A stretch of 64,000 bases of DNA from Microbulbifer sp. YPW1 (lineage in GTDB: Bacteria > Pseudomonadota > Gammaproteobacteria > Pseudomonadales > Cellvibrionaceae): contig NZ_CP055157.1 of NCBI RefSeq assembly GCF_013367775.1, positions 3,670,001 through 3,734,000 on the forward strand. The letters are read 5' to 3'. Both the position numbers and the translations under genes were made by a program. This document shows, one piece after another, positions 1-64,000 of the stretch; positions within the stretch are counted from its first letter, which is position 1; each line of letters begins with the position of its first letter. The notes below the pieces were generated by a model. The model was not told where the DNA came from, made no database searches, and saw only the letters and a program-made list of their open reading frames with translations.

Positions 1-3
1 CCT

Positions 4-1575
4 ATGTTCCAGTTTAACATTATGGAGCTGACAGCTCTTTGTGGTTTAGAGTCAGAATATGTTGCGTTAATTATCGAAGCGTTTTCTTCTGAAATTAATG
101 AAGGAATGGATGGGTTTAATAGCGTCGATGATTTTAACTATAAGAACGCATTTCCCATTCTTAAGCTAGAAGAAGATAGCTATGTTTCATTTCAGGGGTA
201 TAGCATTTGGGAGTCTCAATATGAAAGTCCTTTCTTTTGGTTCAACTCAGACAAAAGGTATAGGAGTCTTGCAAGTAAAAATAGAGGAGCTTTTACTGAA
301 GACTTCACGGCCGAAAGGTTGTCAGAGGTTTTCACTGAAAACAATGTGTATACAAATATAGATATATTTGACGGGAAGAATAAAGCTGCTGAAATTGATG
401 TCTTTGTTGTATTTGGAAACGCAGCAATTGTGATTCAGGCTAAATCAAAGAAGCTAACAATTGATGCTCGCAAGGGAAATAGTCTGCAGCTAAAGGAAGA
501 TTTTAAAAAGGCCGTTCAAGACGCCTACGATCAGGCTTATTTATGCTCAACCCTGTTAGATAAAGAAGGTGTGGTACTCAAAAATACTGACGGGGATATG
601 GTACACCTAAGGAATAAATTCGACGCTATATATCCTATATGCGTGGTTTCGGACTATTACCCGGCTCTTGCGGTACAAGCTAGAAATTTTCTTAAATATA
701 AGGCTTCAGGCAAGATTAAAGTGCCATACGTTATGGATGTATTTCTTGTTGATCTTCTAGCTGAAATCCTTGATACCCCTCTGTTTTTTCTGGATTACAT
801 TAGGAAAAGAGCGAGTTTCGGTGAGTCAATTTTATCTAATCACGAGCTGGTAATACTCAGCACCTATCTTAAGCAAAACCTCCACTTTGACGATAATCCC
901 GACTTGGTAGTATTAGAGGATAATATTTCTTCAGATTTGGAATTGGCTATGCTCGCAAGAAGAGAGGGTGAGGACTGCCCCTCAACTCCTCCAGGCATGC
1001 TCACAATTCACCAGGGAACTCACATAGGATCCATAATTGATGATATAAAATGTTCTGAGGAATTTGGATTACTTAACTTGGGCTATCACTTTCTTTCTTT
1101 GGGCGGTGAAAGTATTGGCGCACTTAATGATGCAATTGAGAAAATGATTCGCTTGTATGAGAAGGATAAAAGACATCACGATATAACAGCGCCATCAGTA
1201 GAACAAAAAACCGGCCTGACAATCCACTGCAACGAAGATCCCCTTGATTTAGCCTATAAGAAGTTGATCACACACTGTGAAAAGAGGAAATATTCAGTAG
1301 CAGCAGAGACCTGGCACGGTGTCAGTTTTAGTCCTTTGAGAAGACGGTTTAGATTTGCAACATATCACGCCTCTCCACATCAGCAATCTGCTGAAATGGA
1401 TGGTCTCGTATCGGATTTACCTTCTTTAGCTGATGCTCGCAAGATTGAGAACGGGAAATTTAAATTTTCCTCAAGAAATAGCGCAATAAATAAAGTTGCA
1501 AAAGTTGGTCGAAATGAAAGGTGCCCATGTGGCAGTGATAGAAAATACAAAAAATGCTGTTTAGGCAAATATTAA
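4..1575 (+). CDS. NERD/Mrr-like nuclease-related protein with C-terminal SEC-C zinc motif (start uncertain)
   Basis: 523 residues from the first visible ATG, three bases into the window, so the true start may lie upstream. Residues about 95-200 resemble the nuclease-related (NERD/Mrr, PD-(D/E)xK-like) fold: E130-I-D132, a hydrophobic strand, then Q145-A-K147, the usual QxK form of the catalytic core. The last 20 residues form a SEC-C zinc-binding motif with cysteines at 507, 509, 518 and 519. SEC-C tails occur on SecA and on many proteins of conflict systems, where they probably mediate protein or nucleic-acid contacts. The gene is AT-rich and is followed by three more AT-rich genes on the same strand. 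Nuclease activity is inferred from the motif only; the middle 300 residues are unrecognised. Confidence 0.7.
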   Translation: MFQFNIMELTALCGLESEYVALIIEAFSSEINEGMDGFNSVDDFNYKNAFPILKLEEDSYVSFQGYSIWESQYESPFFWFNSDKRYRSLASKNRGAFTEDFTAERLSEVFTENNVYTNIDIFDGKNKAAEIDVFVVFGNAAIVIQAKSKKLTIDARKGNSLQLKEDFKKAVQDAYDQAYLCSTLLDKEGVVLKNTDGDMVHLRNKFDAIYPICVVSDYYPALAVQARNFLKYKASGKIKVPYVMDVFLVDLLAEILDTPLFFLDYIRKRASFGESILSNHELVILSTYLKQNLHFDDNPDLVVLEDNISSDLELAMLARREGEDCPSTPPGMLTIHQGTHIGSIIDDIKCSEEFGLLNLGYHFLSLGGESIGALNDAIEKMIRLYEKDKRHHDITAPSVEQKTGLTIHCNEDPLDLAYKKLITHCEKRKYSVAAETWHGVSFSPLRRRFRFATYHASPHQQSAEMDGLVSDLPSLADARKIENGKFKFSSRNSAINKVAKVGRNERCPCGSDRKYKKCCLGKY

Positions 1576-1747
1576 AAATTTGGAAAATCTCTCTTTTAAT
1601 TAGAGCGAGTGGAGTCAGATAAATTTTGTGGCATAAAGTTGATTCAACGTGTGTGATGCCAACATCGTGATCTGGCCCATTGAGTTGACCTGTGATGCGT
1701 AGAAATTGCTTGCGGAGTTGGGGCACTAATGAATCGAGTCTAGATAA

Positions 1748-2893
1748 ATGAACCTAGAAGATAAAATTAATGGTCTGAACGAGCACTTCTTTTTTAAGGA
1801 GTTCACATATTCTAAAAATACCTTTAAGCGCCCGGATGGCCAAGAGGTTGAGATCGCTGATAGCATTGTTTACTTGGACGAAATATCGTTTATTTTTCAG
1901 CTCAAAGAACGAAATAATACTTTTCATAGCACTGAAGAAAAAGAAAGGAAATGGTTTAAGAAAAAAGTGCTTAAATTGGCAACGAAACAAATAAGGGATA
2001 CAGTTTCGTACATTAGAGACTATAAAAATGTTGTCCTGTCGAATAATAAGGGACACTCTATTGATATCTCGCTAGATAAATTGAAATCCCCTCACAAAAT
2101 AGTGATTCATAAATCCTCTGAACTCCTTCCTCAAGACTGTCAGAACACAAAATTTCACATTAGTGATTCTGTGGGTATTATTCACATTGTGCAGGAGCAT
2201 GACTATCTTGGCTTGGTACATTATTTGTTGACTCCTTCTGAGGTTTTTGAGTATTTTTTGTTCAGAGGCATGCTGGTTTATAAGCACGGTAATAATGTTA
2301 ATTCTATTCCAGAGCCAGCTTTGCTTGGTCAGTACTTGGCCGGCGATGAAGAAAGTTCACCTTCAGTGAAGTTCATGCAGCACATTGCTCAACTTAATAG
2401 AGAAGTAGAATCATGGGATATGACTGGTATTATTAAGCTATTCCCAGACAGAATGGTCGGTGAAGGGGGAGCTACGGATTACTATTTCATCGTAAAGGAA
2501 ATCGCTAAGCTAATGCGGAACGAGCTTTCCGCATTTAAGCAAAGGTTTATGCTTTCTTGGAATGCAGCAAAAGGCGATGAATCTGTTCTGCCTTATAGAT
2601 TTCTGGTGCCTAGATGTGAATGTAGCTTTCTATTTCTTCCTTTACCTCGAAGCGAAAAGGAAAATCGCCGAGATGCACTTATAAATTTTACCTATGCAAA
2701 CAAGTACGATCTCAAATCAACCAAGGCTATCGGTGCTTCATTCGTTGCCTCGGGAGATGGTTGGCAAGATGTTGAATGGTGCTATATAGAATCGCCTTGG
2801 GTTCAAGATGATGAATTTGATAAGGTACTTAGGGAAAACTATCCTTTTCGAGAAGTAAAAGAAAAGAGAATTGGTCGTTATGGTTTCGATTAA
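1748..2893 (+). CDS. Hypothetical protein with a possible N-terminal PD-(D/E)xK-like core
   Basis: 381 residues, no signal peptide or membrane segment. I do not recognise the family. Near the N terminus E18, D38 and Q51-L-K53 are spaced like the E...D...QxK residues of Mrr/NERD nuclease-related domains, with D38 and QxK on adjacent predicted strands. A lysine-rich helix follows (about 61-90). The C-terminal half is acidic and aromatic with no familiar motif. It lies 172 bp after the SEC-C gene on the same strand and shares its AT-rich composition, so the two may work together. The nuclease reading rests on motif spacing alone. Confidence 0.55.
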   Translation: MNLEDKINGLNEHFFFKEFTYSKNTFKRPDGQEVEIADSIVYLDEISFIFQLKERNNTFHSTEEKERKWFKKKVLKLATKQIRDTVSYIRDYKNVVLSNNKGHSIDISLDKLKSPHKIVIHKSSELLPQDCQNTKFHISDSVGIIHIVQEHDYLGLVHYLLTPSEVFEYFLFRGMLVYKHGNNVNSIPEPALLGQYLAGDEESSPSVKFMQHIAQLNREVESWDMTGIIKLFPDRMVGEGGATDYYFIVKEIAKLMRNELSAFKQRFMLSWNAAKGDESVLPYRFLVPRCECSFLFLPLPRSEKENRRDALINFTYANKYDLKSTKAIGASFVASGDGWQDVEWCYIESPWVQDDEFDKVLRENYPFREVKEKRIGRYGFD

Positions 2894-3211
2894 AGGTGCT
2901 TAATATGTGGTTGAGGCAGATCAGAGATATCGCATTTGTTTTGGATCCCGTTTATTTTTGAGTTCTTTTATTTTCAAATTTTTTCGATAATTGTGGTCAG
3001 AGTAATTTTTTGTCGCTATATGGAACAGTTGGTTTAGGTAGCAAACCTTTACTGTGGCCCGAAATATCGATTTGCGTGCATCGGATTGAGGTCCATATAG
3101 GCCAGTCAAATATCGGGGTGGCACTTTATGCTACCATGGGTCCGCTGGTAAAACCTTACTCTGATTCCAAGATTTCCAGATCGATTTTGACCGACATAGT
3201 TTTTAATTCAA
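2894..3211. other. AT-rich intergenic stretch
   Basis: About 318 bp between two island genes. It contains T-rich runs near 2955-3010. One open frame crosses it (3010-3267) but overlaps the next gene out of frame and has no recognisable features, so I do not call it. It probably holds the promoter of the AlbA_2 gene, but no clean -35/-10 pair is evident. Confidence 0.4.
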
Positions 3212-4564
3212 ATGGTAGTTATGCCTCTAACACAACTGAACAACCTGCGAGAGTACGAGCTAATTGAGCGAATGGCCCTTTTTACCGATGTGAATGCAGT
3301 CGTATCAGGTGTTTTTCGAGGTGTCTACACAGAGAATAATAATCAATGGTCAATGCTGCTAGGCGTAATTACGCTGGATGGCAGCATGGACTGCAGGAAA
3401 TTATCCCCTTGTCATTATAAGTATCCGAAGTATCAGTTTGTTTGCCGGTCAATAGTGGGATCGACGTTGGCTGAGTTGATCAGGGGGCTTGAAGGCAATG
3501 CTGGTCTGTCCATTTTTGGCATTCCCGACTTGGGTAAACGAGAATCTAACCTGACCTGGACAGAGAGTTTAATTCCAAGTCACGCTCATGAGGAGATGGT
3601 TCCCATCCGACGCCTCTCCTCCCGTGTATGCTCCGATGTGCATTATCACGATAGTAAGTTGGTGGCGTATGGTATGCCGTTTCACCGGTCGGCGTTTTCA
3701 TTTATAAAAGAGTTCTTTGGATGGGATAAATTTCACGGTTCTAGTGATGGCAGAAAAGGTGAGCTTTTCATTGACATTCCCGATCGGCGAGGCCGCCTAG
3801 TTCTATCTGAAGAAGATATTTCTTTTCACTGTGGCGATGACGATGAGTTATCAGTCGTGGGTGCCATTGACGGCGATCAAGTTTCCTTAGTGAGCCCACA
3901 AGATAAATATTATTTCGAGCAGGAGAAAGCCCTGGATGTAGAGCTATGGTTAGTGACAAACACCAATGAGATTGTTGATTACTGCTCTTCAACCGAATGG
4001 GAATATCGATATGGCAAAGAATTGAATAACACTGATCGAACACAGCTATTGGATACTATTTCGGCAGGAGAAAGTGAACACTGCGAATTTAAGACATACA
4101 TCGATCTCGTCAATAAAGACACTAAAGCCTTTGAGTTGGAAAAAACGGTATGTGCGCTTTCCAACCACCAGGGTGGCAAGCTGTTTATTGGTGTAGATGA
4201 TGAAACCCTCATTGTTGGGATTAATGAGAGATGCAAGAAAGGTTATAAATGTCTGCCTAGAGAAGCTGCAGAGTCCTACCAAAAAGCTGTTGAGAAGCGC
4301 TTGCAGGAGTCACTGGCCAAGAATAAATGCTTCAACACCTTCCTCATCGAACATAATGAGCTTATTGTTCTAGTCGTGAATGTACACAAATCCAATGGCC
4401 TCAATTATCTAGTTTCAACAAGGGATGCCTATATCCGGCGTGGTGCCTCTTCACAGAAAATGACACCGACAGAGATTCAGGCTTTTCCTGCTGAGCGAGA
4501 TGCGTTCGGGCGTGAGTTTTTCGCGACGGAATTCAGCGCAGAGTGGGTGCCTACTGATGGCTAG
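3212..4564 (+). CDS. Schlafen AlbA_2 domain-containing protein
   Basis: 450 residues. The C-terminal part (about 285-410) is an AlbA_2 (Schlafen-type) domain: a GESEHCEFK segment (286-294), then the FELEKTVCALSNHQGGKLFIG run (307-327) ending in an acidic GVDDE, the usual AlbA_2 signature. Such domains occur in Schlafen-like nucleases and in prokaryotic regulators and defence proteins. Here the domain is C-terminal and the first 280 residues are unrecognised, whereas common bacterial versions carry it N-terminally followed by a GHKL-like or winged-helix region. Two ATGs (3212, 3221) could serve as start. It sits between the nuclease-like pair and the SMEK gene, all AT-rich and on one strand. 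Confidence 0.7.
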   Translation: MVVMPLTQLNNLREYELIERMALFTDVNAVVSGVFRGVYTENNNQWSMLLGVITLDGSMDCRKLSPCHYKYPKYQFVCRSIVGSTLAELIRGLEGNAGLSIFGIPDLGKRESNLTWTESLIPSHAHEEMVPIRRLSSRVCSDVHYHDSKLVAYGMPFHRSAFSFIKEFFGWDKFHGSSDGRKGELFIDIPDRRGRLVLSEEDISFHCGDDDELSVVGAIDGDQVSLVSPQDKYYFEQEKALDVELWLVTNTNEIVDYCSSTEWEYRYGKELNNTDRTQLLDTISAGESEHCEFKTYIDLVNKDTKAFELEKTVCALSNHQGGKLFIGVDDETLIVGINERCKKGYKCLPREAAESYQKAVEKRLQESLAKNKCFNTFLIEHNELIVLVVNVHKSNGLNYLVSTRDAYIRRGASSQKMTPTEIQAFPAERDAFGREFFATEFSAEWVPTDG

Positions 4565-4744
4565 TATTCAGTATTGGAGTCCGATATTGGGCTCGGAGTA
4601 AAATTGTGACGTTCCATGCCTCTATGGAATCTACTGTCGAAAAGATTGGACTGACTCAAACATTCTACAAGTATCTGAGCTATATAGGCGCGCCTTATGA
4701 ATAAACTGTTAGGTGGTATTTAGGCGCATGAGTAAGGATTTATT

Positions 4745-5743
4745 ATGACAATTAAATCAGCAAAGAATTTTGAAGAGATCGTAATGTATCTATCTGTGCT
4801 TAGATACATATTTAAATCTAGAAGTAAGCGCGGTTTATATGATTTAAATAAGCAAGCAGAGCCATTTTTTAAAAATCTATTCAATCTCATTTATTCTTGG
4901 GATCTTATGGATTTGAATGAAATACAAAATAATTATCCAGCTATAGACTTAGGCGACAAGAAAGAAGGGGTTTGTGTACAGATTACTGCCGAAAGAGGGT
5001 CGCCAAAAATAAGAAGAACCATAAAAAAATACAATGAAAAGATGTTGTATAAAGAATATGGACGATTAGTTTTCTTTATTCTTACAGACAAAAAGGCGTA
5101 TTCATCTGAATTTGACACAAAAAATAAATTTGAGTTCAGCAAAGAGCGTGATATATGGGATATAGATGATGTCTTAGAGGTGGTTGAGAATGCTGATTTT
5201 GACACCATAGAATCAGTACACTCCTTTCTAAAGAAAGAACTTTCATCTATAGTCAGGCTGCTAGCCGATAAGGGTAGTTTGCTTTCGCAAATAGAAGATA
5301 TCAACGGTATCCAGCCCAAAAACTCATTGGGTTTTTTACGACATTTGGAGTTCGATGCGGATGAATTAGAGCAAGGACACACCGAAGTCTTGAATCTCTA
5401 TAACAAGATAAATGCTCTATCTATTCGAAGCCGAGAATATTTATATGTCTTGTTGACTAGGGCTCACACTGAAAGTGTGTTTGGAGGTGATAGGTTTTAT
5501 GCTCTTCCTGCAGATATAGAAAGCTATGCGGGATTGTCAAGAGACGAGGCGGTAGAAGAATGTCAGATCTTGGAAGCGAATAACTTGGTTTATTTTGAGA
5601 ATGAAGATTATCCACCAAGAATAGAGATATTTCGTCCCATGGATGTTGGCATTGATATGTTTGTCATGTTGAAAGAGTATCTGGATGAAGATAGCTTTAA
5701 GAGCCTTATCATCAAATGTGACTTTAGTAGCCTGGATGGCTAG
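4745..5743 (+). CDS. SMEK domain-containing protein
   Basis: 332 residues with a clear AAGGA ribosome site 6-10 bases before the ATG. The N-terminal 150 residues match the SMEK domain pattern: an opening helix, a 'NNYPAIDLGD' motif, then a 'GVCVQIT' strand and a lysine-rich 'IRRTIKKY' helix. SMEK domains are found in bacterial conflict loci, often beside nucleases or in ABC three-component systems, and are thought to be a nuclease-like or sensing module. The C-terminal part looks helical, possibly winged-helix (about 215-300). It is the last gene of the AT-rich block, and RAYT-associated repeats begin 18 bp after its stop. Confidence 0.65.
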   Translation: MTIKSAKNFEEIVMYLSVLRYIFKSRSKRGLYDLNKQAEPFFKNLFNLIYSWDLMDLNEIQNNYPAIDLGDKKEGVCVQITAERGSPKIRRTIKKYNEKMLYKEYGRLVFFILTDKKAYSSEFDTKNKFEFSKERDIWDIDDVLEVVENADFDTIESVHSFLKKELSSIVRLLADKGSLLSQIEDINGIQPKNSLGFLRHLEFDADELEQGHTEVLNLYNKINALSIRSREYLYVLLTRAHTESVFGGDRFYALPADIESYAGLSRDEAVEECQILEANNLVYFENEDYPPRIEIFRPMDVGIDMFVMLKEYLDEDSFKSLIIKCDFSSLDG

Positions 5744-5760
5744 CGAAGTGCTTCACTTGA

Positions 5761-5788
5761 AAATAAATGGGGACAGATCAACATTATG
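5761..5788 (+). repeat. RAYT-associated short repeat, copy 1
   Basis: A short AAATAAATGGGG-(A/T)-CAGATCAACATT sequence 18 bp after the SMEK gene. The same sequence recurs at about 5908 and 6261. In many gammaproteobacteria this kind of 'AAATGGGGTCAGA' sequence abuts REP-associated tyrosine transposase genes, and both other copies here sit directly beside transposase remnants. Confidence 0.6.
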
Positions 5789-5907
5789 CCGTTAATTGAA
5801 TTGGGTTCGTTAAACGCAAATATTATGATTTGAACCCATTTCTCTTGCGCTGTTTGTACGGTGAGGGTATTCACCTGACTGTTGCCTCGTAGGTTCTGTC
5901 TAGTTTC

Positions 5908-5936
5908 AAATAAATGGGGTCAGATCAACATTGTGA
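5908..5936 (+). repeat. RAYT-associated short repeat, copy 2
   Basis: Second copy of the AAATAAATGGGGTCAGATC sequence, followed by 'ACATT(G)TGACA'. It lies about 70 bp upstream of the first transposase remnant. The stretch between here and the transposase start closely matches 6290-6360, before the second remnant. Confidence 0.65.
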
Positions 5937-6008
5937 CATCCATTTTCACCGGCTAGGGTTTTACATCCGTTAGTCTATGGCCATAGCATAAAGGGAAGGG
6001 AAAGCTCG

Positions 6009-6308
6009 ATGGCCAGATTACCGCGCCTCGGGCCTGCAGGGATTCCGCAACATGTTATACAGCGGGGTAACAACCGGCAGGTTTGCTTCTGTTCAGAACA
6101 GGACATGATCGCCTACGCTGGTTGGCTAAAACAGTATGCAAAGAAATTCGATATTCAGGTACATGCCTGGGTGTTGATGACCAATCACGTCCACCTGCTG
6201 GTAACCCCGCAGTCTGATCAGGGTGTTAGCAAGATGATGCAGGCCCTTGGGCGTATTTACAATAAATGGGGTCAGATCAACATTATGACACCCATTAGCA
6301 CCCACTGA
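6009..6308 (+). pseudogene. Truncated REP-associated tyrosine transposase (RAYT), copy 1
   Basis: The frame encodes the start of a Y1_Tnp/RAYT transposase: MARLPRLGPAGIPQHVIQRGNN, then 'HAWVLMTNHVHLLVTP' with the HVH metal-binding (HUH) pair. Full-length relatives are about 200-300 residues. Here homology stops after about 85 residues at 'ALGRIYNKWG', where the sequence runs into another copy of the AAATAAATGGGG repeat. The remaining residues to the stop are repeat-derived. The catalytic tyrosine region is missing, so it is inactive unless helped in trans. Confidence 0.8.
6261..6290 (+). repeat. RAYT-associated short repeat, copy 3 (inside copy 1 of the transposase)
   Basis: Third copy of the AATAAATGGGGTCAGATCAA sequence. 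It replaces the rest of the first transposase and begins the leader of the second remnant, so it marks the recombination point between the two units. Confidence 0.65.
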
Positions 6309-6356
6309 GTTTTCCTTCGATTAGTCTATGGCCATAGCAAAAAAGGAAGGGAAAGT

Positions 6357-6562
6357 TCGATGGCCAGATTGCCGCGCCTTGGACCTGCAGGGATTCCGCA
6401 GCATGTCATACAGGGGGCAACAGCCGGCAGATTTGCTTCTGTTCAGAGCAGGATATGATCGCCTAGGTCGGTTGGCTAAAACGGTATTCAAAGGAGTTCG
6501 ATATTCAGGTACATGCCTGGGTGTTGATGACCAATCACGTCCACCTGCTGGTAACTCCGGAC
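6357..6562 (+). pseudogene. RAYT transposase remnant, copy 2
   Basis: Near-repeat of the first RAYT, starting again at the ATG before 'ggccagattgccgcgcc' and ending at 'cacctgctggtaac'. Several single-base indels (for example around 'acagggggcaacagcc') destroy the frame. At 6563 homology stops and a segment leading to the membrane-protein gene begins. The same junction occurs before the second membrane-protein copy at about 9488. Confidence 0.75.
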
Positions 6563-6578
6563 ATATGAGGTTGGGTTC

Positions 6579-7259
6579 ATGGATGGGAAACCACTAGACA
6601 CAGAAATTGATCACCACACGGCTAAATTGATCGTGGGATTGATCGCTTTGTCACTGGCGAGTTTTACGGACTTTCTGACGCCTGGGGTCAGTATTAGCTC
6701 GATTAGTCTGTCATATCATTTAACGGATAATGCCCGAGATGTATTCGTTGGATCTCTCTGCGTTATATCGGCTTTTCTCTGGTCGTATAATGGCTATTCC
6801 TTGTTTCAAGCTGTCTTAAGTAAGGTCGGAGCTGTCGCTGCCGCGGCAGTGGCTTTTTTTCCGTGCGATTGCTTTGCAGGTCGGGGTATTGAAGTGGTGG
6901 ATAGAGAAACCACGGTGGCTGGGATTGTCCATACGGCATCGGCAATTTCAATGTTCATTATCCTTGCAATTTTTTGTTGGCTGTTTTATCGGAGAGCTAA
7001 AGAAAAAAACTCTAAACAGGCGAAGATTAGGGGGCTAATTTATAGAATTTGCGCTGTAGCTATTGTTGGCGCAATGGTCGTGCAGTTGCTCGATTCTCTA
7101 CAGTGGGTAGATTTTAGCGGTATTACTCACCGGTTGACTTACTATGTCGAAGCGACAGGTTTGTTTGCCTTTGGTATTGCCTGGGTGACAGCTAGTCGCA
7201 TGTTGCCATTTATTACTAATGAAGATGAGCACATAAAAATCGAGCTTTCTGCAAGGTAA
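6579..7259 (+). CDS. Multi-pass membrane protein of unknown function, copy A
   Basis: 226 residues, GAGG eight bases before the ATG. About six hydrophobic segments are visible: near residues 12-30, 48-66, 70-92, 107-130, 147-165 and 180-200. An FFPCDC motif lies in the third loop. I do not recognise the family. A close paralogue lies at 9510-10190; the two differ mostly in the loop after FFPCDC and in scattered substitutions. Both are preceded by the same transposase scar, so one arose by segmental duplication. Composition is intermediate between the AT-rich island and the GC-rich chromosome. Confidence 0.65.
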   Translation: MDGKPLDTEIDHHTAKLIVGLIALSLASFTDFLTPGVSISSISLSYHLTDNARDVFVGSLCVISAFLWSYNGYSLFQAVLSKVGAVAAAAVAFFPCDCFAGRGIEVVDRETTVAGIVHTASAISMFIILAIFCWLFYRRAKEKNSKQAKIRGLIYRICAVAIVGAMVVQLLDSLQWVDFSGITHRLTYYVEATGLFAFGIAWVTASRMLPFITNEDEHIKIELSAR

Positions 7260-7383
7260 CTGATTTTATGCGGTTGTGTTCATTTCTCGGTATTGGTTAT
7301 TTTCTGTTCTTTTGCGAGTAAATTCAGCGGCGATTCAGTTGTGTCGGGTTAGAAAGCAGGTGTGAATCCAAGGAAAACGCACC

Positions 7384-8475
7384 ATGCGCCAGATCCCATA
7401 CCGATTACTCGCCGCTCTCACCATCACTTTGACGCTCGGTGGCTGTGTCACCTACCCAGCTACGCCGGTGGTCGTCGGGAACACCTATGTCCGGAAGGCT
7501 CCTCCGGTTTACTCCTATTCAGTGATCACTGATCCCGGCTATCGCTACTACGACGATACCCTCGGCGTTTACGTATTCTACGACCGTAGCGACGTTTTCT
7601 ATCGACAGGGGCATTACTATCGTTGGCACCATGACCATTGGATCAGTGCCAGTCACTGGCGTGGCCCCTGGTATCCGGCCCCGAATCTGTATATCTCGGC
7701 AAACTTCAACGATCGCTGGCATACGCGCTTGCGCCGCCACGGCCATCGCTATGCCGGAGGACACCACGACAGACCGCCGCGCCGGCACGGACATAACGAC
7801 GGTTACAAGCGGCGGGATTCGCATGACGGTAACGCGCATCGAGATGATCGTCGTGGGAAGGGCCTGGATCGTCGTGAGAAGGGCTGGGAACGTCATGAGA
7901 GGGGCCAGGATCAACGTGAGAGGGTCCGGGATCGTCGCGAGTTGGTTCTGGACCGTCGTGAGAAGGTTCGGGATCGTCGTGAGAAGGGCCTGGATCGTGG
8001 CCGAGGCGGCGAACATGGGTTTGCTGGCATAGCCGAGCCCAAGCGGCGGGCGCTTCAGGTGGAGAATCGGAGCGGGGATCGCCGTGTTGAACGCCGGAAT
8101 CCTCCTCGAAATCCAAGTCGGAACGAGCGCGCAGTGAAATTTGCGGACAAGCCAACCGGCAATCGCGGCCCACGAGTTGTCCCTGCAGTAGAGCGTCCGG
8201 CAACTGATCGCCGCACGGTGCGTGAGAAGCCCAAGCAACAAAATAAGCGCAGCCATCCCAAGCCCCAGCGCAATGCGCCAAAAGATCGCCGCAATGAATC
8301 CGCAAAGGCAGCTCCGCACGAGGAGGGCGAGCAGCCAAAGAACGAGCGACCAAAGAAAAAAGAAGCGGAAAAGAAAAAGAAGTCCCAAAAGAAAACGGAT
8401 AAGCGCGATGAGGTGCGCATGGTGCGTGAGCCGCTTAATGGCCGGTTCAATGAAGCTCGCCGTCGGATCGATTGA
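7384..8475 (+). CDS. Lipoprotein with aromatic N-terminal domain and basic repeat tail
   Basis: 363 residues, AGGA ribosome site. A lipoprotein signal ends with LTLGGC (Cys21). Residues 22-125 are rich in Tyr, Trp and His ('YRYYDDTLGVYVFYDRSDVFYRQGHYYRWHH' broken into strands), as in small periplasmic or outer-membrane YXW-type proteins. From about 130 the protein becomes extremely basic and charged: seven copies of a 7-residue unit around 'DRREKGL', then Lys/Arg/Pro-rich sequence to the end. The tail is probably disordered and could bind polyanions such as LPS or nucleic acid; this is inference. Long open frames on the other strand and in frame 2 are by-products of the GC-rich repeat. Confidence 0.7.
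   Translation: MRQIPYRLLAALTITLTLGGCVTYPATPVVVGNTYVRKAPPVYSYSVITDPGYRYYDDTLGVYVFYDRSDVFYRQGHYYRWHHDHWISASHWRGPWYPAPNLYISANFNDRWHTRLRRHGHRYAGGHHDRPPRRHGHNDGYKRRDSHDGNAHRDDRRGKGLDRREKGWERHERGQDQRERVRDRRELVLDRREKVRDRREKGLDRGRGGEHGFAGIAEPKRRALQVENRSGDRRVERRNPPRNPSRNERAVKFADKPTGNRGPRVVPAVERPATDRRTVREKPKQQNKRSHPKPQRNAPKDRRNESAKAAPHEEGEQPKNERPKKKEAEKKKKSQKKTDKRDEVRMVREPLNGRFNEARRRID
7846..7992 (+). repeat. Seven tandem copies of a 21-bp unit
   Basis: Inside the lipoprotein gene, a 21-bp unit based on GATCGTCGTGAGAAGGGCCTG is repeated seven times without gaps (starts 7846, 7867, 7888, 7909, 7930, 7951, 7972), with a degenerate eighth at 7993. Units 1, 2, 6 and 7 are nearly identical. The unit is a multiple of three, so copy-number changes would alter tail length without breaking the frame. 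Confidence 0.85.
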
Positions 8476-8491
8476 TTCTGTCCAGAAAATA

Positions 8492-8507
8492 GGGCGCCGA
8501 AGCGCCC
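8492..8507 (-). terminator. GC hairpin between convergent genes
   Basis: GGGCGC-CGAA-GCGCCC. Read on the minus strand it is GGGCGC-TTCG-GCGCCC followed by TATTTTC, a UUCG-tetraloop intrinsic terminator for the minus-strand gene ending at 8535. It lies 17 bp after the lipoprotein stop and may also serve that gene, although the plus-strand T-tract is poor. Confidence 0.65.
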
Positions 8508-8534
8508 AAATAACAGCTGAAAGGGAGGTCGCGA

Positions 8535-9134
8535 TTACTTATTGCTATTCGCGCTTTTAGCACCAACGAACATCGCAAATAGCCGAATGCCGATAGAAAT
8601 TAAAATCAGCATACTTGGCGCCGTAAGATCAGGCATCGTCTTTAATTGGGAGATTTCTCTTTGAATGATCATCGTTTGATGAGGGTTGGACTGGTGCTTC
8701 GAGATCTGGCTGACGTTTTGCTTAAGTAATTTATCGAATGACTCAATTTCTCCCGCAAGCATATCCAGGAGTTCCATTTCGTTCTTGCCTTCCGTTGGTA
8801 GCTTTCTCATGTCCGCGTTAATCGCATCACCAATTTTTTTCCATTCTTTAGCGAGGAAGGCTTCAAGCGATGAGAGCGTCCCTAGCTTCGAGTTCACGGA
8901 TTGATTGGTTCGATAGGCGTTGTGTCGATGGGTGTCGGCCGCCATTATTCTACCAAAGTGCTGTACGCTATGTTTAGCGCTATTCAGGTTCCGGCTGATT
9001 ATGGAGAGTTGATCCAGGGCATGAGCCAGAGTCTGATTCCAGTTCGGTTTTTTATCCTTATTCTTAATCGCATCCAGAGCAGTGTTAACCAGTCGATTCA
9101 CCTGTTCCTTGGTCGCGTGTTCGTTAATAGACAT
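8535..9134 (-). CDS. Hypothetical protein with C-terminal membrane anchor
   Basis: 199 residues. The first 165 are hydrophilic and mostly helical, with heptad-like stretches suggestive of coiled coil. A single hydrophobic segment near 174-190 (MLILISIGIRLFAMFV) ends the protein, followed by a short polar tail. I do not recognise the family. The start follows GAGG about ten bases upstream. It lies convergent to the repeat lipoprotein, between the two copies of the duplicated membrane-protein unit. Confidence 0.6.
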   Translation of the reverse strand: MSINEHATKEQVNRLVNTALDAIKNKDKKPNWNQTLAHALDQLSIISRNLNSAKHSVQHFGRIMAADTHRHNAYRTNQSVNSKLGTLSSLEAFLAKEWKKIGDAINADMRKLPTEGKNEMELLDMLAGEIESFDKLLKQNVSQISKHQSNPHQTMIIQREISQLKTMPDLTAPSMLILISIGIRLFAMFVGAKSANSNK

Positions 9135-9359
9135 ATCCTTTTATCCTCATAACGTCGTTGAGGAATGTGTTCTTTCTCTCTGATTTGATACGAATGTGCC
9201 ACATTCCATTTTTTCTTAGATGAAAACGTAAATTCTAAACTAAATTAGCCAGAGGGTATTTATCGGAAGGCTATGATTTTCGTGAAATCTGTGCTTCTTG
9301 CCTAACTCTCGAGGCGTGAAGGATTTGAAGAAAATATAGGATGATAGCTGAATTTTGTG

Positions 9360-9498
9360 ACACCCATTCGCACCCGCTGATTTTTTCATCCATTAGTCTA
9401 TGGTCATAACAGTAAGGGAAGAGGGAGATCGATATTCAGGTGCATGCCTGGGTGCGGATGACCAATCGCGACTACCTGCTGGTAACTCCGGACGTATG
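9360..9498 (+). pseudogene. RAYT leader and transposase remnant, copy 3
   Basis: From 'gacacccattcgcacccgctg' onward the sequence matches the leader and transposase of the first two RAYT remnants. It jumps from 'ggagatcgat' directly to 'attcaggtgcatgcctgg', removing the first part of the transposase. Both intact copies carry TCGAT at the two points that are joined, so this is a deletion between short direct repeats. It ends at the same 'ctggtaactccggac' junction as copy 2. The rest of the 9135-9509 gap is AT-rich with no gene that I can see. Confidence 0.75.
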
Positions 9499-9509
9499 AG
9501 GCTGGGTTT

Positions 9510-10190
9510 ATGGATAGGAAACCACTAGACACCGAGATTGATCACCACACTGCCAAATTGATCGTGGGATTTATCGCTTTGTCACTGGCGATTTTTACGG
9601 ACTTGCTGACACCTGGGGTCAGTATTAGCTCGATTAGTCTGGCATACCATTTAACGGATAATGCCCGAAATGTGTTCGTTGGCTCTCTCTGCGTAATATC
9701 GGCTTTTCTCTGGTCGTATAATGGCTACTCTTTGTTTCAGGCAGTCTTGAGTAAAGTCGCAGCAGTCGCTGTCGCAGCGGTGGCATTTTTTCCATGCGAT
9801 TGCTTTACCGGTCGGTTTGATGACGGCTCAACTCGAGAAGCTACGGTGACCGGGATTGTCCATACAGCCTCGGCAATTTCAATGTTCATTATCCTCGCAA
9901 TTTTTTGTTGGCTGTTTTACCTGCGAGCGAAAGAAAAAGATTCCAAAGAGGCGAAGGTTAGGGGGCGAATTTACAGAATCTGCGCAGTAGCCATGGTTGG
10001 CGCTATGGTCGCACAGTTGCTCGATATCCTGGACTGGGTAGATTTTAGCGGTATTACGCAGCGACTGACTTACTATGTCGAAGCGACAGGATTGATGGCA
10101 TTTGGTGTCGCGTGGATGACAGCGAGTCGTATGTTGCCATTTATTACTAATGAAGATGAGCGCGTAAGAATCGAGCTTTCTGGGAAGTAA
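9510..10190 (+). CDS. Multi-pass membrane protein of unknown function, copy B
   Basis: 226 residues, paralogue of the protein at 6579-7259, with the same length and about six membrane segments. Most residues are identical; the clearest difference is the loop after FFPCDC (GRFDDGSTREATVTG here, GRGIEVVDRETTVAG in copy A). Both frames are intact and changes are mostly conservative, which suggests both copies are under selection. Function unknown. Confidence 0.65.
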   Translation: MDRKPLDTEIDHHTAKLIVGFIALSLAIFTDLLTPGVSISSISLAYHLTDNARNVFVGSLCVISAFLWSYNGYSLFQAVLSKVAAVAVAAVAFFPCDCFTGRFDDGSTREATVTGIVHTASAISMFIILAIFCWLFYLRAKEKDSKEAKVRGRIYRICAVAMVGAMVAQLLDILDWVDFSGITQRLTYYVEATGLMAFGVAWMTASRMLPFITNEDERVRIELSGK

Positions 10191-10205
10191 GCAATCGTGC
10201 CCGAC

Positions 10206-10254
10206 GGTTGGCAGCGTTGGGGTTCCCGACCTTTGGCCGCGAGGAAGCGGCCAT
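10206..10254 (+). pseudogene. Fragment resembling codons 62-78 of polB
   Basis: A 27-bp exact match (10228-10254) to the DNA polymerase II gene at 30650-30676, extended upstream by weaker similarity (TTGGCAGC and a GGG-TTCC block) to about 10206. It contains the inverted repeat GGCCGC-GAGGAA-GCGGCC. It lies 16 bp after the stop of the second membrane-protein copy, so it may also act as a weak hairpin there. No polymerase sequence continues past 10254. Confidence 0.55.
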
Positions 10255-10424
10255 TTGTTCGGCTCGGAAACCCTGACTGCGATTTTCTACACCAGGTGGT
10301 TGAACTGGTTGCTGCTGCGCCTCTCGTTGCCGTGCGCGTCACGCTCGGTTGGCTGATTGGTATAGAAGTCCCGCGGCGAGTCATCGCTCTGAGCAAAGTT
10401 GCCGCCCCCCGAGAGGGTGGCCTT

Positions 10425-10595
10425 TTAGCAATTGCCTTTTTTTGCCTGTCCCGGTGGGCAGTGCCCCCGACTGCCGCCGACAATGACGCTAGGGACTAAT
10501 ATCTTGGCAGGTTTCATTTCCAGGCTTGGGCCAACAACTGCGCAGCCGTTAAGAAAAGCGGATGCGCACAGGATCAGAGCGATTTTCAGTTTCAT
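10425..10595 (-). CDS. Small lipoprotein with CPPGQAKKG motif
   Basis: 56 residues from the ATG at 10595; an in-frame start at 10628 would spoil the signal peptide. MKLKIALILCASAFLNGC is a standard lipoprotein signal with Cys18 as the lipidated residue. The tail reads GHCPPGQAKKGNC; CPPG-x-AKKG motifs recur at the C termini of small exported proteins of unknown function. It stands alone between the duplicated membrane gene and the OmpW-like gene. Confidence 0.6.
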   Translation of the reverse strand: MKLKIALILCASAFLNGCAVVGPSLEMKPAKILVPSVIVGGSRGHCPPGQAKKGNC

Positions 10596-10815
10596 GGGAA
10601 TGCTGTCGTAAGTGAATTTGCCCGCCATGCTAAAGCCGGCGTGGCAGGAGATCTATTTGTCTTACGGGCTTTTGCCCCGATTTGAGGGCCGTTTCTCACT
10701 GCAATCCTTCCGAAGGTGCGGCTGTTCACAGAGCGAGCGCGGAGTCTGGCACAGGTATGAGTTCGGCTCAGGCCGAAGGGTTTGGCGGGTACAAAGACTC
10801 GGACGGTCTTTTACA

Positions 10816-10842
10816 GACACAAAAATGGGCGCCGAAGCGCCC
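10816..10842 (-). terminator. UUCG-type intrinsic terminator of the OmpW-like gene
   Basis: On the minus strand GGGCGC-TTCG-GCGCCC is followed by ATTTTTGTG, 25 bp after the stop of the gene at 10868-11650. The 16-bp hairpin core is identical to the one at 8492-8507. Confidence 0.75.
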
Positions 10843-10867
10843 GAGATAATCTGCCGAATCCAGAGGG

Positions 10868-11650
10868 TCAGAAGGAGAATTTATATCCTACTGACAGATT
10901 GAGCGTCCACGGATCATAGATGTAGTCACCGGAATAGGACTCAAACACCGGCGCTACTCCCGCGGGCGGTGGGACGTCATCCAGAAGCTGTAACCGCATA
11001 TCGGTCATGGACCGCGAGTAAATCGCGGCGACATTTACCAGCCACGAACTATCGCGTCCGAAATTGAAATCCATACCCGCTTGCCAGGTATAGCCCCAGG
11101 AGGAACCCAGATCGAAGTTGCCGCGCAGGCCAAATTCGGCAAGGTCTTTCCGCGCTGCGCGATTAAGGCCGCTTTCACCGAAGTCGGTATAGCTGATTCC
11201 GCCACCTATATAAGGCTGGACCATACAGGTCGCATCCAGGGGGTAGAATTTCAGGCTTGCGGTACTGATGTTGGCATCAAAACTGACAACATCACGATAA
11301 GCGACATCGTCGAAACCGAGGGAGAAAAAGCCGTCACCGTGACTGCTATTATGTTTGTCGCCGTCCATATAGCCAAGTTCGATGCCCCAGTGCTCTACCG
11401 GTTTCCACTCGAAGTTGAGATACCAGCCCCACTCGGAACCGGGATCGACGTTAGAGCGAAATGCATCGAAATACCGGTAGGTATCGTCGACAAAGCTAAC
11501 CTCGTCATCGCCTGCGGAAATATAGTATCCGCCAACACGGACGATAAAGTCCTGTGGTCCGGTCAAGCCGAGGGGGTTGGCCGAGGCGGTAGTACTCAGT
11601 GCCAAAACCAGCGGTGCCAGGATGGGTGAAAATTTCAATATCCGTTTCAT
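10868..11650 (-). CDS. OmpW-like outer-membrane beta-barrel protein
   Basis: 260 residues with a signal peptide cleaved after STTASA (about 24). The mature part alternates hydrophobic and polar residues, with an 'EWKPVEHWGIELGYMDGDKH' strand, an 'ASLKFYPL....VQPYIGGGISYTDF' block typical of OmpW-type 8-stranded barrels, and a C-terminal strand ending in Phe (NLSVGYKFSF), the usual BAM signal. OmpW proteins are small pores for hydrophobic compounds. The gene is monocistronic with GGAG before the start and its own terminator. Family assignment within small barrels is moderately sure. Confidence 0.7.
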   Translation of the reverse strand: MKRILKFSPILAPLVLALSTTASANPLGLTGPQDFIVRVGGYYISAGDDEVSFVDDTYRYFDAFRSNVDPGSEWGWYLNFEWKPVEHWGIELGYMDGDKHNSSHGDGFFSLGFDDVAYRDVVSFDANISTASLKFYPLDATCMVQPYIGGGISYTDFGESGLNRAARKDLAEFGLRGNFDLGSSWGYTWQAGMDFNFGRDSSWLVNVAAIYSRSMTDMRLQLLDDVPPPAGVAPVFESYSGDYIYDPWTLNLSVGYKFSF

Positions 11651-11749
11651 TCAAGGTAACTCCATATATACCCATTGAATCAAAAGTGTAATACAGCCCT
11701 TTTCAGTAGATTAAAAAACAACCAACTTTGCATGCCAAAATCGCACCCG

Positions 11750-11777
11750 TTGACATGAAAGGGGATTCAAATAGTAT
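11750..11777 (+). promoter_or_regulatory. Sigma-70-type promoter upstream of the TonB-receptor-like gene
   Basis: TTGACA (11750-11755), 16-bp spacer, TAGTAT (11772-11777). It lies about 200 bp before the start at 11982, giving a long leader. The 332-bp gap 11651-11981 contains this promoter and, towards 11650, the upstream region of the divergent OmpW-like gene. No other gene is visible in it. Confidence 0.5.
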
Positions 11778-11981
11778 CGAGAGAAGTGGTACCCAGGTGC
11801 GCAAAGTGCTTTTCTGGATGCCTTTCGGGAGGCAACTTCATTTATTGCAGTTGGTTGATTATTAGCCAGCTTTGGCTCCTTCACGTAGCTTTCACATCCC
11901 GGCGACTTTTTGGTTACATTGGCGTTGCTAGCCTCTCGGCGTTTCATCAAATAAAAACGGCCAATGTTTGGGGATGGCAAC

Positions 11982-14363
11982 ATGAGCAAGCAATTGAAAC
12001 AGGTATCGTGGTTGGCTCTATCGGCGCACCTGATTGGATTACCACTTGTCGCACACGCCGCAGAGGCGCCCGGCGCACTGACATTCATCGTCAAAGACCA
12101 GTATACCGACCGGCCGCTCTCATCCGTGCAGATCACGCTCGAGGAACGGGAAACCAATACCACGCGATCTGTACAGACCGATGCACAAGGTCGCATCGTC
12201 ATTGACCAGCTCGACCCCGGCCTCTACTCGGTGAGCGTCGCCAAAGGCGGGTTCAATTCCCTGTATGAGCCAAGCATCCGCGTGGTTACGCGCAAAAACG
12301 TCAAACTCGAACTCGAACTTGGCGAGCAGGCGCTTGAGGAGGTTGAGGTCCGGGCACAGCAGCCGCAAGCATTGTCCGTTAACAGCACCTACCTCGATCG
12401 AGAGGCGTTGCGCAGTGCGGTTGGTGGCGGCGCAGACCCGCTGCTTTCACTAGATGGTTTACCGGGCCTGGCATCCGCCAGTGAGTTTGCGAGCTTCAGC
12501 GTACGTGGCCGTGGCCCCCGGGATAATCTGATATTCGTGGATGACTTTCCCTTTGATAAAGCGGTGCACTTTGATGCGACGCTGGGTGAAGAGGAAGATG
12601 TCGGTGGTGGCGGCCGCTTCTCGATTTTCGCACCGAATGTGATCAGCGGTGCCGAGTTTTCACCGGGTGGGTGGAGTGCGGCTTATGGCGGCCGGGCAGC
12701 ATCGCTACTCAATCTGGACGTCGCTGACGGCAACCCCAGTCCTTCAGCCAGTTTCCGCTACGACCTTGCGGGCTATGAAATTGGTTATGACGGTCCTACC
12801 GGCATCACGGAAGACTCTACCTTGCTCGTTTCTGCCCGACGGCTGGATTTCGGCGCTTTGTTTGAAACGATCGAAGAGCTCGATATCGGTGAGCCGGTCT
12901 TGAGAGACGTCATCGTGAAGTCGGTCATACCCCTCAACCAGAACCACACCTTCGAAATTCTGTTGATGGATACGCACGAGGACTATACCCGCGGTGTAAC
13001 CCACGTGTTTGCATCGCCCAATTTCGAAGATGCGTCACTTCAGGACTCTGAACAGGATAGTGATTTGTACGGTATGACGTTGCGCTCCCTGGTCGGTGAC
13101 GACGCTGTCTGGACCAACAAGGTGTACTACCGCACAAGCGACAAGGTCAGTTCAGAGGGTGAATCATTTCCTGATCTCGTACCTGAGGGATCGCCTGCGT
13201 CCAGCTTTCCGGTGCGGGAAGACATCATCACCATCGGTGAGGCCGAGACGGAGATCGGCTGGCGCAGTGACTTCGAGAAGGTAAACCAATGGGGTGTATT
13301 CAGTGCCGGTACGCGAGTCACGCAGATTGAGCTGGACTACAACACCGTCCTGGATGGGGATTGGATCCGATATGTCTATGACGATGATGATTTCAGGCCA
13401 GACCCTGATCAGCGCTTTGTTGTACTGACGCCCGAGAGTATCAACTCTTCGCTTGTTCAGAAGGAAACCAATTACGCCGGTTACGTAGAGCAGCTGTTTG
13501 AACAGGGCGATTGGGATATCCGCACAGGTATGCGGTTTGAACGCGACGGCTTTGCCGACCAGAGCTTTGCGTCGCCCAGGTTCAGCGTCAATTGGCGGCC
13601 GAGTACAAAGGTTCGATATTTTGCGACTGCCGGACTGTTCCATCAGTCACCGCGGTTCCTGGAACTGGCCGCGAACGAAGCGAACGATCTTGAGAATGAA
13701 GAAATTACCCACGCCAGTATCGGCTATGAATACTTCCCGAACAGCAATTGGTCGGTGTTGACGGAAGCCTACTATCAAAATCTCGACAACCTGGTGGTAG
13801 ACCTCGACCGGGCAAGCGGGACCTTTGCGAACATTGGTGACGGCACATCTTACGGCGTTGATGTTGTGGCCAACGGTATGATTCGCGAGGGCATTTACGC
13901 GACCGCAACCTATTCATACAACGATGCGGTAGTCGACCGGAAAGACGGTCGCGGTGACGTTGCCGCTGACTTCAGCCGCGAGCATGTGGCTACCCTGGGC
14001 CTGACCTGGGAAATCAGCAGCCGCTGGAAGGTCGCCGGGCGCTACAAATACCTTTCCGGCACACCCGATGACCTCTTTATTATTCACTCAGACGTGTTGG
14101 GGGCGGGGCAGCCGCTGCGCTACTCGAAGGAGATCATTGAGCGGAATGTGGGCCGCACCAGTGGTGCCGGTTCGTTGAACGTTCGTGTTGACTACCGGCG
14201 CGCATTCGGTCCCATCGACGTAACCGCTTTTCTCGATGTCATCAACGTAACGGCCGCATCGTCGAGCGACGAGTCCGAATTTGACTACCGCCGGGGTGTT
14301 GTAGTGCAGGATGATAGCGAAGCCGAGCCGCTTATTGGCCTGAGGTTGGACTATGCCTGGTAA
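11982..14363 (+). CDS. TonB-dependent-receptor-like outer-membrane protein with N-terminal carboxypeptidase-regulatory-like domain
   Basis: 793 residues from the ATG at 11982, chosen because the signal peptide (MSKQLKQVSWLALSAHL... ending VAHA) starts there. Residues about 30-110 form a CarboxypepD_reg-like beta-sandwich ('DQYTDRPLSSVQITLEE', 'QTDAQGRIVIDQLDPGLYSV'). A plug-like domain follows ('GGGADPLLSLDGLPGL', 'FSVRGRGPRDNLIFVDDFPF', 'GGWSAAYGGRAASLL'), then a long barrel with paired aromatic strands. The C terminus is LRLDYAW, an aromatic end. No clear TonB box is visible. Substrate unknown. A response regulator gene starts 26 bp later, so receptor, regulator and kinase may form one operon. 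Confidence 0.75.
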   Translation: MSKQLKQVSWLALSAHLIGLPLVAHAAEAPGALTFIVKDQYTDRPLSSVQITLEERETNTTRSVQTDAQGRIVIDQLDPGLYSVSVAKGGFNSLYEPSIRVVTRKNVKLELELGEQALEEVEVRAQQPQALSVNSTYLDREALRSAVGGGADPLLSLDGLPGLASASEFASFSVRGRGPRDNLIFVDDFPFDKAVHFDATLGEEEDVGGGGRFSIFAPNVISGAEFSPGGWSAAYGGRAASLLNLDVADGNPSPSASFRYDLAGYEIGYDGPTGITEDSTLLVSARRLDFGALFETIEELDIGEPVLRDVIVKSVIPLNQNHTFEILLMDTHEDYTRGVTHVFASPNFEDASLQDSEQDSDLYGMTLRSLVGDDAVWTNKVYYRTSDKVSSEGESFPDLVPEGSPASSFPVREDIITIGEAETEIGWRSDFEKVNQWGVFSAGTRVTQIELDYNTVLDGDWIRYVYDDDDFRPDPDQRFVVLTPESINSSLVQKETNYAGYVEQLFEQGDWDIRTGMRFERDGFADQSFASPRFSVNWRPSTKVRYFATAGLFHQSPRFLELAANEANDLENEEITHASIGYEYFPNSNWSVLTEAYYQNLDNLVVDLDRASGTFANIGDGTSYGVDVVANGMIREGIYATATYSYNDAVVDRKDGRGDVAADFSREHVATLGLTWEISSRWKVAGRYKYLSGTPDDLFIIHSDVLGAGQPLRYSKEIIERNVGRTSGAGSLNVRVDYRRAFGPIDVTAFLDVINVTAASSSDESEFDYRRGVVVQDDSEAEPLIGLRLDYAW

Positions 14364-14388
14364 ATCGTGCCTGGTAAGGGGGTAGGGG

Positions 14389-15093
14389 ATGATACACGCG
14401 CTAGGTGCCGCGCCGATCAGAGTGTTGGTTGTCGAAGACAATCGCGATATTTGTGAGAACATTGCCGCGTATCTCGAAAAGCACGGCTATCTTATGGATT
14501 TTGCCTATGACGGTATCAGCGCTATGCACCTGGCTTTGACGAATCCGTTCGACGTGATTGTCCTGGACCTGATGCTTCCGAGGATGGATGGCCTGAATTT
14601 CTGCCAAAAGCTGCGAATTGATGCCCAAGTAGAAACGCCCGTACTTATGCTCACCGCGAGAGACACGCTCGACGATAAGCTCAAGGGGTTCGAGGCGGGC
14701 GCCGATGACTATTTGGTTAAGCCATTCGCATTACAAGAGCTCCACGCGCGACTGCAGGCGCTGTACAAACGAAGCCGGGGAAAAGCCACCAACCTGTTGA
14801 CGGTCGGCGATCTGACGATGAACAGGTCCACGCTGGAAGTGCATCGCGCAGGGCAGCGGATTGATCTTGCTCCCGCCGGGATGAGACTGCTGCAGCGATT
14901 GATGGAGGCGGCTCCGTCCGTCGTGGCTCGCGATGATCTCGAAACCTTATTGTGGGCCGACGAGCGTCCCGATGGTGACGCGCTTCGCTCACACATGTAC
15001 AAACTGCGGCAGGCCGTCGATCGGCCGTTTGATAGCGCGCTCATTCACACGGTGCATCGCATCGGGTACCGCATTGCGGAGGAAGCCGAGTAA
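14389..15093 (+). CDS. OmpR/PhoB-family response regulator
   Basis: 234 residues. The receiver domain (9-125) has the acidic pocket E16-D17, phosphoacceptor D60 in VIVLDLMLP, T89 and K111 in LVKPF. The C-terminal winged-helix domain (about 135-230) ends with 'IHTVHRIGYRIAE', the typical OmpR-family recognition and wing region. A strong GGTAGGGG ribosome site precedes the ATG. The stop codon shares one base with the start of the histidine kinase gene, so they are translationally coupled partners. Likely target: the receptor gene just upstream (inference from position). Confidence 0.9.
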   Translation: MIHALGAAPIRVLVVEDNRDICENIAAYLEKHGYLMDFAYDGISAMHLALTNPFDVIVLDLMLPRMDGLNFCQKLRIDAQVETPVLMLTARDTLDDKLKGFEAGADDYLVKPFALQELHARLQALYKRSRGKATNLLTVGDLTMNRSTLEVHRAGQRIDLAPAGMRLLQRLMEAAPSVVARDDLETLLWADERPDGDALRSHMYKLRQAVDRPFDSALIHTVHRIGYRIAEEAE

Positions 15094-16343
15094 TGTACCG
15101 GCACAGTTTGCGCAGGCGTGTTGCCATCGCCTTCGCGATGTGTGTTGCTGTGCTCAGCGTGGTCTGGGGATTCGCGTTCTTCGCTGCGATCCGGTTGAGC
15201 GAAGACCGTGTGCTGGCGCAGCAGCTACAGAGTGCCGCCGAAAACTATCCCTCTCTGACGAGTAACCTTCGCGGATACGAGGAGGTTGATAGCTTGCCGG
15301 TGTCACTCAGGCAATGGGCACAGACGAACCCCAGTGAGGGACTGTACGAGTTCGAAGCTGAGGAGTTACATGTTGCGGTGGTGCCTGGCAGCAATGGACA
15401 GCGACGTGCCTTTGTGGTTTTCGACGTTTCTGATATTGAGGCTGCTTCGTCAGAGGACTGGTGGTTGCTGCTGGTGATCACGGGGGTTGTGGGCGCGCTC
15501 GGGGCGCTTGGTTTCGGGCTGGGCGTTCTTGTGATGCGTAGAGCGGTCGCCCCTGTCGCGCAGCTCGCTAAAGTGGTCGCAGATATCGACCCAGAGCAAC
15601 TGTCGGCCGAAGATCATAAACGCATAGAGCCCAACCGGTTCGGCGATGATGAGGTTGGCGTGCTCGCCAGGACGATCGAGAAGACACTTGAGCGTATCAG
15701 CGCGTTTGTGGAGCGGGAGCGATACTTTACCGGTTCAGCCAGTCATGAGTTGCGCACGCCGATCACTGTGATCATGGGCGCGCTTGAGCTATTAGAGGAA
15801 AGCGATCTGTCAGTGACCGATAGGAGGGTGGTAGATCGCGTGAAGCGCGCGACGTTCGAAATGAAAGCCACGGTCGAAATGTTCTTGTGCCTCGCCCGCG
15901 AAACCGACGGTGGGCAGTATAACGAGCAGTTTTTAGTCATGCCCCTGGTAAGCCAGGCGATAGACCAGCAGCGCCACTTGTTGAGCGGCAAGTGTGTTGA
16001 TGTTGAAATCAACCTGAACGATGTCGAAATCGCTGATCTATCAAAACCCATAGCTTGCGGGCATTCACAGGCGTTTTCTATCGCGGTCAATAATCTGGTG
16101 CGAAATGCGTTCGAGCACACGCTTGACGGGCAGGGACCGGTCACAATTCACATCAAAGAGCGCGTGCTATTCGTCACCAATCAGGTGAGTACTGAAACTA
16201 ATGAGCGGCACACGCCGACCGAGACCTCGTCTCAAGGGTATGGCCTGGGTCTGGGTATCGTGCAACGGTTGTGTGAACGCAATGGCTGGTCGTTTTCATT
16301 GTATGCTGATGAGGCGCGGGTAGCTGCCAGTCTTTCGTGGTGA
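15093..16343 (+). CDS. Sensor histidine kinase
   Basis: 416 residues. Membrane segments at about 10-32 and 124-148 flank a short periplasmic sensor of about 90 residues. HAMP-like linker, then HisKA with the GSASHELRTPITV motif (phospho-acceptor His218), N box 'NNLVRNAFEHT' and G box 'GYGLGLGIVQRL'. Residues after the G box are few, so the ATPase domain is compact, as in short QseC/PhoR-like kinases. Overlaps the response regulator gene by one base and should phosphorylate it. Confidence 0.88.
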   Translation: MYRHSLRRRVAIAFAMCVAVLSVVWGFAFFAAIRLSEDRVLAQQLQSAAENYPSLTSNLRGYEEVDSLPVSLRQWAQTNPSEGLYEFEAEELHVAVVPGSNGQRRAFVVFDVSDIEAASSEDWWLLLVITGVVGALGALGFGLGVLVMRRAVAPVAQLAKVVADIDPEQLSAEDHKRIEPNRFGDDEVGVLARTIEKTLERISAFVERERYFTGSASHELRTPITVIMGALELLEESDLSVTDRRVVDRVKRATFEMKATVEMFLCLARETDGGQYNEQFLVMPLVSQAIDQQRHLLSGKCVDVEINLNDVEIADLSKPIACGHSQAFSIAVNNLVRNAFEHTLDGQGPVTIHIKERVLFVTNQVSTETNERHTPTETSSQGYGLGLGIVQRLCERNGWSFSLYADEARVAASLSW

Positions 16344-16474
16344 TGGCGTCAGACCCGCGATACACGGCCAGGCTTCTAAAGTGACCAGGTTAATACAGTT
16401 TTTGATAATTGTGGTTCAATGGAGTCCGCTCTGACTTTATTATGACCGCATAGGTAGTCAACTGAGGGAACAGG

Positions 16475-17461
16475 GTGACCTTTACACGCAAGCCGCAATC
16501 CTCCGTCTCAGACTCCGCGTCTGTCTCGTCCCGAGTTGGTAATCAGGGGCCAATAACCATCTCGACTCCAGTGACTCCACTGATGGAAGTTGTCCATCTA
16601 AAAAGCATGGTAAACACAACCTTGCTGGAGCTTCTACCCGCTAAAGAAACGCCGCCCACGTATCTGCATCAAGCAATGCATTACGCTTTAATGGGGCCAG
16701 GCAAGCGCTTGCGCCCGCTTCTTACGCTTCTGGCTGCGAACGTGGCCACTGACAGTCACTTACTTCGCATGGCCTGCGTATCGGAACTGGTGCATACCGC
16801 TTCGCTGATTCTCGACGACCTGCCCTGTATGGACAATGCGACGATGCGCCGCGATCGCCCTTGCACGCACATACGCTTTTCCGAAAGCACAGCCATTCTT
16901 GCATCAACCAACCTCCTCAATCTCGCGTACGGGATTATCGCCAATTGCCCCAACGTGGATGCTTCCACCAAAGTCGCCGTGAGTGCGCATCTCAGTCATG
17001 TTATTGGTTCTATGGGGCTAGTTGGCGGGCAGGTCGCGGATTTACAAAATCAGCCCGTGGGTGCCAAGAGCGAAGTCGAGCAACTCTATCACCAGAAAAC
17101 AGGTTGCCTGTTTGAGTTTTCCGTCGTCACTGGTGCACGGCTTGTGGGGCTGGACGCAGAAGCGATAGAGGCATTGACGCGCTTTGCCCGTGCCTTTGGT
17201 CTGGTGTTTCAGCTTTACGACGATATGTTGGACCACAGTATCTTTGCGCAAGAGACCGGTAAGGACGTGCAGCAGGATGTGGCGAAAACCACTTTGCTTT
17301 CTCTTTACACACCGGAAGAATTGCGTGGTGCATTTAGCGACGCACAGGCAATGGCGAGAGAGCAATTGCGCAGAGCAGGGCACGAAGAATCCTTACTCGC
17401 CGCACTCGTGGAGCAACAGTTCGCTACCTTCAACGGTGCGGCGCAGAGGCTCGGGAGTTAG
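16475..17461 (+). CDS. crtE: Geranylgeranyl diphosphate synthase
   Basis: 328 residues from a GTG start preceded by GAGGGA. Makes GGPP from farnesyl/isopentenyl diphosphate, the C20 precursor of phytoene. First aspartate-rich motif DDLPCMD (114-120, with the two-residue insertion typical of bacterial type II enzymes) followed by MRRDRP; second motif DDMLD (249-253). 'GQVADL' and 'KTG' substrate-site motifs are present. The first 40 residues (Ser/Thr/Pro-rich) are extra relative to most CrtE; an internal ATG at residue 37 or 45 is an alternative start. First gene of the carotenoid operon. Confidence 0.9.
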   Translation: MTFTRKPQSSVSDSASVSSRVGNQGPITISTPVTPLMEVVHLKSMVNTTLLELLPAKETPPTYLHQAMHYALMGPGKRLRPLLTLLAANVATDSHLLRMACVSELVHTASLILDDLPCMDNATMRRDRPCTHIRFSESTAILASTNLLNLAYGIIANCPNVDASTKVAVSAHLSHVIGSMGLVGGQVADLQNQPVGAKSEVEQLYHQKTGCLFEFSVVTGARLVGLDAEAIEALTRFARAFGLVFQLYDDMLDHSIFAQETGKDVQQDVAKTTLLSLYTPEELRGAFSDAQAMAREQLRRAGHEESLLAALVEQQFATFNGAAQRLGS

Positions 17462-17470
17462 ACCTGGCGA

Positions 17471-18448
17471 ATGACGGCGACTGCAGCACTCACCATTGAT
17501 CGACTACGGGTCGTCTACGGCAGCCACCGCGCCCTGGACGACGTCACTTTGCAGGTAAATCCGGGTGAAATACTCGGTATCCTCGGGCCTAATGGTGCAG
17601 GAAAATCGACGTTGTTGCGCGCCATTACCGGCAAGTTGCGTCCCACCTCCGGGCAAATATTCATTGCAGGAAAAGCGCTTTTTCCGGGCAAGGCCTATCA
17701 GCATTCCATCGGCTTCACTCCCCAGTTCCTGGGTTTATACCGGCACCTGACGGGGCGCGAGAACCTGGAGTTTTTCGCGCGCTGCACCGGGGTCCGTCGC
17801 CACCAGATAGCCGCACGGATCAGTCAAGCCCTGGAAGAAATCGAGCTGGCAGACAAAGCCGATGTGCGGGTAGACCAATTGTCCGGTGGTATGCAACGGC
17901 GCTTGCACCTGGCAGCTACCCTGGTCTCGCAGCCTTCGCTTTTAGTGCTGGACGAACCCACTGCCGGGGTCGACCTGGGTGTGCGCATGTCAATCCACGA
18001 CCTGATTCGCCGCCGCGCCGAGCAGGGTGCGACCGTGGTCGTTGTTACCCATGAGCTAGACGAGGCTGAAGTGCTATCCCACCGCGTGGCTCTTCTTCAT
18101 CAAGGCCAGCTGAAAGCCCTGGCCGAGCCCCAGGCATTAGTACACGAAACCTTCGGTAACCGTCAGCTCTTCGTTGTGCGAACGGTGGACATGGCCCCTC
18201 CGGCACTCTGTGATCGGCTGCAGGAGATCGGTTTTTGTCGTGACAGTGATGAGAGCAGTGAATGGTGTCTGCAAAGTGACCTTCCGTTGGATAATTTGAT
18301 CGATCACCTCTACCGCGACCTTGTGGGAGCCCGTGATGCAATTGCCGAGGTCTCGGTACGCCGGCCCGGATTAAAAAACGTGATGCAGCACGTTACCGGT
18401 GCCCCCACCGATTCTGCGGCGGAGTCTGAGTGGGAATCGGAGTCATGA
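17471..18448 (+). CDS. ABC transporter ATP-binding protein in the carotenoid operon
   Basis: 325 residues. Walker A GPNGAGKST (39-47), signature LSGGM (137-141), Walker B LLVLDEP (157-163), followed by the switch His in VVVTHELDEAE. The layout matches the CcmA/DrrA class that pairs with ABC-2 permeases; a C-terminal domain of about 90 residues (220-310) resembles DrrA-type accessory tails. It starts 9 bp after crtE and its end overlaps the permease by an ATGA. Its position inside the crt genes implies export or membrane placement of a carotenoid or a related lipid, but the substrate is not shown by the sequence. Confidence 0.9.
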   Translation: MTATAALTIDRLRVVYGSHRALDDVTLQVNPGEILGILGPNGAGKSTLLRAITGKLRPTSGQIFIAGKALFPGKAYQHSIGFTPQFLGLYRHLTGRENLEFFARCTGVRRHQIAARISQALEEIELADKADVRVDQLSGGMQRRLHLAATLVSQPSLLVLDEPTAGVDLGVRMSIHDLIRRRAEQGATVVVVTHELDEAEVLSHRVALLHQGQLKALAEPQALVHETFGNRQLFVVRTVDMAPPALCDRLQEIGFCRDSDESSEWCLQSDLPLDNLIDHLYRDLVGARDAIAEVSVRRPGLKNVMQHVTGAPTDSAAESEWESES

Positions 18449-19653
18449 GGGCAATTTTCCGAGTGATGGCCTTAGGCTTGTGGCGTGACCGCGGTGCGTT
18501 ACTCTTGGCATTTGCTTTGCCGAGCCTGGTATTCGCCATTTTTGCCAGCATCTTCTCCGGCGCCGCGGAAGGGGACTTGCACTTGCGGGTAGGGCTGTTG
18601 TTGGAATCGGAAGATCCGGGAATGCAAGACTTCGCGCAGCACCTGATACAAAGCGAAGAGGTGGAGATTACGGCGCTTTCCGATTCGAACCGTGCTCAAT
18701 TACTCGAAGAGGTGCGACAAGGCAATTTCGACACCGCGGTGATCATCCACGGGCAAGCAGGCGATAACAGCGGTCCGCTGTTTACCATCGTCAGCGAGCC
18801 TACCCGTGAAATTGCTGCCCTGTCTTTACAAGGCTGGCTGCGGCAAAGCCTGGCCTCCCAACAACCACAGGTTCTTGCACAACGTCTTGCGCAAAGTACA
18901 GAAGCTTTAGTTGATGGCTTCACGCCCGCGCAACAGGCGCGCCTGGACGCCGCTTTAGGCGCGATGGCAGGAGAGCCGGACAGCGCAGCGGCGAAAGACG
19001 CACTTATCGAGTTTCAGCCCGTTTATGGCCAGGCGCCAGCGTCTATCTCTGGGCTAAGCGGCGTTGCTTACTATGCCGGTGCCACCACAATTCTGTTCTT
19101 GTTATTGTCCGCCGTGAATGCGGGCATGGTCAGTTTGGAGGAGCGCCAGAACGGTATCTCCGAACGCCTCCTGCTGAGTAAAGCGGCACACGCCCGGTTA
19201 CTGCTGGGGCGGTTTCTGTTTTTGTTAACCCTGGGATTTTTACAGGCTAGCGCTATTTTCCTGGTCGCAAGGTTCGGGTTTGGGCTGGAGATAGAGCGCG
19301 CTTTGGCGCAAGTTATCATCATGGCATTGGCCTGCGCCGCCGCGAGTGCCGGGCTGGCATTGTTACTCCTGTCGCTGTGTCGAACAACCCAACAGGCGAC
19401 AACCTTTTCTTCGTTTTTTGTGCTCATCATTTCCGCTGTCGGCGGCTCAATGGTGCCACGTTTTATGATGCCTGACTGGTTACAGACGGTAGGCGTGTTC
19501 ACGCCCAATGCCTGGGCGATCGAAGGTTTTTACGGGGCATTGATTCGCGGCGATAGCTGGGCGCAGCTAGCCCAGCCCGGCGGCATCTTGGCTGCTGTGG
19601 GTCTGGTGTGCCTGCTTTTTGCTGCCATACCCTTATTCAAGACACCGGCCTGA
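18445..19653 (+). CDS. ABC-2 type permease in the carotenoid operon
   Basis: 402 residues from the ATG at 18445, which overlaps the ATPase stop in ATGA; a GTG at 18430 is less likely. One membrane segment near the N terminus (about 15-37), a large extracytoplasmic domain (about 40-210), then five hydrophobic segments between about 210 and 395 with 'GVFTPNAWAIEGFYGALIRG' before the last, a standard ABC-2 (YhgE/DrrB-like) organisation. Works with the ATPase upstream. crtZ starts 15 bp downstream. Confidence 0.87.
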   Translation: MRAIFRVMALGLWRDRGALLLAFALPSLVFAIFASIFSGAAEGDLHLRVGLLLESEDPGMQDFAQHLIQSEEVEITALSDSNRAQLLEEVRQGNFDTAVIIHGQAGDNSGPLFTIVSEPTREIAALSLQGWLRQSLASQQPQVLAQRLAQSTEALVDGFTPAQQARLDAALGAMAGEPDSAAAKDALIEFQPVYGQAPASISGLSGVAYYAGATTILFLLLSAVNAGMVSLEERQNGISERLLLSKAAHARLLLGRFLFLLTLGFLQASAIFLVARFGFGLEIERALAQVIIMALACAAASAGLALLLLSLCRTTQQATTFSSFFVLIISAVGGSMVPRFMMPDWLQTVGVFTPNAWAIEGFYGALIRGDSWAQLAQPGGILAAVGLVCLLFAAIPLFKTPA

Positions 19654-19667
19654 GAGGGTTGTAACGC

Positions 19668-20177
19668 ATGATGGAATGGTTCTGGACACTCGTGCTTGTG
19701 GTAGTGGCTTTCCTGGGCATGGAAGTGTTCGCTTGGTACGCCCATAAGTACATCATGCACGGGTGGGGCTGGGGCTGGCATAAGTCCCATCACAAAACCC
19801 ATCATGAAAACACTGACGGCGTGTTCGAGAAAAACGACCTGTATGTTGTTGTGTTTTCGCTGGTGGTGATCGGCATGTTCGCTGTGGGTGACCTTTACTG
19901 GAAGCCGCTCATGGCAATCGCATCAGGCATTACGCTTTACGGCGTCGTGTATTCACTGTTTCACGACGGTATGGTGCACCGACGCTGGCCGATGCGCTGG
20001 CAGCCAAAGAGCGGCTACCTGAAGCGTCTTGTCCAGGCGCACCGTATACATCATGCCGTGCGTACTCGTGAGGGGGCGGTGTCCTTCGGCTTTCTTTACG
20101 CGCCCGATGTCCGGAAACTCAAGAAACGCTTAAAGCAGCAACAGGCTGAATCTCCAATGGGAGTGCGATATGACTGA
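19668..20177 (+). CDS. crtZ: Beta-carotene hydroxylase
   Basis: 169 residues; di-iron membrane hydroxylase of the fatty-acid-hydroxylase superfamily that adds 3- and 3'-hydroxyls to beta-carotene, giving zeaxanthin. Histidine clusters are complete: HKYIMHG (26-31), [10 protein letters not shown] (38-46), [10 protein letters not shown] (99-106) and HRIHH (125-129). Four hydrophobic segments. GAGAGGG ribosome site. The stop overlaps the fni start by 8 bp. Confidence 0.92.
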
Positions 20178-21228
20178 TAACGGTTTGTTGAAACGCAAGA
20201 ATGATCATCTCGACATCGTGCTGGACGCGCGTCGGGCCAAGACTTCGGCCCTTACGGGATTCGCCGACTATCGCTTCGCCCATTGCGCCTTGCCACAGTT
20301 GCACCTGGACGATATCGATCTCAGCACACGATTTTTCCATAAACGACTTAACGCACCGCTGTTGATCAGTTCCATGACCGGCGGTGCCGAGCGGGCCAAA
20401 GCGATCAATCATCACCTGGCAGAAGCCGCCCAACACCTGGGTATCGCCCTGGCCATCGGTTCCCAGCGAGTTGCCCTGCAGTCTGGCAGCGATCATGGCC
20501 TGACGAAGCAGTTGCGACGCATCGCCCCGGATATCCCCTTGCTTGGGAATATCGGCGCAGGTCAGCTGCGGGAACCCCAGGGGATCGAGTGGGCGCTCCG
20601 GGCGGTAGAGATGATCGAGGCGGATGCATTGATCGTTCATCTCAACCCCCTGCAGGAGGCGGTTCAAGAGGGTGGCGACCGGGACTGGCGTGGCGTGCTT
20701 CAGGCGATCGGTACGCTGGTCACGTCGCTCGAGGTGCCGGTGGTGGTTAAGGAAGTGGGTGCGGGCATCTCCCCCGATGTGGCCCGGGCGCTGGTGGAAG
20801 AGGGGGTAGCGATGATCGACGTTGCCGGTGCCGGCGGTACCAGCTGGGCAGCGGTGGAGGCGGAGCGCGCAGCAGAGACTCAGCGCCGGGTCGCCATGGC
20901 CTTCGCCGGCTGGGGCATCCCCACCGCTCAGGCAATTCGGGCGGTACGCAAGACCCTGCCGGATACGCCGCTGATTGCTTCCGGCGGTATTCGCGATGGG
21001 GTGGACGCCGCCAAGGCAATACGCCTGGGCGCGAACCTGGTGGGGCAGGCCGCGGCAGTGCTGGAGAGTGCCACCGAATCCAGTCAGGCGGTGGTCGAGC
21101 ACTTCGAGGTGGTCATCCAGCAGCTGCGTATCGCCTGTTTCTGTACCGGCAGCGCGGATCTGCATGCCTTGCGTGCGGCGGTGCTGTTGGATGATCGCGG
21201 CGTCCCTGTGGAAGAGGCCCATGACTAG
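20170..21228 (+). CDS. fni: Type 2 isopentenyl-diphosphate delta-isomerase (FMN)
   Basis: 352 residues. Interconverts IPP and DMAPP using reduced FMN, feeding crtE. Family motifs: '[10 protein letters not shown]' at the N terminus, 'LLISSMTGG' , 'GSQRVAL', 'GNIGAGQL', '[17 protein letters not shown]' (substrate and Mg site), '[11 protein letters not shown]' and '[14 protein letters not shown]' (FMN phosphate site). Usual length is about 340-350. A type 2 isomerase inside a crt operon is typical of marine bacteria and several Pantoea clusters. Overlaps crtZ, and crtY starts 27 bp later. Confidence 0.92.
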
Positions 21229-21255
21229 GCATATCGCCGTCAAAGGGTGTTTCGC

Positions 21256-22446
21256 ATGAACGCGCCGGACTATGACCTGATACTGGTGGGGGGCGGCCTG
21301 GCCAACGGCCTGATCGCCCTGCGCCTGATTCAGGCGCAGCCGGGGTTGCGTCTGCTGATGTTGGAAAGTGAAAGTCGCCCCGGTGGCCAGCACACCTGGT
21401 CGTTTCACGATGGTGATCTCACTGCAGCCCAACATGCCTGGCTGGCGCCCCTGGTGGGCCGCCGCTGGAAGCGGCACCGGGTGATTTTCCCGCACCGTGA
21501 GCGCCTGTTGAACGGAGGCTATGCCAGCATTTTTTCCCGAGATTTCGCCCGCGTTCTTGAAGAAGCCCTGGGCGACAGGCTGTGGACCGACACGCGTGTG
21601 ACCCGCCTTTCCCCGGACTGTGTGGAACTCGAAGATGGCCGGGTGCTGCACGCGAACGCGGTGATCGACGGCCGGGGCCCCGCCGACAGTGCTCATCTGA
21701 CCCTGGGCTATCAGGCATTTCTCGGTAGGGAAGTGCGCCTCGACAAGCCCCACGGCCTGGAAGAGCCGATCCTTATGGACGCCAGTGTGCCTCAGCAAGA
21801 CGGCTACCGCTTTGTCTATGTGCTGCCGTTCAGCCACGATACCTTGCTGATCGAAGATACTCACTATGTGGACCGCCCGGAGGTGGACGCGTCCCGATTG
21901 CGTGCGCATATCGACGCCTATGCGCGGGATCGGGACTGGCGGATCGTCGATACCCTGCGGGAGGAGAGCGGCGTGCTGCCGATTATCCTGGCGGGCGATT
22001 TCGATGCTTTCTGGGAGGACGCCCAAGGCCAACCGCGAAGTGGCCTGCGCGCCGGTCTGTTCCACCCCACCACCGGTTACTCAGTACCCCAGGCCATGGG
22101 GCTGGCGGAGTGCATCGCTGAGCTTGGAAATCTCGATGCGGCGTCGCTGTTCCAGGCCATCCATGCCTTCGCCGCCCGTGAATGGCGGCGCCAGGGCTAC
22201 TTTCGCCTGCTCAATCGCATGCTGTTTCTGGCTGGCCGTCCGGAGCAACGGTGGCAGGTCATGCAGCGCTTTTACGGCTTGTCGGAACCGCTGATCGAGC
22301 GCTTCTACGCCGGACACCTGACCCGGGCCGACAAGGCGCGCATATTGATAGGCAAACCGCCGGTGCCCCTTGGCGAAGCGCTCAAGGCGGTGTGGCTGAA
22401 TTCACCGCAAAAGATCGCATCCACTTCCTTTGGAATACGCACATGA
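21256..22446 (+). CDS. crtY: Lycopene beta-cyclase
   Basis: 396 residues from the ATG at 21256, which has AAAGGG eight bases upstream; a GTG at 21247 is in frame but lacks a site. Converts lycopene to beta-carotene. N-terminal dinucleotide motif 'DLILVGGGLANGLIALRL', then 'ESRPGGQHTWSFHD', and the active-site-region 'HPTTGYSVPQAMGLAE' characteristic of CrtY-type cyclases. Ends in ATGA overlap with crtI. A long open frame on the opposite strand across fni and crtY is only a GC-rich shadow. Confidence 0.92.
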   Translation: MNAPDYDLILVGGGLANGLIALRLIQAQPGLRLLMLESESRPGGQHTWSFHDGDLTAAQHAWLAPLVGRRWKRHRVIFPHRERLLNGGYASIFSRDFARVLEEALGDRLWTDTRVTRLSPDCVELEDGRVLHANAVIDGRGPADSAHLTLGYQAFLGREVRLDKPHGLEEPILMDASVPQQDGYRFVYVLPFSHDTLLIEDTHYVDRPEVDASRLRAHIDAYARDRDWRIVDTLREESGVLPIILAGDFDAFWEDAQGQPRSGLRAGLFHPTTGYSVPQAMGLAECIAELGNLDAASLFQAIHAFAAREWRRQGYFRLLNRMLFLAGRPEQRWQVMQRFYGLSEPLIERFYAGHLTRADKARILIGKPPVPLGEALKAVWLNSPQKIASTSFGIRT

Positions 22447-23960
22447 CACGACCCCGACCCGGACCCGGATCTCAACCCCAGCGTGCCCTGGTGATCGGCG
22501 CCGGCTTCGGCGGCCTGGCCCTGGCGATCCGCCTGCAGGCGGGGGGCTACCAGACCACTCTGCTAGAAAAGCGCGACAAGCCCGGTGGCCGCGCCTATGT
22601 CTATGAGGACAAGGGGTTTACCTTTGATGCCGGTCCGACGGTGATTACCGACCCCTCCGCGCTGGAAGAGCTTTTTAGACTGGCGGGCAAGGAAATGGCG
22701 GATTATGTCGAGCTGCTACCGGTCACGCCTTTCTACCGGCTCTGCTGGGAAGATGCCCCGGCCTTTGACTACGTCAACGATCAGGCCATCCTGGATCGAC
22801 AGATCGCCGAGCGCAATCCACGAGACGTGGAGGGTTATCGACGGTTCCTGAACTACTCCAGGGCGGTGTTCGAGGAGGGCTATCGCAAGCTCGGTGCCGT
22901 GCCGTTTCTCTCGTTTCGCGACATGCTCGCCGCCGGGCCGCAACTGGCACGGCTTCAGGCCTGGAGCAGCGTCTATTCCATGGTGTCGAAATTCATTGAA
23001 GACCCGCACCTGCGCCAGGCTTTTTCCTTTCATTCCCTGCTGGTTGGGGGCAACCCTTTCGCCACCTCCTCGATCTACACGCTGATCCACGCGCTGGAGC
23101 GGGAGTGGGGCGTATGGTTTCCACGGGGCGGCACTGGCGCTCTGGTGCGGGGCCTGGTCCAGTTGTTCGAGGACCTCGGCGGCACCCTCGAACTGAACGC
23201 GGAAGTGGAACGCATCGAGACCGCGGGGGATCGGGTGAAAGGCGTCACCCTGACGGATGGCCGGCATGTCGCGACGGATGCACTGGCCTCCAACGCGGAC
23301 GTGATGCATACCTACAGCAAGCTGTTGAGCGGGCACTCCCGCGGTGCCCGCAAAAGCCGGGCCCTGGGCCGCAAGCGCTACAGCATGTCGCTGTTCGTGA
23401 TCTATTTCGGTCTGGACAGGCCACCGCAAGGCCTGGAGCACCATACGGTGTGCTTCGGCCCGCGCTACCGGGAATTGATCGATGAGATCTTCAACGCGGA
23501 CACCCTGGCGGAGGACTTCTCCCTCTATCTGCATTCTCCCTGCGTCACCGATCCGAGCCTGGCTCCGGAAGGCTGTAGCGCGCACTATGTCCTGGCGCCG
23601 GTGCCGCACCTGGGTAAGGCGAACATCGACTGGGAAACCCAGGGGCCGATATACCGCGACCGCATCCTCGATTATCTCGAGCGTCATTACATTCCCGGGC
23701 TACGCGAGCACCTGGTGACCTGCCGGCACTTCACTCCCGTGGATTTTCGCGAGGAGCTTAACGCCCACCTGGGCTCCGCTTTCTCCCTTGAGCCGACGCT
23801 CACCCAGAGCGCCTGGTTCCGGCCCCACAACCGGGATGCCAGGATCGACAATTTCTACCTGGTGGGTGCCGGCACCCATCCCGGCGCCGGGGTGCCCGGA
23901 GTGATCGGTTCCGCCAAGGCCACCGCGGGCCTGATGCTGGAGGGACTCGATGAGGGATAA
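22443..23960 (+). CDS. crtI: Phytoene desaturase
   Basis: 505 residues from the ATG at 22443 that overlaps the crtY stop; an upstream in-frame extension to 22182 lies wholly within crtY and is not used. Four-step desaturation of phytoene to lycopene. FAD-binding 'ALVIGAGFGGLALAIRLQ' at the N terminus, 'RDKPGGRAYVYEDKGFTFDAGPTVI' typical of CrtI, and the C-terminal bacterial phytoene dehydrogenase signature 'NFYLVGAGTHPGAGVPGVIGSAK'. Usual length (about 490-510). Overlaps crtB by 11 bp. Confidence 0.95.
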   Translation: MTRPRPGPGSQPQRALVIGAGFGGLALAIRLQAGGYQTTLLEKRDKPGGRAYVYEDKGFTFDAGPTVITDPSALEELFRLAGKEMADYVELLPVTPFYRLCWEDAPAFDYVNDQAILDRQIAERNPRDVEGYRRFLNYSRAVFEEGYRKLGAVPFLSFRDMLAAGPQLARLQAWSSVYSMVSKFIEDPHLRQAFSFHSLLVGGNPFATSSIYTLIHALEREWGVWFPRGGTGALVRGLVQLFEDLGGTLELNAEVERIETAGDRVKGVTLTDGRHVATDALASNADVMHTYSKLLSGHSRGARKSRALGRKRYSMSLFVIYFGLDRPPQGLEHHTVCFGPRYRELIDEIFNADTLAEDFSLYLHSPCVTDPSLAPEGCSAHYVLAPVPHLGKANIDWETQGPIYRDRILDYLERHYIPGLREHLVTCRHFTPVDFREELNAHLGSAFSLEPTLTQSAWFRPHNRDARIDNFYLVGAGTHPGAGVPGVIGSAKATAGLMLEGLDEG

Positions 23961-24894
23961 GCTGGGACAGCACGCTGCGCAGACGATCGCCGCGGGCTCC
24001 AAGAGTTTCGCCACCGCCGCCAAGCTGTTCGATCCGGCCACTCGCCGCAGCGCCATGATGCTGTACGCCTGGTGCCGCCACTGCGACGATGTGATCGACG
24101 ACCAGCAGCTGGGCTTTCCCGCGCAGGAAACTTATGAAGCTCACGAAACTGGGAGCGAAAGCAGCGAGGCGCGCCTCAACGAGCTGCGAAAATTAACGCG
24201 GCGCGCTTATGCGGGGGAGCCCATGCAAAGTCCGGCCTTCGCCGCCTTTCAGGAGGTCGCGCTGCGCCACGGAATTCCCGAGCGCTATCCCCAGGCCCAC
24301 CTGAACGGCTTCGCCATGGACGTCGCACAGCGGCGCTATGTCACCATCGACGATACCGTGGACTACTGCTATCACGTGGCCGGCGTGGTGGGCGTCATGA
24401 TGGCCTGGATCATGGGTGCGAGGGATGAGGCGACCCTGGATCGCGCCTGCGACCTGGGGCTGGCCTTCCAGCTGACCAATATCGCCCGCGACATCATCGA
24501 GGATGCACAGATAGGTCGCTGCTATTTGCCGGAGCAGTGGCTGGAGGAAGCCGACATTCCTCGCCAGGAGATCACCGCACCACAGCATCGTGAGGCCCTC
24601 GCCGGTCTGGCCCGACGACTGATCGACCTGGCGGAACCCTACTATGACTCCGCACACGGTGGATTGTCGGCCTTGCCGCCTCGCTGCGCCTGGGCCATCG
24701 CGACCGCCCGCGGTGTCTATCGGGAAATCGGGATCAAGGTAAAAGCGCACGGTGCCCGGGCCTGGGACTCGCGCATCTCGACCACCAAGGTGGATAAGGC
24801 GCGCTTGCTAGGGCAGGGACTCTCTCAGGCGGTGGCATCCCGCTGGTACCGGCCGGCACCAAGATCTGGCAGCCTGTGGCAGCGTCCAGCTTAG
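23950..24894 (+). CDS. crtB: Phytoene synthase
   Basis: 314 residues. Condenses two GGPP to phytoene. Aspartate motif 1 'HCDDVIDDQQ' and motif 2 'NIARDIIEDAQIGRCYLP' are intact, with 'YCYHVAGVVGVMM' between them, the standard squalene/phytoene synthase signature. Last gene of the operon; no intrinsic terminator is obvious in the 150 bp that follow. No crtW (ketolase) or crtX (glucosyltransferase) is present here, so the endpoint from visible genes is zeaxanthin. Confidence 0.93.
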   Translation: MRDKLGQHAAQTIAAGSKSFATAAKLFDPATRRSAMMLYAWCRHCDDVIDDQQLGFPAQETYEAHETGSESSEARLNELRKLTRRAYAGEPMQSPAFAAFQEVALRHGIPERYPQAHLNGFAMDVAQRRYVTIDDTVDYCYHVAGVVGVMMAWIMGARDEATLDRACDLGLAFQLTNIARDIIEDAQIGRCYLPEQWLEEADIPRQEITAPQHREALAGLARRLIDLAEPYYDSAHGGLSALPPRCAWAIATARGVYREIGIKVKAHGARAWDSRISTTKVDKARLLGQGLSQAVASRWYRPAPRSGSLWQRPA

Positions 24895-25044
24895 CGCCTC
24901 CTTCACGGGACGTCCGTGCTTTTCCCGAGTATGAACGTGTCCTCTGCATGAGATTCAATGGATGGCAATTGTGGCCTTCAATACAGCTACTCGCTGAGCT
25001 TAGCGGTCGACCGATTCAAGTACGACAGGCAGCACCTGCATCCG

Positions 25045-25590
25045 TCACTTACCCTGCCATTTCGGTGCGCGTTTCTCAGCGAAGGCGAGGGCGCCTTCTT
25101 TGGAGTCTTCTGTCCGCATAAGGAAATCGAAAGACTCTTTTTCGAGCCTGACGGCGGAGGACAACGGCATGTCCAGTCACTGCATTACCGTGGTCTTCAT
25201 CTTCTGTACGGCCAGCGGCGCACTTTTGATGATCTCGCCGGCGATCTGCTTACATGTTTCAATCAGCTTGTCTTCTGCAACCACGTGGTTGACCAGGCCC
25301 AGGCGATAGGCGTCCGGTGAATCGATACGGCCGCCTGTGTACAGCATCTCCAGTGCTGGCCCCAGCGGGATCAGGCGCGGCAGGCGCTGTGTTCCGTAGC
25401 CGCCTGGAATCCAGCCAAGACGCACTTCCCCCGATCCAAAATGTGCATCTTCCGCGCACACGCGAATATCGCAGGCCAATGCCTGCTCAAGACCGCCGCC
25501 ATTGCAGTGCCCATGGATGGCGGCAATCACCGGCTTGGTCAATGTCAGCATGCGTGGGTAGAGGCGGTAAGGGGCCCCCGGCGCTGAGAC
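25045..25590 (-). pseudogene. Enoyl-CoA hydratase/isomerase (crotonase) pseudogene
   Basis: Minus-strand reading from about 25578 gives 'LTKPVIAAIHGHCNGGGLEQALACD' in two blocks (oxyanion-hole region) and 'GSGEVRLGWIPGGYGTQRL', clear crotonase motifs. The first ~85 residues of a normal ~260-residue enzyme are missing; homology starts abruptly near 'YPRMLTL'. After 'KMKTTVMQ' an in-frame TGA (25174-25176) interrupts, but the same frame continues with 'LDMPLSSAVRLEKESFDFL' to a crotonase-like end 'FAEKRAPKWQGK' and a stop at 25045. So it is truncated at 5' and carries a nonsense mutation. Confidence 0.85.
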
Positions 25591-25628
25591 TGGCCAGAGT
25601 TGTGGCCGCCCCAAGTCTAGGTCAGTTC
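25567..25628 (-). repeat. ~60-bp repeat shared with the MCE gene start
   Basis: The plus-strand run GAGACTGGCCAGAGTTGTGG...CCAAGTCTAG aligns almost without gaps to 44736-44777, including an AAGGGGCCCC block before it. Here it abuts the broken 5' end of the crotonase pseudogene; at 44.7 kb it lies just upstream of the MCE gene. Identity by hand is roughly three quarters. Confidence 0.55.
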
Positions 25629-25705
25629 AACTACGCTTGAATCATCAGCACTATTGGACTCGGCGGGTAAGAACATCAGTCGCCGGAACCGTTGAGAGGG
25701 ACATC

Positions 25706-27034
25706 ATGCTTGGAAAAAACATTGTCACTTCTGTCTTCATTTTGGCCGCGTCGGTCGTATGGGCGCAGGAAAAGGCACAAGAGAAGACACTGCAACACAC
25801 TCCACTTGACGCGTTTGTGGATGGCTTTCCACTAGAGCTTGAAAAGCAGACGCGCAATGCCAATTACAACGAGCTGTTCAAGGGCGGGGATATTTCTGCG
25901 TATTTCAATATGCGGGCATCGGAGTTTCTGCCGACAGCCATTCTCCCGCCGCACCAGGACGTGATGCCGCTGGGCAGCAAGCCGATGCCGGAAGTCGGCA
26001 AAGTGAAAGTCGAATTGGTGTCCGAAAGTAAGCTCAAGGGGCCGCTTACCCTCGATGAATTCCTTGCGCAGTCCGATGGTGCCCAGGCGTATCTGGTGGT
26101 ACACAAAGGCAATATCGTGTACGAGAAGTATCCGCGCATGCGCCCCGAGGATCACCATGTCTGGATGTCTTCGTCAAAGCCCACCGCCAGCCTGGTCATC
26201 GATCAGCTGATCAGTGAGGGGAAGATCGACGAGAATGCGCCGATCACCAAATACCTGACGGACTTCAAGGGCACCGACTGGGACGGCATCACCACCCGTG
26301 ATGTGATGGATATGGCCACCGGCATGGACCTGGAGGATACGTCCGAATCCCGCTTCGATCCGGACAACATTGCCCGCCGCGTGTATGAAGCCGAGTTTGG
26401 CTTTCCGAATAAAACCCGGGGCGTGGAAAAGCTGCGTGACGTATTGAAGAGCACACCCAAGAAAGACGAGCCCGGTTTGGCATTCGAGTATGCCTCGGGG
26501 CTGACGCAAATGCTGGTGCTCCTGGCCGAGGAGGTGGAAAACGACCGCTGGCATCAGATATTCGACCGCCGCGTATGGTCGAAGGTGGGTGCCGAGGGGC
26601 CTTTGCAACTGCACATGACACCGGACGGGATAGTTGCGGCGCATGGGTTGATATCGAGTAATCTGCGGGACTTCGCCCGCTTCGGCATGCTCTACACCCC
26701 GAGCTGGAAAAAGATCGCCGTCGAGCAGGTGGTGACGGATGAAATCCTCGAGCGCATTCGCAAAGGGGTCCGGTCGCATGAGTTCGTCATGGCCGGGTTC
26801 GACGGCGCTGTGTTCGTTGACTATCTGGGTTCAAAGGACTTTATTGCCAACAGCCGCCAGTGGGATGTGATCTGGCCCGATGGCGATATGTGGAAAGGTG
26901 GCCTGATGACTCAGGGCCTCTACGTATCGCCCTCCCGGGATCTCGTGATTGTCTATTTCAATGTCAACAACGATGACCACTCGGGGCATCGCTTTGCGCG
27001 GCCGATTGCGACTTCAGGGTTTTTCGATAAGTAA
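25706..27034 (+). CDS. Exported serine hydrolase, beta-lactamase (class C-like) fold
   Basis: 442 residues from the ATG at 25706 (GAGAGGG six bases before); upstream in-frame codons would mask the signal peptide ending VVWAQ. A beta-lactamase-related penicillin-binding-like hydrolase: SxxK motif S155-S-S-K158 within 'VWMSSSKPTASLVID', a 'YASG' in the position of YxN, and 'GGLMTQGLYVSPSRDLVIVYF' near the end like other esterase/D-aminopeptidase members. Acts outside the cytoplasm. It is convergent with an exported D-aminoacylase-like gene, suggesting D-amino-acid or peptide turnover; this is inference. Confidence 0.8.
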   Translation: MLGKNIVTSVFILAASVVWAQEKAQEKTLQHTPLDAFVDGFPLELEKQTRNANYNELFKGGDISAYFNMRASEFLPTAILPPHQDVMPLGSKPMPEVGKVKVELVSESKLKGPLTLDEFLAQSDGAQAYLVVHKGNIVYEKYPRMRPEDHHVWMSSSKPTASLVIDQLISEGKIDENAPITKYLTDFKGTDWDGITTRDVMDMATGMDLEDTSESRFDPDNIARRVYEAEFGFPNKTRGVEKLRDVLKSTPKKDEPGLAFEYASGLTQMLVLLAEEVENDRWHQIFDRRVWSKVGAEGPLQLHMTPDGIVAAHGLISSNLRDFARFGMLYTPSWKKIAVEQVVTDEILERIRKGVRSHEFVMAGFDGAVFVDYLGSKDFIANSRQWDVIWPDGDMWKGGLMTQGLYVSPSRDLVIVYFNVNNDDHSGHRFARPIATSGFFDK

Positions 27035-27088
27035 ACCTCTTTCCAAAACGGAGTTGAACCCCTTGTGGCGCAGGCAAAAGTCGTAACG

Positions 27089-28756
27089 CTAGTTGCCTTC
27101 ATCATCAGCTGTGTTCTTGGGTTCGACCCCGCCATCTCCAACACTAAAGGATTTGATTGTAAACTGCCGGCTCCATTCCTCGACGGTGATCGGCTCAAAA
27201 CGGCCCCTTTCCTCGACCGGAAAACGTATCGACTTGCCGGGGCGGACATCAAGTTGGAACTCGTTGTCGCGCACCACAGGCACGCCGCTCACGATGACGT
27301 AAGGAATACCGGAGGTGGGTAAGCCCTGCTCGCCGGCCTTGTAAGTAGCATTGTCCGTTACCTTCTCGGGGTCGAAGATGGTTATGTCTGCGACCATCCC
27401 CTCCTGCAGGCGACCTCGCTCCTGCATTGCCTTGATGCCAGTCAGGCCAAGGTGATAAGCCGGCCAGTAGGCCATTTGTGCGATCGTGAACATCAGCGGC
27501 ACGCCGTTTTCGCGCGCCATCCGGAGTGTCTTGCCGCGGGTGCCTGCGGTTCGCGGGTGACCGACGTAGTCTTCGGGTGGAAGATCCCAGGAGTCGATCC
27601 CCTTGCCGGACCACATCGCGTCGGATGCCACGATCATGTGTGGCATGCGTAACCAGTAGGGTAGCCATTCATCCCGTTTGGGGTTGAATGCGAAAATTGT
27701 CCGCCCCGGATCCGCCTTGGACGTTGTTTCCCATTCTTGCTGGGTCAGAAATTTGTCCTGAATTGGGTCATAGATGGTCTCCTCATAGGGGCGGCCGCCC
27801 GCGAGGATTTTGAATTTCTCAGGCGAGAAAAAGTCAGAGGAAATCGCGGTCGATGCTGCGGAATATGGGTAGTATTCCGACCAGACGTTGTAACCCTGGG
27901 CGCGCGCTTTCTGCAGTTTTTCTTCGTTTTCCCACCAGCCGTATTCGTTGTCGTGGTTAATGGAAAACGGCGCGTCGAGCACCATCGCGTTCGCAAGGAG
28001 CTCACTGGTGCCAAGCGTTCCCTCTGGATTGCTGGGATTTCCATGAAAGCGCACATGGGCACCGAGCGCCCGACCATAGTTGGCCGCGACCTCCTGCGTC
28101 TTGAACATCTCGAATGTCGTTACTCCCTCGCTCATGTAGCCAATGGTTGAGGCGAGGCTGAGCGCACCCTGGCGTAACTCCTCATCAATGTGTGTGAGGA
28201 TTTGATTCAGCTGATCCAGATCGCTGCGTGTGACGGACCAGCCGGGAACACCGTCTGTTTTCACCGCTTGCGCGCGCAGTTCGAAAACACTGGTGGCGTC
28301 ATGCCATCCGCTGGTATCGACTTCTGGATCGTGAATCCGTGTCCGGGTCATTTCCTGACTGACGCCGGTGCCGTAATTCAGCGGCCAGCCGGATTTGTCT
28401 TTTGCGGCATACCAGTCGGCAACATTTATCGCGCCCGCTTCGAGGTCCATTCCTGTGGTTACGCCATCGAGTGCGGCGAGTTTCAGCGACAGCCCGTCGA
28501 GGGCATGGAAGTGCAGGTCGATAAATCCGGGGGCGACGACAAGGCCCGTTGCATCGATGGTCTTGACCCCCTTGAGGTCATGGGGGGTAATCTTGGCAAT
28601 CCGTCCGTCTTTGACGCCAACATTGAGCACCGCGTCCAGCATGGACTCAGGATCGATCACCCGGCCGTTATTGATCACGAGGTCGTAGTCTTGAGCGAGC
28701 GATGACATCGTGCAGCCAAGCAAAAGGGCTGTGATAAAGACTCTCGAACATTTCAA
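27089..28756 (-). CDS. Exported N-acyl-D-amino-acid deacylase-like amidohydrolase
   Basis: 555 residues. Signal sequence with either SPase I cleavage after SSLAQ or a lipobox LLGC at 15. Amidohydrolase superfamily, D-aminoacylase branch: N-terminal 'DLVINNGRVIDPESMLDAVLNVGVKDGRIAKI' and metal motif 'GFIDLHFHALDG' (H82, H84), C-terminal 'GRLQEGMVADITIFDPEKV'. Members hydrolyse N-acyl-D-amino acids or related cyclic amides. It lies 105 bp downstream of a porin gene on the same strand, probably co-transcribed. Confidence 0.8.
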   Translation of the reverse strand: MKCSRVFITALLLGCTMSSLAQDYDLVINNGRVIDPESMLDAVLNVGVKDGRIAKITPHDLKGVKTIDATGLVVAPGFIDLHFHALDGLSLKLAALDGVTTGMDLEAGAINVADWYAAKDKSGWPLNYGTGVSQEMTRTRIHDPEVDTSGWHDATSVFELRAQAVKTDGVPGWSVTRSDLDQLNQILTHIDEELRQGALSLASTIGYMSEGVTTFEMFKTQEVAANYGRALGAHVRFHGNPSNPEGTLGTSELLANAMVLDAPFSINHDNEYGWWENEEKLQKARAQGYNVWSEYYPYSAASTAISSDFFSPEKFKILAGGRPYEETIYDPIQDKFLTQQEWETTSKADPGRTIFAFNPKRDEWLPYWLRMPHMIVASDAMWSGKGIDSWDLPPEDYVGHPRTAGTRGKTLRMARENGVPLMFTIAQMAYWPAYHLGLTGIKAMQERGRLQEGMVADITIFDPEKVTDNATYKAGEQGLPTSGIPYVIVSGVPVVRDNEFQLDVRPGKSIRFPVEERGRFEPITVEEWSRQFTIKSFSVGDGGVEPKNTADDEGN

Positions 28757-28861
28757 CGGTATATCTCCTTTGCTTCCAACCTAGGCGCGCGACTTGGGCT
28801 TTGGCTAATCCGTTTTCCCTGGTGGCTGGAAGACAGGTTGTCGGTACCAAGCCGTGTTTTA

Positions 28862-30127
28862 CTAATAGGCGACTCGTGCCCTCAGGCCAAAGAGTGCCGT
28901 GAAGTCCTCGGTGGTATTGAGTGTGGGATTCTGAATCAACTGGATGCTTGGAGTGACTTGTACACGCTCGGTGACCTGCCACCGCTGGAAGATTTCCATG
29001 GTGTACTGGTCATCAAGTTTTGCTTTAAAGGTGTCACGGTTGGGGCGGCTCCAGTTAAGGCCAAGCCCCAGCAAATCGCGGCCAGGTATGCTTGCATACC
29101 CAAACCCCAAGCTGAAAGATGCCTGGTAGAAGCTCGCTCCGTCTTCCGCCCAGCCTCCGCGAATAAATGGAAGCCAATGATTGTCGACCTTACGGGTAAG
29201 TGAGGCGTTGATTCCCCAGCCATCTGGTGTGCCAGCCTCGTCGCGTTCGTCGATCTGCCAGAGAGTGACGTGAGCATTGTCGATAAAAAGCTGTTCTTTT
29301 GCCGAGGTTCTACCAATCTCAAGGGTCTTGATGGTTTCGAAATCGCTGAAAAAGGTGTCAAAACCGCCACCAAGATCGGTAGCATCGCCGTTGGCATCGG
29401 CAATGCCGCCCACCGCATAAATCTGATCCGTCAGGAAGCCACCAACCATCGCCCCGAGTGCCCCATCGGGTAAACCAGCAATAGCGCCGGCGCCGGTCTG
29501 GAAGACGAGGTTGGAGAACCCGGTCCAGGGACTCGCAAGGGCATAGACGTCCACATAGTCGGTTATGTCGAGATAGCCAAAATAACTTACGCCTCGACCA
29601 CGCGCGAAGCGCTGCTGCCAGAACAGGTGGGTAGCACGCCAACTCTGATCGCTGAAAACCGAACTGACCAGCCCGACATACCCAACCTCAAAACCAAATT
29701 CAGTTGGAGGGATATCCGTATAGCCATGTCGGTTTTCGACTTTGAAGATAAGACTGCCTGTATTCGCTCCGTGTCTGCCTACCAGATCCCAAATGCCGTA
29801 GGCACGGAAAGCGCCACTGGCGGAGGTGTCGTCGTCCAAGCTCTGTGATGCCACGTATCCGAGTGCATCATATTCGAGGCTGAAATCGAGCCCTGCGCGC
29901 TTTTTAAGTCGTGTCTTCCATTCGTCCCAGCGTTTCCCAGTGGGCTCGGTCCCAGCCACGTCCGGCTTGTCCGTTGCGTTATCGACTAGCTCATTCTCCA
30001 CTGCACTCGGCCCCACCAACTGTGTGGCAGCATCTTCACCCCCCACAAGTGTGAGAGGCGACGTCATCGTCACGGCAAGTACCGTGAACCTTATTGTCAC
30101 AATAGCCGCCATTAAACTAGGCGCCAA
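28862..30127 (-). CDS. OprB-family-like outer-membrane porin
   Basis: 421 residues with an N-terminal hydrophobic signal. 'WKTRLKKRAGLDFSLEYDALGYVAS' followed by barrel strands, 'AFRAYGIWDLVGR', 'IFKVENRHGYTDIPPTEFGF', 'NLVFQTGAGAIAGLPDGALG' and a C-terminal strand 'FTALFGLRARVAY' ending in Tyr match carbohydrate-selective porins (OprB/CarO type). The porin probably admits the substrate of the exported amidohydrolase encoded just downstream. Substrate class is unknown. Confidence 0.65.
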   Translation of the reverse strand: MAPSLMAAIVTIRFTVLAVTMTSPLTLVGGEDAATQLVGPSAVENELVDNATDKPDVAGTEPTGKRWDEWKTRLKKRAGLDFSLEYDALGYVASQSLDDDTSASGAFRAYGIWDLVGRHGANTGSLIFKVENRHGYTDIPPTEFGFEVGYVGLVSSVFSDQSWRATHLFWQQRFARGRGVSYFGYLDITDYVDVYALASPWTGFSNLVFQTGAGAIAGLPDGALGAMVGGFLTDQIYAVGGIADANGDATDLGGGFDTFFSDFETIKTLEIGRTSAKEQLFIDNAHVTLWQIDERDEAGTPDGWGINASLTRKVDNHWLPFIRGGWAEDGASFYQASFSLGFGYASIPGRDLLGLGLNWSRPNRDTFKAKLDDQYTMEIFQRWQVTERVQVTPSIQLIQNPTLNTTEDFTALFGLRARVAY

Positions 30128-30370
30128 CCTGACTAACAGCTCGGACCATCACGATGCTCTGTTGACATGAAAAATCGACCATTCCGTTGCTTGTAGTTAG
30201 TGATTCTTGTTAGAGCGTGTTCCGGTAATTTGTATAGCGATGGAACTGCTCAGTTACATCTTTCGTGACATGGGGCGTGATAACCCTCTTGATATGAAAT
30301 GCTGTGGGTCGTCACAAAACAGGATATAAGATATTAGTTCAAGATAGGGGGGCAAATGGGACGCTATTAC

Positions 30371-30399
30371 TTAATTGCTGTGCATTTATCCAGTACAAT
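30371..30399 (+). promoter_or_regulatory. polB promoter with LexA (SOS) box
   Basis: TTAATT (30371-30376), 17-bp spacer, TACAAT (30394-30399). The spacer holds TGCTGTGCATTTATCCAGTA (30376-30395), which has the invariant CTG-N10-CAG of gammaproteobacterial LexA sites and matches the E. coli consensus at about 15 of 20 positions. LexA bound here would block the promoter. The rest of the 30128-30443 gap includes the upstream region of the divergent porin gene and shows no gene. Confidence 0.7.
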
Positions 30400-30443
30400 C
30401 GCGCCCATCACCAACAATCCACTCATCAACCCAGAACAGCATT

Positions 30444-32825
30444 TTGCCCCAAGGATTCCTCCTCACCCGCCACAGCTTTGACCAGCGCGGCAGCACCTGC
30501 ATCCACTACTGGCTGGCCACGCCCGAGGGCCCGGTCAAGCTGGTCATTGAAGGTGAGCGCCCGGTTTTTATGGTGAGGGTGGCGGACCGCACCCAGGTGA
30601 CCGAGGCGCTGGCCGGCGTGCCTTACGATTGGCAGCAGCTGGGCTTCCAGACCTTTGGCCGCGAGGAAGCGGCCATGCTTTATTTCCCCACCATCGACGC
30701 CCACCGCCGGGCGCAGACCCTGTTGCAACATCGCGGCATCGAGGTTTTTGAAGCGGATTTTCGGCTCCACGACCGTTACCTGATGGAGCGCTTTGTCCGC
30801 GGTGGCCTCTATTTTGAAGGGGTGGCCCGGGCCAAAGACGGCTATACGGAATATCGCAACGTGCGCCTAAAGGGCGCCGAGGTGCAGCCGGATTTCAAGG
30901 TGGTTTCTCTGGATGTGGAGTGCTCCGGCCAGGGCGAGCTGTATTCCATCGGTCTCTACGGGCACGGCGTGGAAGAGGTGCTGATGGTGGGTAAACCGGA
31001 GGCCGCCGATACCTCCATCCACTGGGTGGATGACGAGCGGGCGTTGCTCGAGGCGCTGGAGGCCAGGATTCAATCCCTGGACCCGGACATCATCATCGGC
31101 TGGTCCGTGGTGGACTTTGACTTTCGTCTACTGGTTAAAAGGGCGGGGCGCTACGGACTGCGCCTGAAGCTGGGACGCGGTGGCACCGATGCCCGCTGGC
31201 GGGATGGCCGGGAAGGCAGCCAGGGATTCGTGACACTGCCGGGCCGGGTAGTACTGGATGGCATCGATGGACTGAAGAACGCCACCTACAGCTTTGAAAG
31301 CTTCAGCCTGGAGTTCGTGGCCCAGACGCTACTGGGCAGGGGCAAGGACACCGAAGACGTGGACAACCGCCTGGCCGCGATTGAGCACGACTTTCGCCAT
31401 AACAAACCCAAGCTGGCTGCCTACAACCTGGAAGACTGCCGCCTGGTCTGGGATATTTACCTGCACACCCGCTTGCTGGATTACCTGCGCCTGCGGGCCC
31501 AGCTCACCGGCCTCGAACTCGATCGCAGTGGCGGCTCAGTGGCGGCCTTTACCAACCTCTACCTGCCCAAACTACACCGCAGCCGCTATGTGGCGCCCAA
31601 CCTGCCGGCGGACGGCGGCCTCGCCAGCCCGGGCGGCTATGTGATGGACTCCCGGCCGGGCCTGTACGACAACGTGCTGGTGCTGGATTTCAAGAGCCTG
31701 TATCCCAGCATTATCCGCACCTTCAAGATCGATCCTATGGGTTTGATTGAGGGGTTGGCCGACGGATCGGAAGAGGGCGAGCCGGAGGGGCGGTCGGATA
31801 AAAACACAATCCCCGGTTTTCGCGGCGCGCACTTTTCCCGTGACAAGCATTTCCTGCCGGACATCATTACCAACCTCTGGGCCGAGCGTGACATCGCCAA
31901 GCAGGAGCAGGATGCCGCCCGCTCCCAGGCCATCAAGATCATCATGAACTCTTTCTACGGGGTGCTCGGAAGTGGGGGCTGTCGTTTTTACGACACGCGC
32001 CTGGCCAGCTCCATCACCCTGCGCGGTCACGAGATCATGCAGCAGACGGCCCGCTGGATTGAGGAGCTGGGTCACCAGGTTATCTATGGCGATACCGATT
32101 CCACGTTTGTCTGGCTGAGTGGCCGCCCCAGCGCGGAGGAAGCGGATTTGATCGGCAAGGGCCTGGCGAGCGAGATCAACACGCGCTGGCAGAACAAGCT
32201 CAAAGACGAGCTGGCGCTGGCGTGCGAACTGGAGCTGGAATTCGAAACCCACTACCAGCGCTTTTTGATGCCCACCATTCGCGGCTCCGAGGCCGGCTCC
32301 AAGAAACGCTATGCGGGGCTGGTGGTGAACGGGGATGAGGAAAAGCTCGTATTCAAGGGCCTGGAAACCGTCCGCAGCGACTGGACGCCCCTGGCCAAGC
32401 AATTCCAGACCCAGCTCTACGGGATGGTATTTCACGGCGAAGATCCGTCCGACTATATCCGCGAGACGGTTGAGAAAACCCGGGCAGGGGAGATGGACGA
32501 GCAGCTGGTGTATCGCAAGCGGCTCCGGCGCAAGCTGGAGCAATACGTGAAAAACGTACCGCCCCAGGTGCGCGCGGCGCGCATGGCCGATGAACACCGC
32601 CGCCAGCAGGGGCTAGAACCCCGCTACCAGAACAAGGGCTGGATTCAATACGTGATCACCCTCAACGGCCCCGAGCCAGTGGACTACCGTCAGTCACCGA
32701 TCGATTACCAGCACTATATCGACAAGCAGCTCAAGCCCGTGGCTGATGCCATATTGCCCTTCATCGACCTGGATTTTGACAGCCTGGTGGATGGCCAGTT
32801 GGGCCTGTTCGGTGTGAGCGATTGA
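30444..32825 (+). CDS. polB: DNA polymerase II (family B)
   Basis: 793 residues from a TTG at 30444, chosen because homology to the family N terminus begins at 'GFLLTRH' and because the promoter lies at 30371-30399; the longer frame from 30375 would start inside it. E. coli Pol II is 783. 3'-5' exonuclease: 'VVSLDVECSG' (Exo I), 'DPDIIIGWSVVDFDFRLL' (Exo II), 'AAYNLEDCRLVWDIY' (Exo III). Polymerase: 'VLDFKSLYPSII' (region II), 'IKIIMNSFYGVLGS' (region III), 'IYGDTDSTFVWL' (region I). Translesion and restart polymerase under SOS control. No SD is evident before the start. Confidence 0.9.
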   Translation: MPQGFLLTRHSFDQRGSTCIHYWLATPEGPVKLVIEGERPVFMVRVADRTQVTEALAGVPYDWQQLGFQTFGREEAAMLYFPTIDAHRRAQTLLQHRGIEVFEADFRLHDRYLMERFVRGGLYFEGVARAKDGYTEYRNVRLKGAEVQPDFKVVSLDVECSGQGELYSIGLYGHGVEEVLMVGKPEAADTSIHWVDDERALLEALEARIQSLDPDIIIGWSVVDFDFRLLVKRAGRYGLRLKLGRGGTDARWRDGREGSQGFVTLPGRVVLDGIDGLKNATYSFESFSLEFVAQTLLGRGKDTEDVDNRLAAIEHDFRHNKPKLAAYNLEDCRLVWDIYLHTRLLDYLRLRAQLTGLELDRSGGSVAAFTNLYLPKLHRSRYVAPNLPADGGLASPGGYVMDSRPGLYDNVLVLDFKSLYPSIIRTFKIDPMGLIEGLADGSEEGEPEGRSDKNTIPGFRGAHFSRDKHFLPDIITNLWAERDIAKQEQDAARSQAIKIIMNSFYGVLGSGGCRFYDTRLASSITLRGHEIMQQTARWIEELGHQVIYGDTDSTFVWLSGRPSAEEADLIGKGLASEINTRWQNKLKDELALACELELEFETHYQRFLMPTIRGSEAGSKKRYAGLVVNGDEEKLVFKGLETVRSDWTPLAKQFQTQLYGMVFHGEDPSDYIRETVEKTRAGEMDEQLVYRKRLRRKLEQYVKNVPPQVRAARMADEHRRQQGLEPRYQNKGWIQYVITLNGPEPVDYRQSPIDYQHYIDKQLKPVADAILPFIDLDFDSLVDGQLGLFGVSD

Positions 32826-32836
32826 GTATCGGTCTG

Positions 32837-34678
32837 CTAATCCTCGTCACCGGTCGACGTAGTGGATCGGGACTCCGGTGCACTTGAGTGCGGGGCTGGG
32901 CCGACCGGCTGCAATCGCCCTTCAAGCATCGTGCCCCATACCGTGATGTCCTTGATCCTGGGAGGTTCGACCTCCAGGGGGCTCTCCCCGAGCACCGTCA
33001 GGTTGGCCTTCTTGCCCACCTCGATCGAGCCGATCTCCTTCTCTTGCCGGATCGAATACGCAGCGCCGAGGGTGACGGCTTCGAGCGCCTGCGCCGCGGT
33101 AATCCGCTGGTCCGGCCCCGGCGTCCAACCGGGAGGCGTCGTGCGGTTGACCGCCGCCCACATCAGGTAGAGCGGGCTGGCCGGTCCCATCGGCATGTCG
33201 GAGTGCAGCGAGATCGGTATGCCGGCGCGAAGAGTGTCCCCTAGCGGCACCATGCGCTCGGTGCGCGCCTTGCCGACACCGACCTTGGCATATTTGTCGG
33301 CGAGTGTGGTGGTGTACGAAGGGTTGGCGGAGACGATCGCGCCAAGCCTGGCGATGCGGGCGATCTGGTCCGGTTGAGCGTACCCGAAGTGCACGAGCGT
33401 CGTGCGATGGTCGGTGCGCGGCTTGCGCTTCATCGCTTTCTCGAGTGTGTCGAGCAGCACGTCTAGGGCCTTGTCGCCCAGCACATGGATGTGAATCTGA
33501 TACCCGGCGTCCCAGTAGACGTCGAATGCCCGCGCAAATAAATCCGGGGCCTGAATCCACTCGCCGTGGTGGCCGTCGATGTAGCCATCGCGCATCTGGG
33601 CTAACTGGGAGAAGATTGCACCGTCGAGCAACAGCTTGGTCTGCTTCGGCAGGAACTTCCCGCGGCCGGCACCCCAGCTCATCATCTTCTCGTGTTCGGC
33701 AATGAGCGTTGCGCCCCCTTCCTTGTCGAGGTACTTGGCGGCGATCATCCGACCATCAGGAATGTAGAAAAAGTTGAATGGGGTGGCGTCGTCGCCGAAC
33801 GCAGCGTTGATCGCGTCCTGTAGGGGCTTGTCCAGTGGACCGGCCGGCTCGGAAAGAGCGGTGATGCCCTGCTGGTGGAAATACCGCTCCGCAAACTTCA
33901 ACCCGCGATCAAGTTGCTCAGGACTTGCAAGGCCCTTGGTAATGCGGCCCATTACTCCCTCGAAAAAGCCTGCTTCCCAGAACTTGCCTTCTTTCAGGTC
34001 GGACTGCTCCTGCGCCGCTTTCGGCAATGTCGCGACCCACTCGGCGTCGATCTCGTACTCTTTCATTGCCGCTGTATTGAAGAACATTATGTGCGTCGAG
34101 CGATCCCAGACCGCGACGGGCAGGGTGGGCGCCATCTGGTCGAGAATGGCGCGCGACATCGGGCCGTGCCAGGCCTGGTGGTAACCCCAAGTAAAGAGCG
34201 TCGAACCGGATGAGGGGTTATGCTCGGCGATCGCCTTTTGCAGTCGCTTACGGTAGGTCGCTTCGTCGAGTGCCTTGGGCGCGAAGCCGTTTGCCGTGTT
34301 CCAGTCTTCAATGGAGATCACATCGCACACCATTGCGAGCGCGGCCAGCAACGGGTGCACGTGCTGATCGATGAGGCCCGGTACCACCACCAGATCCGCA
34401 AACGTCGTATCCGTTCGCGCTCCGGCCCCGGCTGCCTTCTTGACCTCGGTGCGTGTGCCGACGGCGATGAACCTGCCGTCCTTCACCGCCACGGCTTCGG
34501 CGCGCGGTTTCTTCGGATCCATGGTGATGAATTCACGGGAGGTGTAGATCACAGTTTGCGATGATTGCTTGGCAAGGGGATCCGGTCCCTGCAATCGAAT
34601 TGCCTGCGCCCAGGCGATGATGGGTACGGCAAGCAAAAAGGTGGACGCTATCGTTGTTAGTCGTGCCCTAAAAGACAT
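32837..34678 (-). CDS. Exported YtcJ-type amidohydrolase
   Basis: 613 residues, signal peptide ending in IIAWAQA (about 25). Amidohydrolase-3/YtcJ family: 'YTSREFITMDPKKPRAEAVAVKDGRFIAVG' at the N terminus, metal pair in 'GLIDQHVHPL' (H106, H108), 'IHIHVLGDKALD' and 'ISLHSDMPMGPASPL' later in the barrel, closing with 'EIGSIEVGKKANLTVLGESP'. Hydrolyses an unknown C-N bond in the periplasm. Follows a porin gene (34754-36007) on the same strand by 75 bp; its 3' end meets polB head-on with only 11 bp between. Confidence 0.8.
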   Translation of the reverse strand: MSFRARLTTIASTFLLAVPIIAWAQAIRLQGPDPLAKQSSQTVIYTSREFITMDPKKPRAEAVAVKDGRFIAVGTRTEVKKAAGAGARTDTTFADLVVVPGLIDQHVHPLLAALAMVCDVISIEDWNTANGFAPKALDEATYRKRLQKAIAEHNPSSGSTLFTWGYHQAWHGPMSRAILDQMAPTLPVAVWDRSTHIMFFNTAAMKEYEIDAEWVATLPKAAQEQSDLKEGKFWEAGFFEGVMGRITKGLASPEQLDRGLKFAERYFHQQGITALSEPAGPLDKPLQDAINAAFGDDATPFNFFYIPDGRMIAAKYLDKEGGATLIAEHEKMMSWGAGRGKFLPKQTKLLLDGAIFSQLAQMRDGYIDGHHGEWIQAPDLFARAFDVYWDAGYQIHIHVLGDKALDVLLDTLEKAMKRKPRTDHRTTLVHFGYAQPDQIARIARLGAIVSANPSYTTTLADKYAKVGVGKARTERMVPLGDTLRAGIPISLHSDMPMGPASPLYLMWAAVNRTTPPGWTPGPDQRITAAQALEAVTLGAAYSIRQEKEIGSIEVGKKANLTVLGESPLEVEPPRIKDITVWGTMLEGRLQPVGPAPHSSAPESRSTTSTGDED

Positions 34679-34753
34679 ATCTCCTCCTTGCTTAGGCGGG
34701 GTTGTCGCGACAATACAGTACCGATTTCTCGATGTGAAATGACTTCTTCAAGT

Positions 34754-36007
34754 TCAAAAATCAATGTTGGCTCGCAGTGCAAGATCCCATGCGTCACCAA
34801 ATTCCTGGCGTGCAGGATCAATCCACTGTAGATCAACAGTGAACTGAAACCAGGGGGCCATAGCCACCTTGTAGTAGAGTTCCAGTCCACGTTCGTCGTC
34901 GAATGGGATTACCGGATCCACGGACGACTCCAGGGCATCACTGAGATCGTAGAAGTAATAGCCGATACCGAATTCATCGAGCGGTCGCCCTGATACGATG
35001 CCCTGACCGGCAAAACCGCCGATAAACGATGCCTGTATCGGGTTAGGGTTACCGTCGGCCTTCGCCGCCTTGGCGTAGATTCCAAAACCCTTGCCGGGTA
35101 CGGCGGGGCTCTCGTAAATTAAATGTGATGCGGTCACGCTGAGATTGTAAGAGCCCTTGAGGGTGCCGGTCTTGAGATCTGGCGGTAACAGTAGTTGCCC
35201 GAGGTCTGCGCCGTCTTTGGTGCTGTAAGTACCGGTTACCCCCAGACTGCTGCTTCTTCCCGCAAGTTTCCCTGTCCAGGTGGTGCCGAGGGATATATTG
35301 GTGCCGACATTAAAAAGGTTGGCGAAACCGTAGTCGTTGGTTCGGTCATTGGGATCAAACACCATGAAGGTCAGCGACCAGGGATTGAACCTGTGTGAAA
35401 TGATCGTGCCCATGATGACAGGGGGCACTACCCCGCTGGGCGGTGCCACAAATGCAACATTGTTGAAGCGATCCCGTGCCCAGCCGCCAAAAAACGGGTC
35501 TTTTGCTAATAAGTCAAAGGCGTTTATCTTGCCAAGCATCATCGACGTATTATCGCCGAAGCGGTGGCTGTAATAGATGGAACTCCCTACCAGACGGCCG
35601 GGATCGCCCAGAGGCGTGGTAATACCTGCATTGACGGGCCAAATACCGCCTGAGCTGGGCACGGGGCGGTCGGCTAGTTCGCCGAAACGGGATTCCAAGT
35701 GGAAATTAAATCCGCCTCCGTGCCACAGGCTGAGCTTTTCAGTGTTCAAAGTGATGAACCCGTCCGCTCTTCCGCCAAATTCGAAATCGACATTATCCAC
35801 GCCGCCGGACAGCAGGCCCTGATAATAACCGGTTACAGAAAAATCAATGTTAACCCCGTGTGCCTCCAGTGCACTACGTGACCCATTCCAGTCACAGGTC
35901 AGGCGATCACGGGCACACAGGCGGTGTTGTGGAGTATCCGCGCTTGCCACGCCCGGTAAGTTCCCAAAAGTAAGAAAAATTACTGTGACGCCAATTCTCA
36001 TAGCCAT
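34754..36007 (-). CDS. Carbohydrate-porin-like outer-membrane protein
   Basis: 417 residues with a signal peptide (cleaved near GVASA). 'RDRLTCDWNGSRSALEAHGVNIDFSVTGYYQGLLSGG' followed by 'FEFGGRADGFITLNTEKLSLWHGGGFNFHLESRFGE' in two strands is typical of OprB-type porins; C-terminal 'AWDLALRANIDF' ends in Phe. It shares a 131-bp divergent promoter region with the YtcJ-type gene at 36139 and is followed by another one, so it probably feeds both. Confidence 0.75.
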   Translation of the reverse strand: MAMRIGVTVIFLTFGNLPGVASADTPQHRLCARDRLTCDWNGSRSALEAHGVNIDFSVTGYYQGLLSGGVDNVDFEFGGRADGFITLNTEKLSLWHGGGFNFHLESRFGELADRPVPSSGGIWPVNAGITTPLGDPGRLVGSSIYYSHRFGDNTSMMLGKINAFDLLAKDPFFGGWARDRFNNVAFVAPPSGVVPPVIMGTIISHRFNPWSLTFMVFDPNDRTNDYGFANLFNVGTNISLGTTWTGKLAGRSSSLGVTGTYSTKDGADLGQLLLPPDLKTGTLKGSYNLSVTASHLIYESPAVPGKGFGIYAKAAKADGNPNPIQASFIGGFAGQGIVSGRPLDEFGIGYYFYDLSDALESSVDPVIPFDDERGLELYYKVAMAPWFQFTVDLQWIDPARQEFGDAWDLALRANIDF

Positions 36008-36138
36008 TCAAATTCCGCAAATTCGTCGCTTTAAACATTCAATCGGCCCAGGACGTATGGCTGAACTATAGTTGTTCGCGTAGTAATGGAGGCAGGAATG
36101 GACGCTGAGACAGGTTTTCGGAAGTAGGAGTTAGAAAT

Positions 36139-38037
36139 ATGAATTGTGCATTCTATACGGCAGTCGCAATCGTCATGACGGCGCTTTTTATTGCCCCCTG
36201 TTCCGCGGAAGAACCTCGTCCAATGGCCGATTCGATTTACACTGGTGGCACCATACTTACCGTTAATGATGCACAGTCTAATGCAGAAGCTGTCGCCGTT
36301 AAGAATGGAAAAATTCTCGCGGTAGGCAACCGCGAGAAAATTGAAGAATCGCACAAGGGGGGTGATACGAAGATCGTCGATCTTGGCGGTAAAACAATGT
36401 TGCCGGGATTTGTCGATTCACACGGACATGCTTATTTAATCGGTATTCAGGCGACAACGGCGAATTTGCTGCCACCACCTGATGGTGCCGGCCGGGACAT
36501 TGCCACCTTGCAGTCAATACTCTCTGACTGGGCTAAAGGAAATAAAAGCACGGTGGAAAAAATTGGCTGGATCGTCGGCTTTGGTTACGACGATTCGCAA
36601 CTCGCAGAGCAGCGGCACCCCACCAAAGAAGAGCTCGACAAGGTATCCACTGAATATCCGGTGATCATCATTCATCAATCCAGCCACCTTGGCGTCGCAA
36701 ACAGCAAGGCGCTGGAACTTGCGGGGATCACCGCCGAAACCAAAAATCCGAAGGGTGGTGTATTTCGTCGCAAGGCGGGTTCACAAGAGCCTAACGGCGT
36801 GCTGGAGGAATATGCTTTCTTTTATGTCATCAGCAAGCTTGCAGAGAAATTTGATGACAATGTTAACGACACGCTCGTCGAGGAGGGAGCCAAACTGCTC
36901 GCATCCTATGGCTACACTACTGGGCAAGAAGGACGTTCGATGGCTCCAGCCGTGGCAGCTATGCAGCGGGTGGCTGACGCGGGCAATCTGCAAATTGATC
37001 TGGTGACCTACCCGGACATCCTTGAGGTTAAGAATCCAAGTCCCTCCCGGTCATATAAAAACCGATTTCGAGTGGGCGGTGTCAAATTAGTCATTGACGG
37101 ATCACCGCAAGGTAAGACCGCGTGGCTGACGCAACCCTACTATGTACCGCCCGAAGGGCAGGATAAGGACTACAGGGGTTATGCCGTTATTGATCAAAAA
37201 ACGACGGATGAAGCGGTAGAAAAAGCGTTTGCCAATGGCTGGCAAATTATCACTCACTCCAATGGCGATGCTGCCAGTGACCGGCTGATCGAGGCAATAC
37301 AAAAGGCGAAAGCCAAGCATCCGGATGTGGACAACCGGCCGGTTTTGATACATGGTCAGGTTCTGCGCGAGGATCAAGTCGAGCGCCTCAAAGAACTTGA
37401 TGTCTTTCCCTCTCTTTTCCCGATGCATACATTTTACTGGGGTGATTGGCACCGGGATTCTGTATTGGGACCGGAGCGGGCTGAGAATATCTCTCCAACC
37501 GGCTGGCTTATGGAGCGCGACATGACGTTCGGTACCCATCACGATGCGCCGGTTGCACTACCCAACTCAATGCGTGTGCTATCTGCCACAGTTACTCGTA
37601 GAACCCGCACCGGGCGCGTTCTCGGGCCTGAGCATCGCGTGCCGGTTGCCACCGCTTTAAAGGCGATGACCATTTGGCCCGCTTGGCAGCACTTCGAGGA
37701 AAATACCAAAGGTTCGATTGAGGTTGGCAAGCTGGCCGATTTTGTTATCCTCTCCGAAAATCCAATGACCATCCCAGAAGATAAATTGGCCGAGATTAAA
37801 GTGTTGGAAACGATTAAAGAAGGAAAGTCGATTTACCGGCGCTCCGATAAGAGCGTGGGAATATCTTCTCCCGCCATATTTGGGATTTCACATCACGCGG
37901 GACATGAAGCTGAGGCTGGGCTGGTTAACGGCTCGAGGGCTTCAGGTGATGGATGTTTCAATTCTGCGTTGGATTTAATTCTTGGAGCGTTTAATAAAAA
38001 TGCTGATTTTGCTCCCAAACCAATGTCGTCTGAGTAA
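36139..38037 (+). CDS. Second exported YtcJ-type amidohydrolase
   Basis: 632 residues, strong AGGAG site, signal peptide ending in APCSA (about 23). Same architecture as the gene at 32837 but clearly diverged: 'YTGGTILTVNDAQSNAEAVAVKNGKILAVG', metal pair in 'LPGFVDSHGHAYLIG' (H95, H97), 'GWQIITHSNGDAASDRLI', 'TFGTHHDAPVALPNS' and 'GSIEVGKLADFVILSENP'. An extra 60-residue tail after 'SIYRR' has no family counterpart. Base composition is less GC-rich than its neighbours. Divergent from the porin gene. Confidence 0.8.
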   Translation: MNCAFYTAVAIVMTALFIAPCSAEEPRPMADSIYTGGTILTVNDAQSNAEAVAVKNGKILAVGNREKIEESHKGGDTKIVDLGGKTMLPGFVDSHGHAYLIGIQATTANLLPPPDGAGRDIATLQSILSDWAKGNKSTVEKIGWIVGFGYDDSQLAEQRHPTKEELDKVSTEYPVIIIHQSSHLGVANSKALELAGITAETKNPKGGVFRRKAGSQEPNGVLEEYAFFYVISKLAEKFDDNVNDTLVEEGAKLLASYGYTTGQEGRSMAPAVAAMQRVADAGNLQIDLVTYPDILEVKNPSPSRSYKNRFRVGGVKLVIDGSPQGKTAWLTQPYYVPPEGQDKDYRGYAVIDQKTTDEAVEKAFANGWQIITHSNGDAASDRLIEAIQKAKAKHPDVDNRPVLIHGQVLREDQVERLKELDVFPSLFPMHTFYWGDWHRDSVLGPERAENISPTGWLMERDMTFGTHHDAPVALPNSMRVLSATVTRRTRTGRVLGPEHRVPVATALKAMTIWPAWQHFEENTKGSIEVGKLADFVILSENPMTIPEDKLAEIKVLETIKEGKSIYRRSDKSVGISSPAIFGISHHAGHEAEAGLVNGSRASGDGCFNSALDLILGAFNKNADFAPKPMSSE

Positions 38038-38039
38038 GG

Positions 38040-38290
38040 CTTAAAGGTAGTAGCTCATTTGAATGGATAGCCCGGCGGTCAGATAGACAATCTCTGAACC
38101 CTCAACGGCGCGAAGGGTCTTCTCGGCATCCAGCAAGTCGGCGCTGAGTAATTCATCGGTTCATTGATCTTCTGCGGTCGGTGGCTGACCAGACGGATAT
38201 CGCTGGTGAAGTCATGTTTCAAATACAGGGCCAGCTCGGGCCCGATTTGTCCACTGCAGAATTTTCCTGCAAGTGAATTTCGGCGCATGT
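38040..38290 (-). pseudogene. Remnant of an outer-membrane beta-barrel gene
   Basis: On the minus strand one frame gives 'ELALYLKHDFTSDIRLVSHRPQKINE' and, after a frameshift, another ends with 'EGSEIVYLTAGLSIQMSYYL' and a stop at about 38042. Alternating polar/hydrophobic residues and the aromatic end look like the last strands of a barrel. No start or signal peptide is visible. The family cannot be fixed from so little. It fills most of the 353-bp gap before the next gene; the rest holds that gene's ribosome site. Confidence 0.5.
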
Positions 38291-38390
38291 CTGATTTTCT
38301 GATGCTGAAGTTAACTTAACCCAAAACGATTGCTCACTATACTCCCTGCGATTCAACAGTTAACGGCTAGCTAAAAACGGGAGTGACGCA

Positions 38391-39785
38391 ATGGCTTTGT
38401 GGAAACCGGATCCCTCTTTTTACCCTTCGGCAAAAATGGCTATGCAGGCGCCACCGGAACGTCATGCCTATGTCGCCGCACTGAATCCAGGAGGTGGTAA
38501 GCCGGACGCCATCTGCGTCGTGGACCTGGAACCCGGGTCCGATACCTACAGCCAGGTCGTGCACACCTTGGAGCTGCCCAATATCGGTGATGAACTGCAT
38601 CATTTTGGCTGGAATGCCTGCAGTTCAGCACTGTGCCCCTATGCGCCCCATCCCCACCTCGAACGTCGCTACCTGGTTGTACCGGGGCTGCGCAGTTCGC
38701 GGATCTATATCATCGATACCAAACCGGACCCGCGCCAGCCGCAGATCGTGAAAACGTTGGAACCGGAAACGGTGATGGCCAAGTCCGGTTACAGTCGACC
38801 GCACACGGTGCACTGTGGCCCCGACGCCATCTACGTTTCCGCCATGGGGTCTGCCAATGGCGACGACGGCCCCGGCGGTATCTTTCTATTGGATCACTTC
38901 AGTTTTGAGGTGGTCGGTCCATGGGAGCTGGATCGCGGCGACCAGGAACTGGCGTACGATTTCTGGTGGCATCTGGCGGAAGATGTGTTGATCAGCAGCG
39001 AGTGGGCCAAACCGTCGCAATTTGAAAATGGCCTGGTGCCGGAGGATCTGTTGGCCAACAAGTATGGGCACCGTATCCATTTCTGGGACCTGCGAAAACG
39101 AAAACTGAAACAGTCCGTCGATATCGGTGCGGAGCACCAGATGCTGCTTGAGCTGCGCCCGGCCCACGATCCCACCAAGCACTATGGTTTTGCCGGTGTC
39201 GTGGTCAGTACCGAGGACCTGTCCGCTTCCGTGTGGACCTGGTACCGGGAAAACGACGAGTGGCAGATGAAAAAGGTCATCACCATTCCGCCCGTGCCTG
39301 CTGACGAGGCGGATCTGCCGCCGGCGCTGAAACCCTTCAAAGCGGTTCCGCCGCTGGTATCGGATATCGACCTGTCCCTCGACGACCGCTTTCTCTATGT
39401 GGCCTGCTGGGGGATCGGCGAACTGCACCAGTACGATGTATCGGATCCGTTTAACCCGAAATTGACCGGCAAGGTAGAGATCGGTGGCATTGTGGCAAAA
39501 AAGGGCCATCCGAAAAAAAACGGACCATTACTGGGTGCGCCGCAGATGGTGGAAATCAGCCGAGACGGACGCCGGGTGTTTTTTACCAATTCGCTCTACA
39601 GCAGTTGGGACGACCAGTTTTACCCGGAGGGGATGACTGGCTGGATGGTGAAAGTGAACACGGATCCCGATGGCGGTATGAGTCTGGATCCGGATTTCTT
39701 TATCGATTTCGGCACAACCCGCGTGCACCAGGTGAGGCTTGAGGGTGGCGACGCTTCTACAGATTCCTACTGTTACCCTTCCTGA
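38391..39785 (+). CDS. Selenium-binding protein 56 family / methanethiol oxidase
   Basis: 464 residues, GGGAG site. Family hallmarks: 'LHHFGWNACSSALC' (Cys-Ser-Ser region that in animal SBP56 is CSSC), 'SRPHTVHCGPDAIYVSAMG', 'WWHLAEDVLISSEWAKPSQFENG', 'DIDLSLDDRFLYVACWGIGELHQYDVSDP' and the terminal 'GGDASTDSYCYP'. Bacterial members oxidise methanethiol to formaldehyde, sulfide and peroxide using copper. No exported signal is seen, unlike periplasmic MtoX. A membrane-protein gene overlaps its 3' end. Confidence 0.88.
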   Translation: MALWKPDPSFYPSAKMAMQAPPERHAYVAALNPGGGKPDAICVVDLEPGSDTYSQVVHTLELPNIGDELHHFGWNACSSALCPYAPHPHLERRYLVVPGLRSSRIYIIDTKPDPRQPQIVKTLEPETVMAKSGYSRPHTVHCGPDAIYVSAMGSANGDDGPGGIFLLDHFSFEVVGPWELDRGDQELAYDFWWHLAEDVLISSEWAKPSQFENGLVPEDLLANKYGHRIHFWDLRKRKLKQSVDIGAEHQMLLELRPAHDPTKHYGFAGVVVSTEDLSASVWTWYRENDEWQMKKVITIPPVPADEADLPPALKPFKAVPPLVSDIDLSLDDRFLYVACWGIGELHQYDVSDPFNPKLTGKVEIGGIVAKKGHPKKNGPLLGAPQMVEISRDGRRVFFTNSLYSSWDDQFYPEGMTGWMVKVNTDPDGGMSLDPDFFIDFGTTRVHQVRLEGGDASTDSYCYPS

Positions 39786-40428
39786 GGCAGTCGCCCCCTG
39801 GCTGGCCGTTATCGCGCTGGGGGCCTTTCACGGGCTGAATCCGGGCATGGGCTGGCTGTTTGCGCTGTCGCGGGGGCTGCAGCAGCATAGTGAAAAGGTC
39901 ATCTGGGTTTCATTGCTGCCGATTGCTGTGGGCCACGCCGCGGCAATCGCCGCGGTGGTTATTCTGGTGTTTGCCGGGCTGCAATGGATCTCGCTTGACG
40001 CACTGCGCTGGCTGACCGCTGCGCTGCTACTCGCCTTCGGTCTGTACAAGCTCGGGAATTACTACCGGCATCCGCGCTGGGTGGGCATGAAAGTCGGCAA
40101 TCGCGACCTGTTTTTCTGGTCTTTTCTGATGGCCAGCGCCCACGGTGCCGGCCTGATGCTGGTACCTGCACTGCTGGGCCTGGCCGGTACTCACGGCGGT
40201 GCCCATTCAGGCCATCACATGGCCGTGTCCGGCAGCGGCAACCTTGTGCTGGCGGTCTTATTACACACACTGGCGATGCTGCTGGTCATGGGCGCTGTGG
40301 CCTGGATCGTCTACCGCAAAGTGGGGCTCGCGGTGCTGCGGCGACAGTGGATTAACTTCGATTTGATCTGGGCCATCGCGCTGCTCGTGGTAGGGACGAT
40401 TGCTCTGTATATTGCGCTGGCGCATTGA
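39745..40428 (+). CDS. Multi-pass membrane protein overlapping the methanethiol-oxidase-like gene
   Basis: 227 residues from a GTG at 39745 with GAGG seven bases before it; a TTG at 39739 is also possible. About six membrane segments. 'GAFHGLNPGMGWLFALSRG' near the N terminus and 'LFFWSFLMASAHGAGLMLVPALLG' in the middle each place a His in a membrane helix, and a His-rich loop (GGAHSGHHM) follows, as in nickel/cobalt or metal-permease-like proteins. The first 41 bp lie inside the upstream gene in another frame, so the two are translationally coupled. Possibly supplies metal to the oxidase; that is inference. Confidence 0.65.
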   Translation: MATLLQIPTVTLPEAVAPWLAVIALGAFHGLNPGMGWLFALSRGLQQHSEKVIWVSLLPIAVGHAAAIAAVVILVFAGLQWISLDALRWLTAALLLAFGLYKLGNYYRHPRWVGMKVGNRDLFFWSFLMASAHGAGLMLVPALLGLAGTHGGAHSGHHMAVSGSGNLVLAVLLHTLAMLLVMGAVAWIVYRKVGLAVLRRQWINFDLIWAIALLVVGTIALYIALAH

Positions 40429-40447
40429 TCTGGCTGAGCGGTCGACC

Positions 40448-40610
40448 CAGCTGCGGCGCGAATGCCCGATGAACGCCGCCAGCAGGGGCTGGCACCCCGC
40501 TACCAGCACCAACTCGACCGGCAGCTCTAGCCGATGCCATATTGCCTTTCATAGACCCGGATTTTGACACTCTGGTGGATGGTCAGCAGGGCCTGTTAGC
40601 GGTGTAGAAT
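40448..40610 (+). pseudogene. polB: Decayed 3' end of a polB gene
   Basis: From 'gatgaacgccgccagcagg' to 'ggcctgttagcggtgtag' the sequence follows polB from about 32562 to its stop, with stops and frameshifts. Relative to polB, an 81-bp piece is missing exactly between two TACCAG repeats (32625-32630 and 32706-32711). The relic ends close to where polB ends. It is a dead copy of the C-terminal ~60 codons. Confidence 0.85.
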
Positions 40611-40643
40611 GCCTCCCTCGCTCATCACCGGAGAACAAGCGCT

Positions 40644-41567
40644 ATGACCACTTCCCTCGACTTCTATCCAATCGGCACCCCCGGCACACCCTGGGGTGAT
40701 GCAGAGCGGGCCGAATGGCTGTCGCGACAGACCCGTCACCGCAGCTACGAGTCTGAGGTGGTCAGCAAGATCGAGGGCCTGCGTGATCGCTTCGATGTGG
40801 AAGAATACGGTCGTCTGGAGTACGGCGATGAGCGCTTTCCGTTGTTGGCGATCCGCAGCCGCGACTGGAATGACGATCTGCCGGTGGTGCTGGTGACGGG
40901 CGGGGTACACGGCTATGAAACCAGCGGTGTACACGGCGCGCTTGAGTTTGTAGACCGGCATGCTGCGGACTACGCCGGTCGAGTCAACCTGCTGGTGGCA
41001 CCCTGCATCAGCCCCTGGGGTTACGAGCGCATCCACCGCTGGAACCCTAACGCCATCGACCCGAACCGCTCCTTCTATGACAACAGCCCGGCGGAAGAGT
41101 CGGCGGCACTGATGCGACTGGTAGCGCCGGTGGTTGATCGCGTAGTGATGCATATCGACCTGCACGAGACCACCGATACCGACGAAACCGAGTTCCGCCC
41201 CGCACTGGCCGCCCGCGATGGCAATCCATTCACGCCCGGCGGCATTCCCGATGGCTTCTATCTGGTGGATGACAGCGCGAACCCGCAGCCGGAATTCCAG
41301 CAGGCCGTCATCGCGGCAGTAGAGAAGGTCACCCACATCGCCCCCGCCGATGACAACAACGAGATTATCGGCTCGCCGGTGGTTGCCCGCGGTGTTATCG
41401 AGTATCCGCTTAAGCAGCTGGGCCTCTGCGCCAGCGTCACCAACGCAACCTACAAGACCACCACCGAGGTCTATCCCGATAGCCCCCGCGCCACGCCCGA
41501 ACAGTGCAATACCGCGCAGGCGGTTGCCGTGTGTGCGGCGATCGATTACGCGCTGGCGCACGGATAA
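40644..41567 (+). CDS. M14-family zinc carboxypeptidase / aspartoacylase-like deacylase
   Basis: 307 residues, cytoplasmic. Zinc ligands H89-x-x-E92 in 'VTGGVHGYETSG' and H174 in 'MHIDLHETTDTD', with 'NPNAIDPNRSF' supplying the substrate-carboxylate arginine; this is the succinylglutamate desuccinylase/aspartoacylase branch of M14. The catalytic Glu is probably in 'GVIEYPLKQLG'. It removes an acyl or C-terminal residue from an unknown small substrate. It starts 34 bp after the polB relic. Confidence 0.8.
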   Translation: MTTSLDFYPIGTPGTPWGDAERAEWLSRQTRHRSYESEVVSKIEGLRDRFDVEEYGRLEYGDERFPLLAIRSRDWNDDLPVVLVTGGVHGYETSGVHGALEFVDRHAADYAGRVNLLVAPCISPWGYERIHRWNPNAIDPNRSFYDNSPAEESAALMRLVAPVVDRVVMHIDLHETTDTDETEFRPALAARDGNPFTPGGIPDGFYLVDDSANPQPEFQQAVIAAVEKVTHIAPADDNNEIIGSPVVARGVIEYPLKQLGLCASVTNATYKTTTEVYPDSPRATPEQCNTAQAVAVCAAIDYALAHG

Positions 41568-41630
41568 CAGGCACAAGAAATCGGCGGGGCGACCGGGAGG
41601 TCGCCTCTGCGGACGATCAAAAGAAGATCT

Positions 41631-42476
41631 ATGAAAGTACCCAAGAGATTACAACCGCTGGTCGACGACGGCATGATCGACGAGGTCATGGCGCAGTTGA
41701 TGAGCGGTAAGGAAGCACAGGTGTATGTGGTGCGCTGCGGCGACAGCTTGCGCTGTGCCAAGGTCTTCAAGGAGGCCAGCAAGCGCAGCTTCAAACAGGC
41801 GGTGCAGTATCAGGAAGGCCGCAAGATGCGCAACAGCCGCCGCGCGCGGGCGATGTCGAAGAAGACCCGCTACGGCCAGAAAGAGCAGGAACAGGCCTGG
41901 CTGAGTGCCGAGGTCGATGCGCTGTATCGGCTGGCGGCGGCGGGCGTGCGCGTCCCCGAGCCCTACGGCTTCGTCGACGGTGTATTGCTGATGGAGCTGG
42001 TGGCCGATGAGGAGGGCTACGCGGCCCCGCGGCTGGATGACGTCACGCTGACGGCGGAGCAGGCCCGCGAGTATCACGGCCAGGTGATGGCCGATGTCGT
42101 GCGCATGTTGTGTGCCGGCCTGGTACACGGCGACCTGTCCGAGTTCAACGTACTCCTGGACCGCCACGGCCCAGTAATTATCGATTTGCCCCAGGCGGTG
42201 GATGCGGCCGGCAATAACAACGCCGCGATGATGCTGCAACGCGACGTCGACAATATGTGCAACTATTTCGGCCGCTTTGCCCCGGAACTGTTGAAGACCG
42301 ATTACGGCCGGGAAATCTGGGCGCTGTATGAAGCGGGTGAGCTACACCCGGAAATTACCCTTACCGGGATATTCGAACAGGATGCGACCAGCGTCGACGT
42401 CGAGGACCTGATGGCCGTCATCGACGATGTTCGCGAAGAACAGGCCGAGCGCTTGGCGCCGGCCTGGGAAGAGTAG
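41631..42476 (+). CDS. RIO-family protein serine kinase
   Basis: 281 residues. ATP-site Lys44 in RCAKVF, catalytic loop 'VHGDLSEFNVLL' (D168, N173), metal-binding 'IIDLPQAV' (D185), all standard for bacterial RIO1-like kinases of the PA4780 type. N-terminal 'GKEAQVYVV' is a degenerate P-loop. Probably co-transcribed with the M14 gene 63 bp upstream. The substrate in bacteria is unknown; a link to translation or ribosome assembly is assumed from archaeal and eukaryotic RIO kinases. Confidence 0.85.
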   Translation: MKVPKRLQPLVDDGMIDEVMAQLMSGKEAQVYVVRCGDSLRCAKVFKEASKRSFKQAVQYQEGRKMRNSRRARAMSKKTRYGQKEQEQAWLSAEVDALYRLAAAGVRVPEPYGFVDGVLLMELVADEEGYAAPRLDDVTLTAEQAREYHGQVMADVVRMLCAGLVHGDLSEFNVLLDRHGPVIIDLPQAVDAAGNNNAAMMLQRDVDNMCNYFGRFAPELLKTDYGREIWALYEAGELHPEITLTGIFEQDATSVDVEDLMAVIDDVREEQAERLAPAWEE

Positions 42477-42558
42477 GGCTACTCGTTGGCTGCCGCGCGT
42501 GTGAGCCTGCTGGGCAGCCTATTATGTGTGAATAGTGTCTGACTGGCTGTCGCGATGA

Positions 42559-43119
42559 ATGACTAGGCTCACAAACACGGAGCGGGACTATGGCGCCGTC
42601 GCCATTTTGCTCCACTGGCTGATGGCGGTATTGCTCATCGCGCTCACCGTGCTTGGTGTGTATATGAGCGGTCTGCCGGATGTGGGGTTCGATAAGACAA
42701 AACTGACGCTGATCGTGTATCACAAGGAGTTCGGTATATTGGCGTTGGGGCTGGCGATGTTGCGTCTGGCATGGCGGGTGACCAATGCGTTACCGGCGCT
42801 GGTAAAAGAACTTCCCGATTGGCAGAAGGTTGCCGCGCGCTTTGTGCACCTGTGCTTTTACGCGTTGATGTTTGCCTTACCGCTCAGCGGCTGGTTGATG
42901 TCTTCCGCCGCGAGTATTCCGGTGTATTTCTTTGGTGTCCGATTGCCGGATTTGATTCCGCACAACGAGTATCGCTTCCAGTTATTGATCGAGGTGCACA
43001 AATGGCTGGGGTATGCCTTGATTGGTTTTATTCTGCTTCACGCCAGTGCGGCATTGCGGCACCACTTCATTTCCCGGGATAACACTCTGAAGAAAATCCT
43101 GCCCGGCTCTTCTCGGTAA
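42559..43119 (+). CDS. Cytochrome b561 family protein
   Basis: 186 residues, four membrane helices. Haem-ligand histidines are visible in 'ILLHWLMAVL' (His20), 'IVYHKEFGIL' , 'VHLCFYALMFALPLSGWLMS' and 'EVHKWLGYALIGFILLHASAAL'. This is the diheme b561 of bacterial inner membranes that oxidises quinol or superoxide (CybB-like). Two ATGs (42555 is out of frame) occur; 42559 is in frame. Stops 9 bp before the convergent lipoprotein. Confidence 0.88.
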   Translation: MTRLTNTERDYGAVAILLHWLMAVLLIALTVLGVYMSGLPDVGFDKTKLTLIVYHKEFGILALGLAMLRLAWRVTNALPALVKELPDWQKVAARFVHLCFYALMFALPLSGWLMSSAASIPVYFFGVRLPDLIPHNEYRFQLLIEVHKWLGYALIGFILLHASAALRHHFISRDNTLKKILPGSSR

Positions 43120-43127
43120 TGTCCTTT

Positions 43128-43766
43128 TTACGGCATTTGTTCCAGTACAAACAGCGTTGTGTGTCGCAAAGCGTTTGCGGCGGCATCATTGGCTGCCACC
43201 ACACCCGCACCTGGTGATTCCTGCAGTATGGGTTTCCGTAGCGAAATGCTTCTACTCGCAATAATCCGGTTTGAGGTGCCCTCAATAAGTTGCACCCGCA
43301 GGGACAGCTGGAGGGTCGCTGGTGTGGAGGTGTAGTCCTGTACGAAGTCTACGATCTCTGTCCGCAGCGCGAAGTTGTGGGGGCCGAAGTAGGGTGGTGT
43401 TGCTACTGCTTCAAAGTAGTTTGTGTTTTCCAATGTCCGGGCCAGTAACGGAAGTAGCATCTGTGACGGTGTTGCGCCCCATTGGTGGTGGCGGTAATAG
43501 CCCACCTGATGTGGCGCCGTGCGATAGGCCATGCGGATGGTGTCGTAAACGGGATTGATGCTCGGTGGGAGTATCAACAGCGTCACCGCGTGCCTTTGCC
43601 GCTGGGGCACTTCACTGGGAATTTTGTCGACGACAGATACCCGTATGTCACTTTCCACCGGCGAGAAGAGTGAGCAGCCGGAAAACAACATTGCGGCAGT
43701 CGCCACCACAAGGCGTATGGCTGTTCTGGTATGAGACAGCGCGCGCCGATAGCCTCGTTCACTCAT
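43128..43766 (-). CDS. PqiC-like ABC-transport auxiliary lipoprotein
   Basis: 212 residues with a lipobox FSGC (Cys31). 'LLILPPSINPVYDTIRMAYRTAPHQVGYYRHHQWGATPSQMLLPLLARTLE' across two stretches is characteristic of the ABC-type transport auxiliary lipoprotein family (PqiC/DUF330) that partners MCE proteins in lipid transport between membranes. Its start overlaps the MCE gene stop by ATGA, so they form one unit. Confidence 0.82.
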   Translation of the reverse strand: MSERGYRRALSHTRTAIRLVVATAAMLFSGCSLFSPVESDIRVSVVDKIPSEVPQRQRHAVTLLILPPSINPVYDTIRMAYRTAPHQVGYYRHHQWGATPSQMLLPLLARTLENTNYFEAVATPPYFGPHNFALRTEIVDFVQDYTSTPATLQLSLRVQLIEGTSNRIIASRSISLRKPILQESPGAGVVAANDAAANALRHTTLFVLEQMP

Positions 43767-44716
43767 TCGGTTTCGCCTGGGCCAAGGGGCGGGGGCGCAC
43801 TGCCGCGCAGGAGAACCGACGGGTTGTGATTGATCTTGTCTGTCAATCGCGTCATGGAATTGGTCAGCTGATTCAGGGTGGCCATGGTGCGGTAGGCCTC
43901 GGGCAGTACCTGCAGCTGGAGTGCATTGACGGACTGGCTGCTTGCATCCAGCAACGGGCCGAGCTGGCCGCTCGCCTGTTCGGTATTGGTGATGATCGTA
44001 TTGAGCCGCTGCTGATTCCCCGCGAGCATCTGGCTGACCTGCCTTAGTGCGTTAGCGGTATCGCTGCTCGAATCCAGCAGCGGCCCGAGTCGGTCACTGG
44101 CGTGCTCGGTATTGGCGATGATTGTGCTGAGCCGCTGCTGGTTCTCTGCAAGCATCTGGGTGACTTGCTGCAGATTGCCGACCGCCTGCTGGAAGGCAGC
44201 GATGGTGTCTTTATCCAGCATGGTCTGCAGCAATTCGGTCAGTGATTGCACGTTCTGGTTGACCTGGCTGATGGCGGTATCCAGGTTGACCGAGCGGGAA
44301 GGGGTGTTGGGTATGCGCGGATAGCGTGCGCCGGGGGCGGCGGTGAGCGGTCCCGTATCGGCACCTGTATTCTCCAGCAATACGTACACATAGCCGGTAA
44401 ATCCGCGGGTCGCGAGCCCGCGGGCGGTGATGGTAGCGACGGTTGCCTTCGTCACGGGCGCGTCGTTTTCGACGTCCAGCAGAATGCGCACGGAGCTGGG
44501 CCCGGTGAGTTCCACCTCTGTGACCCTGCCCACGTCTACCCCGTGGAACTCCACCGGGGCACCGGCAATAAGACCAGATACGGAATCTTCGGTAAGGATT
44601 TGATAGGTCGTGAAGCGTCCGGCGGTCTGGTAGTACCAGATCGCGCCCGCGATGACGCCTGCGAGCACCATGGCCACAAAGGCCCATCGTGCGCGGCTGG
44701 CTGTGCTGGTCGTCAT
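43763..44716 (-). CDS. MCE-domain (MlaD-family) lipid-transport protein
   Basis: 317 residues from the ATG at 44716; an earlier start at 44764 would add residues from a repeat. N-terminal membrane helix (about 11-29), then one MCE domain (about 35-120: 'YQILTEDSVSGLIAGAPVEFHGVDVGRVTEVELT'), then a long helical region with repeated 'MLAENQQRLSTIIANTEHAS' / 'MLAGNQQRLNTIITNTEQAS' units that could form the MCE tunnel. Works with the PqiC-like lipoprotein. Unusually, no ATPase (MlaF) or permease (MlaE) gene is found upstream. Confidence 0.85.
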   Translation of the reverse strand: MTTSTASRARWAFVAMVLAGVIAGAIWYYQTAGRFTTYQILTEDSVSGLIAGAPVEFHGVDVGRVTEVELTGPSSVRILLDVENDAPVTKATVATITARGLATRGFTGYVYVLLENTGADTGPLTAAPGARYPRIPNTPSRSVNLDTAISQVNQNVQSLTELLQTMLDKDTIAAFQQAVGNLQQVTQMLAENQQRLSTIIANTEHASDRLGPLLDSSSDTANALRQVSQMLAGNQQRLNTIITNTEQASGQLGPLLDASSQSVNALQLQVLPEAYRTMATLNQLTNSMTRLTDKINHNPSVLLRGSAPPPLGPGETE

Positions 44717-44778
44717 AAAGGGCCCCTCCGACGGTGAGATCGGCCCGAACTGTGGCCAGTCCAAGTCTAGATCAAATT
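44716..44778 (-). repeat. ~60-bp repeat shared with the crotonase pseudogene
   Basis: Covers the region just upstream of the MCE start; aligns to 25567-25628 in the same orientation relative to the minus-strand gene. See that entry. It may mark the point where an upstream ABC gene pair was lost. Confidence 0.55.
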
Positions 44779-44854
44779 ATCGGCGGCTAATTGGCTCTCT
44801 TAGCGTCTGGGGCTTGGGGGGCGTGTAACCGGTTTATGAAAAATTCATCCAATT

Positions 44855-45289
44855 TCAGGAGTTTACAACTTCCACGCTCAGTGAAATCTCGGAATTCAGG
44901 GAGTTGGTCACCAGGCAGCTTTCCTCGGATTTCTCCAGCAGCTTGTGCGCCTTTTCCATATCTGTGCCTTCGGGCACTTCCAGTCGGGCGTTGATGGTAA
45001 ACGCCGTGAAGCAAGTCTTGCGGCCGTCCTTGTCCAGGGTTCCTTTGGCATTGCATTCGAGTGTATTCCACTCCAGTTTGGAGTGCTTGGCGATGGCGCG
45101 AAAGGTCAAGATGAAGCAGTCCGCTACCGCCGCCACCAGCAAATCCTCAGGGGACCAGCGGTCTCCGGGCCCATCGAACTGAACCGGTGCCGCTGAGGCA
45201 ATGGGATCAACACCTTCCGCGGTAAGCGAGACCTCGCCTTCACTGCCCGCGTTGGCCGTTACTTCATAATGATGGGGAAATGCTTCCAT
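44855..45289 (-). CDS. OsmC-family peroxiredoxin-like protein
   Basis: 144 residues from the ATG at 45289, which has GGAGAACC just before it; a longer frame to 45451 has no site. OsmC/Ohr fold: 'GDRWSPEDLLVAAVADCFILTFRAIA' carries the first redox Cys, and 'LEKSEESCLVTNSL' the second. Reduces organic hydroperoxides with two cysteines in the cytoplasm. Stands alone, divergent from the poly-Ser lipoprotein. Confidence 0.85.
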   Translation of the reverse strand: MEAFPHHYEVTANAGSEGEVSLTAEGVDPIASAAPVQFDGPGDRWSPEDLLVAAVADCFILTFRAIAKHSKLEWNTLECNAKGTLDKDGRKTCFTAFTINARLEVPEGTDMEKAHKLLEKSEESCLVTNSLNSEISLSVEVVNS

Positions 45290-45510
45290 AGGTTCTCCAG
45301 ATACACAGTCATTCGACTTTTTGAGGGTAAGCTCAGACCCGCCCACTCGCCACTGCGCTTGTGTCGAAAATTTAACCGGCTTGCCATCACTTACCATAAC
45401 AAAGTGCATCCCCAATTTGAGGGATGCGCCGCCAGAGCGGTTCGGGCTCAATGTTGGATTGGAGTAAGACTTCCCAATTGACGTTCCAACGGTAGAAAGA
45501 GCAATTTTTC

Positions 45511-47358
45511 ATGGCACATCCTCTCAAGAAAACCCTGTCGGTAGTCACTGCGGCATTGCTGTTTGGCTCCCTGGCCGCTTGTGGCGGTGGTGGCAGCAGT
45601 AGCGGCGGCGATAGTGGCAGTAGCAGTAGTAGCAGTAGTAGTAGCAGTAGTAGTAGCAGTAGCAGTAGTAGCAGTAGCAGTAGTAGTAGCAGTAGTAGTA
45701 GCAGTAGTAGCAGTAGTAGCGGTGGAAGTAGTAGTAGCAGCGGTGGAAGCAGTAGTAGCAGTGGTGGCAGTGAAGCACCGCCCACGGAAACCGGTGTATT
45801 GATCGATAGTCTGGTGGTGAATATTGGCTATCGCACTTTGGATAGCGAAGGCAACATTACCCATGAAGGCGTTACCAATGCGAGTGGCGAATATGGCTAC
45901 GAGCCGGGCGACAGCGTTATTTTCTTCATCGGTGACCTGGAGTTTCCGGCAGTTGCGGCCTCTGACGTTATTACCCCACTGGATATCGCTGGCACCACCG
46001 ACACCTCGGATAACTCTGTCATTAATATGAGTCGCTTGCTGCAGACTCTCGATACCGATGGCGATGCGAGCAACGGAATTACGATTAGCGATGCTGCGGT
46101 GGGCAGTCAAGATCCGGCGATGGATGCGGAGGCGTTCTTTGCCCAATCGCCCGAAGCCTTTGCGGCTTCTGCGGTGGTACAGACCCTGATTGAAAATGGT
46201 GGCCAGGATTCGCCGGTTACGGAGCTGATCGGTGCTGATGTCGCTCAGGCTCACCTGGAGAGCACGCTGGAAACTGAAGAGCTCGGCTATACCAACGAGA
46301 CTTCAGTAACGGGTGGCTGGGTACTGGATACCAGTACTGAAACCGGCAACGGTGCCGAGCACTTCATCTTCCTGGCGTTCGACGAGGCCAGTGGCAATTA
46401 CATCCATGTTGAGGAAAAGGAGCTTGAGGCTGAGTCGGAAGAGGGCCTTGAGTGGGGTGCCTACAGTATCAATGCCGACAAGGTCCTGAAAGTAACGGCG
46501 AATTTCAGCGACGAGAACGGCGATATCGGCCTGCACAACCCGGCGGATGGAGACTTCAACCAGGCGGACGGTGAGTACCTGACCTTCAGTGTTGCCGGCA
46601 ACGGCGCTGATCTGGACGTATACGAAACGGACGCCCAGAACGGTGAAGCAGTTCTGGTGGAAAACATCCCCGCCTCCCGCGTGGTGGCCAATGGGCTGCA
46701 GGGTGTATGGGTCGGCGATGTGGCGAATTCCCAGCTGCACGAGGGTGAACTGCTGGTGCTGGCCTTTATGGCCGATGGCACCTATGTGCAGGCTGAAGAT
46801 GATGGCGTCGAAGTGGGTAGCTATAGCCACGACAGCGACACCGGCGTGTTGACCACTTCCGGTGCAATTGTCGACACCAACGAGTTTGGTTTCTCCGACT
46901 TTGTGGGATCTGCTGACCTGAAACTATTTGTCAGTGGCAACAGCATGACCATGGAGGTTACCGGCGAGGGGGAGATGCAGTTCAATCGCCTTGGTGCAGG
47001 CCCTGTAGGGATTCCGGGTAGCGCTAGCTCCGGCGGTGACACTAGTGACGAAATCCTTATTCACGACATTTGGGATATCGGAACTAATGGGGTTGAAGAG
47101 TACTGCGAGGAAATCCGCTGGGTCACAGAAAACGAGGTCGTCAAGGAATCCAATGCGACAGGCGAGTGGTTGACGGTCATCGAAACGATTGATGGCGAGG
47201 TGTACACCTACGCCGAGGCTGACCCGAGCTTTATTTCTGCCGGCCTGGGTAAATGCCCGGCAAGATTCCAGACTGAGTATCGTTGCGCGGATGACAACTT
47301 CATCACCTACGAAGACAGTGCTGAGGCCTGTACCGCGCTGGGCGGAGAGCTGCTGTAA
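45511..47358 (+). CDS. Poly-serine-linker lipoprotein with two repeated domains
   Basis: 615 residues. Lipobox SLAAC at about 24, then Gly/Ser and an almost pure Ser tract to about residue 90, a linker style typical of Cellvibrio/Saccharophagus/Microbulbifer surface proteins. A first domain ('LIDSLVVNIGYRT', 'THEGVTNASGEYGYEPGD') is shared by many exported proteins of these genera. Two tandem domains of about 110 residues follow (about 265-395 and 396-500), each opening 'GxWV.D' and closing with a lipocalin-like strand set. C-terminal part has four cysteines. Function unknown; likely at the cell surface. Confidence 0.8.
   Translation: MAHPLKKTLSVVTAALLFGSLAACGGGGSSSGGDSGSSSSSSSSSSSSSSSSSSSSSSSSSSSSSSSSSSGGSSSSSGGSSSSSGGSEAPPTETGVLIDSLVVNIGYRTLDSEGNITHEGVTNASGEYGYEPGDSVIFFIGDLEFPAVAASDVITPLDIAGTTDTSDNSVINMSRLLQTLDTDGDASNGITISDAAVGSQDPAMDAEAFFAQSPEAFAASAVVQTLIENGGQDSPVTELIGADVAQAHLESTLETEELGYTNETSVTGGWVLDTSTETGNGAEHFIFLAFDEASGNYIHVEEKELEAESEEGLEWGAYSINADKVLKVTANFSDENGDIGLHNPADGDFNQADGEYLTFSVAGNGADLDVYETDAQNGEAVLVENIPASRVVANGLQGVWVGDVANSQLHEGELLVLAFMADGTYVQAEDDGVEVGSYSHDSDTGVLTTSGAIVDTNEFGFSDFVGSADLKLFVSGNSMTMEVTGEGEMQFNRLGAGPVGIPGSASSGGDTSDEILIHDIWDIGTNGVEEYCEEIRWVTENEVVKESNATGEWLTVIETIDGEVYTYAEADPSFISAGLGKCPARFQTEYRCADDNFITYEDSAEACTALGGELL
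45596..45770 (+). repeat. AGC/AGT poly-serine microsatellite-like tract
   Basis: Mixed AGC and AGT codons, with a few GGC/GGT, encode about 55 Ser and some Gly. Codons are interspersed, not a pure repeat, but repeated AGCAGTAGC and AGTAGCAGT blocks could slip. It creates long shadow frames on the other strand (Leu/Thr-rich) that are not genes. Confidence 0.8.
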
Positions 47359-47381
47359 GGCAGCCTCCCAACCAGCCATGA

Positions 47382-48494
47382 TTACATGGCACCGGACAGC
47401 AGGACGCGAATCACGTCCTGCTGTTTTTTTACGCCCATTTTCTGGTAGATGGATTTCAGTTGGCTGCGCACCGTTTCAATGCTCACCCCGTGATGCTCAC
47501 TGATTTGATTGGGTGATTGCCCGTTGACCAGTGCGGTTGCGACACCTGCTTCTGCAGGTGTCATATCGTAAAGTGAGCGCAGAGCCTCAGCGGGGAGGTT
47601 GAAGGGGGAGTCCGGGTCGTTCAGGTATAGTGCGATACTGCCTGTCGGCTGTGCGTCGTAGACCGAATTGGAATCCAGAGGTGCCAGCATCACGTTCAAT
47701 GCATGTTCGCGGTCAGGGTGGTGAAGGCCGATCGCCTGATTATGGGTTTTTATATTCTGCCGGTCCGCATCGGACAGTTCATTGATCAGTCTGTTCAGGC
47801 GTCGGTTCTCTTCCGGGTAGTGCGCGCGCACGCGACCCTGGCCATCGGTTGCCAGGGCCTGATGATGCGATAACAATGCTTTGGCCACCGGGTTGCAATA
47901 GTTCACCGCGCGATCCGGCCCCACAATGATCAGTCCGGTCATAAACCGGTCCAGCGCCGATAGCAGGGTTTGTTGTCGCGTGCGCAGCCGATGAAATTCC
48001 TTGTGGATGCGTAAGGCGCGCTTAAAGTGCGGGTACAGTTTCTGCAGGATTTCACAGTCGCGGCTGGAAAATGCGTCGGCCTTGAACGACCGGTGCAGGC
48101 CAATACCCACATGCCACTCTTCATCCCTGTAAATGTTCATGCCGGCCAGATAGCCGATATCGTTGGGCTTCAATATCAGCTTGTAGTAGAGCGGGTGATC
48201 TTCGCGGACTTCCGGAGCGTGAATGATCTGGCGGGCCAGTCCGGTGGGCTCGCGCTGCTGTAGCTGGAAGGTGTAGTCGTACTTGGACATTCCAAAACGA
48301 TAGGCCGCACGCACCGTGCGCGGCAATCCATGGGCGCCAATCATGCCGCGAACACGGCCTTCATAGTCATCCATGAAAATCGCTCCCGAGCGCGCGCCCA
48401 GCAGCTGGCAAAGATCGCTAGTCACCTTGTCCCAGTGATTCGGCTTATAAGAGGCCTCGTAGATTTCCCCAACAAAATCCAGCAGCGCTTCCAT
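47382..48494 (-). CDS. LuxR-family transcriptional regulator
   Basis: 370 residues. C-terminal helix-turn-helix (about 305-368): 'MTPAEAGVATALVNGQSPNQISEHHGVSIETVRSQLKSIYQKMGV', the LuxR/NarL signature. The N-terminal 300 residues look like PAS/GAF-type sensory domains ('RFMTGLIIVGPDRAVNYCNPVAKALL' is PAS-like). No signal-specific motif. Convergent with the poly-Ser gene by 23 bp; the last 15 codons overlap that gene's terminator. Confidence 0.85.
   Translation of the reverse strand: MEALLDFVGEIYEASYKPNHWDKVTSDLCQLLGARSGAIFMDDYEGRVRGMIGAHGLPRTVRAAYRFGMSKYDYTFQLQQREPTGLARQIIHAPEVREDHPLYYKLILKPNDIGYLAGMNIYRDEEWHVGIGLHRSFKADAFSSRDCEILQKLYPHFKRALRIHKEFHRLRTRQQTLLSALDRFMTGLIIVGPDRAVNYCNPVAKALLSHHQALATDGQGRVRAHYPEENRRLNRLINELSDADRQNIKTHNQAIGLHHPDREHALNVMLAPLDSNSVYDAQPTGSIALYLNDPDSPFNLPAEALRSLYDMTPAEAGVATALVNGQSPNQISEHHGVSIETVRSQLKSIYQKMGVKKQQDVIRVLLSGAM
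47396..47430 (+). terminator. Strong intrinsic terminator of the poly-Ser gene, inside the luxR-type coding end
   Basis: ACAGCAGGACG (47396-47406), 7-base loop, CGTCCTGCTGT (47414-47424), then T7. A perfect 11-bp stem. It starts 38 bp after the poly-Ser stop. On the minus strand the same bases encode the last residues of the LuxR-type protein (about 'QQDVIRVLLS'). Confidence 0.85.
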
Positions 48495-48787
48495 GAGATA
48501 AATTGCCCCATTTTGCCTGTCTTCTGCCGTCCCGGGCAGGATGAGACAGTACCCCCAAATTGGTCAGCCAGTTCCATGGCCGAGAACCCTCGTGGTGAGA
48601 GGGAAAGCAGCGACAATATAGAGGATCTCACGTCAAAAGAGAATTGTGTCGCATTTTTCGTGTGATTCAGCGCTAAATCGTGTCGGATCAACTGATGTTG
48701 GTTATCTATTTTTATTTGGGGCAGGTTGGGCAGGTTGGTGGTGGTCAGCCAAATAAGCGCGGATATGGTGTGAGGGCGGGCGGCCAA

Positions 48788-49240
48788 TTAGGAATTTGGC
48801 TGATAATGCATCAGTACAATATCTCGCCCCTGTTTCTCGTAAGTATGGAATCGATCCACGATGGCGGAAGGCTGGCCCGTGGGTGCGACTTCGCTAAACC
48901 CGAGGGAAGCATAGAATGGCACCAGATGCCGGTAGGGGAAGGTAAAGGTCTGTGTGTCGTACTTTTCGGCCATGCTCTTCAGCAGCAACCGTGCAACGCC
49001 GCGACCCTGCCAGTCCGGCGCCACGGCAACGCCCGCCAGTAACTGGCTGTCTGTCAGCTGTCGCAGGCATCCGCAGGCGATGATGCTATGCTGCCCATCC
49101 CTGACCACTGCGCAGGGATCGTGTCGCTTCGCCTTACCGCGAAACTTGTACGCACGATAGAATTTGTTGGCCAGTGGCATCTCCGCATCCGAGAGCCACT
49201 GTATTGAGAGAGAATCTGTCCCCAAAGCATCACTTGCCAT
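48788..49240 (-). CDS. GNAT-family N-acetyltransferase
   Basis: 150 residues. Acetyl-CoA motif 'LLAGVAVAPDWQGRGVARLLLKSM' (Q/RxxGxG/A) and 'HLVPFYASLGF' near the end are typical of small GNATs. The longer start at 49240 lies 5 bp from the divergent DTW gene; an ATG at 49180 would leave room for promoters. Substrate unknown. The 293 bp on its downstream side, to 48494, show no gene. Confidence 0.8.
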   Translation of the reverse strand: MASDALGTDSLSIQWLSDAEMPLANKFYRAYKFRGKAKRHDPCAVVRDGQHSIIACGCLRQLTDSQLLAGVAVAPDWQGRGVARLLLKSMAEKYDTQTFTFPYRHLVPFYASLGFSEVAPTGQPSAIVDRFHTYEKQGRDIVLMHYQPNS

Positions 49241-49245
49241 TATCT

Positions 49246-49839
49246 ATGCCGCGCCAAGTTTGTCCTACCTGCCAACGTCCACTCAATGTCTGCTACTGCA
49301 GCGCGCTGGTCCATATTCCCAATCGAATCAGGGTGCTGATCATACAGCACCCTCTGGAGCAGAAGCATCCGTTCAACACCGGGCGCATGGCGCAGCAGTG
49401 CCTGGATAATAGTGAATTGATTGTGGCCGAGCACATGACCGACGACGAGTTGGGGCAGTTGTTAAAGCCCAGTTCGGCGCTGCTCTACCCGTCCCTCGCC
49501 TGGCTGCCGGAAGTGGAGCAGGTGGCCCCGGGCTCAGCACTCGCGGCGTCACTGGAGCAGCTGGTGGTGATCGATGCGAACTGGAAAAAGTCCAAAAAAA
49601 TCCTTCATCTGCACCCGAAGTTGCAGCAGTTACCCCGGGTCAGCTTTGAGGGGGACTTGCGCTCTGGTTATCAAATCCGGCATTCGTCGATGGAAAACAG
49701 CCTGTCGACCATAGAGAGCATCGTGATGGCGATGCAGCAGCTCGAATCGGACCGCGATTTCCAGGCAATGTTGCGGCCATTCGCCAGAATGATTGAGCTT
49801 CAGACCGAGTGTGCAGCGCCTGCTCCCGACAGGGAATGA
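49246..49839 (+). CDS. DTW-domain tRNA-uridine aminocarboxypropyltransferase
   Basis: 197 residues from the ATG at 49246. N-terminal zinc-type cysteines 'CPTCQRPLNVCYCSAL', then 'LIIQHPLEQKHPFNTGRMA', the DTW-like active-site motif 'VVIDANWKKSKKI' (canonical D-x-T/N-W-xKA-x-K) and the 'RHSS...STIES' close. TapT/TuaA enzymes make acp3U in tRNA with SAM. About the usual length (200-230). Confidence 0.85.
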   Translation: MPRQVCPTCQRPLNVCYCSALVHIPNRIRVLIIQHPLEQKHPFNTGRMAQQCLDNSELIVAEHMTDDELGQLLKPSSALLYPSLAWLPEVEQVAPGSALAASLEQLVVIDANWKKSKKILHLHPKLQQLPRVSFEGDLRSGYQIRHSSMENSLSTIESIVMAMQQLESDRDFQAMLRPFARMIELQTECAAPAPDRE

Positions 49840-49909
49840 CTGCGCAGGCTTCAGATCCGGATAGCTTCGGCGGGAGTGCCGCTCTTCTTGTATAGCTAAC
49901 GGTTTCTGA

Positions 49910-49938
49910 TGGGAAATAGCCCGGTTCTTGCCTACAAT
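49910..49938 (+). promoter_or_regulatory. Possible promoter of dbpA
   Basis: TACAAT (49933-49938) with TGGGAA 17 bp upstream as a poor -35. It lies about 33 bp before the GTG start of dbpA. No ribosome site is obvious between. Confidence 0.35.
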
Positions 49939-49970
49939 ACGCCGCTATTTTCCCCAATCGAGCCTATTCT

Positions 49971-51374
49971 GTGACCATTTCCGAAGCCAATCACCCCCGC
50001 GAATTCCAGTCCCTGCCGCTGCAACCGTCCCTCCTCAAGAACCTCGAAGACCTCGGTTACGAGCGCCTGACGGAAATTCAGGCTGCGGCACTGCCGGCGA
50101 TCGTAGATGGCAAGGACGTGATCGGCCAGGCCAAGACCGGCTCGGGCAAGACCGTGGCATTTGGCCTGGGGCTGCTGCACAGGCTGCGGGTAGACCAGTT
50201 CCGGGTGCAGTCGCTGGTACTGTGTCCCACCCGGGAGCTGGCGGACCAGGTGGCGCGGGAGCTGCGCAAGCTGGCGCGGGCGATTCACAACATCAAGATC
50301 CTGACCCTGTGTGGCGGCATGCCCTTCGGGCCGCAGATCGGTTCCCTCAAGCACGGTGCCCATATCGTGGTAGGTACGCCCGGTCGCATCGAAGACCACC
50401 TGCGCAAGGGCAACCTGGACCTGAGCCGTGTGGAAACCCTGGTGCTTGACGAAGCGGACCGCATGCTCGACATGGGCTTTCAGGCAGTACTGGACCAGAT
50501 TCTGGCGGAACTGCCACAGCAGCGGCAGACACTGTTGTTCTCCGCCACTTACCCGAAAACCATCGATGCCCTGGCGACCAGGGTCCTGCGCAATCCGGTG
50601 AAGGTGGAAGTAGCTGCGGCGCATACCCAGAGCTCCATCGAGCAGAATTACTACCGGGTGGAAAACAACGAGGCGCGGCCCGCGGCCCTGTATCAGCTGT
50701 TGGCAAACTACGATGCGTCTTCCGCGCTGGTGTTCTGCAATACCAAGAAAGAAACCGACGAAGCGGCTCAGACCCTGAAGCAAGCCGGCTTTGCCGCGCT
50801 CGCACTGCACGGCGATATGGAGCAGAAGGATCGCGACCGTACCCTGGCACTGTTTGCCAACGGCAGCGCTTCCATCCTTGTGGCAACGGATGTTGCTGCG
50901 CGTGGGCTGGATATTGAAGAATTGCCGGTGGTGGTGAACTACCACCTTTCCCGCGACCCGGAAGTGCACGTGCATCGCGTGGGCCGTACCGGCCGGGCAG
51001 GGCAGAAGGGGGTGGCACTCTCCCTGGTGAGCAAGAAGGAGATCTACAAGCTGGAGCGGCTGGAAGAGCAAATGCAGCAGAAGATTACTCTGCAGGAAGT
51101 ACCGGAACTGCCCCGCGGCTTTGCCCCAACTCGGCCGGTCATGGCGACGCTGCAGATAGACGGCGGCAAAAAGCAGAAAGTGCGCGCGGGCGATGTGGTT
51201 GGTGCTCTCACCGGCGATGGTGGTATCGATGGTAATCAGATCGGCAAGATTCAACTGTTCGATTTTTCTACCTTTGTTGCCGTAGAGCGCCCGGTTGCCA
51301 AAAAAGCCCTGAACAAGCTCGCCAATGGCAAACTGAAAGGCCGCAAGTTCCGCGCTCGCATTGTTGGTGTTTGA
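49971..51374 (+). CDS. dbpA: ATP-dependent RNA helicase DbpA
   Basis: 467 residues from GTG. DEAD-box motifs in order: Q motif 'YERLTEIQAAALP', Walker A AKTGSGKT (54-61), 'PTRELA', 'VLDEADRML', SAT, 'ALVFCNTK', 'ILVATDVAARGLD', 'HRVGRTGRAG'. The C-terminal ~75 residues ('MATLQIDGGKKQKVRAGDVVGALTGDGGI', then 'IGKIQLFDFSTFVAV') are the DbpA RNA-binding domain that recognises 23S rRNA hairpin 92. Acts in large-subunit assembly. Confidence 0.93.
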   Translation: MTISEANHPREFQSLPLQPSLLKNLEDLGYERLTEIQAAALPAIVDGKDVIGQAKTGSGKTVAFGLGLLHRLRVDQFRVQSLVLCPTRELADQVARELRKLARAIHNIKILTLCGGMPFGPQIGSLKHGAHIVVGTPGRIEDHLRKGNLDLSRVETLVLDEADRMLDMGFQAVLDQILAELPQQRQTLLFSATYPKTIDALATRVLRNPVKVEVAAAHTQSSIEQNYYRVENNEARPAALYQLLANYDASSALVFCNTKKETDEAAQTLKQAGFAALALHGDMEQKDRDRTLALFANGSASILVATDVAARGLDIEELPVVVNYHLSRDPEVHVHRVGRTGRAGQKGVALSLVSKKEIYKLERLEEQMQQKITLQEVPELPRGFAPTRPVMATLQIDGGKKQKVRAGDVVGALTGDGGIDGNQIGKIQLFDFSTFVAVERPVAKKALNKLANGKLKGRKFRARIVGV

Positions 51375-51491
51375 TGTATTTGCAGTGCGGGTTTCAATAG
51401 AGCGCAGCTGGTAGTCGTTGCATCGTAGGCAGCGAGAATTGGTTTCAGCCGAGAGGTATAATCCGCCTTTTCTCGACCTACGGAGTGACCT

Positions 51492-53003
51492 GTGAATTTC
51501 CTATCCAAAATTGCACGGATGGCGGCTCCGCTGCTGTTGTGCCCGCTTGTCGCAGCTGCGGATGTCTCACCGGTAGCGCAAAAGACCGCGGACTACGCGG
51601 TGGACAAATACGAAGCGGCAATGACCGACACCCTCGCCGAGCTGGTGCAATTCAAAACCGTGGCGCGGGAAGACATCCCTCTCGAGAAGAACCCGGAGTT
51701 CTCCGACTTCAAGCGCACCCTGTGTGATACCGCCGAGGCACTTGGCCTCGAGTGTGAAGACCACGGCTATGTGGTAATCGTGGCCCTGGGGCAGGGCGAA
51801 GAAAAGATCGGTATCGTCACTCACGGCGATGTGCAGCCGGCCAATCCGGCCAAGTGGCAGAAAAGCCCGTTTGAGCTGGACCGCACCAGCGAGCCGGGCA
51901 AGCTGATTGCCCGCGGCAGTGAGGACGACAAGGGTCCCATTGCCACTGCCCTCTACGCGATGAAGGCCATCAAGGACCAAGGCGTGCCGATGAAGCGGCG
52001 CGTGGAGCTGATTGTTTACCTGGCGGAAGAATCGGACTGGGAGCCCCTAAAGGCGTTCCTGAAAGATTACGATATGCCCGCCTACAACATCACCATCGAC
52101 GCAAGTTACCCGGTGGTGACCGCGGAGAAAGGCTGGAGCGAAGTCCGTGCGACCTTTGCCCAGTCAGCGGTGAAGGACCAGGGCCAGCCCTACCTGAGTG
52201 ATTTCCATGGCGGCTACTTCCGCAGTCAGGTGCCTGACGAGGCCCATGCCAGCATCGTGAATCCAACCCCCGCACTGGAAAAGGCGATCCGCGCCCGCGC
52301 CGCGACGCACCCGAAAGTGAAGTTCGAATTCGCGGATAAAGGCGGTGTACTGGATATCACCGCGCGTGGCGTGGCCACCCACAGCTCCGAGCCGGAACAC
52401 GGCGTCAATGCCATTGCCTTCCTGGCGGATGTGCTGGGCAACTACGATTGGCCGGCCAATGCCGCCGGCGCCACCGTGCGTTATATCAACGACCTGATTG
52501 GCACCGGCATCGTCGCCGAGCAGTTTGGCGATATCGCTTACAGCGATGACTTTATGGGGCCAATGACCGGCGCCCTCACCATGGTGAAGGCCGACGACAA
52601 GGGGCTTACCAGCTACCTCAACCTGCGCCGACCCACCGGCAAGTCCGCGGAGCTACTGGACAAGCAAATCAATAACGCCATCGACAGCTGGCAGAAAGAG
52701 ACGGGTATCCAGATGGCCGACGTGAGCGTGAGCCTGGGCGAGCCCTACCGCGCGGACGATGCACCCCATGTGCAGCCGCTGTTGGAAGTGTTTCGTCACT
52801 TCACCGGTATCGAGGACGCGGGCCCGGTATCCATCGGCGGTTCTACCAACGCCAAGTTGTTGCCCAATGCCGTCAGCTTCGGCCCATCGATGCCTGGCAA
52901 GGCCTACACCGGTCACTCCGAGCACGAATTCATTACCGTCGAGCAGCTGCGCCTGAATCTGGAAATGTATACGGCGATGATGATCGAGATCGCCAATCTG
53001 TAG
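51492..53003 (+). CDS. Exported M20-family dipeptidase
   Basis: 503 residues from GTG, preceded by GGAGTG. Signal peptide ending in VAAA (about 22). M20 metal ligands: 'GIVTHGDVQPA' (HGD), 'ARGSEDDKGPI' (bridging Asp), 'YLAEESDWE' (catalytic Glu-Glu), 'TIDASYPV' and a late 'YTGHSEHEF' His. The inserted lid matches PepV/Xaa-His dipeptidase-type enzymes. Acts on dipeptides in the periplasm. Followed by a strong terminator. Confidence 0.87.
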   Translation: MNFLSKIARMAAPLLLCPLVAAADVSPVAQKTADYAVDKYEAAMTDTLAELVQFKTVAREDIPLEKNPEFSDFKRTLCDTAEALGLECEDHGYVVIVALGQGEEKIGIVTHGDVQPANPAKWQKSPFELDRTSEPGKLIARGSEDDKGPIATALYAMKAIKDQGVPMKRRVELIVYLAEESDWEPLKAFLKDYDMPAYNITIDASYPVVTAEKGWSEVRATFAQSAVKDQGQPYLSDFHGGYFRSQVPDEAHASIVNPTPALEKAIRARAATHPKVKFEFADKGGVLDITARGVATHSSEPEHGVNAIAFLADVLGNYDWPANAAGATVRYINDLIGTGIVAEQFGDIAYSDDFMGPMTGALTMVKADDKGLTSYLNLRRPTGKSAELLDKQINNAIDSWQKETGIQMADVSVSLGEPYRADDAPHVQPLLEVFRHFTGIEDAGPVSIGGSTNAKLLPNAVSFGPSMPGKAYTGHSEHEFITVEQLRLNLEMYTAMMIEIANL

Positions 53004-53032
53004 GTTTGATCGAGGGATTAACCCCGCAGAGT

Positions 53033-53063
53033 AAAAAAGGGACTGAGGTTTCAGTCCCTTTTT
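53033..53063 (+). terminator. Bidirectional intrinsic terminator
   Basis: A6-GGGACTGA-GGTT-TCAGTCCC-T5. Perfect 8-bp stem with A-run before and T-run after, so it can end both the M20 gene (stop 30 bp upstream) and the minus-strand gene at 53141. Confidence 0.9.
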
Positions 53064-53140
53064 CGTTTGAGAGATTTGAAGCTTGAGATGATATAGGCTG
53101 ACAAGCTATATATCGCTTTAATGTAAATTTTAATGCACGT

Positions 53141-54418
<1,278 letters not shown>

Positions 54419-54561
54419 TGTATTCCTCAAAATTAAGTGCCCGAACGCATTCCTCGTATTCGTTGGCAAAATTTATTTGTTCAAACGATGGTCGGCGATG
54501 TCTAGGGAAAATAAGCCTATGTGGTAGGGTGGCATTACTGTGTCTGGTTTTTCGCGATATG

Positions 54562-54597
54562 AAACTGCCCGCTAGTTAATTGGCAGGCAGTTTTTTT
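54562..54597 (+). terminator. Hairpin with T-tract
   Basis: AAACTGCC (54562-54569), 16-base loop, GGCAGTTT (54586-54593), with T7 from 54591. It lies between two minus-strand lipoprotein genes. The T-run is on the plus-strand side, so it may act as a terminator mainly for plus-strand read-through, or as a weak bidirectional one. Confidence 0.45.
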
Positions 54598-54627
54598 GGC
54601 GGGCTTTACAGATTTTTTAAGCCAGAG

Positions 54628-55341
54628 CTAGTTTGCTTCAGTTGCTGTTTTCTTTGAGCTATACAGTAGATCTTCACTATCTACTTTTTGGAGTGAGGTG
54701 TCTGCAGCAGATAGCCCCGATATCGCGCTACATGCGCCGTGATACTCAATCGCTTCAGATATAGCGCGTTGCGCCGAATATTTAATCAGACCTTCGTCTC
54801 GTTCTTTTCTGATATTGGCCAAAATTGCACTGCGTTTCTTTTCGATACCTGACACGATTACATTGACGCTCAATTCATTAAAATATGCTTTATCGTATTC
54901 CGAGTTGATACCCGTCGCGGCAGCGGCGACGCCAGAGAACGCGTTGGCGGTCGCTCCATGGGAGACAATAGCGCCAGCACCAGACATCAGCAGGCTGGTT
55001 CCGCCCCAAAATACGCTGGCTTGGTTCTTTGAAGACATAAGTACGCGCTTGTAGTGGTTGCAGCGTTCGTTGGAAAGCGCGATCAACTCGTCTTGCAGGG
55101 AGTTTCGACGATGCAATTCTTGATCGCTGTCTAATACTGTATCTTCCTGAATTGGCGTGTAGTTCCCGCTGGCATCGAGATACTTGTATTTCTTCAGCAA
55201 CGCCTCTACAGGTTTATCTTCATCGAACAGGCTGCCGGGTCCACTAAGCAGATCCCGGTCTTCTGGCATTGTTTTTTCGCGCAAATAGGTACAGCCGGAA
55301 AGCGTGGTAATCAAAGTAACGATCAATATTTGTTTAAACAT
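54628..55341 (-). CDS. Lipoprotein of unknown function
   Basis: 237 residues; MFKQILIVTLITTLSGC lipoprotein signal (Cys17). Mostly polar and helical with one Gly/Ala-rich hydrophobic stretch (about 110-140: 'FWGGTSLLMSGAGAIVSHGATANAFSGVAAAATG' in parts) that may insert in a membrane. I do not recognise it. It precedes the poly-Gln lipoprotein on the same strand by about 210 bp; both are AT-rich relative to the operon at 55.6 kb and could be related in function. Confidence 0.6.
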   Translation of the reverse strand: MFKQILIVTLITTLSGCTYLREKTMPEDRDLLSGPGSLFDEDKPVEALLKKYKYLDASGNYTPIQEDTVLDSDQELHRRNSLQDELIALSNERCNHYKRVLMSSKNQASVFWGGTSLLMSGAGAIVSHGATANAFSGVAAAATGINSEYDKAYFNELSVNVIVSGIEKKRSAILANIRKERDEGLIKYSAQRAISEAIEYHGACSAISGLSAADTSLQKVDSEDLLYSSKKTATEAN

Positions 55342-55657
55342 TACGGCGTTATCCCCGTGGTGAGACCCTCGAACTTTCTGGGGCGCCCAGGCCAGGCGCG
55401 CGAACAGTTCTGAAAAGTGTGACTTATCGTTTGTTTTAAGTGTGATGCGTGTCGCGCAAAGACTTTATTATTATTTACGCCGAGAAAGCAAATTTAATTC
55501 TTTTATTTTTTCTTATATAAGGAAAAGGTACCCCAAATATTCAATTTTGTAGCTATTTGTAGCTAATGCGAGGGGGTATATCATGTATCCGGGGATTAAT
55601 AACCTTGTCGATCGATAGGTTAAACTCAGGTTTACGCTTAAAACCTCCGACCGATCT
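55342..55657. other. Intergenic region between divergent lipoprotein and ABC operon
   Basis: About 316 bp, AT-rich in the middle (55470-55560). It should hold promoters for both directions. I see no clear -35/-10 pair, no small gene with a ribosome site and no RNA gene. Confidence 0.5.
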
Positions 55658-56344
55658 ATGAGTGATGCTCTTCTTCAGGCTCAACGCCTCTGTCGCACCT
55701 ATCGAAACGGTCGCGAGCAAATCCATGTGCTGCACGGAGTATCTTTGGAACTGTGGCGTGGGGAGTCGGTGGCGGTGATCGGGCCCTCGGGTTCGGGCAA
55801 GAGCACATTATTGAATCTGCTCAACGGCCTGCTCACGCCCGACAGTGGTCAGTTGCAGGTGTTCGGAAAGTCGCACACCACTCTTGCCGAAGGCGACTGG
55901 GCCGAACTGCGCCGCACCCGTATTGCCACGCTGTTTCAGGATGGCAACCTGATTCCCACGCTCACCGTTTCCCGCAATATTGCATTTCGCGCCGGGCTTG
56001 CGGGCCTGCAAACGCACGACGGAGATACCTTGCTGGATCAGCTGGGCATTGCCGACACAGCCCACCGTTACCCTGATCAACTCTCTGGCGGCCAGCGACA
56101 GCGGGCGGCACTGGCGTGTGCGTTTGCGATGCGGCCAGAGTTGATCCTCGCGGATGAACCCACCGGCAGTCTCGACTATGCGACTGCCCAGCGGGTCGTA
56201 CCACTGTTTTTCGATGCCATTCGCGAGCGCGCACTGGGCGCGCTGATCGTTACCCATAACCCCGACCTGGCCCAGCGCTGCGACCGGATTCTTGAGCTGC
56301 GGGAAGGAGCGCTGCGTCCATGGGACTCACCAGTGTCTTCCTGA
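55658..56344 (+). CDS. LolD/MacB-type ABC transporter ATPase
   Basis: 228 residues. Walker [10 protein letters not shown], '[19 protein letters not shown]', signature [12 protein letters not shown], Walker [13 protein letters not shown], switch '[10 protein letters not shown]'. The length and the '[20 protein letters not shown]' N terminus place it with LolD/MacB-type ATPases that drive FtsX-type permeases. Overlaps the permease start by 25 bp. Confidence 0.92.
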
Positions 56345-58755
56345 GCCATTATCGGCGCCATCCGGGTCAGCTCGCCGGCTTGTTGTTAATTCTGGTATGT
56401 GCCGCGATGTTGTGGAGCGGAGTGCGTTCGCTGACGGGTTCGGCCGAGCATGCGGTAACCGAGTCCAGGGCGGCATTGGAACCGCTCTTGAGTGTAGTTC
56501 GAGAGGATGGCCGCGCCATATCTGTAGAGGATTTTGTGCGTCTGCGCCGCACTGGCCTCTGCGCCTCACCACGGCTCGAAGTCAGGTTGCCTGTCAGCGA
56601 TGTACCGACTTTAGTTGGCATTGATCCTTTCACTGCGGACTGCCTGCGCCAGTACAGACAGTCGGATGACGGGGACGCTGTTGATAATGAATTGCCAATT
56701 AGCGGGAAATTACTCTCTGAGCTGGATCGATCGGTACTGCTTGGCCGTGCTGCGGATCTTGCGCGCTGGCGAGGATTGTATCTGGAGGGCGCAGAACATT
56801 TCCATTTAGAGGAAGTTGACGGTGTTCCGCGTGGACAGCTGCTGACGGATATTGCAGTCGCTGCGCAGCTGGCGTCCGCCGGGCGGAGCACTCTGCTGAT
56901 TTTGTTGCCGGTCGTGGAGACTGAAAAAACTCCGCTTCCCGATGGCTACCGCGGCGAGCTACAAGACTACGGAGTACGACCGGAGCCTCTGGTCGAGGCG
57001 TTTCTGCTAAGCCTTGACGCGTTGGGGGCGCTGGCGCTGCTTGTCGCTGCTATGCTGGTACGCAGTGTGTACAGCTTCGCACTGGAACAGCGGCGGCGCA
57101 GTCTCGAAATTCTTGTGCGAGTGGGGGTTTCTGCGCGCAGGCTGCGCCTCGCATTAATTATCGAAGTGCTACTCGTCTCAATAATTGCCGGTACCCTAGG
57201 TGTCTGGCTGGGAGAGCGACTGGCATCGGCGATGGCCGACGGGTTCCTGGGTACGCTGAGTGGGCTTTTCAGTGTTGATACTATTGAGAAAAGCCAGCCG
57301 ACCACCGCAACCTGGCTCGGCATGATTTTGATTTTGGCGCTGGTGGTGGGTTGGGCCTGTACGGACTTGCTGTCACTGCGCCAGGCAAGATGGGGTGGAC
57401 CACAAGCAATCGGGCAGGGCGCGGGCAGGGGGCAGGCCAGAAGGTCGCGCTGGTTCGGTTCGCTTGGATTAGCGACCGTTTCGCTGACAATTTTGTTCAC
57501 TACGGACACACTCTGGGTGGTATTTGCTGCTGCTACTGGATGTCTGGCCGGTGTTGGTCTTGTGCTACCAGAGGTGTTGAACTGGCTGCTGTTGCGGGCG
57601 GAACGCCACTATTCAACACCGCAAAATCGACGGCCGCTGCTGGAATGGTCCTGTTCTGAGATGCGGGCGTTGTGCCGGCTTTTGAGTCTGCCGCTCATCG
57701 CGCTGGCGTTTGCCATCGCAACCGCAATCGGCGTACAGGCAATGGTTACCGGCTTCGAATCCACTTTTGCCCGCTGGCTTGATCAGCGCCTGCAGGGCGA
57801 TCTCTATCTTGATCCGGGGCAGCCGGTAGCCACTGGTGAATGGCGTTCACAGCTTGGAAACCTGTCTGGAGTGACCGCTGTACTGCCAATGGTGCGTACT
57901 TCTGGATTAATCGAGCAAGGGCCTGAGGGGACTGAAATATCCGTCGATATACTGGCAGTCGACCCCGCCTCGCCACTGCTACAGGACTGGCCGTTCCTCG
58001 CTTCGAAGCCAAAGTTGTGGTCGGAACTTTCTGCGCGCGGTGTCTTGATCAATGAGCAATTGGCGCGCAGGCAGTCGCTGGCCCTGGGCGATCGGGTAAA
58101 TGTGCGTTTAGGTACCAATGCGCTGTCGCGGGAAGTGATAGGCATATATGCCGATTACGGACGGCCCCAGGGCGAGGTGATGTTGCCGCTCTCACTGGTT
58201 CCTGACACATCGCCTAATCGTTACTCCACATTTGTGCTGGGTGTGAGTGATATCGATCAAATCCCTTGGCAGAACTGGCCCGAAAAGTATGGGTGGATGA
58301 GTGGCAGCCGCCTGCGTGATCAAGCCGGTTTGAAGCGCGCTGCCAACGCCGCTTTCGCCCGAACTTTCCAGATGACACAGCTGATGAATGCCCTGACTCT
58401 GACGCTGGCAGGCACCGCGCTTGCGTTGATGGGGCTGGTGATTTTCCGTATGCGGCAGGGAGGTTTTACGCTGCTTCACGTCGCCGGTGTGGGGCGTAAC
58501 AGCCTGCGCCGTCGGCTGATTGCTCATAGTATCTTGGTGACCGGTTTACTGGGGTTGCTTGCGATACCGTTGGGAATCTTTCTGGGGTGGGTGCTTGTCG
58601 CCCGGGTCAATCCTGCGGCATTCGGCTGGGCGCTTCCGTTGCATTTCTACCCCGGGTTTTGGCTACAGGTGTGGTTGCTTTGTCTGTTAATCGGCGCGAT
58701 CGTCGGCACGCTGGTGGGTAACCCTGTGCGATTGGAGACGTTAAAAGGTGAATAA
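56320..58755 (+). CDS. FtsX-family ABC permease (long, two-module)
   Basis: 811 residues. N-terminal membrane helix (about 15-35), large periplasmic domain, then helices near 230-255, 285-310, 335-355, a second set near 380-430 and 450-480, a second periplasmic domain and three helices at 700-810. This is the double FtsX layout seen in lipoprotein- and lipid-handling permeases that pair with an AttH-like protein. Works with the ATPase upstream. Confidence 0.85.
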   Translation: MGLTSVFLSHYRRHPGQLAGLLLILVCAAMLWSGVRSLTGSAEHAVTESRAALEPLLSVVREDGRAISVEDFVRLRRTGLCASPRLEVRLPVSDVPTLVGIDPFTADCLRQYRQSDDGDAVDNELPISGKLLSELDRSVLLGRAADLARWRGLYLEGAEHFHLEEVDGVPRGQLLTDIAVAAQLASAGRSTLLILLPVVETEKTPLPDGYRGELQDYGVRPEPLVEAFLLSLDALGALALLVAAMLVRSVYSFALEQRRRSLEILVRVGVSARRLRLALIIEVLLVSIIAGTLGVWLGERLASAMADGFLGTLSGLFSVDTIEKSQPTTATWLGMILILALVVGWACTDLLSLRQARWGGPQAIGQGAGRGQARRSRWFGSLGLATVSLTILFTTDTLWVVFAAATGCLAGVGLVLPEVLNWLLLRAERHYSTPQNRRPLLEWSCSEMRALCRLLSLPLIALAFAIATAIGVQAMVTGFESTFARWLDQRLQGDLYLDPGQPVATGEWRSQLGNLSGVTAVLPMVRTSGLIEQGPEGTEISVDILAVDPASPLLQDWPFLASKPKLWSELSARGVLINEQLARRQSLALGDRVNVRLGTNALSREVIGIYADYGRPQGEVMLPLSLVPDTSPNRYSTFVLGVSDIDQIPWQNWPEKYGWMSGSRLRDQAGLKRAANAAFARTFQMTQLMNALTLTLAGTALALMGLVIFRMRQGGFTLLHVAGVGRNSLRRRLIAHSILVTGLLGLLAIPLGIFLGWVLVARVNPAAFGWALPLHFYPGFWLQVWLLCLLIGAIVGTLVGNPVRLETLKGE

Positions 58756-59815
58756 TCTCTGTCGTTCGCTATTGATTCCAATAGTGCTCGCTAGCTGCAC
58801 TAATGATCCCGAGTCGGATGCTTCTATCGACGCCCTGAGAGCCGGGGCTGAGGGGTTTCGTCAGGCAGCGCCAGGGATGACCGTGGAGCTGCCGCATGAT
58901 ATGGGCCCGCATCCTGCGTTCCGCCTGGAGTGGTGGTATCTCACTGCCAATCTGAAAACTGCCCGCGGAGAGCCATTCGGCGTCCAGTGGACACTGTTTC
59001 GCACCGGTATCCGCCCTGGCCCCTACAAAGACAAAGAGCCGGGTTGGCATCGCAACGAGGTCTGGTTTGCCCATGCAGCTCTGAGCCGTCCCGAAGATCA
59101 CCACTTCGCTGATCGTGCCGCGCGCGGAGGTAGTGGCCAGGCCGGCGCAGACGCGCAACCGTTCAAAGCCTGGATTGATCAATGGCAGCTCGTCAGCCTG
59201 GAAGGTGACACTTGGGAGCTGCGTGTAGATGGTGGCGACTTTCGCTATCGCCTGCAGCTAAAGCCACAGGCATCTGCTGTGCTGAATGGTGACCGCGGTT
59301 TCAGCGCCAAATCGGCAGGAGGCGGTGGCTCGATGTATTTCAGTTACCCGCTGCAAGTAATTGGCGGTGAGGTACAAATAGGCCCAGAAAAATATAGTGT
59401 CAGTGGGCAGGGATGGTTCGATCGCGAGTGGAGCAGTCAGTACCTTAATTCAGATCAAGAGGGGTGGGATTGGATGGCGCTGCACCTGAATGATGATCGA
59501 CACCTGATGCTGTTCCGCGTGCGGGGTGTAGAGGACTTTTACTTCGGTACTGTGGTCGCTACCGATGGTAGTGCCCGAACGCTGGAGGCAACTGAGTTCA
59601 ACCTGCTGCCGATCGAAACTCGCGACACGCGTTATGGCGAGGTGCCGGTGGTCTGGCAGCTGCAGGTGCCGTCTGAGGCTCTAGATCTCAAAATACGGTC
59701 CTGGTCTGGTGATTACTGGAATCCAGGAAGTTTACGCTACTGGGAGGGCCCGGTAACAATTAGTGGCAGTCAAGAAGGGGAGGGCTATCTTGAAATGACG
59801 GGTTATGGAAAGTGA
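58748..59815 (+). CDS. AttH/CrtC-fold lipocalin-like lipoprotein
   Basis: 355 residues from a GTG that overlaps the permease stop by 8 bp. Lipobox LASC (Cys17). The body shows the AttH / carotenoid 1,2-hydratase (CrtC-like) twin-lipocalin fold: 'HPAFRLEWWYLTANLKTARGEPFGVQWTLFRTG', 'WFAHAAL', 'FDREWSSQYLNSDQEGWDWMALHLNDDRHLMLFRVRG'. Proteins of this family always follow an FtsX-type permease in such operons and are thought to bind a lipophilic ligand. Despite the CrtC fold it is unlikely to act on the carotenoids made at 16-25 kb. Confidence 0.85.
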   Translation: MNNLCRSLLIPIVLASCTNDPESDASIDALRAGAEGFRQAAPGMTVELPHDMGPHPAFRLEWWYLTANLKTARGEPFGVQWTLFRTGIRPGPYKDKEPGWHRNEVWFAHAALSRPEDHHFADRAARGGSGQAGADAQPFKAWIDQWQLVSLEGDTWELRVDGGDFRYRLQLKPQASAVLNGDRGFSAKSAGGGGSMYFSYPLQVIGGEVQIGPEKYSVSGQGWFDREWSSQYLNSDQEGWDWMALHLNDDRHLMLFRVRGVEDFYFGTVVATDGSARTLEATEFNLLPIETRDTRYGEVPVVWQLQVPSEALDLKIRSWSGDYWNPGSLRYWEGPVTISGSQEGEGYLEMTGYGK

Positions 59816-59841
59816 CCACCTGCTGCGTGGTTTTCTGTTTC
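59815..59841 (+). terminator. Weak terminator after the AttH-like gene
   Basis: ACCAC-CTGCTGC-GTGGT followed by TTTCTGTTT, starting at the stop of the AttH-like gene. The stem is only five pairs. Confidence 0.3.
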
Positions 59842-59944
59842 TCAACCGGGTAGCTAGTGCCCATGCCCAAGGCGTTGAAATGCCTGCGGCGTGGGAATTG
59901 TTGCTCTAGATTGGTCATTCAATTTGAGCGAGGGGGCAGGCGCC

Positions 59945-60598
59945 GTGGGCTGGATCAAGACGGTTACCAATAAATTCGCCATTTTTTTGATCGCGCTGAT
60001 GGTGCCTTCCGAACTCTTCGCAGGAGATATCTTTGAGTATCGCCGTTTGGCGGACCTGGACAAAGATCTCAAGGGTTCCGAGGACTACATCAATTACATC
60101 AAGTCGATTTCAATAAGTGCCCATGTGGTAGGTGTGCACTTGGACGAGGTGTTAGGCAGCGACGAGTTTAGGGAAGTCATATTGCCCGGAGGGAAACTCG
60201 CATACATCAAGTCCCGAAAAATTAACACCGTAACCAGTGGCTTGCGCTGGACTGTCTTTTTTTTGCGGGACCAGTTATTGCTTGATGACTATGACGTTGC
60301 TGAGGGGCATCGCGAGGCCGTGGAAAATATGATGTCTGGGGACTTGTATCTCACACATGAAGGAAAGTTTTCCATGCCAGGGAAGCCCTATGGAATGGGC
60401 CCTGCACTGGAAGTCCCGCAGCAAGAGCTAGTGAAAAATAGCAGCATGAAGATCACGAGTGCGAGGGGTGACCTCCGCGTCTTTATGCGGGGGGATCGAT
60501 ATAAGTTGATTCCCTTGGGTGGAGCACAAAATGACCACTTATTGATTGAAGTTGATGTATCGAAGATGCCACGTGGGTGTGGCGTAGGTGCCGAGTAA
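59945..60598 (+). CDS. Exported protein of unknown function
   Basis: 217 residues from a GTG at 59945 with GAGGGGG about 10 bases before; a GTG at 59891 is less likely because it would bury the signal. Signal peptide ending SELFA. The mature part is hydrophilic with no recognised motif. It contains 'GLRWTVFFLRDQLLLDDYDVAEGH' in the middle. Confidence 0.55.
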   Translation: MGWIKTVTNKFAIFLIALMVPSELFAGDIFEYRRLADLDKDLKGSEDYINYIKSISISAHVVGVHLDEVLGSDEFREVILPGGKLAYIKSRKINTVTSGLRWTVFFLRDQLLLDDYDVAEGHREAVENMMSGDLYLTHEGKFSMPGKPYGMGPALEVPQQELVKNSSMKITSARGDLRVFMRGDRYKLIPLGGAQNDHLLIEVDVSKMPRGCGVGAE

Positions 60599-60780
60599 CT
60601 ACAAACTTTGATGAATCAATAGGCGGATAATCGAGTGGTAAAACTGTATGGTTACTCATTTTAGTAATGAGTTTGCTGACAATTTAAACGTTGCCTACTA
60701 ATTCTGACGACGCCCCCTCCATATAATTGGTAGCCTCTCCCTTTCTAGTGTTGGGAAAACATACAGGCAGGGAAGGGGTT

Positions 60781-61155
60781 ATGCGATATCTAGCGAGCTT
60801 TATACTATTGCTCTCTATGAGTCCCGCGGCATTCGCCGTTGGACTTATCGTCGATTTGAAAACGAATCATAAATACGACGCAGACTTTAAGTACGTACGT
60901 GTTGAAATTATCAATCGTTCACATGAGCGAGTACAACGTGTGCATTTGCGTACAACCGGCGGTGATTTTGCGCGAGGCGTACGGATCGCGGAGTTTCAGA
61001 ATCTGCGCGGAGATGGAGAGGAGTATACTGCCATTTTTGAGTTGCTGGACCACCGTTTTCACCGGGTCGATGGTAAGCAGTATGTGCTGGCAATACCTGA
61101 AGGGGTTAGCGGGAATCGATTGTACGGATTTGTCGGTGTAATCGCGAAGCGATAA
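60781..61155 (+). CDS. Small exported protein of unknown function
   Basis: 124 residues from the ATG at 60781 (GGGAAGGGG just before). Signal peptide ending AAFA, then 'VGLIVDLKTNHKYDADFKYVRVEIINRS' and further beta-strand-like stretches. It is followed 20 bp later by a lipoprotein gene, so the two are likely co-transcribed. Confidence 0.6.
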   Translation: MRYLASFILLLSMSPAAFAVGLIVDLKTNHKYDADFKYVRVEIINRSHERVQRVHLRTTGGDFARGVRIAEFQNLRGDGEEYTAIFELLDHRFHRVDGKQYVLAIPEGVSGNRLYGFVGVIAKR

Positions 61156-61174
61156 TAATGATTAGGAGAATTTA

Positions 61175-61708
61175 ATGAAGACCGGAAAGTTAATCTTCCT
61201 GCTCTTACTTATTCCTCTATTGGATGGGTGTCCGACTGTCCCCGTGCCTGATGGGGATGACTTAAACGCGCCGCGATTGACTCTCAAGGTTTTGGATAGC
61301 CCTGGCTCCCCCACATTTGTCGCGCCGGGAAATAATCTTGGTACTTGTGCGAAAGTCCGTGATTTACCCGCCAACCTTATTCTAAGTGCGAATGATAGTG
61401 GCGGAGTGGCTTCTTTTAGTGTCAACATATTTGGTGGGGAATCCTTGGACGTCATTGTGGAGCCCGAAGGCACCGATTACGAAGTCATAAGAGATACGGA
61501 GTCAAAAACGGAAACTCTGACATTTCGTCCTGATCCTCCATTCCGGATGGTTCAGCCGAGCCTTGTGGTAACTATGCATGTAGACGAAGGCTTTGATAGC
61601 GTTATTCCCGCGGTCTCCGCGTCTGCGATTGACGAGAGTGGAAACCGCCGTGAGCTGAGCGGAATAGATCTGAGAAAACTGGGGGGCGGTTTGGCGGTTT
61701 GCCCCTGA
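61175..61708 (+). CDS. Lipoprotein of unknown function
   Basis: 177 residues. Lipobox LLDGC (Cys19), then 'PTVPVPDGDD' and a beta-rich domain ('LILSANDSGGVASFSVNIFGG', 'QPSLVVTMHVDEGFDSV') that looks Ig-like. I do not recognise the family. AGGAG eight bases before the start. A hexanucleotide repeat begins 13 bp after its stop. Confidence 0.6.
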   Translation: MKTGKLIFLLLLIPLLDGCPTVPVPDGDDLNAPRLTLKVLDSPGSPTFVAPGNNLGTCAKVRDLPANLILSANDSGGVASFSVNIFGGESLDVIVEPEGTDYEVIRDTESKTETLTFRPDPPFRMVQPSLVVTMHVDEGFDSVIPAVSASAIDESGNRRELSGIDLRKLGGGLAVCP

Positions 61709-61720
61709 TCATCCTTGCCT

Positions 61721-61750
61721 CAATGGCAATGGCAATGGCAATGGCAATGG
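61721..61750 (+). repeat. (CAATGG)5 hexanucleotide repeat
   Basis: Five exact copies of CAATGG in the intergenic space after the lipoprotein stop. Not inside any supported gene. A second hexanucleotide microsatellite beside the (CAACAG) tract at 53.2 kb. Confidence 0.9.
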
Positions 61751-61860
61751 CTTGTAGGCGCAGGCTATCCGTACACGGGGGCGTATTTAGTATCGTAAAC
61801 GCTCAGCGGCGGAGTTGTCGCGCTGGGCCAATTGATGGACTCCAGCGCATTTTTGGCAAA

Positions 61861-62289
61861 TTAGAAGCGCAGGCGAACGCCGAGCGCACCGTCTACACCA
61901 AAGCCTTCTTTGTTTTCATTGTCGCTAAAGGCGAAATTCGGCACGGCCTGGATATACGCCTGCAGGCTGGGTGCAATACCGAAGCTCAGGCCCACCGGTA
62001 AACGGACACCGGCTTTGTCATTGTCCTTGTAACGGCCGCCATCTTCATAGAACCCGCCCGCGTCGATATACGCGTGAACGGTGCGCAGGTCGTTGCTGAA
62101 GTTGTGAAGGCGTACATCAAGCGCCAGTGCATCGCTGTTCACAAATACCGAGGTGCCGCGGAATTGGGCGGTGACACCAACGCCCAGGTCATACCCCAAG
62201 CCGATTCCGAAACCGGAATTGCTTTTAGCGTGTGTCGGCATGCTGAGTGCGGCGGCCAGGACGGCTAAAGTGATCCATTGAATCTTCAT
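61861..62289 (-). CDS. YfaZ-like small outer-membrane barrel protein
   Basis: 142 residues from the ATG at 62289; the frame extends upstream to 62367 but without a signal peptide. MKIQWITLAVLAAALSMPTHA is the signal. Then 'GFGIGLGYDLGVGVTAQFRGTSVFVNSDALALDVRLHNF' in strands, 'AYIDAGGFYEDGG', and a C-terminal strand 'FGVDGALGVRLRF' ending in Phe. It resembles YfaZ-type and other small barrels of about 150 residues. Function unknown. Confidence 0.7.
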   Translation of the reverse strand: MKIQWITLAVLAAALSMPTHAKSNSGFGIGLGYDLGVGVTAQFRGTSVFVNSDALALDVRLHNFSNDLRTVHAYIDAGGFYEDGGRYKDNDKAGVRLPVGLSFGIAPSLQAYIQAVPNFAFSDNENKEGFGVDGALGVRLRF

Positions 62290-62534
62290 AAGTACCTCTT
62301 GATATTGGGGGGGGCGAAATGCGCAGAGTATAAGCCTGTGTCCTCGTCGTACTTTGTCCCAGGTCACAGTAGTTGGAACCTTAGGGCGCTAATGACGTGG
62401 ATCTGAGATTGACTGAGGCCAGGCGCCGCTGCAGAAACACGCTCAGTTAAACGAGACGAGCTACCCTAAATTCTGGATAATGCCGCGCCTCAGCCTCTTT
62501 CGGCTGTCAAATTCTCAAATCCCGGTAGTTCCCC

Positions 62535-64000
62535 ATGGAAATCAACGTCAACTTCCTCGAAAACCTGCGCCTTGAAGCCAAGTTTGACGACTTCACGGTC
62601 ATCACCGACCAGCCGATCCGCTACAAGGGCGATGGTTCGGCGCCGAGCCCGTTTGATTATTTTTTGGCCTCATCGGCGCTGTGTGCCGCGTACTTTGTGC
62701 GGGTGTACTGTCTGGCGCGGGATATTCCGACCCACAATATTCGCCTGTCGCAGAACAATATTGTCGACCCGGAGAACCGCTACAACCAGATCTTCAAGAT
62801 CCAGGTAGAGCTGCCGGAGGATATCTCGGAGAAGGATCGGCAGGGGATACTGCGCTCTATTGATCGCTGCACGGTAAAGAAGGTGATCCAGACGGGACCG
62901 GATTTCCAAATCGAAACGGTGGAGAATCTGGCGGAAGATGCGCAGGCATTGTTGATGGTGGAGCCTGATGCATCGCACCAGACAATGATCGAGGGCAAGG
63001 ATCTGCCGCTTGAGCAGACCATCGCGAATATGACCCGGATCCTGGCGGACCTGGGGATGAAGATCGAGATTTCCTCCTGGCGAAATATCGTGCCGCATGT
63101 GTGGTCGCTGCATATTCGCGATGCCGCTTCGCCCATGTGCTTCACCAACGGTAAGGGCGCCACCAAAGAGAGCGCGTTGTGTTCCGCGCTGGGCGAGTTT
63201 ATCGAGCGCCTGAATTGCAATTTCTTCTACAACGACCAGTATTTTGGTGAAGAAGTCGCGAACGCGGAGTTCGTGCATTACCCGGACGAGAAGTGGTTTG
63301 CGCTGGAGGAAGACGACGCGCTGCCAGAAGGTATTCTGGATGATTACACCCTGGCCATCTACAACCCGGAAGGGGAGCTGGCCGGATCCAACCTGGTCGA
63401 TACCAACTCTGGTCGCGTTGATCGCGGCATCTGCTCGCTGCCATTTGTGCGTCAGTCTGATGGTGAGGTGGTGTACTTCCCATCCAACCTGATCGAGAAC
63501 CTGTTCCTCAGTAACGGCATGAGTGCGGGCAACACCCTGGCCGAGGCCGAGGTGCAATGCCTGTCTGAGATCTTTGAGCGCGCTGTGAAGCGGGAGATCC
63601 TGGAGCAGGAGATTGCGCTGCCGGATGTGCCCCGTGAGGTACTCGAGCAGTACCCGGATATTATCGAGGGTATTGAGGCGCTGGAGCAGCAGGGGTTTCC
63701 GATCCTGGTGAAGGACGCATCTCTTGGCGGACAGTTCCCGGTGATGTGTGTGACCCTGATGAACCCTCGCACCGGCGGGGTATTTGCTTCCTTCGGCGCG
63801 CACCCGAGTTTCCACGTGGCTCTGGAACGGAGCCTCACCGAGCTGATGCAGGGGCGCAGTTTTGAAGGCCTCAACGATGTGCCTCCGCCCACCTTCAATA
63901 GTCTCGAAGTCACCGAGCCGCAGAATTTTGTGGAGCATTTTATCGACTCCACTGGTGTGGTTTCCTGGCGTTTCTTCAGTTCGAAATCCGAATATGAATT
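62535..64000 (+). CDS. OsmC-YcaO fusion protein (3' end outside the window)
   Basis: No stop codon before the window ends, so at least 488 codons are present. Residues 1 to about 145 form an OsmC-like domain ('SPFDYFLASSALCAAYFVRVYC'). The YcaO domain starts near 155: 'EISSWRNIVPHVWSLHIRDAASPMCFTNGKGATKESALCSALGEFIERL' in three stretches, then 'GNTLAEAEVQCLSEIFERAVKREI' and 'VALERSLTELMQGRS'. E. coli YcaO (586 residues) is linked to ribosomal protein S12 methylthiolation; other YcaO proteins use ATP to activate amide backbones. The intact ATP-site motifs suggest an active enzyme. Starts 245 bp from the divergent YfaZ-like gene. Confidence 0.88.
   Translation, partial: MEINVNFLENLRLEAKFDDFTVITDQPIRYKGDGSAPSPFDYFLASSALCAAYFVRVYCLARDIPTHNIRLSQNNIVDPENRYNQIFKIQVELPEDISEKDRQGILRSIDRCTVKKVIQTGPDFQIETVENLAEDAQALLMVEPDASHQTMIEGKDLPLEQTIANMTRILADLGMKIEISSWRNIVPHVWSLHIRDAASPMCFTNGKGATKESALCSALGEFIERLNCNFFYNDQYFGEEVANAEFVHYPDEKWFALEEDDALPEGILDDYTLAIYNPEGELAGSNLVDTNSGRVDRGICSLPFVRQSDGEVVYFPSNLIENLFLSNGMSAGNTLAEAEVQCLSEIFERAVKREILEQEIALPDVPREVLEQYPDIIEGIEALEQQGFPILVKDASLGGQFPVMCVTLMNPRTGGVFASFGAHPSFHVALERSLTELMQGRSFEGLNDVPPPTFNSLEVTEPQNFVEHFIDSTGVVSWRFFSSKSEYE

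Follow-up and report, generated by a model that had tools for sequence, protein, structure and literature searches.

The AT-rich four-gene block at the left edge of the window—that is, the whole 64,000-nucleotide stretch analysed, comprising bases 3670001–3734000 of the 4.58 Mb single-contig genome of Microbulbifer sp. YPW1—is best read, with moderate confidence, as cargo carried just downstream of prpF, in a core defence hotspot of fixed position that begins with an orphan attI. The flanks of this site are fixed, its cargo changes and is enriched in defence genes, and it contains an attI-like sequence that elsewhere in the genus heads attC cassette arrays without an adjacent integrase. By an orphan attI is meant a sequence that looks like a copy of an integron capture site without an adjacent integrase. 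The four genes are separate nuclease genes that probably act against phage. A broader proposal is advanced tentatively, at somewhat less than even confidence: the genus may possess a distributed integron, in which attI copies at fixed places, each at the head of its own cassette array, are served by one or two integrases, the prpF copy having become an antiphage locus.

Layout and composition of the block

The original prediction, made from the window alone, described four intact genes on one strand. All four do lie on the same strand, and genes 2–4 are intact inside the window according to the list of open reading frames (Table 1), but the window begins inside gene 1; the full gene (positions −611 to 1575, 728 aa) starts 611 bases farther left. 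The insert extends approximately from −797 to 5761, and its GC content of 39.8%, as against 59.9% across the 18.9 kb on its left, agrees with the AT-richness originally seen, with gene 3 (45.2%) being less AT-rich than genes 1, 2, and 4 (38.9%, 38.1%, and 35.7%, respectively). The intergenic gaps are 172, 318, and 180 bp in order, unlike those of an operon. The possibility that the genes continue a longer ordinary operon starting upstream of the window was not borne out, as the upstream genes are of a different kind, namely prpF, ending at −1068, and other prp-type genes. These names were assigned by eye, that of PrpF being also based on a Pfam match to prpF fragments in congeners. At the right edge, RAYT debris had been placed 18 bp past gene 4; the sequence at that point is a RAYT-associated repeat, and the broken RAYT frames do follow, from 6009 onward. 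RAYT-associated repeats are also present in the gap between genes 1 and 2 and at the edges of the cargo blocks of several congeners.

Table 1. Features of the block and of the prpF hotspot. Positions are those of the window, negative positions lying to its left, unless a congener locus is named.
Feature	Position	Strand	Basis
First attI-like site, outside the window; GTTA 70 bases before the start codon of gene 1	about −807 to −672		
Gene 1, NERD PD-(D/E)XK nuclease domain and C-terminal SEC-C zinc motif (part inside the window)	1–1575	+	Pfam, conserved residues
Gene 2, 381 aa, N-terminal half modelled as an N.BspD6I/FokI-type PD-(D/E)XK nuclease	1748–2893	+	Model, conserved residues
Gene 3, 450 aa, with a Schlafen AlbA_2 domain (residues 287–418) and no assignment for the N-terminal half	3212–4564	+	Pfam
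Second attI-like site; GTTA at 4708–4711, 37 bases before gene 4	4592–4716	+	Profile search
Gene 4, 332 aa, SMEK restriction-endonuclease-like domain and C-terminal winged-helix domain	4745–5743	+	
RAYT-associated repeat, right edge of the hotspot; also after the cargo in congeners	5762–5839	+	
Two broken, partly duplicated RAYT (Y1 transposase) copies	6009–6597	+	By eye; Y1_Tnp matches of congener cargo-region ORFs
Conserved right flank, lipoprotein-like gene, delimiting the hotspot	7306–8475	+	By eye
Partial prpF 3′ ends, L061 (oriented)	2077–2686, 4843–4959, 7285–7709		
Partial prpF 3′ end, L062	7242–7768		
Partial prpF 3′ end, L063	5352–5911		
Partial prpF 3′ end, L064 (oriented)	8190–8306		

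The four proteins

Judged from their sequences, the four proteins each have a nuclease-type domain or motif: NERD, a FokI/BspD6I-like QxK motif, AlbA_2, and SMEK with a winged helix, respectively. Pfam bore out the domains originally called, namely NERD and SEC-C in gene 1, AlbA_2 in gene 3 (E 6.3e-18), and SMEK_N in gene 4, where it is the only family above the cut-off. The Pfam and PADLOC scans of gene 1 took the 523-aa part inside the window, and the searches of family and class genomes used the full-length protein. In gene 1, E304, D337, Q350, and K352, along with cysteines 712, 714, 723, and 724, are identical in all 30 aligned sequences. Gene 2 matched no Pfam family above the cut-off; its model shows a D38...Q51xK53 arrangement in the nuclease-like N-terminal half, and E18, E33, E35, D38, Q51, and K53 are identical in 34 of 34 aligned sequences. 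The conserved acidic and QxK active-site residues of PD-(D/E)XK nucleases are present in both genes.

PADLOC named no known system for genes 1–3. The available text on short prokaryotic Argonautes describes nuclease partners with DUF4365 and SMEK domains, and the active site proposed for one of them, TmuRE, includes Q62 and K64 (PMC10810196). The block resembles these partners, as described there, in its SMEK domain and in a QxK pair as in TmuRE. Unlike them, it shows no Argonaute or APAZ domain in the Pfam scan of genes 1–4, gene 4 having neither an APAZ domain of its own nor an Argonaute partner among these four genes, as a short Argonaute SMEK system would, and gene 4 has a winged helix after SMEK.

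Distribution of the four genes

The four genes had been proposed to form one undescribed system, in which they would act as effectors, a regulator/nuclease, and a sensor, a proposal that depended on their co-occurring elsewhere. As far as the search reached, they do not. Among 144 genomes of the family, gene 2 was found only in this one; gene 1 was found in 78 and at full length in 2, nearly all the partial matches being limited to the C-terminal part with the SEC-C motif; gene 3 was found in 11, near full length in 5; and gene 4 was found in 5, with the full length in this genome only. Among the matches listed, no other of these 144 genomes has two of the four genes at one place. Of the 340 class genomes, 3 contain gene 1 (E ≤ 1e-30) and 1 contains gene 4 (E ≤ 1e-15), and plasmid records yielded genes 1, 2, 3, and 4 in 35, 4, 1, and 93 cases, respectively. 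Furthermore, 35 loci from elsewhere—16 gene 2 loci, 8 plasmid stretches, and 11 loci from genome searches, several of them short—were probed for all four genes. Only the gene used to find the locus was present at 34 of them, and the remaining one (L117), with a broken gene 2 relative, gave a weak AlbA_2 match across 53 aa. Because the genes were not found together in the 144 family genomes, the 340 class genomes, or these loci, a single four-gene system is not supported, and the roles assigned within it lack a basis.

The neighbourhoods of the relatives differ from gene to gene. Gene 1 relatives in three genomes (L067, L129, and L130) are flanked by unrelated genes; a RAYT-like gene follows the one in G058 (L067). 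Gene 3 relatives lie close to or overlap other same-strand genes at three of four loci (L093–L095), one such neighbour being an ATPase, and the SMEK genes of a Rhizobium plasmid and of G134 overlap a small gene, followed in the plasmid copy by an ATPase. None of these larger gene rows contains genes 1 and 2 at the loci examined. Genes 3 and 4 may be parts of larger systems elsewhere, and given the operon-like neighbours of their relatives, they are the two least certain to act independently. Gene 2 is flanked, in a Burkholderiales genome (L106), by GTTAGG-type repeats resembling integron cassette ends.

A defence hotspot downstream of prpF

A match to prpF was obtained in 47 of the 48 genus genomes, the 48th (88% complete) giving just 39 bases of flank. 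When the 20 kb past prpF were taken from 20 of these genomes, cargo of about 3–14 kb was found next to prpF in all of them, and the right flank was matched in 19; in L061, only sequence further right matches. When the cargo at these 20 loci was compared with genes 1–4, one protein proved weakly related to gene 3, and none to genes 1, 2, or 4.

The number of PADLOC families matched at E ≤ 1e-10 was 327 for 117 cargo ORFs versus 15 for 117 control ORFs sampled out of 191 further downstream at the same loci; these totals are of families, not proteins, and among the controls the HEase family matched eight proteins and the others one each. Congener cargo was found to include complete pairs of Gabija (GajA, E 2.8e-300; GajB, 8.2e-252), Thoeris (ThsA, 8.5e-199; ThsB, 2.2e-73), SIR2-HerA (1.1e-153 and 2.6e-138), and PDC-M01, the Lamassu gene LmuB (2.4e-199), Vsr with a methyltransferase, Ppl, PDC-S06, and a ThsB, as well as weaker matches to an OLD/AriA-type and an NsnA-type protein. 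Of the 20 cargo proteins put through PADLOC one by one, four had no match at 1e-20. Two proteins of about 630 aa with nearly identical starts occur at the hotspot of two congeners (L060, 17464–19356; L063, 3412–5292), and are probably the two members matching the PADLOC NERD+UvrD model.

The prpF spot accordingly combines the conserved flanks and the variable, defence-enriched cargo of a core defence hotspot. Such hotspots are known in Pseudomonas aeruginosa and Escherichia coli (PMC10250203, PMC10121019), and in the available text of those accounts they are alike in their fixed core-gene flanks and variable, defence-rich cargo; the prpF spot differs from them in that at least 12 of the 48 genus genomes have an attI-like site at its head. 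Genes 1–4 are read as defence genes because the spot they occupy is a hotspot across the genus, where congeners carry known defence systems. Thus, the defence character originally suggested is upheld by location and by nuclease-type folds and motifs, rather than by a known system. In 4 of the 20 congeners, partial prpF 3′ ends, 71–87% identical, lie between cargo blocks (Table 1). These point to a second entry route, by recombination anchored in prpF, and are possible fossils of stepwise acquisition by that route.

attI-like sites at the prpF spot

A 35-bp direct repeat, overlooked in the original prediction, precedes both gene 1 and gene 4. A search for its pattern allowing up to 3 mismatches gave no other occurrence in this genome, and the 3′ end of the repeat is shared with the attI region adjoining the first of the two integron integrases (3.09 and 2.95 Mb). 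In congeners, a profile of seven sites detected further ones, themselves outside the profile, in the stretch from prpF to the first cargo gene (E 1.6e-11 in L046, 4.3e-5 in L050, and 0.0021 in L055), and a profile made from prpF-spot sites alone recovered the attI adjoining intI (E 9.9e-7). With one intI-linked attI as the query, the prpF spot was reached at best with an E of 0.37, all five non-self matches being located there. In the reverse direction, nine intI-adjacent attI sites were made into a profile and searched against 460 kb; the five best matches were all prpF-spot sites: those of G099 (1.9e-12), G076 (7.3e-7), G067 (8.3e-5), and G110 (3.7e-4), and the window site before gene 4 (4678–4711; 0.0022). 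Since the genus site model was built including prpF sites, this intI-only test alone is independent. The site before gene 4 was also matched by a profile of non-prpF orphan sites (4677–4711, E 4.5e-5), and that before gene 1 is diverged, being missed by the intI-only profile and matched with E values of 0.0019 (orphan profile) and 0.034 (combined profile). The prpF locus therefore carries putative attI sequence, with a strong match before gene 4 and a weak one before gene 1.

Where found, the attI-like site precedes the first cargo gene, with about 270 bp between prpF and the site; in genomes with Gabija, Thoeris, or SIR2-HerA cargo, no attI-like prpF site is among the matches listed. In this genome, two attI-like copies bracket genes 1–3. 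No intI lies next to attI at prpF, the integrases over the family cut-off being at 2.95 and 3.09 Mb only. A genus-type attC was not detected in the window gaps (best 5.0 bits, E 1.7, with filters off), nor did a second, insensitive attC finder report one there. Thus, the window cargo having no recognisable attC, genes 1–4 are not established as cassettes. Compared with a sedentary chromosomal integron, of which this genome has two, the prpF spot lacks intI and, in this genome, attC, its attI-like site being the one shared element.

Integrons and orphan attI sites across the genus

The two integron integrases of this genome exceed the family cut-off, are encoded by frames without stops, and are accompanied by long cassette arrays at 3.09 and 2.95 Mb, both loci consisting of intI, attI, and attC arrays. 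At these loci (contig G000:C1, about 3095000–3105000, L013, and 2953000–2963000, L014), the cassette genes are mostly 100–175 aa and AT-rich, and one intI immediately follows a gene that by eye is groEL-like, an arrangement also present in G074 and G068 (L175 and L177).

The site model matches 41 of the 48 genus genomes, with 164 matches at E ≤ 0.1, among which 48 distinct places were examined. Within the up to 3 kb examined upstream (E ≤ 0.01), intI was near full length at 9 of these places, was present as a piece at 2 (60 aa in L144; 25 aa, E 0.004, in L149), and was not found at 37. In the single-contig genome G110, intI lies beside one of six sites. For attC, a covariance model with a low background was built from 27 attC sites of this genome. 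Across 544 kb, with the two known arrays set aside, it gave clear attC sites at prpF spots only, namely those of G076 (5), G099 (2), and G077 (1), together with three weak matches in G110 and G074. Downstream of non-prpF orphan sites, attC occurs on the same strand at 19 of 27 testable places, and one further place ends with its contig; at the other 8 of the 27, no attC was found within the 1.5–5 kb examined.

Over 44 distinct sites, conservation averages 1.23 bits per column for the 30 bases that precede GTTA and falls to 0.18 beyond it; these sites were required to contain GTT followed by A or G, so the full conservation of those letters is partly selection, but the later drop is not. A drop directly after GTTA is the break expected at an integron recombination point. 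Upstream sequence is shared at the prpF locus (10 genomes) and at six other orphan loci, in at least two genomes each, suggesting that orphan sites are fixed and inherited. This genome has another orphan attI-like site (G000:C1:2253031–2253137, L163), with attC downstream and no integrase found, and G106 has four tandem attI-like sites within 9 kb, with genes between them and one weak attC (G106:C24:355493–364266, L161).

Integrons typically have one attI near intI, and attI outside class 1 is poorly described, according to the available text of one account (PMC9024848). In Xanthomonas, integrase-less attC arrays (CALINs) occur at several loci conserved across species and can be mobilised in trans by an integrase, in the available text of their description (PMC12444791); in Microbulbifer, integrases may likewise act in trans on such arrays. 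The Xanthomonas CALINs are described there as attC clusters, whereas in the present genus most arrays examined begin with an attI-like site. A Marinobacter strain is recorded with a CALIN and an In0 (PMC10295459). No account of attI copies heading integrase-less arrays was found in searches of open-licence papers.

Origin of the cargo

That genes 1–4 cooperate as one defence system is highly improbable: a common strand, low GC content, nuclease-type domains throughout, and adjacency in this genome speak for it, but the genes are not together elsewhere, gaps of 172–318 bp separate them, and an attI-like site stands between genes 3 and 4. The same components could instead have gathered at an ordinary accretion hotspot through homologous or illegitimate recombination anchored in prpF and RAYT repeats, the attI-like sequence being a relic without a role. 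This account, which is possible if rather doubtful, gains from the partial prpF 3′ ends that four of 20 congeners (L061–L064) have within their cargo, the RAYT-type repeats at cargo edges, and the cargo without clear attC at 17 of 20 loci. It fits poorly with a site that precedes the first cargo gene and whose conservation stops at GTTA, and with the three congeners that have clear attC sites at the prpF spot.

Each orphan attI might also be what remains of a complete integron that lost its intI, CALINs having been proposed to be degraded integrons, in the available text of that proposal (PMC9024848). Upstream intI pieces at 2 of the 48 places (L144 and L149) would agree with such decay, but 37 have no piece at E ≤ 0.01 within the up to 3 kb examined and 9 have a near full-length gene; G110 has intI at just one of six sites, and merely about 270 bp are available between prpF and the site. 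Loss of this kind is considered unlikely.

On the preferred reading of a core hotspot headed by an orphan attI, the intact IntI enzymes, encoded approximately 0.57 and 0.72 Mb away, would once have brought cassettes to the site in trans. Useful defence genes would have been retained as their attC sites decayed, and later modules would have entered by recombination through the repeated attI and prpF sequences. The prpF spots of G076 and G099 still hold attC cassettes, and this genome has none left, or may never have had any. Genes 1–4 would work independently as nucleases against phage or plasmid DNA or against the infected cell's own nucleic acid, and partners kept by the relatives of genes 3 and 4 may have been lost here.

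Overall, the four genes are additional nuclease candidates, one of them from a family without a Pfam entry. Should fixed loci indeed retain attI copies that integrases serve in trans, integrase-less arrays would be working branches of the integron, and the capture capacity of a genome would be larger than thought. The link between integron capture and defence islands would then be directly testable.
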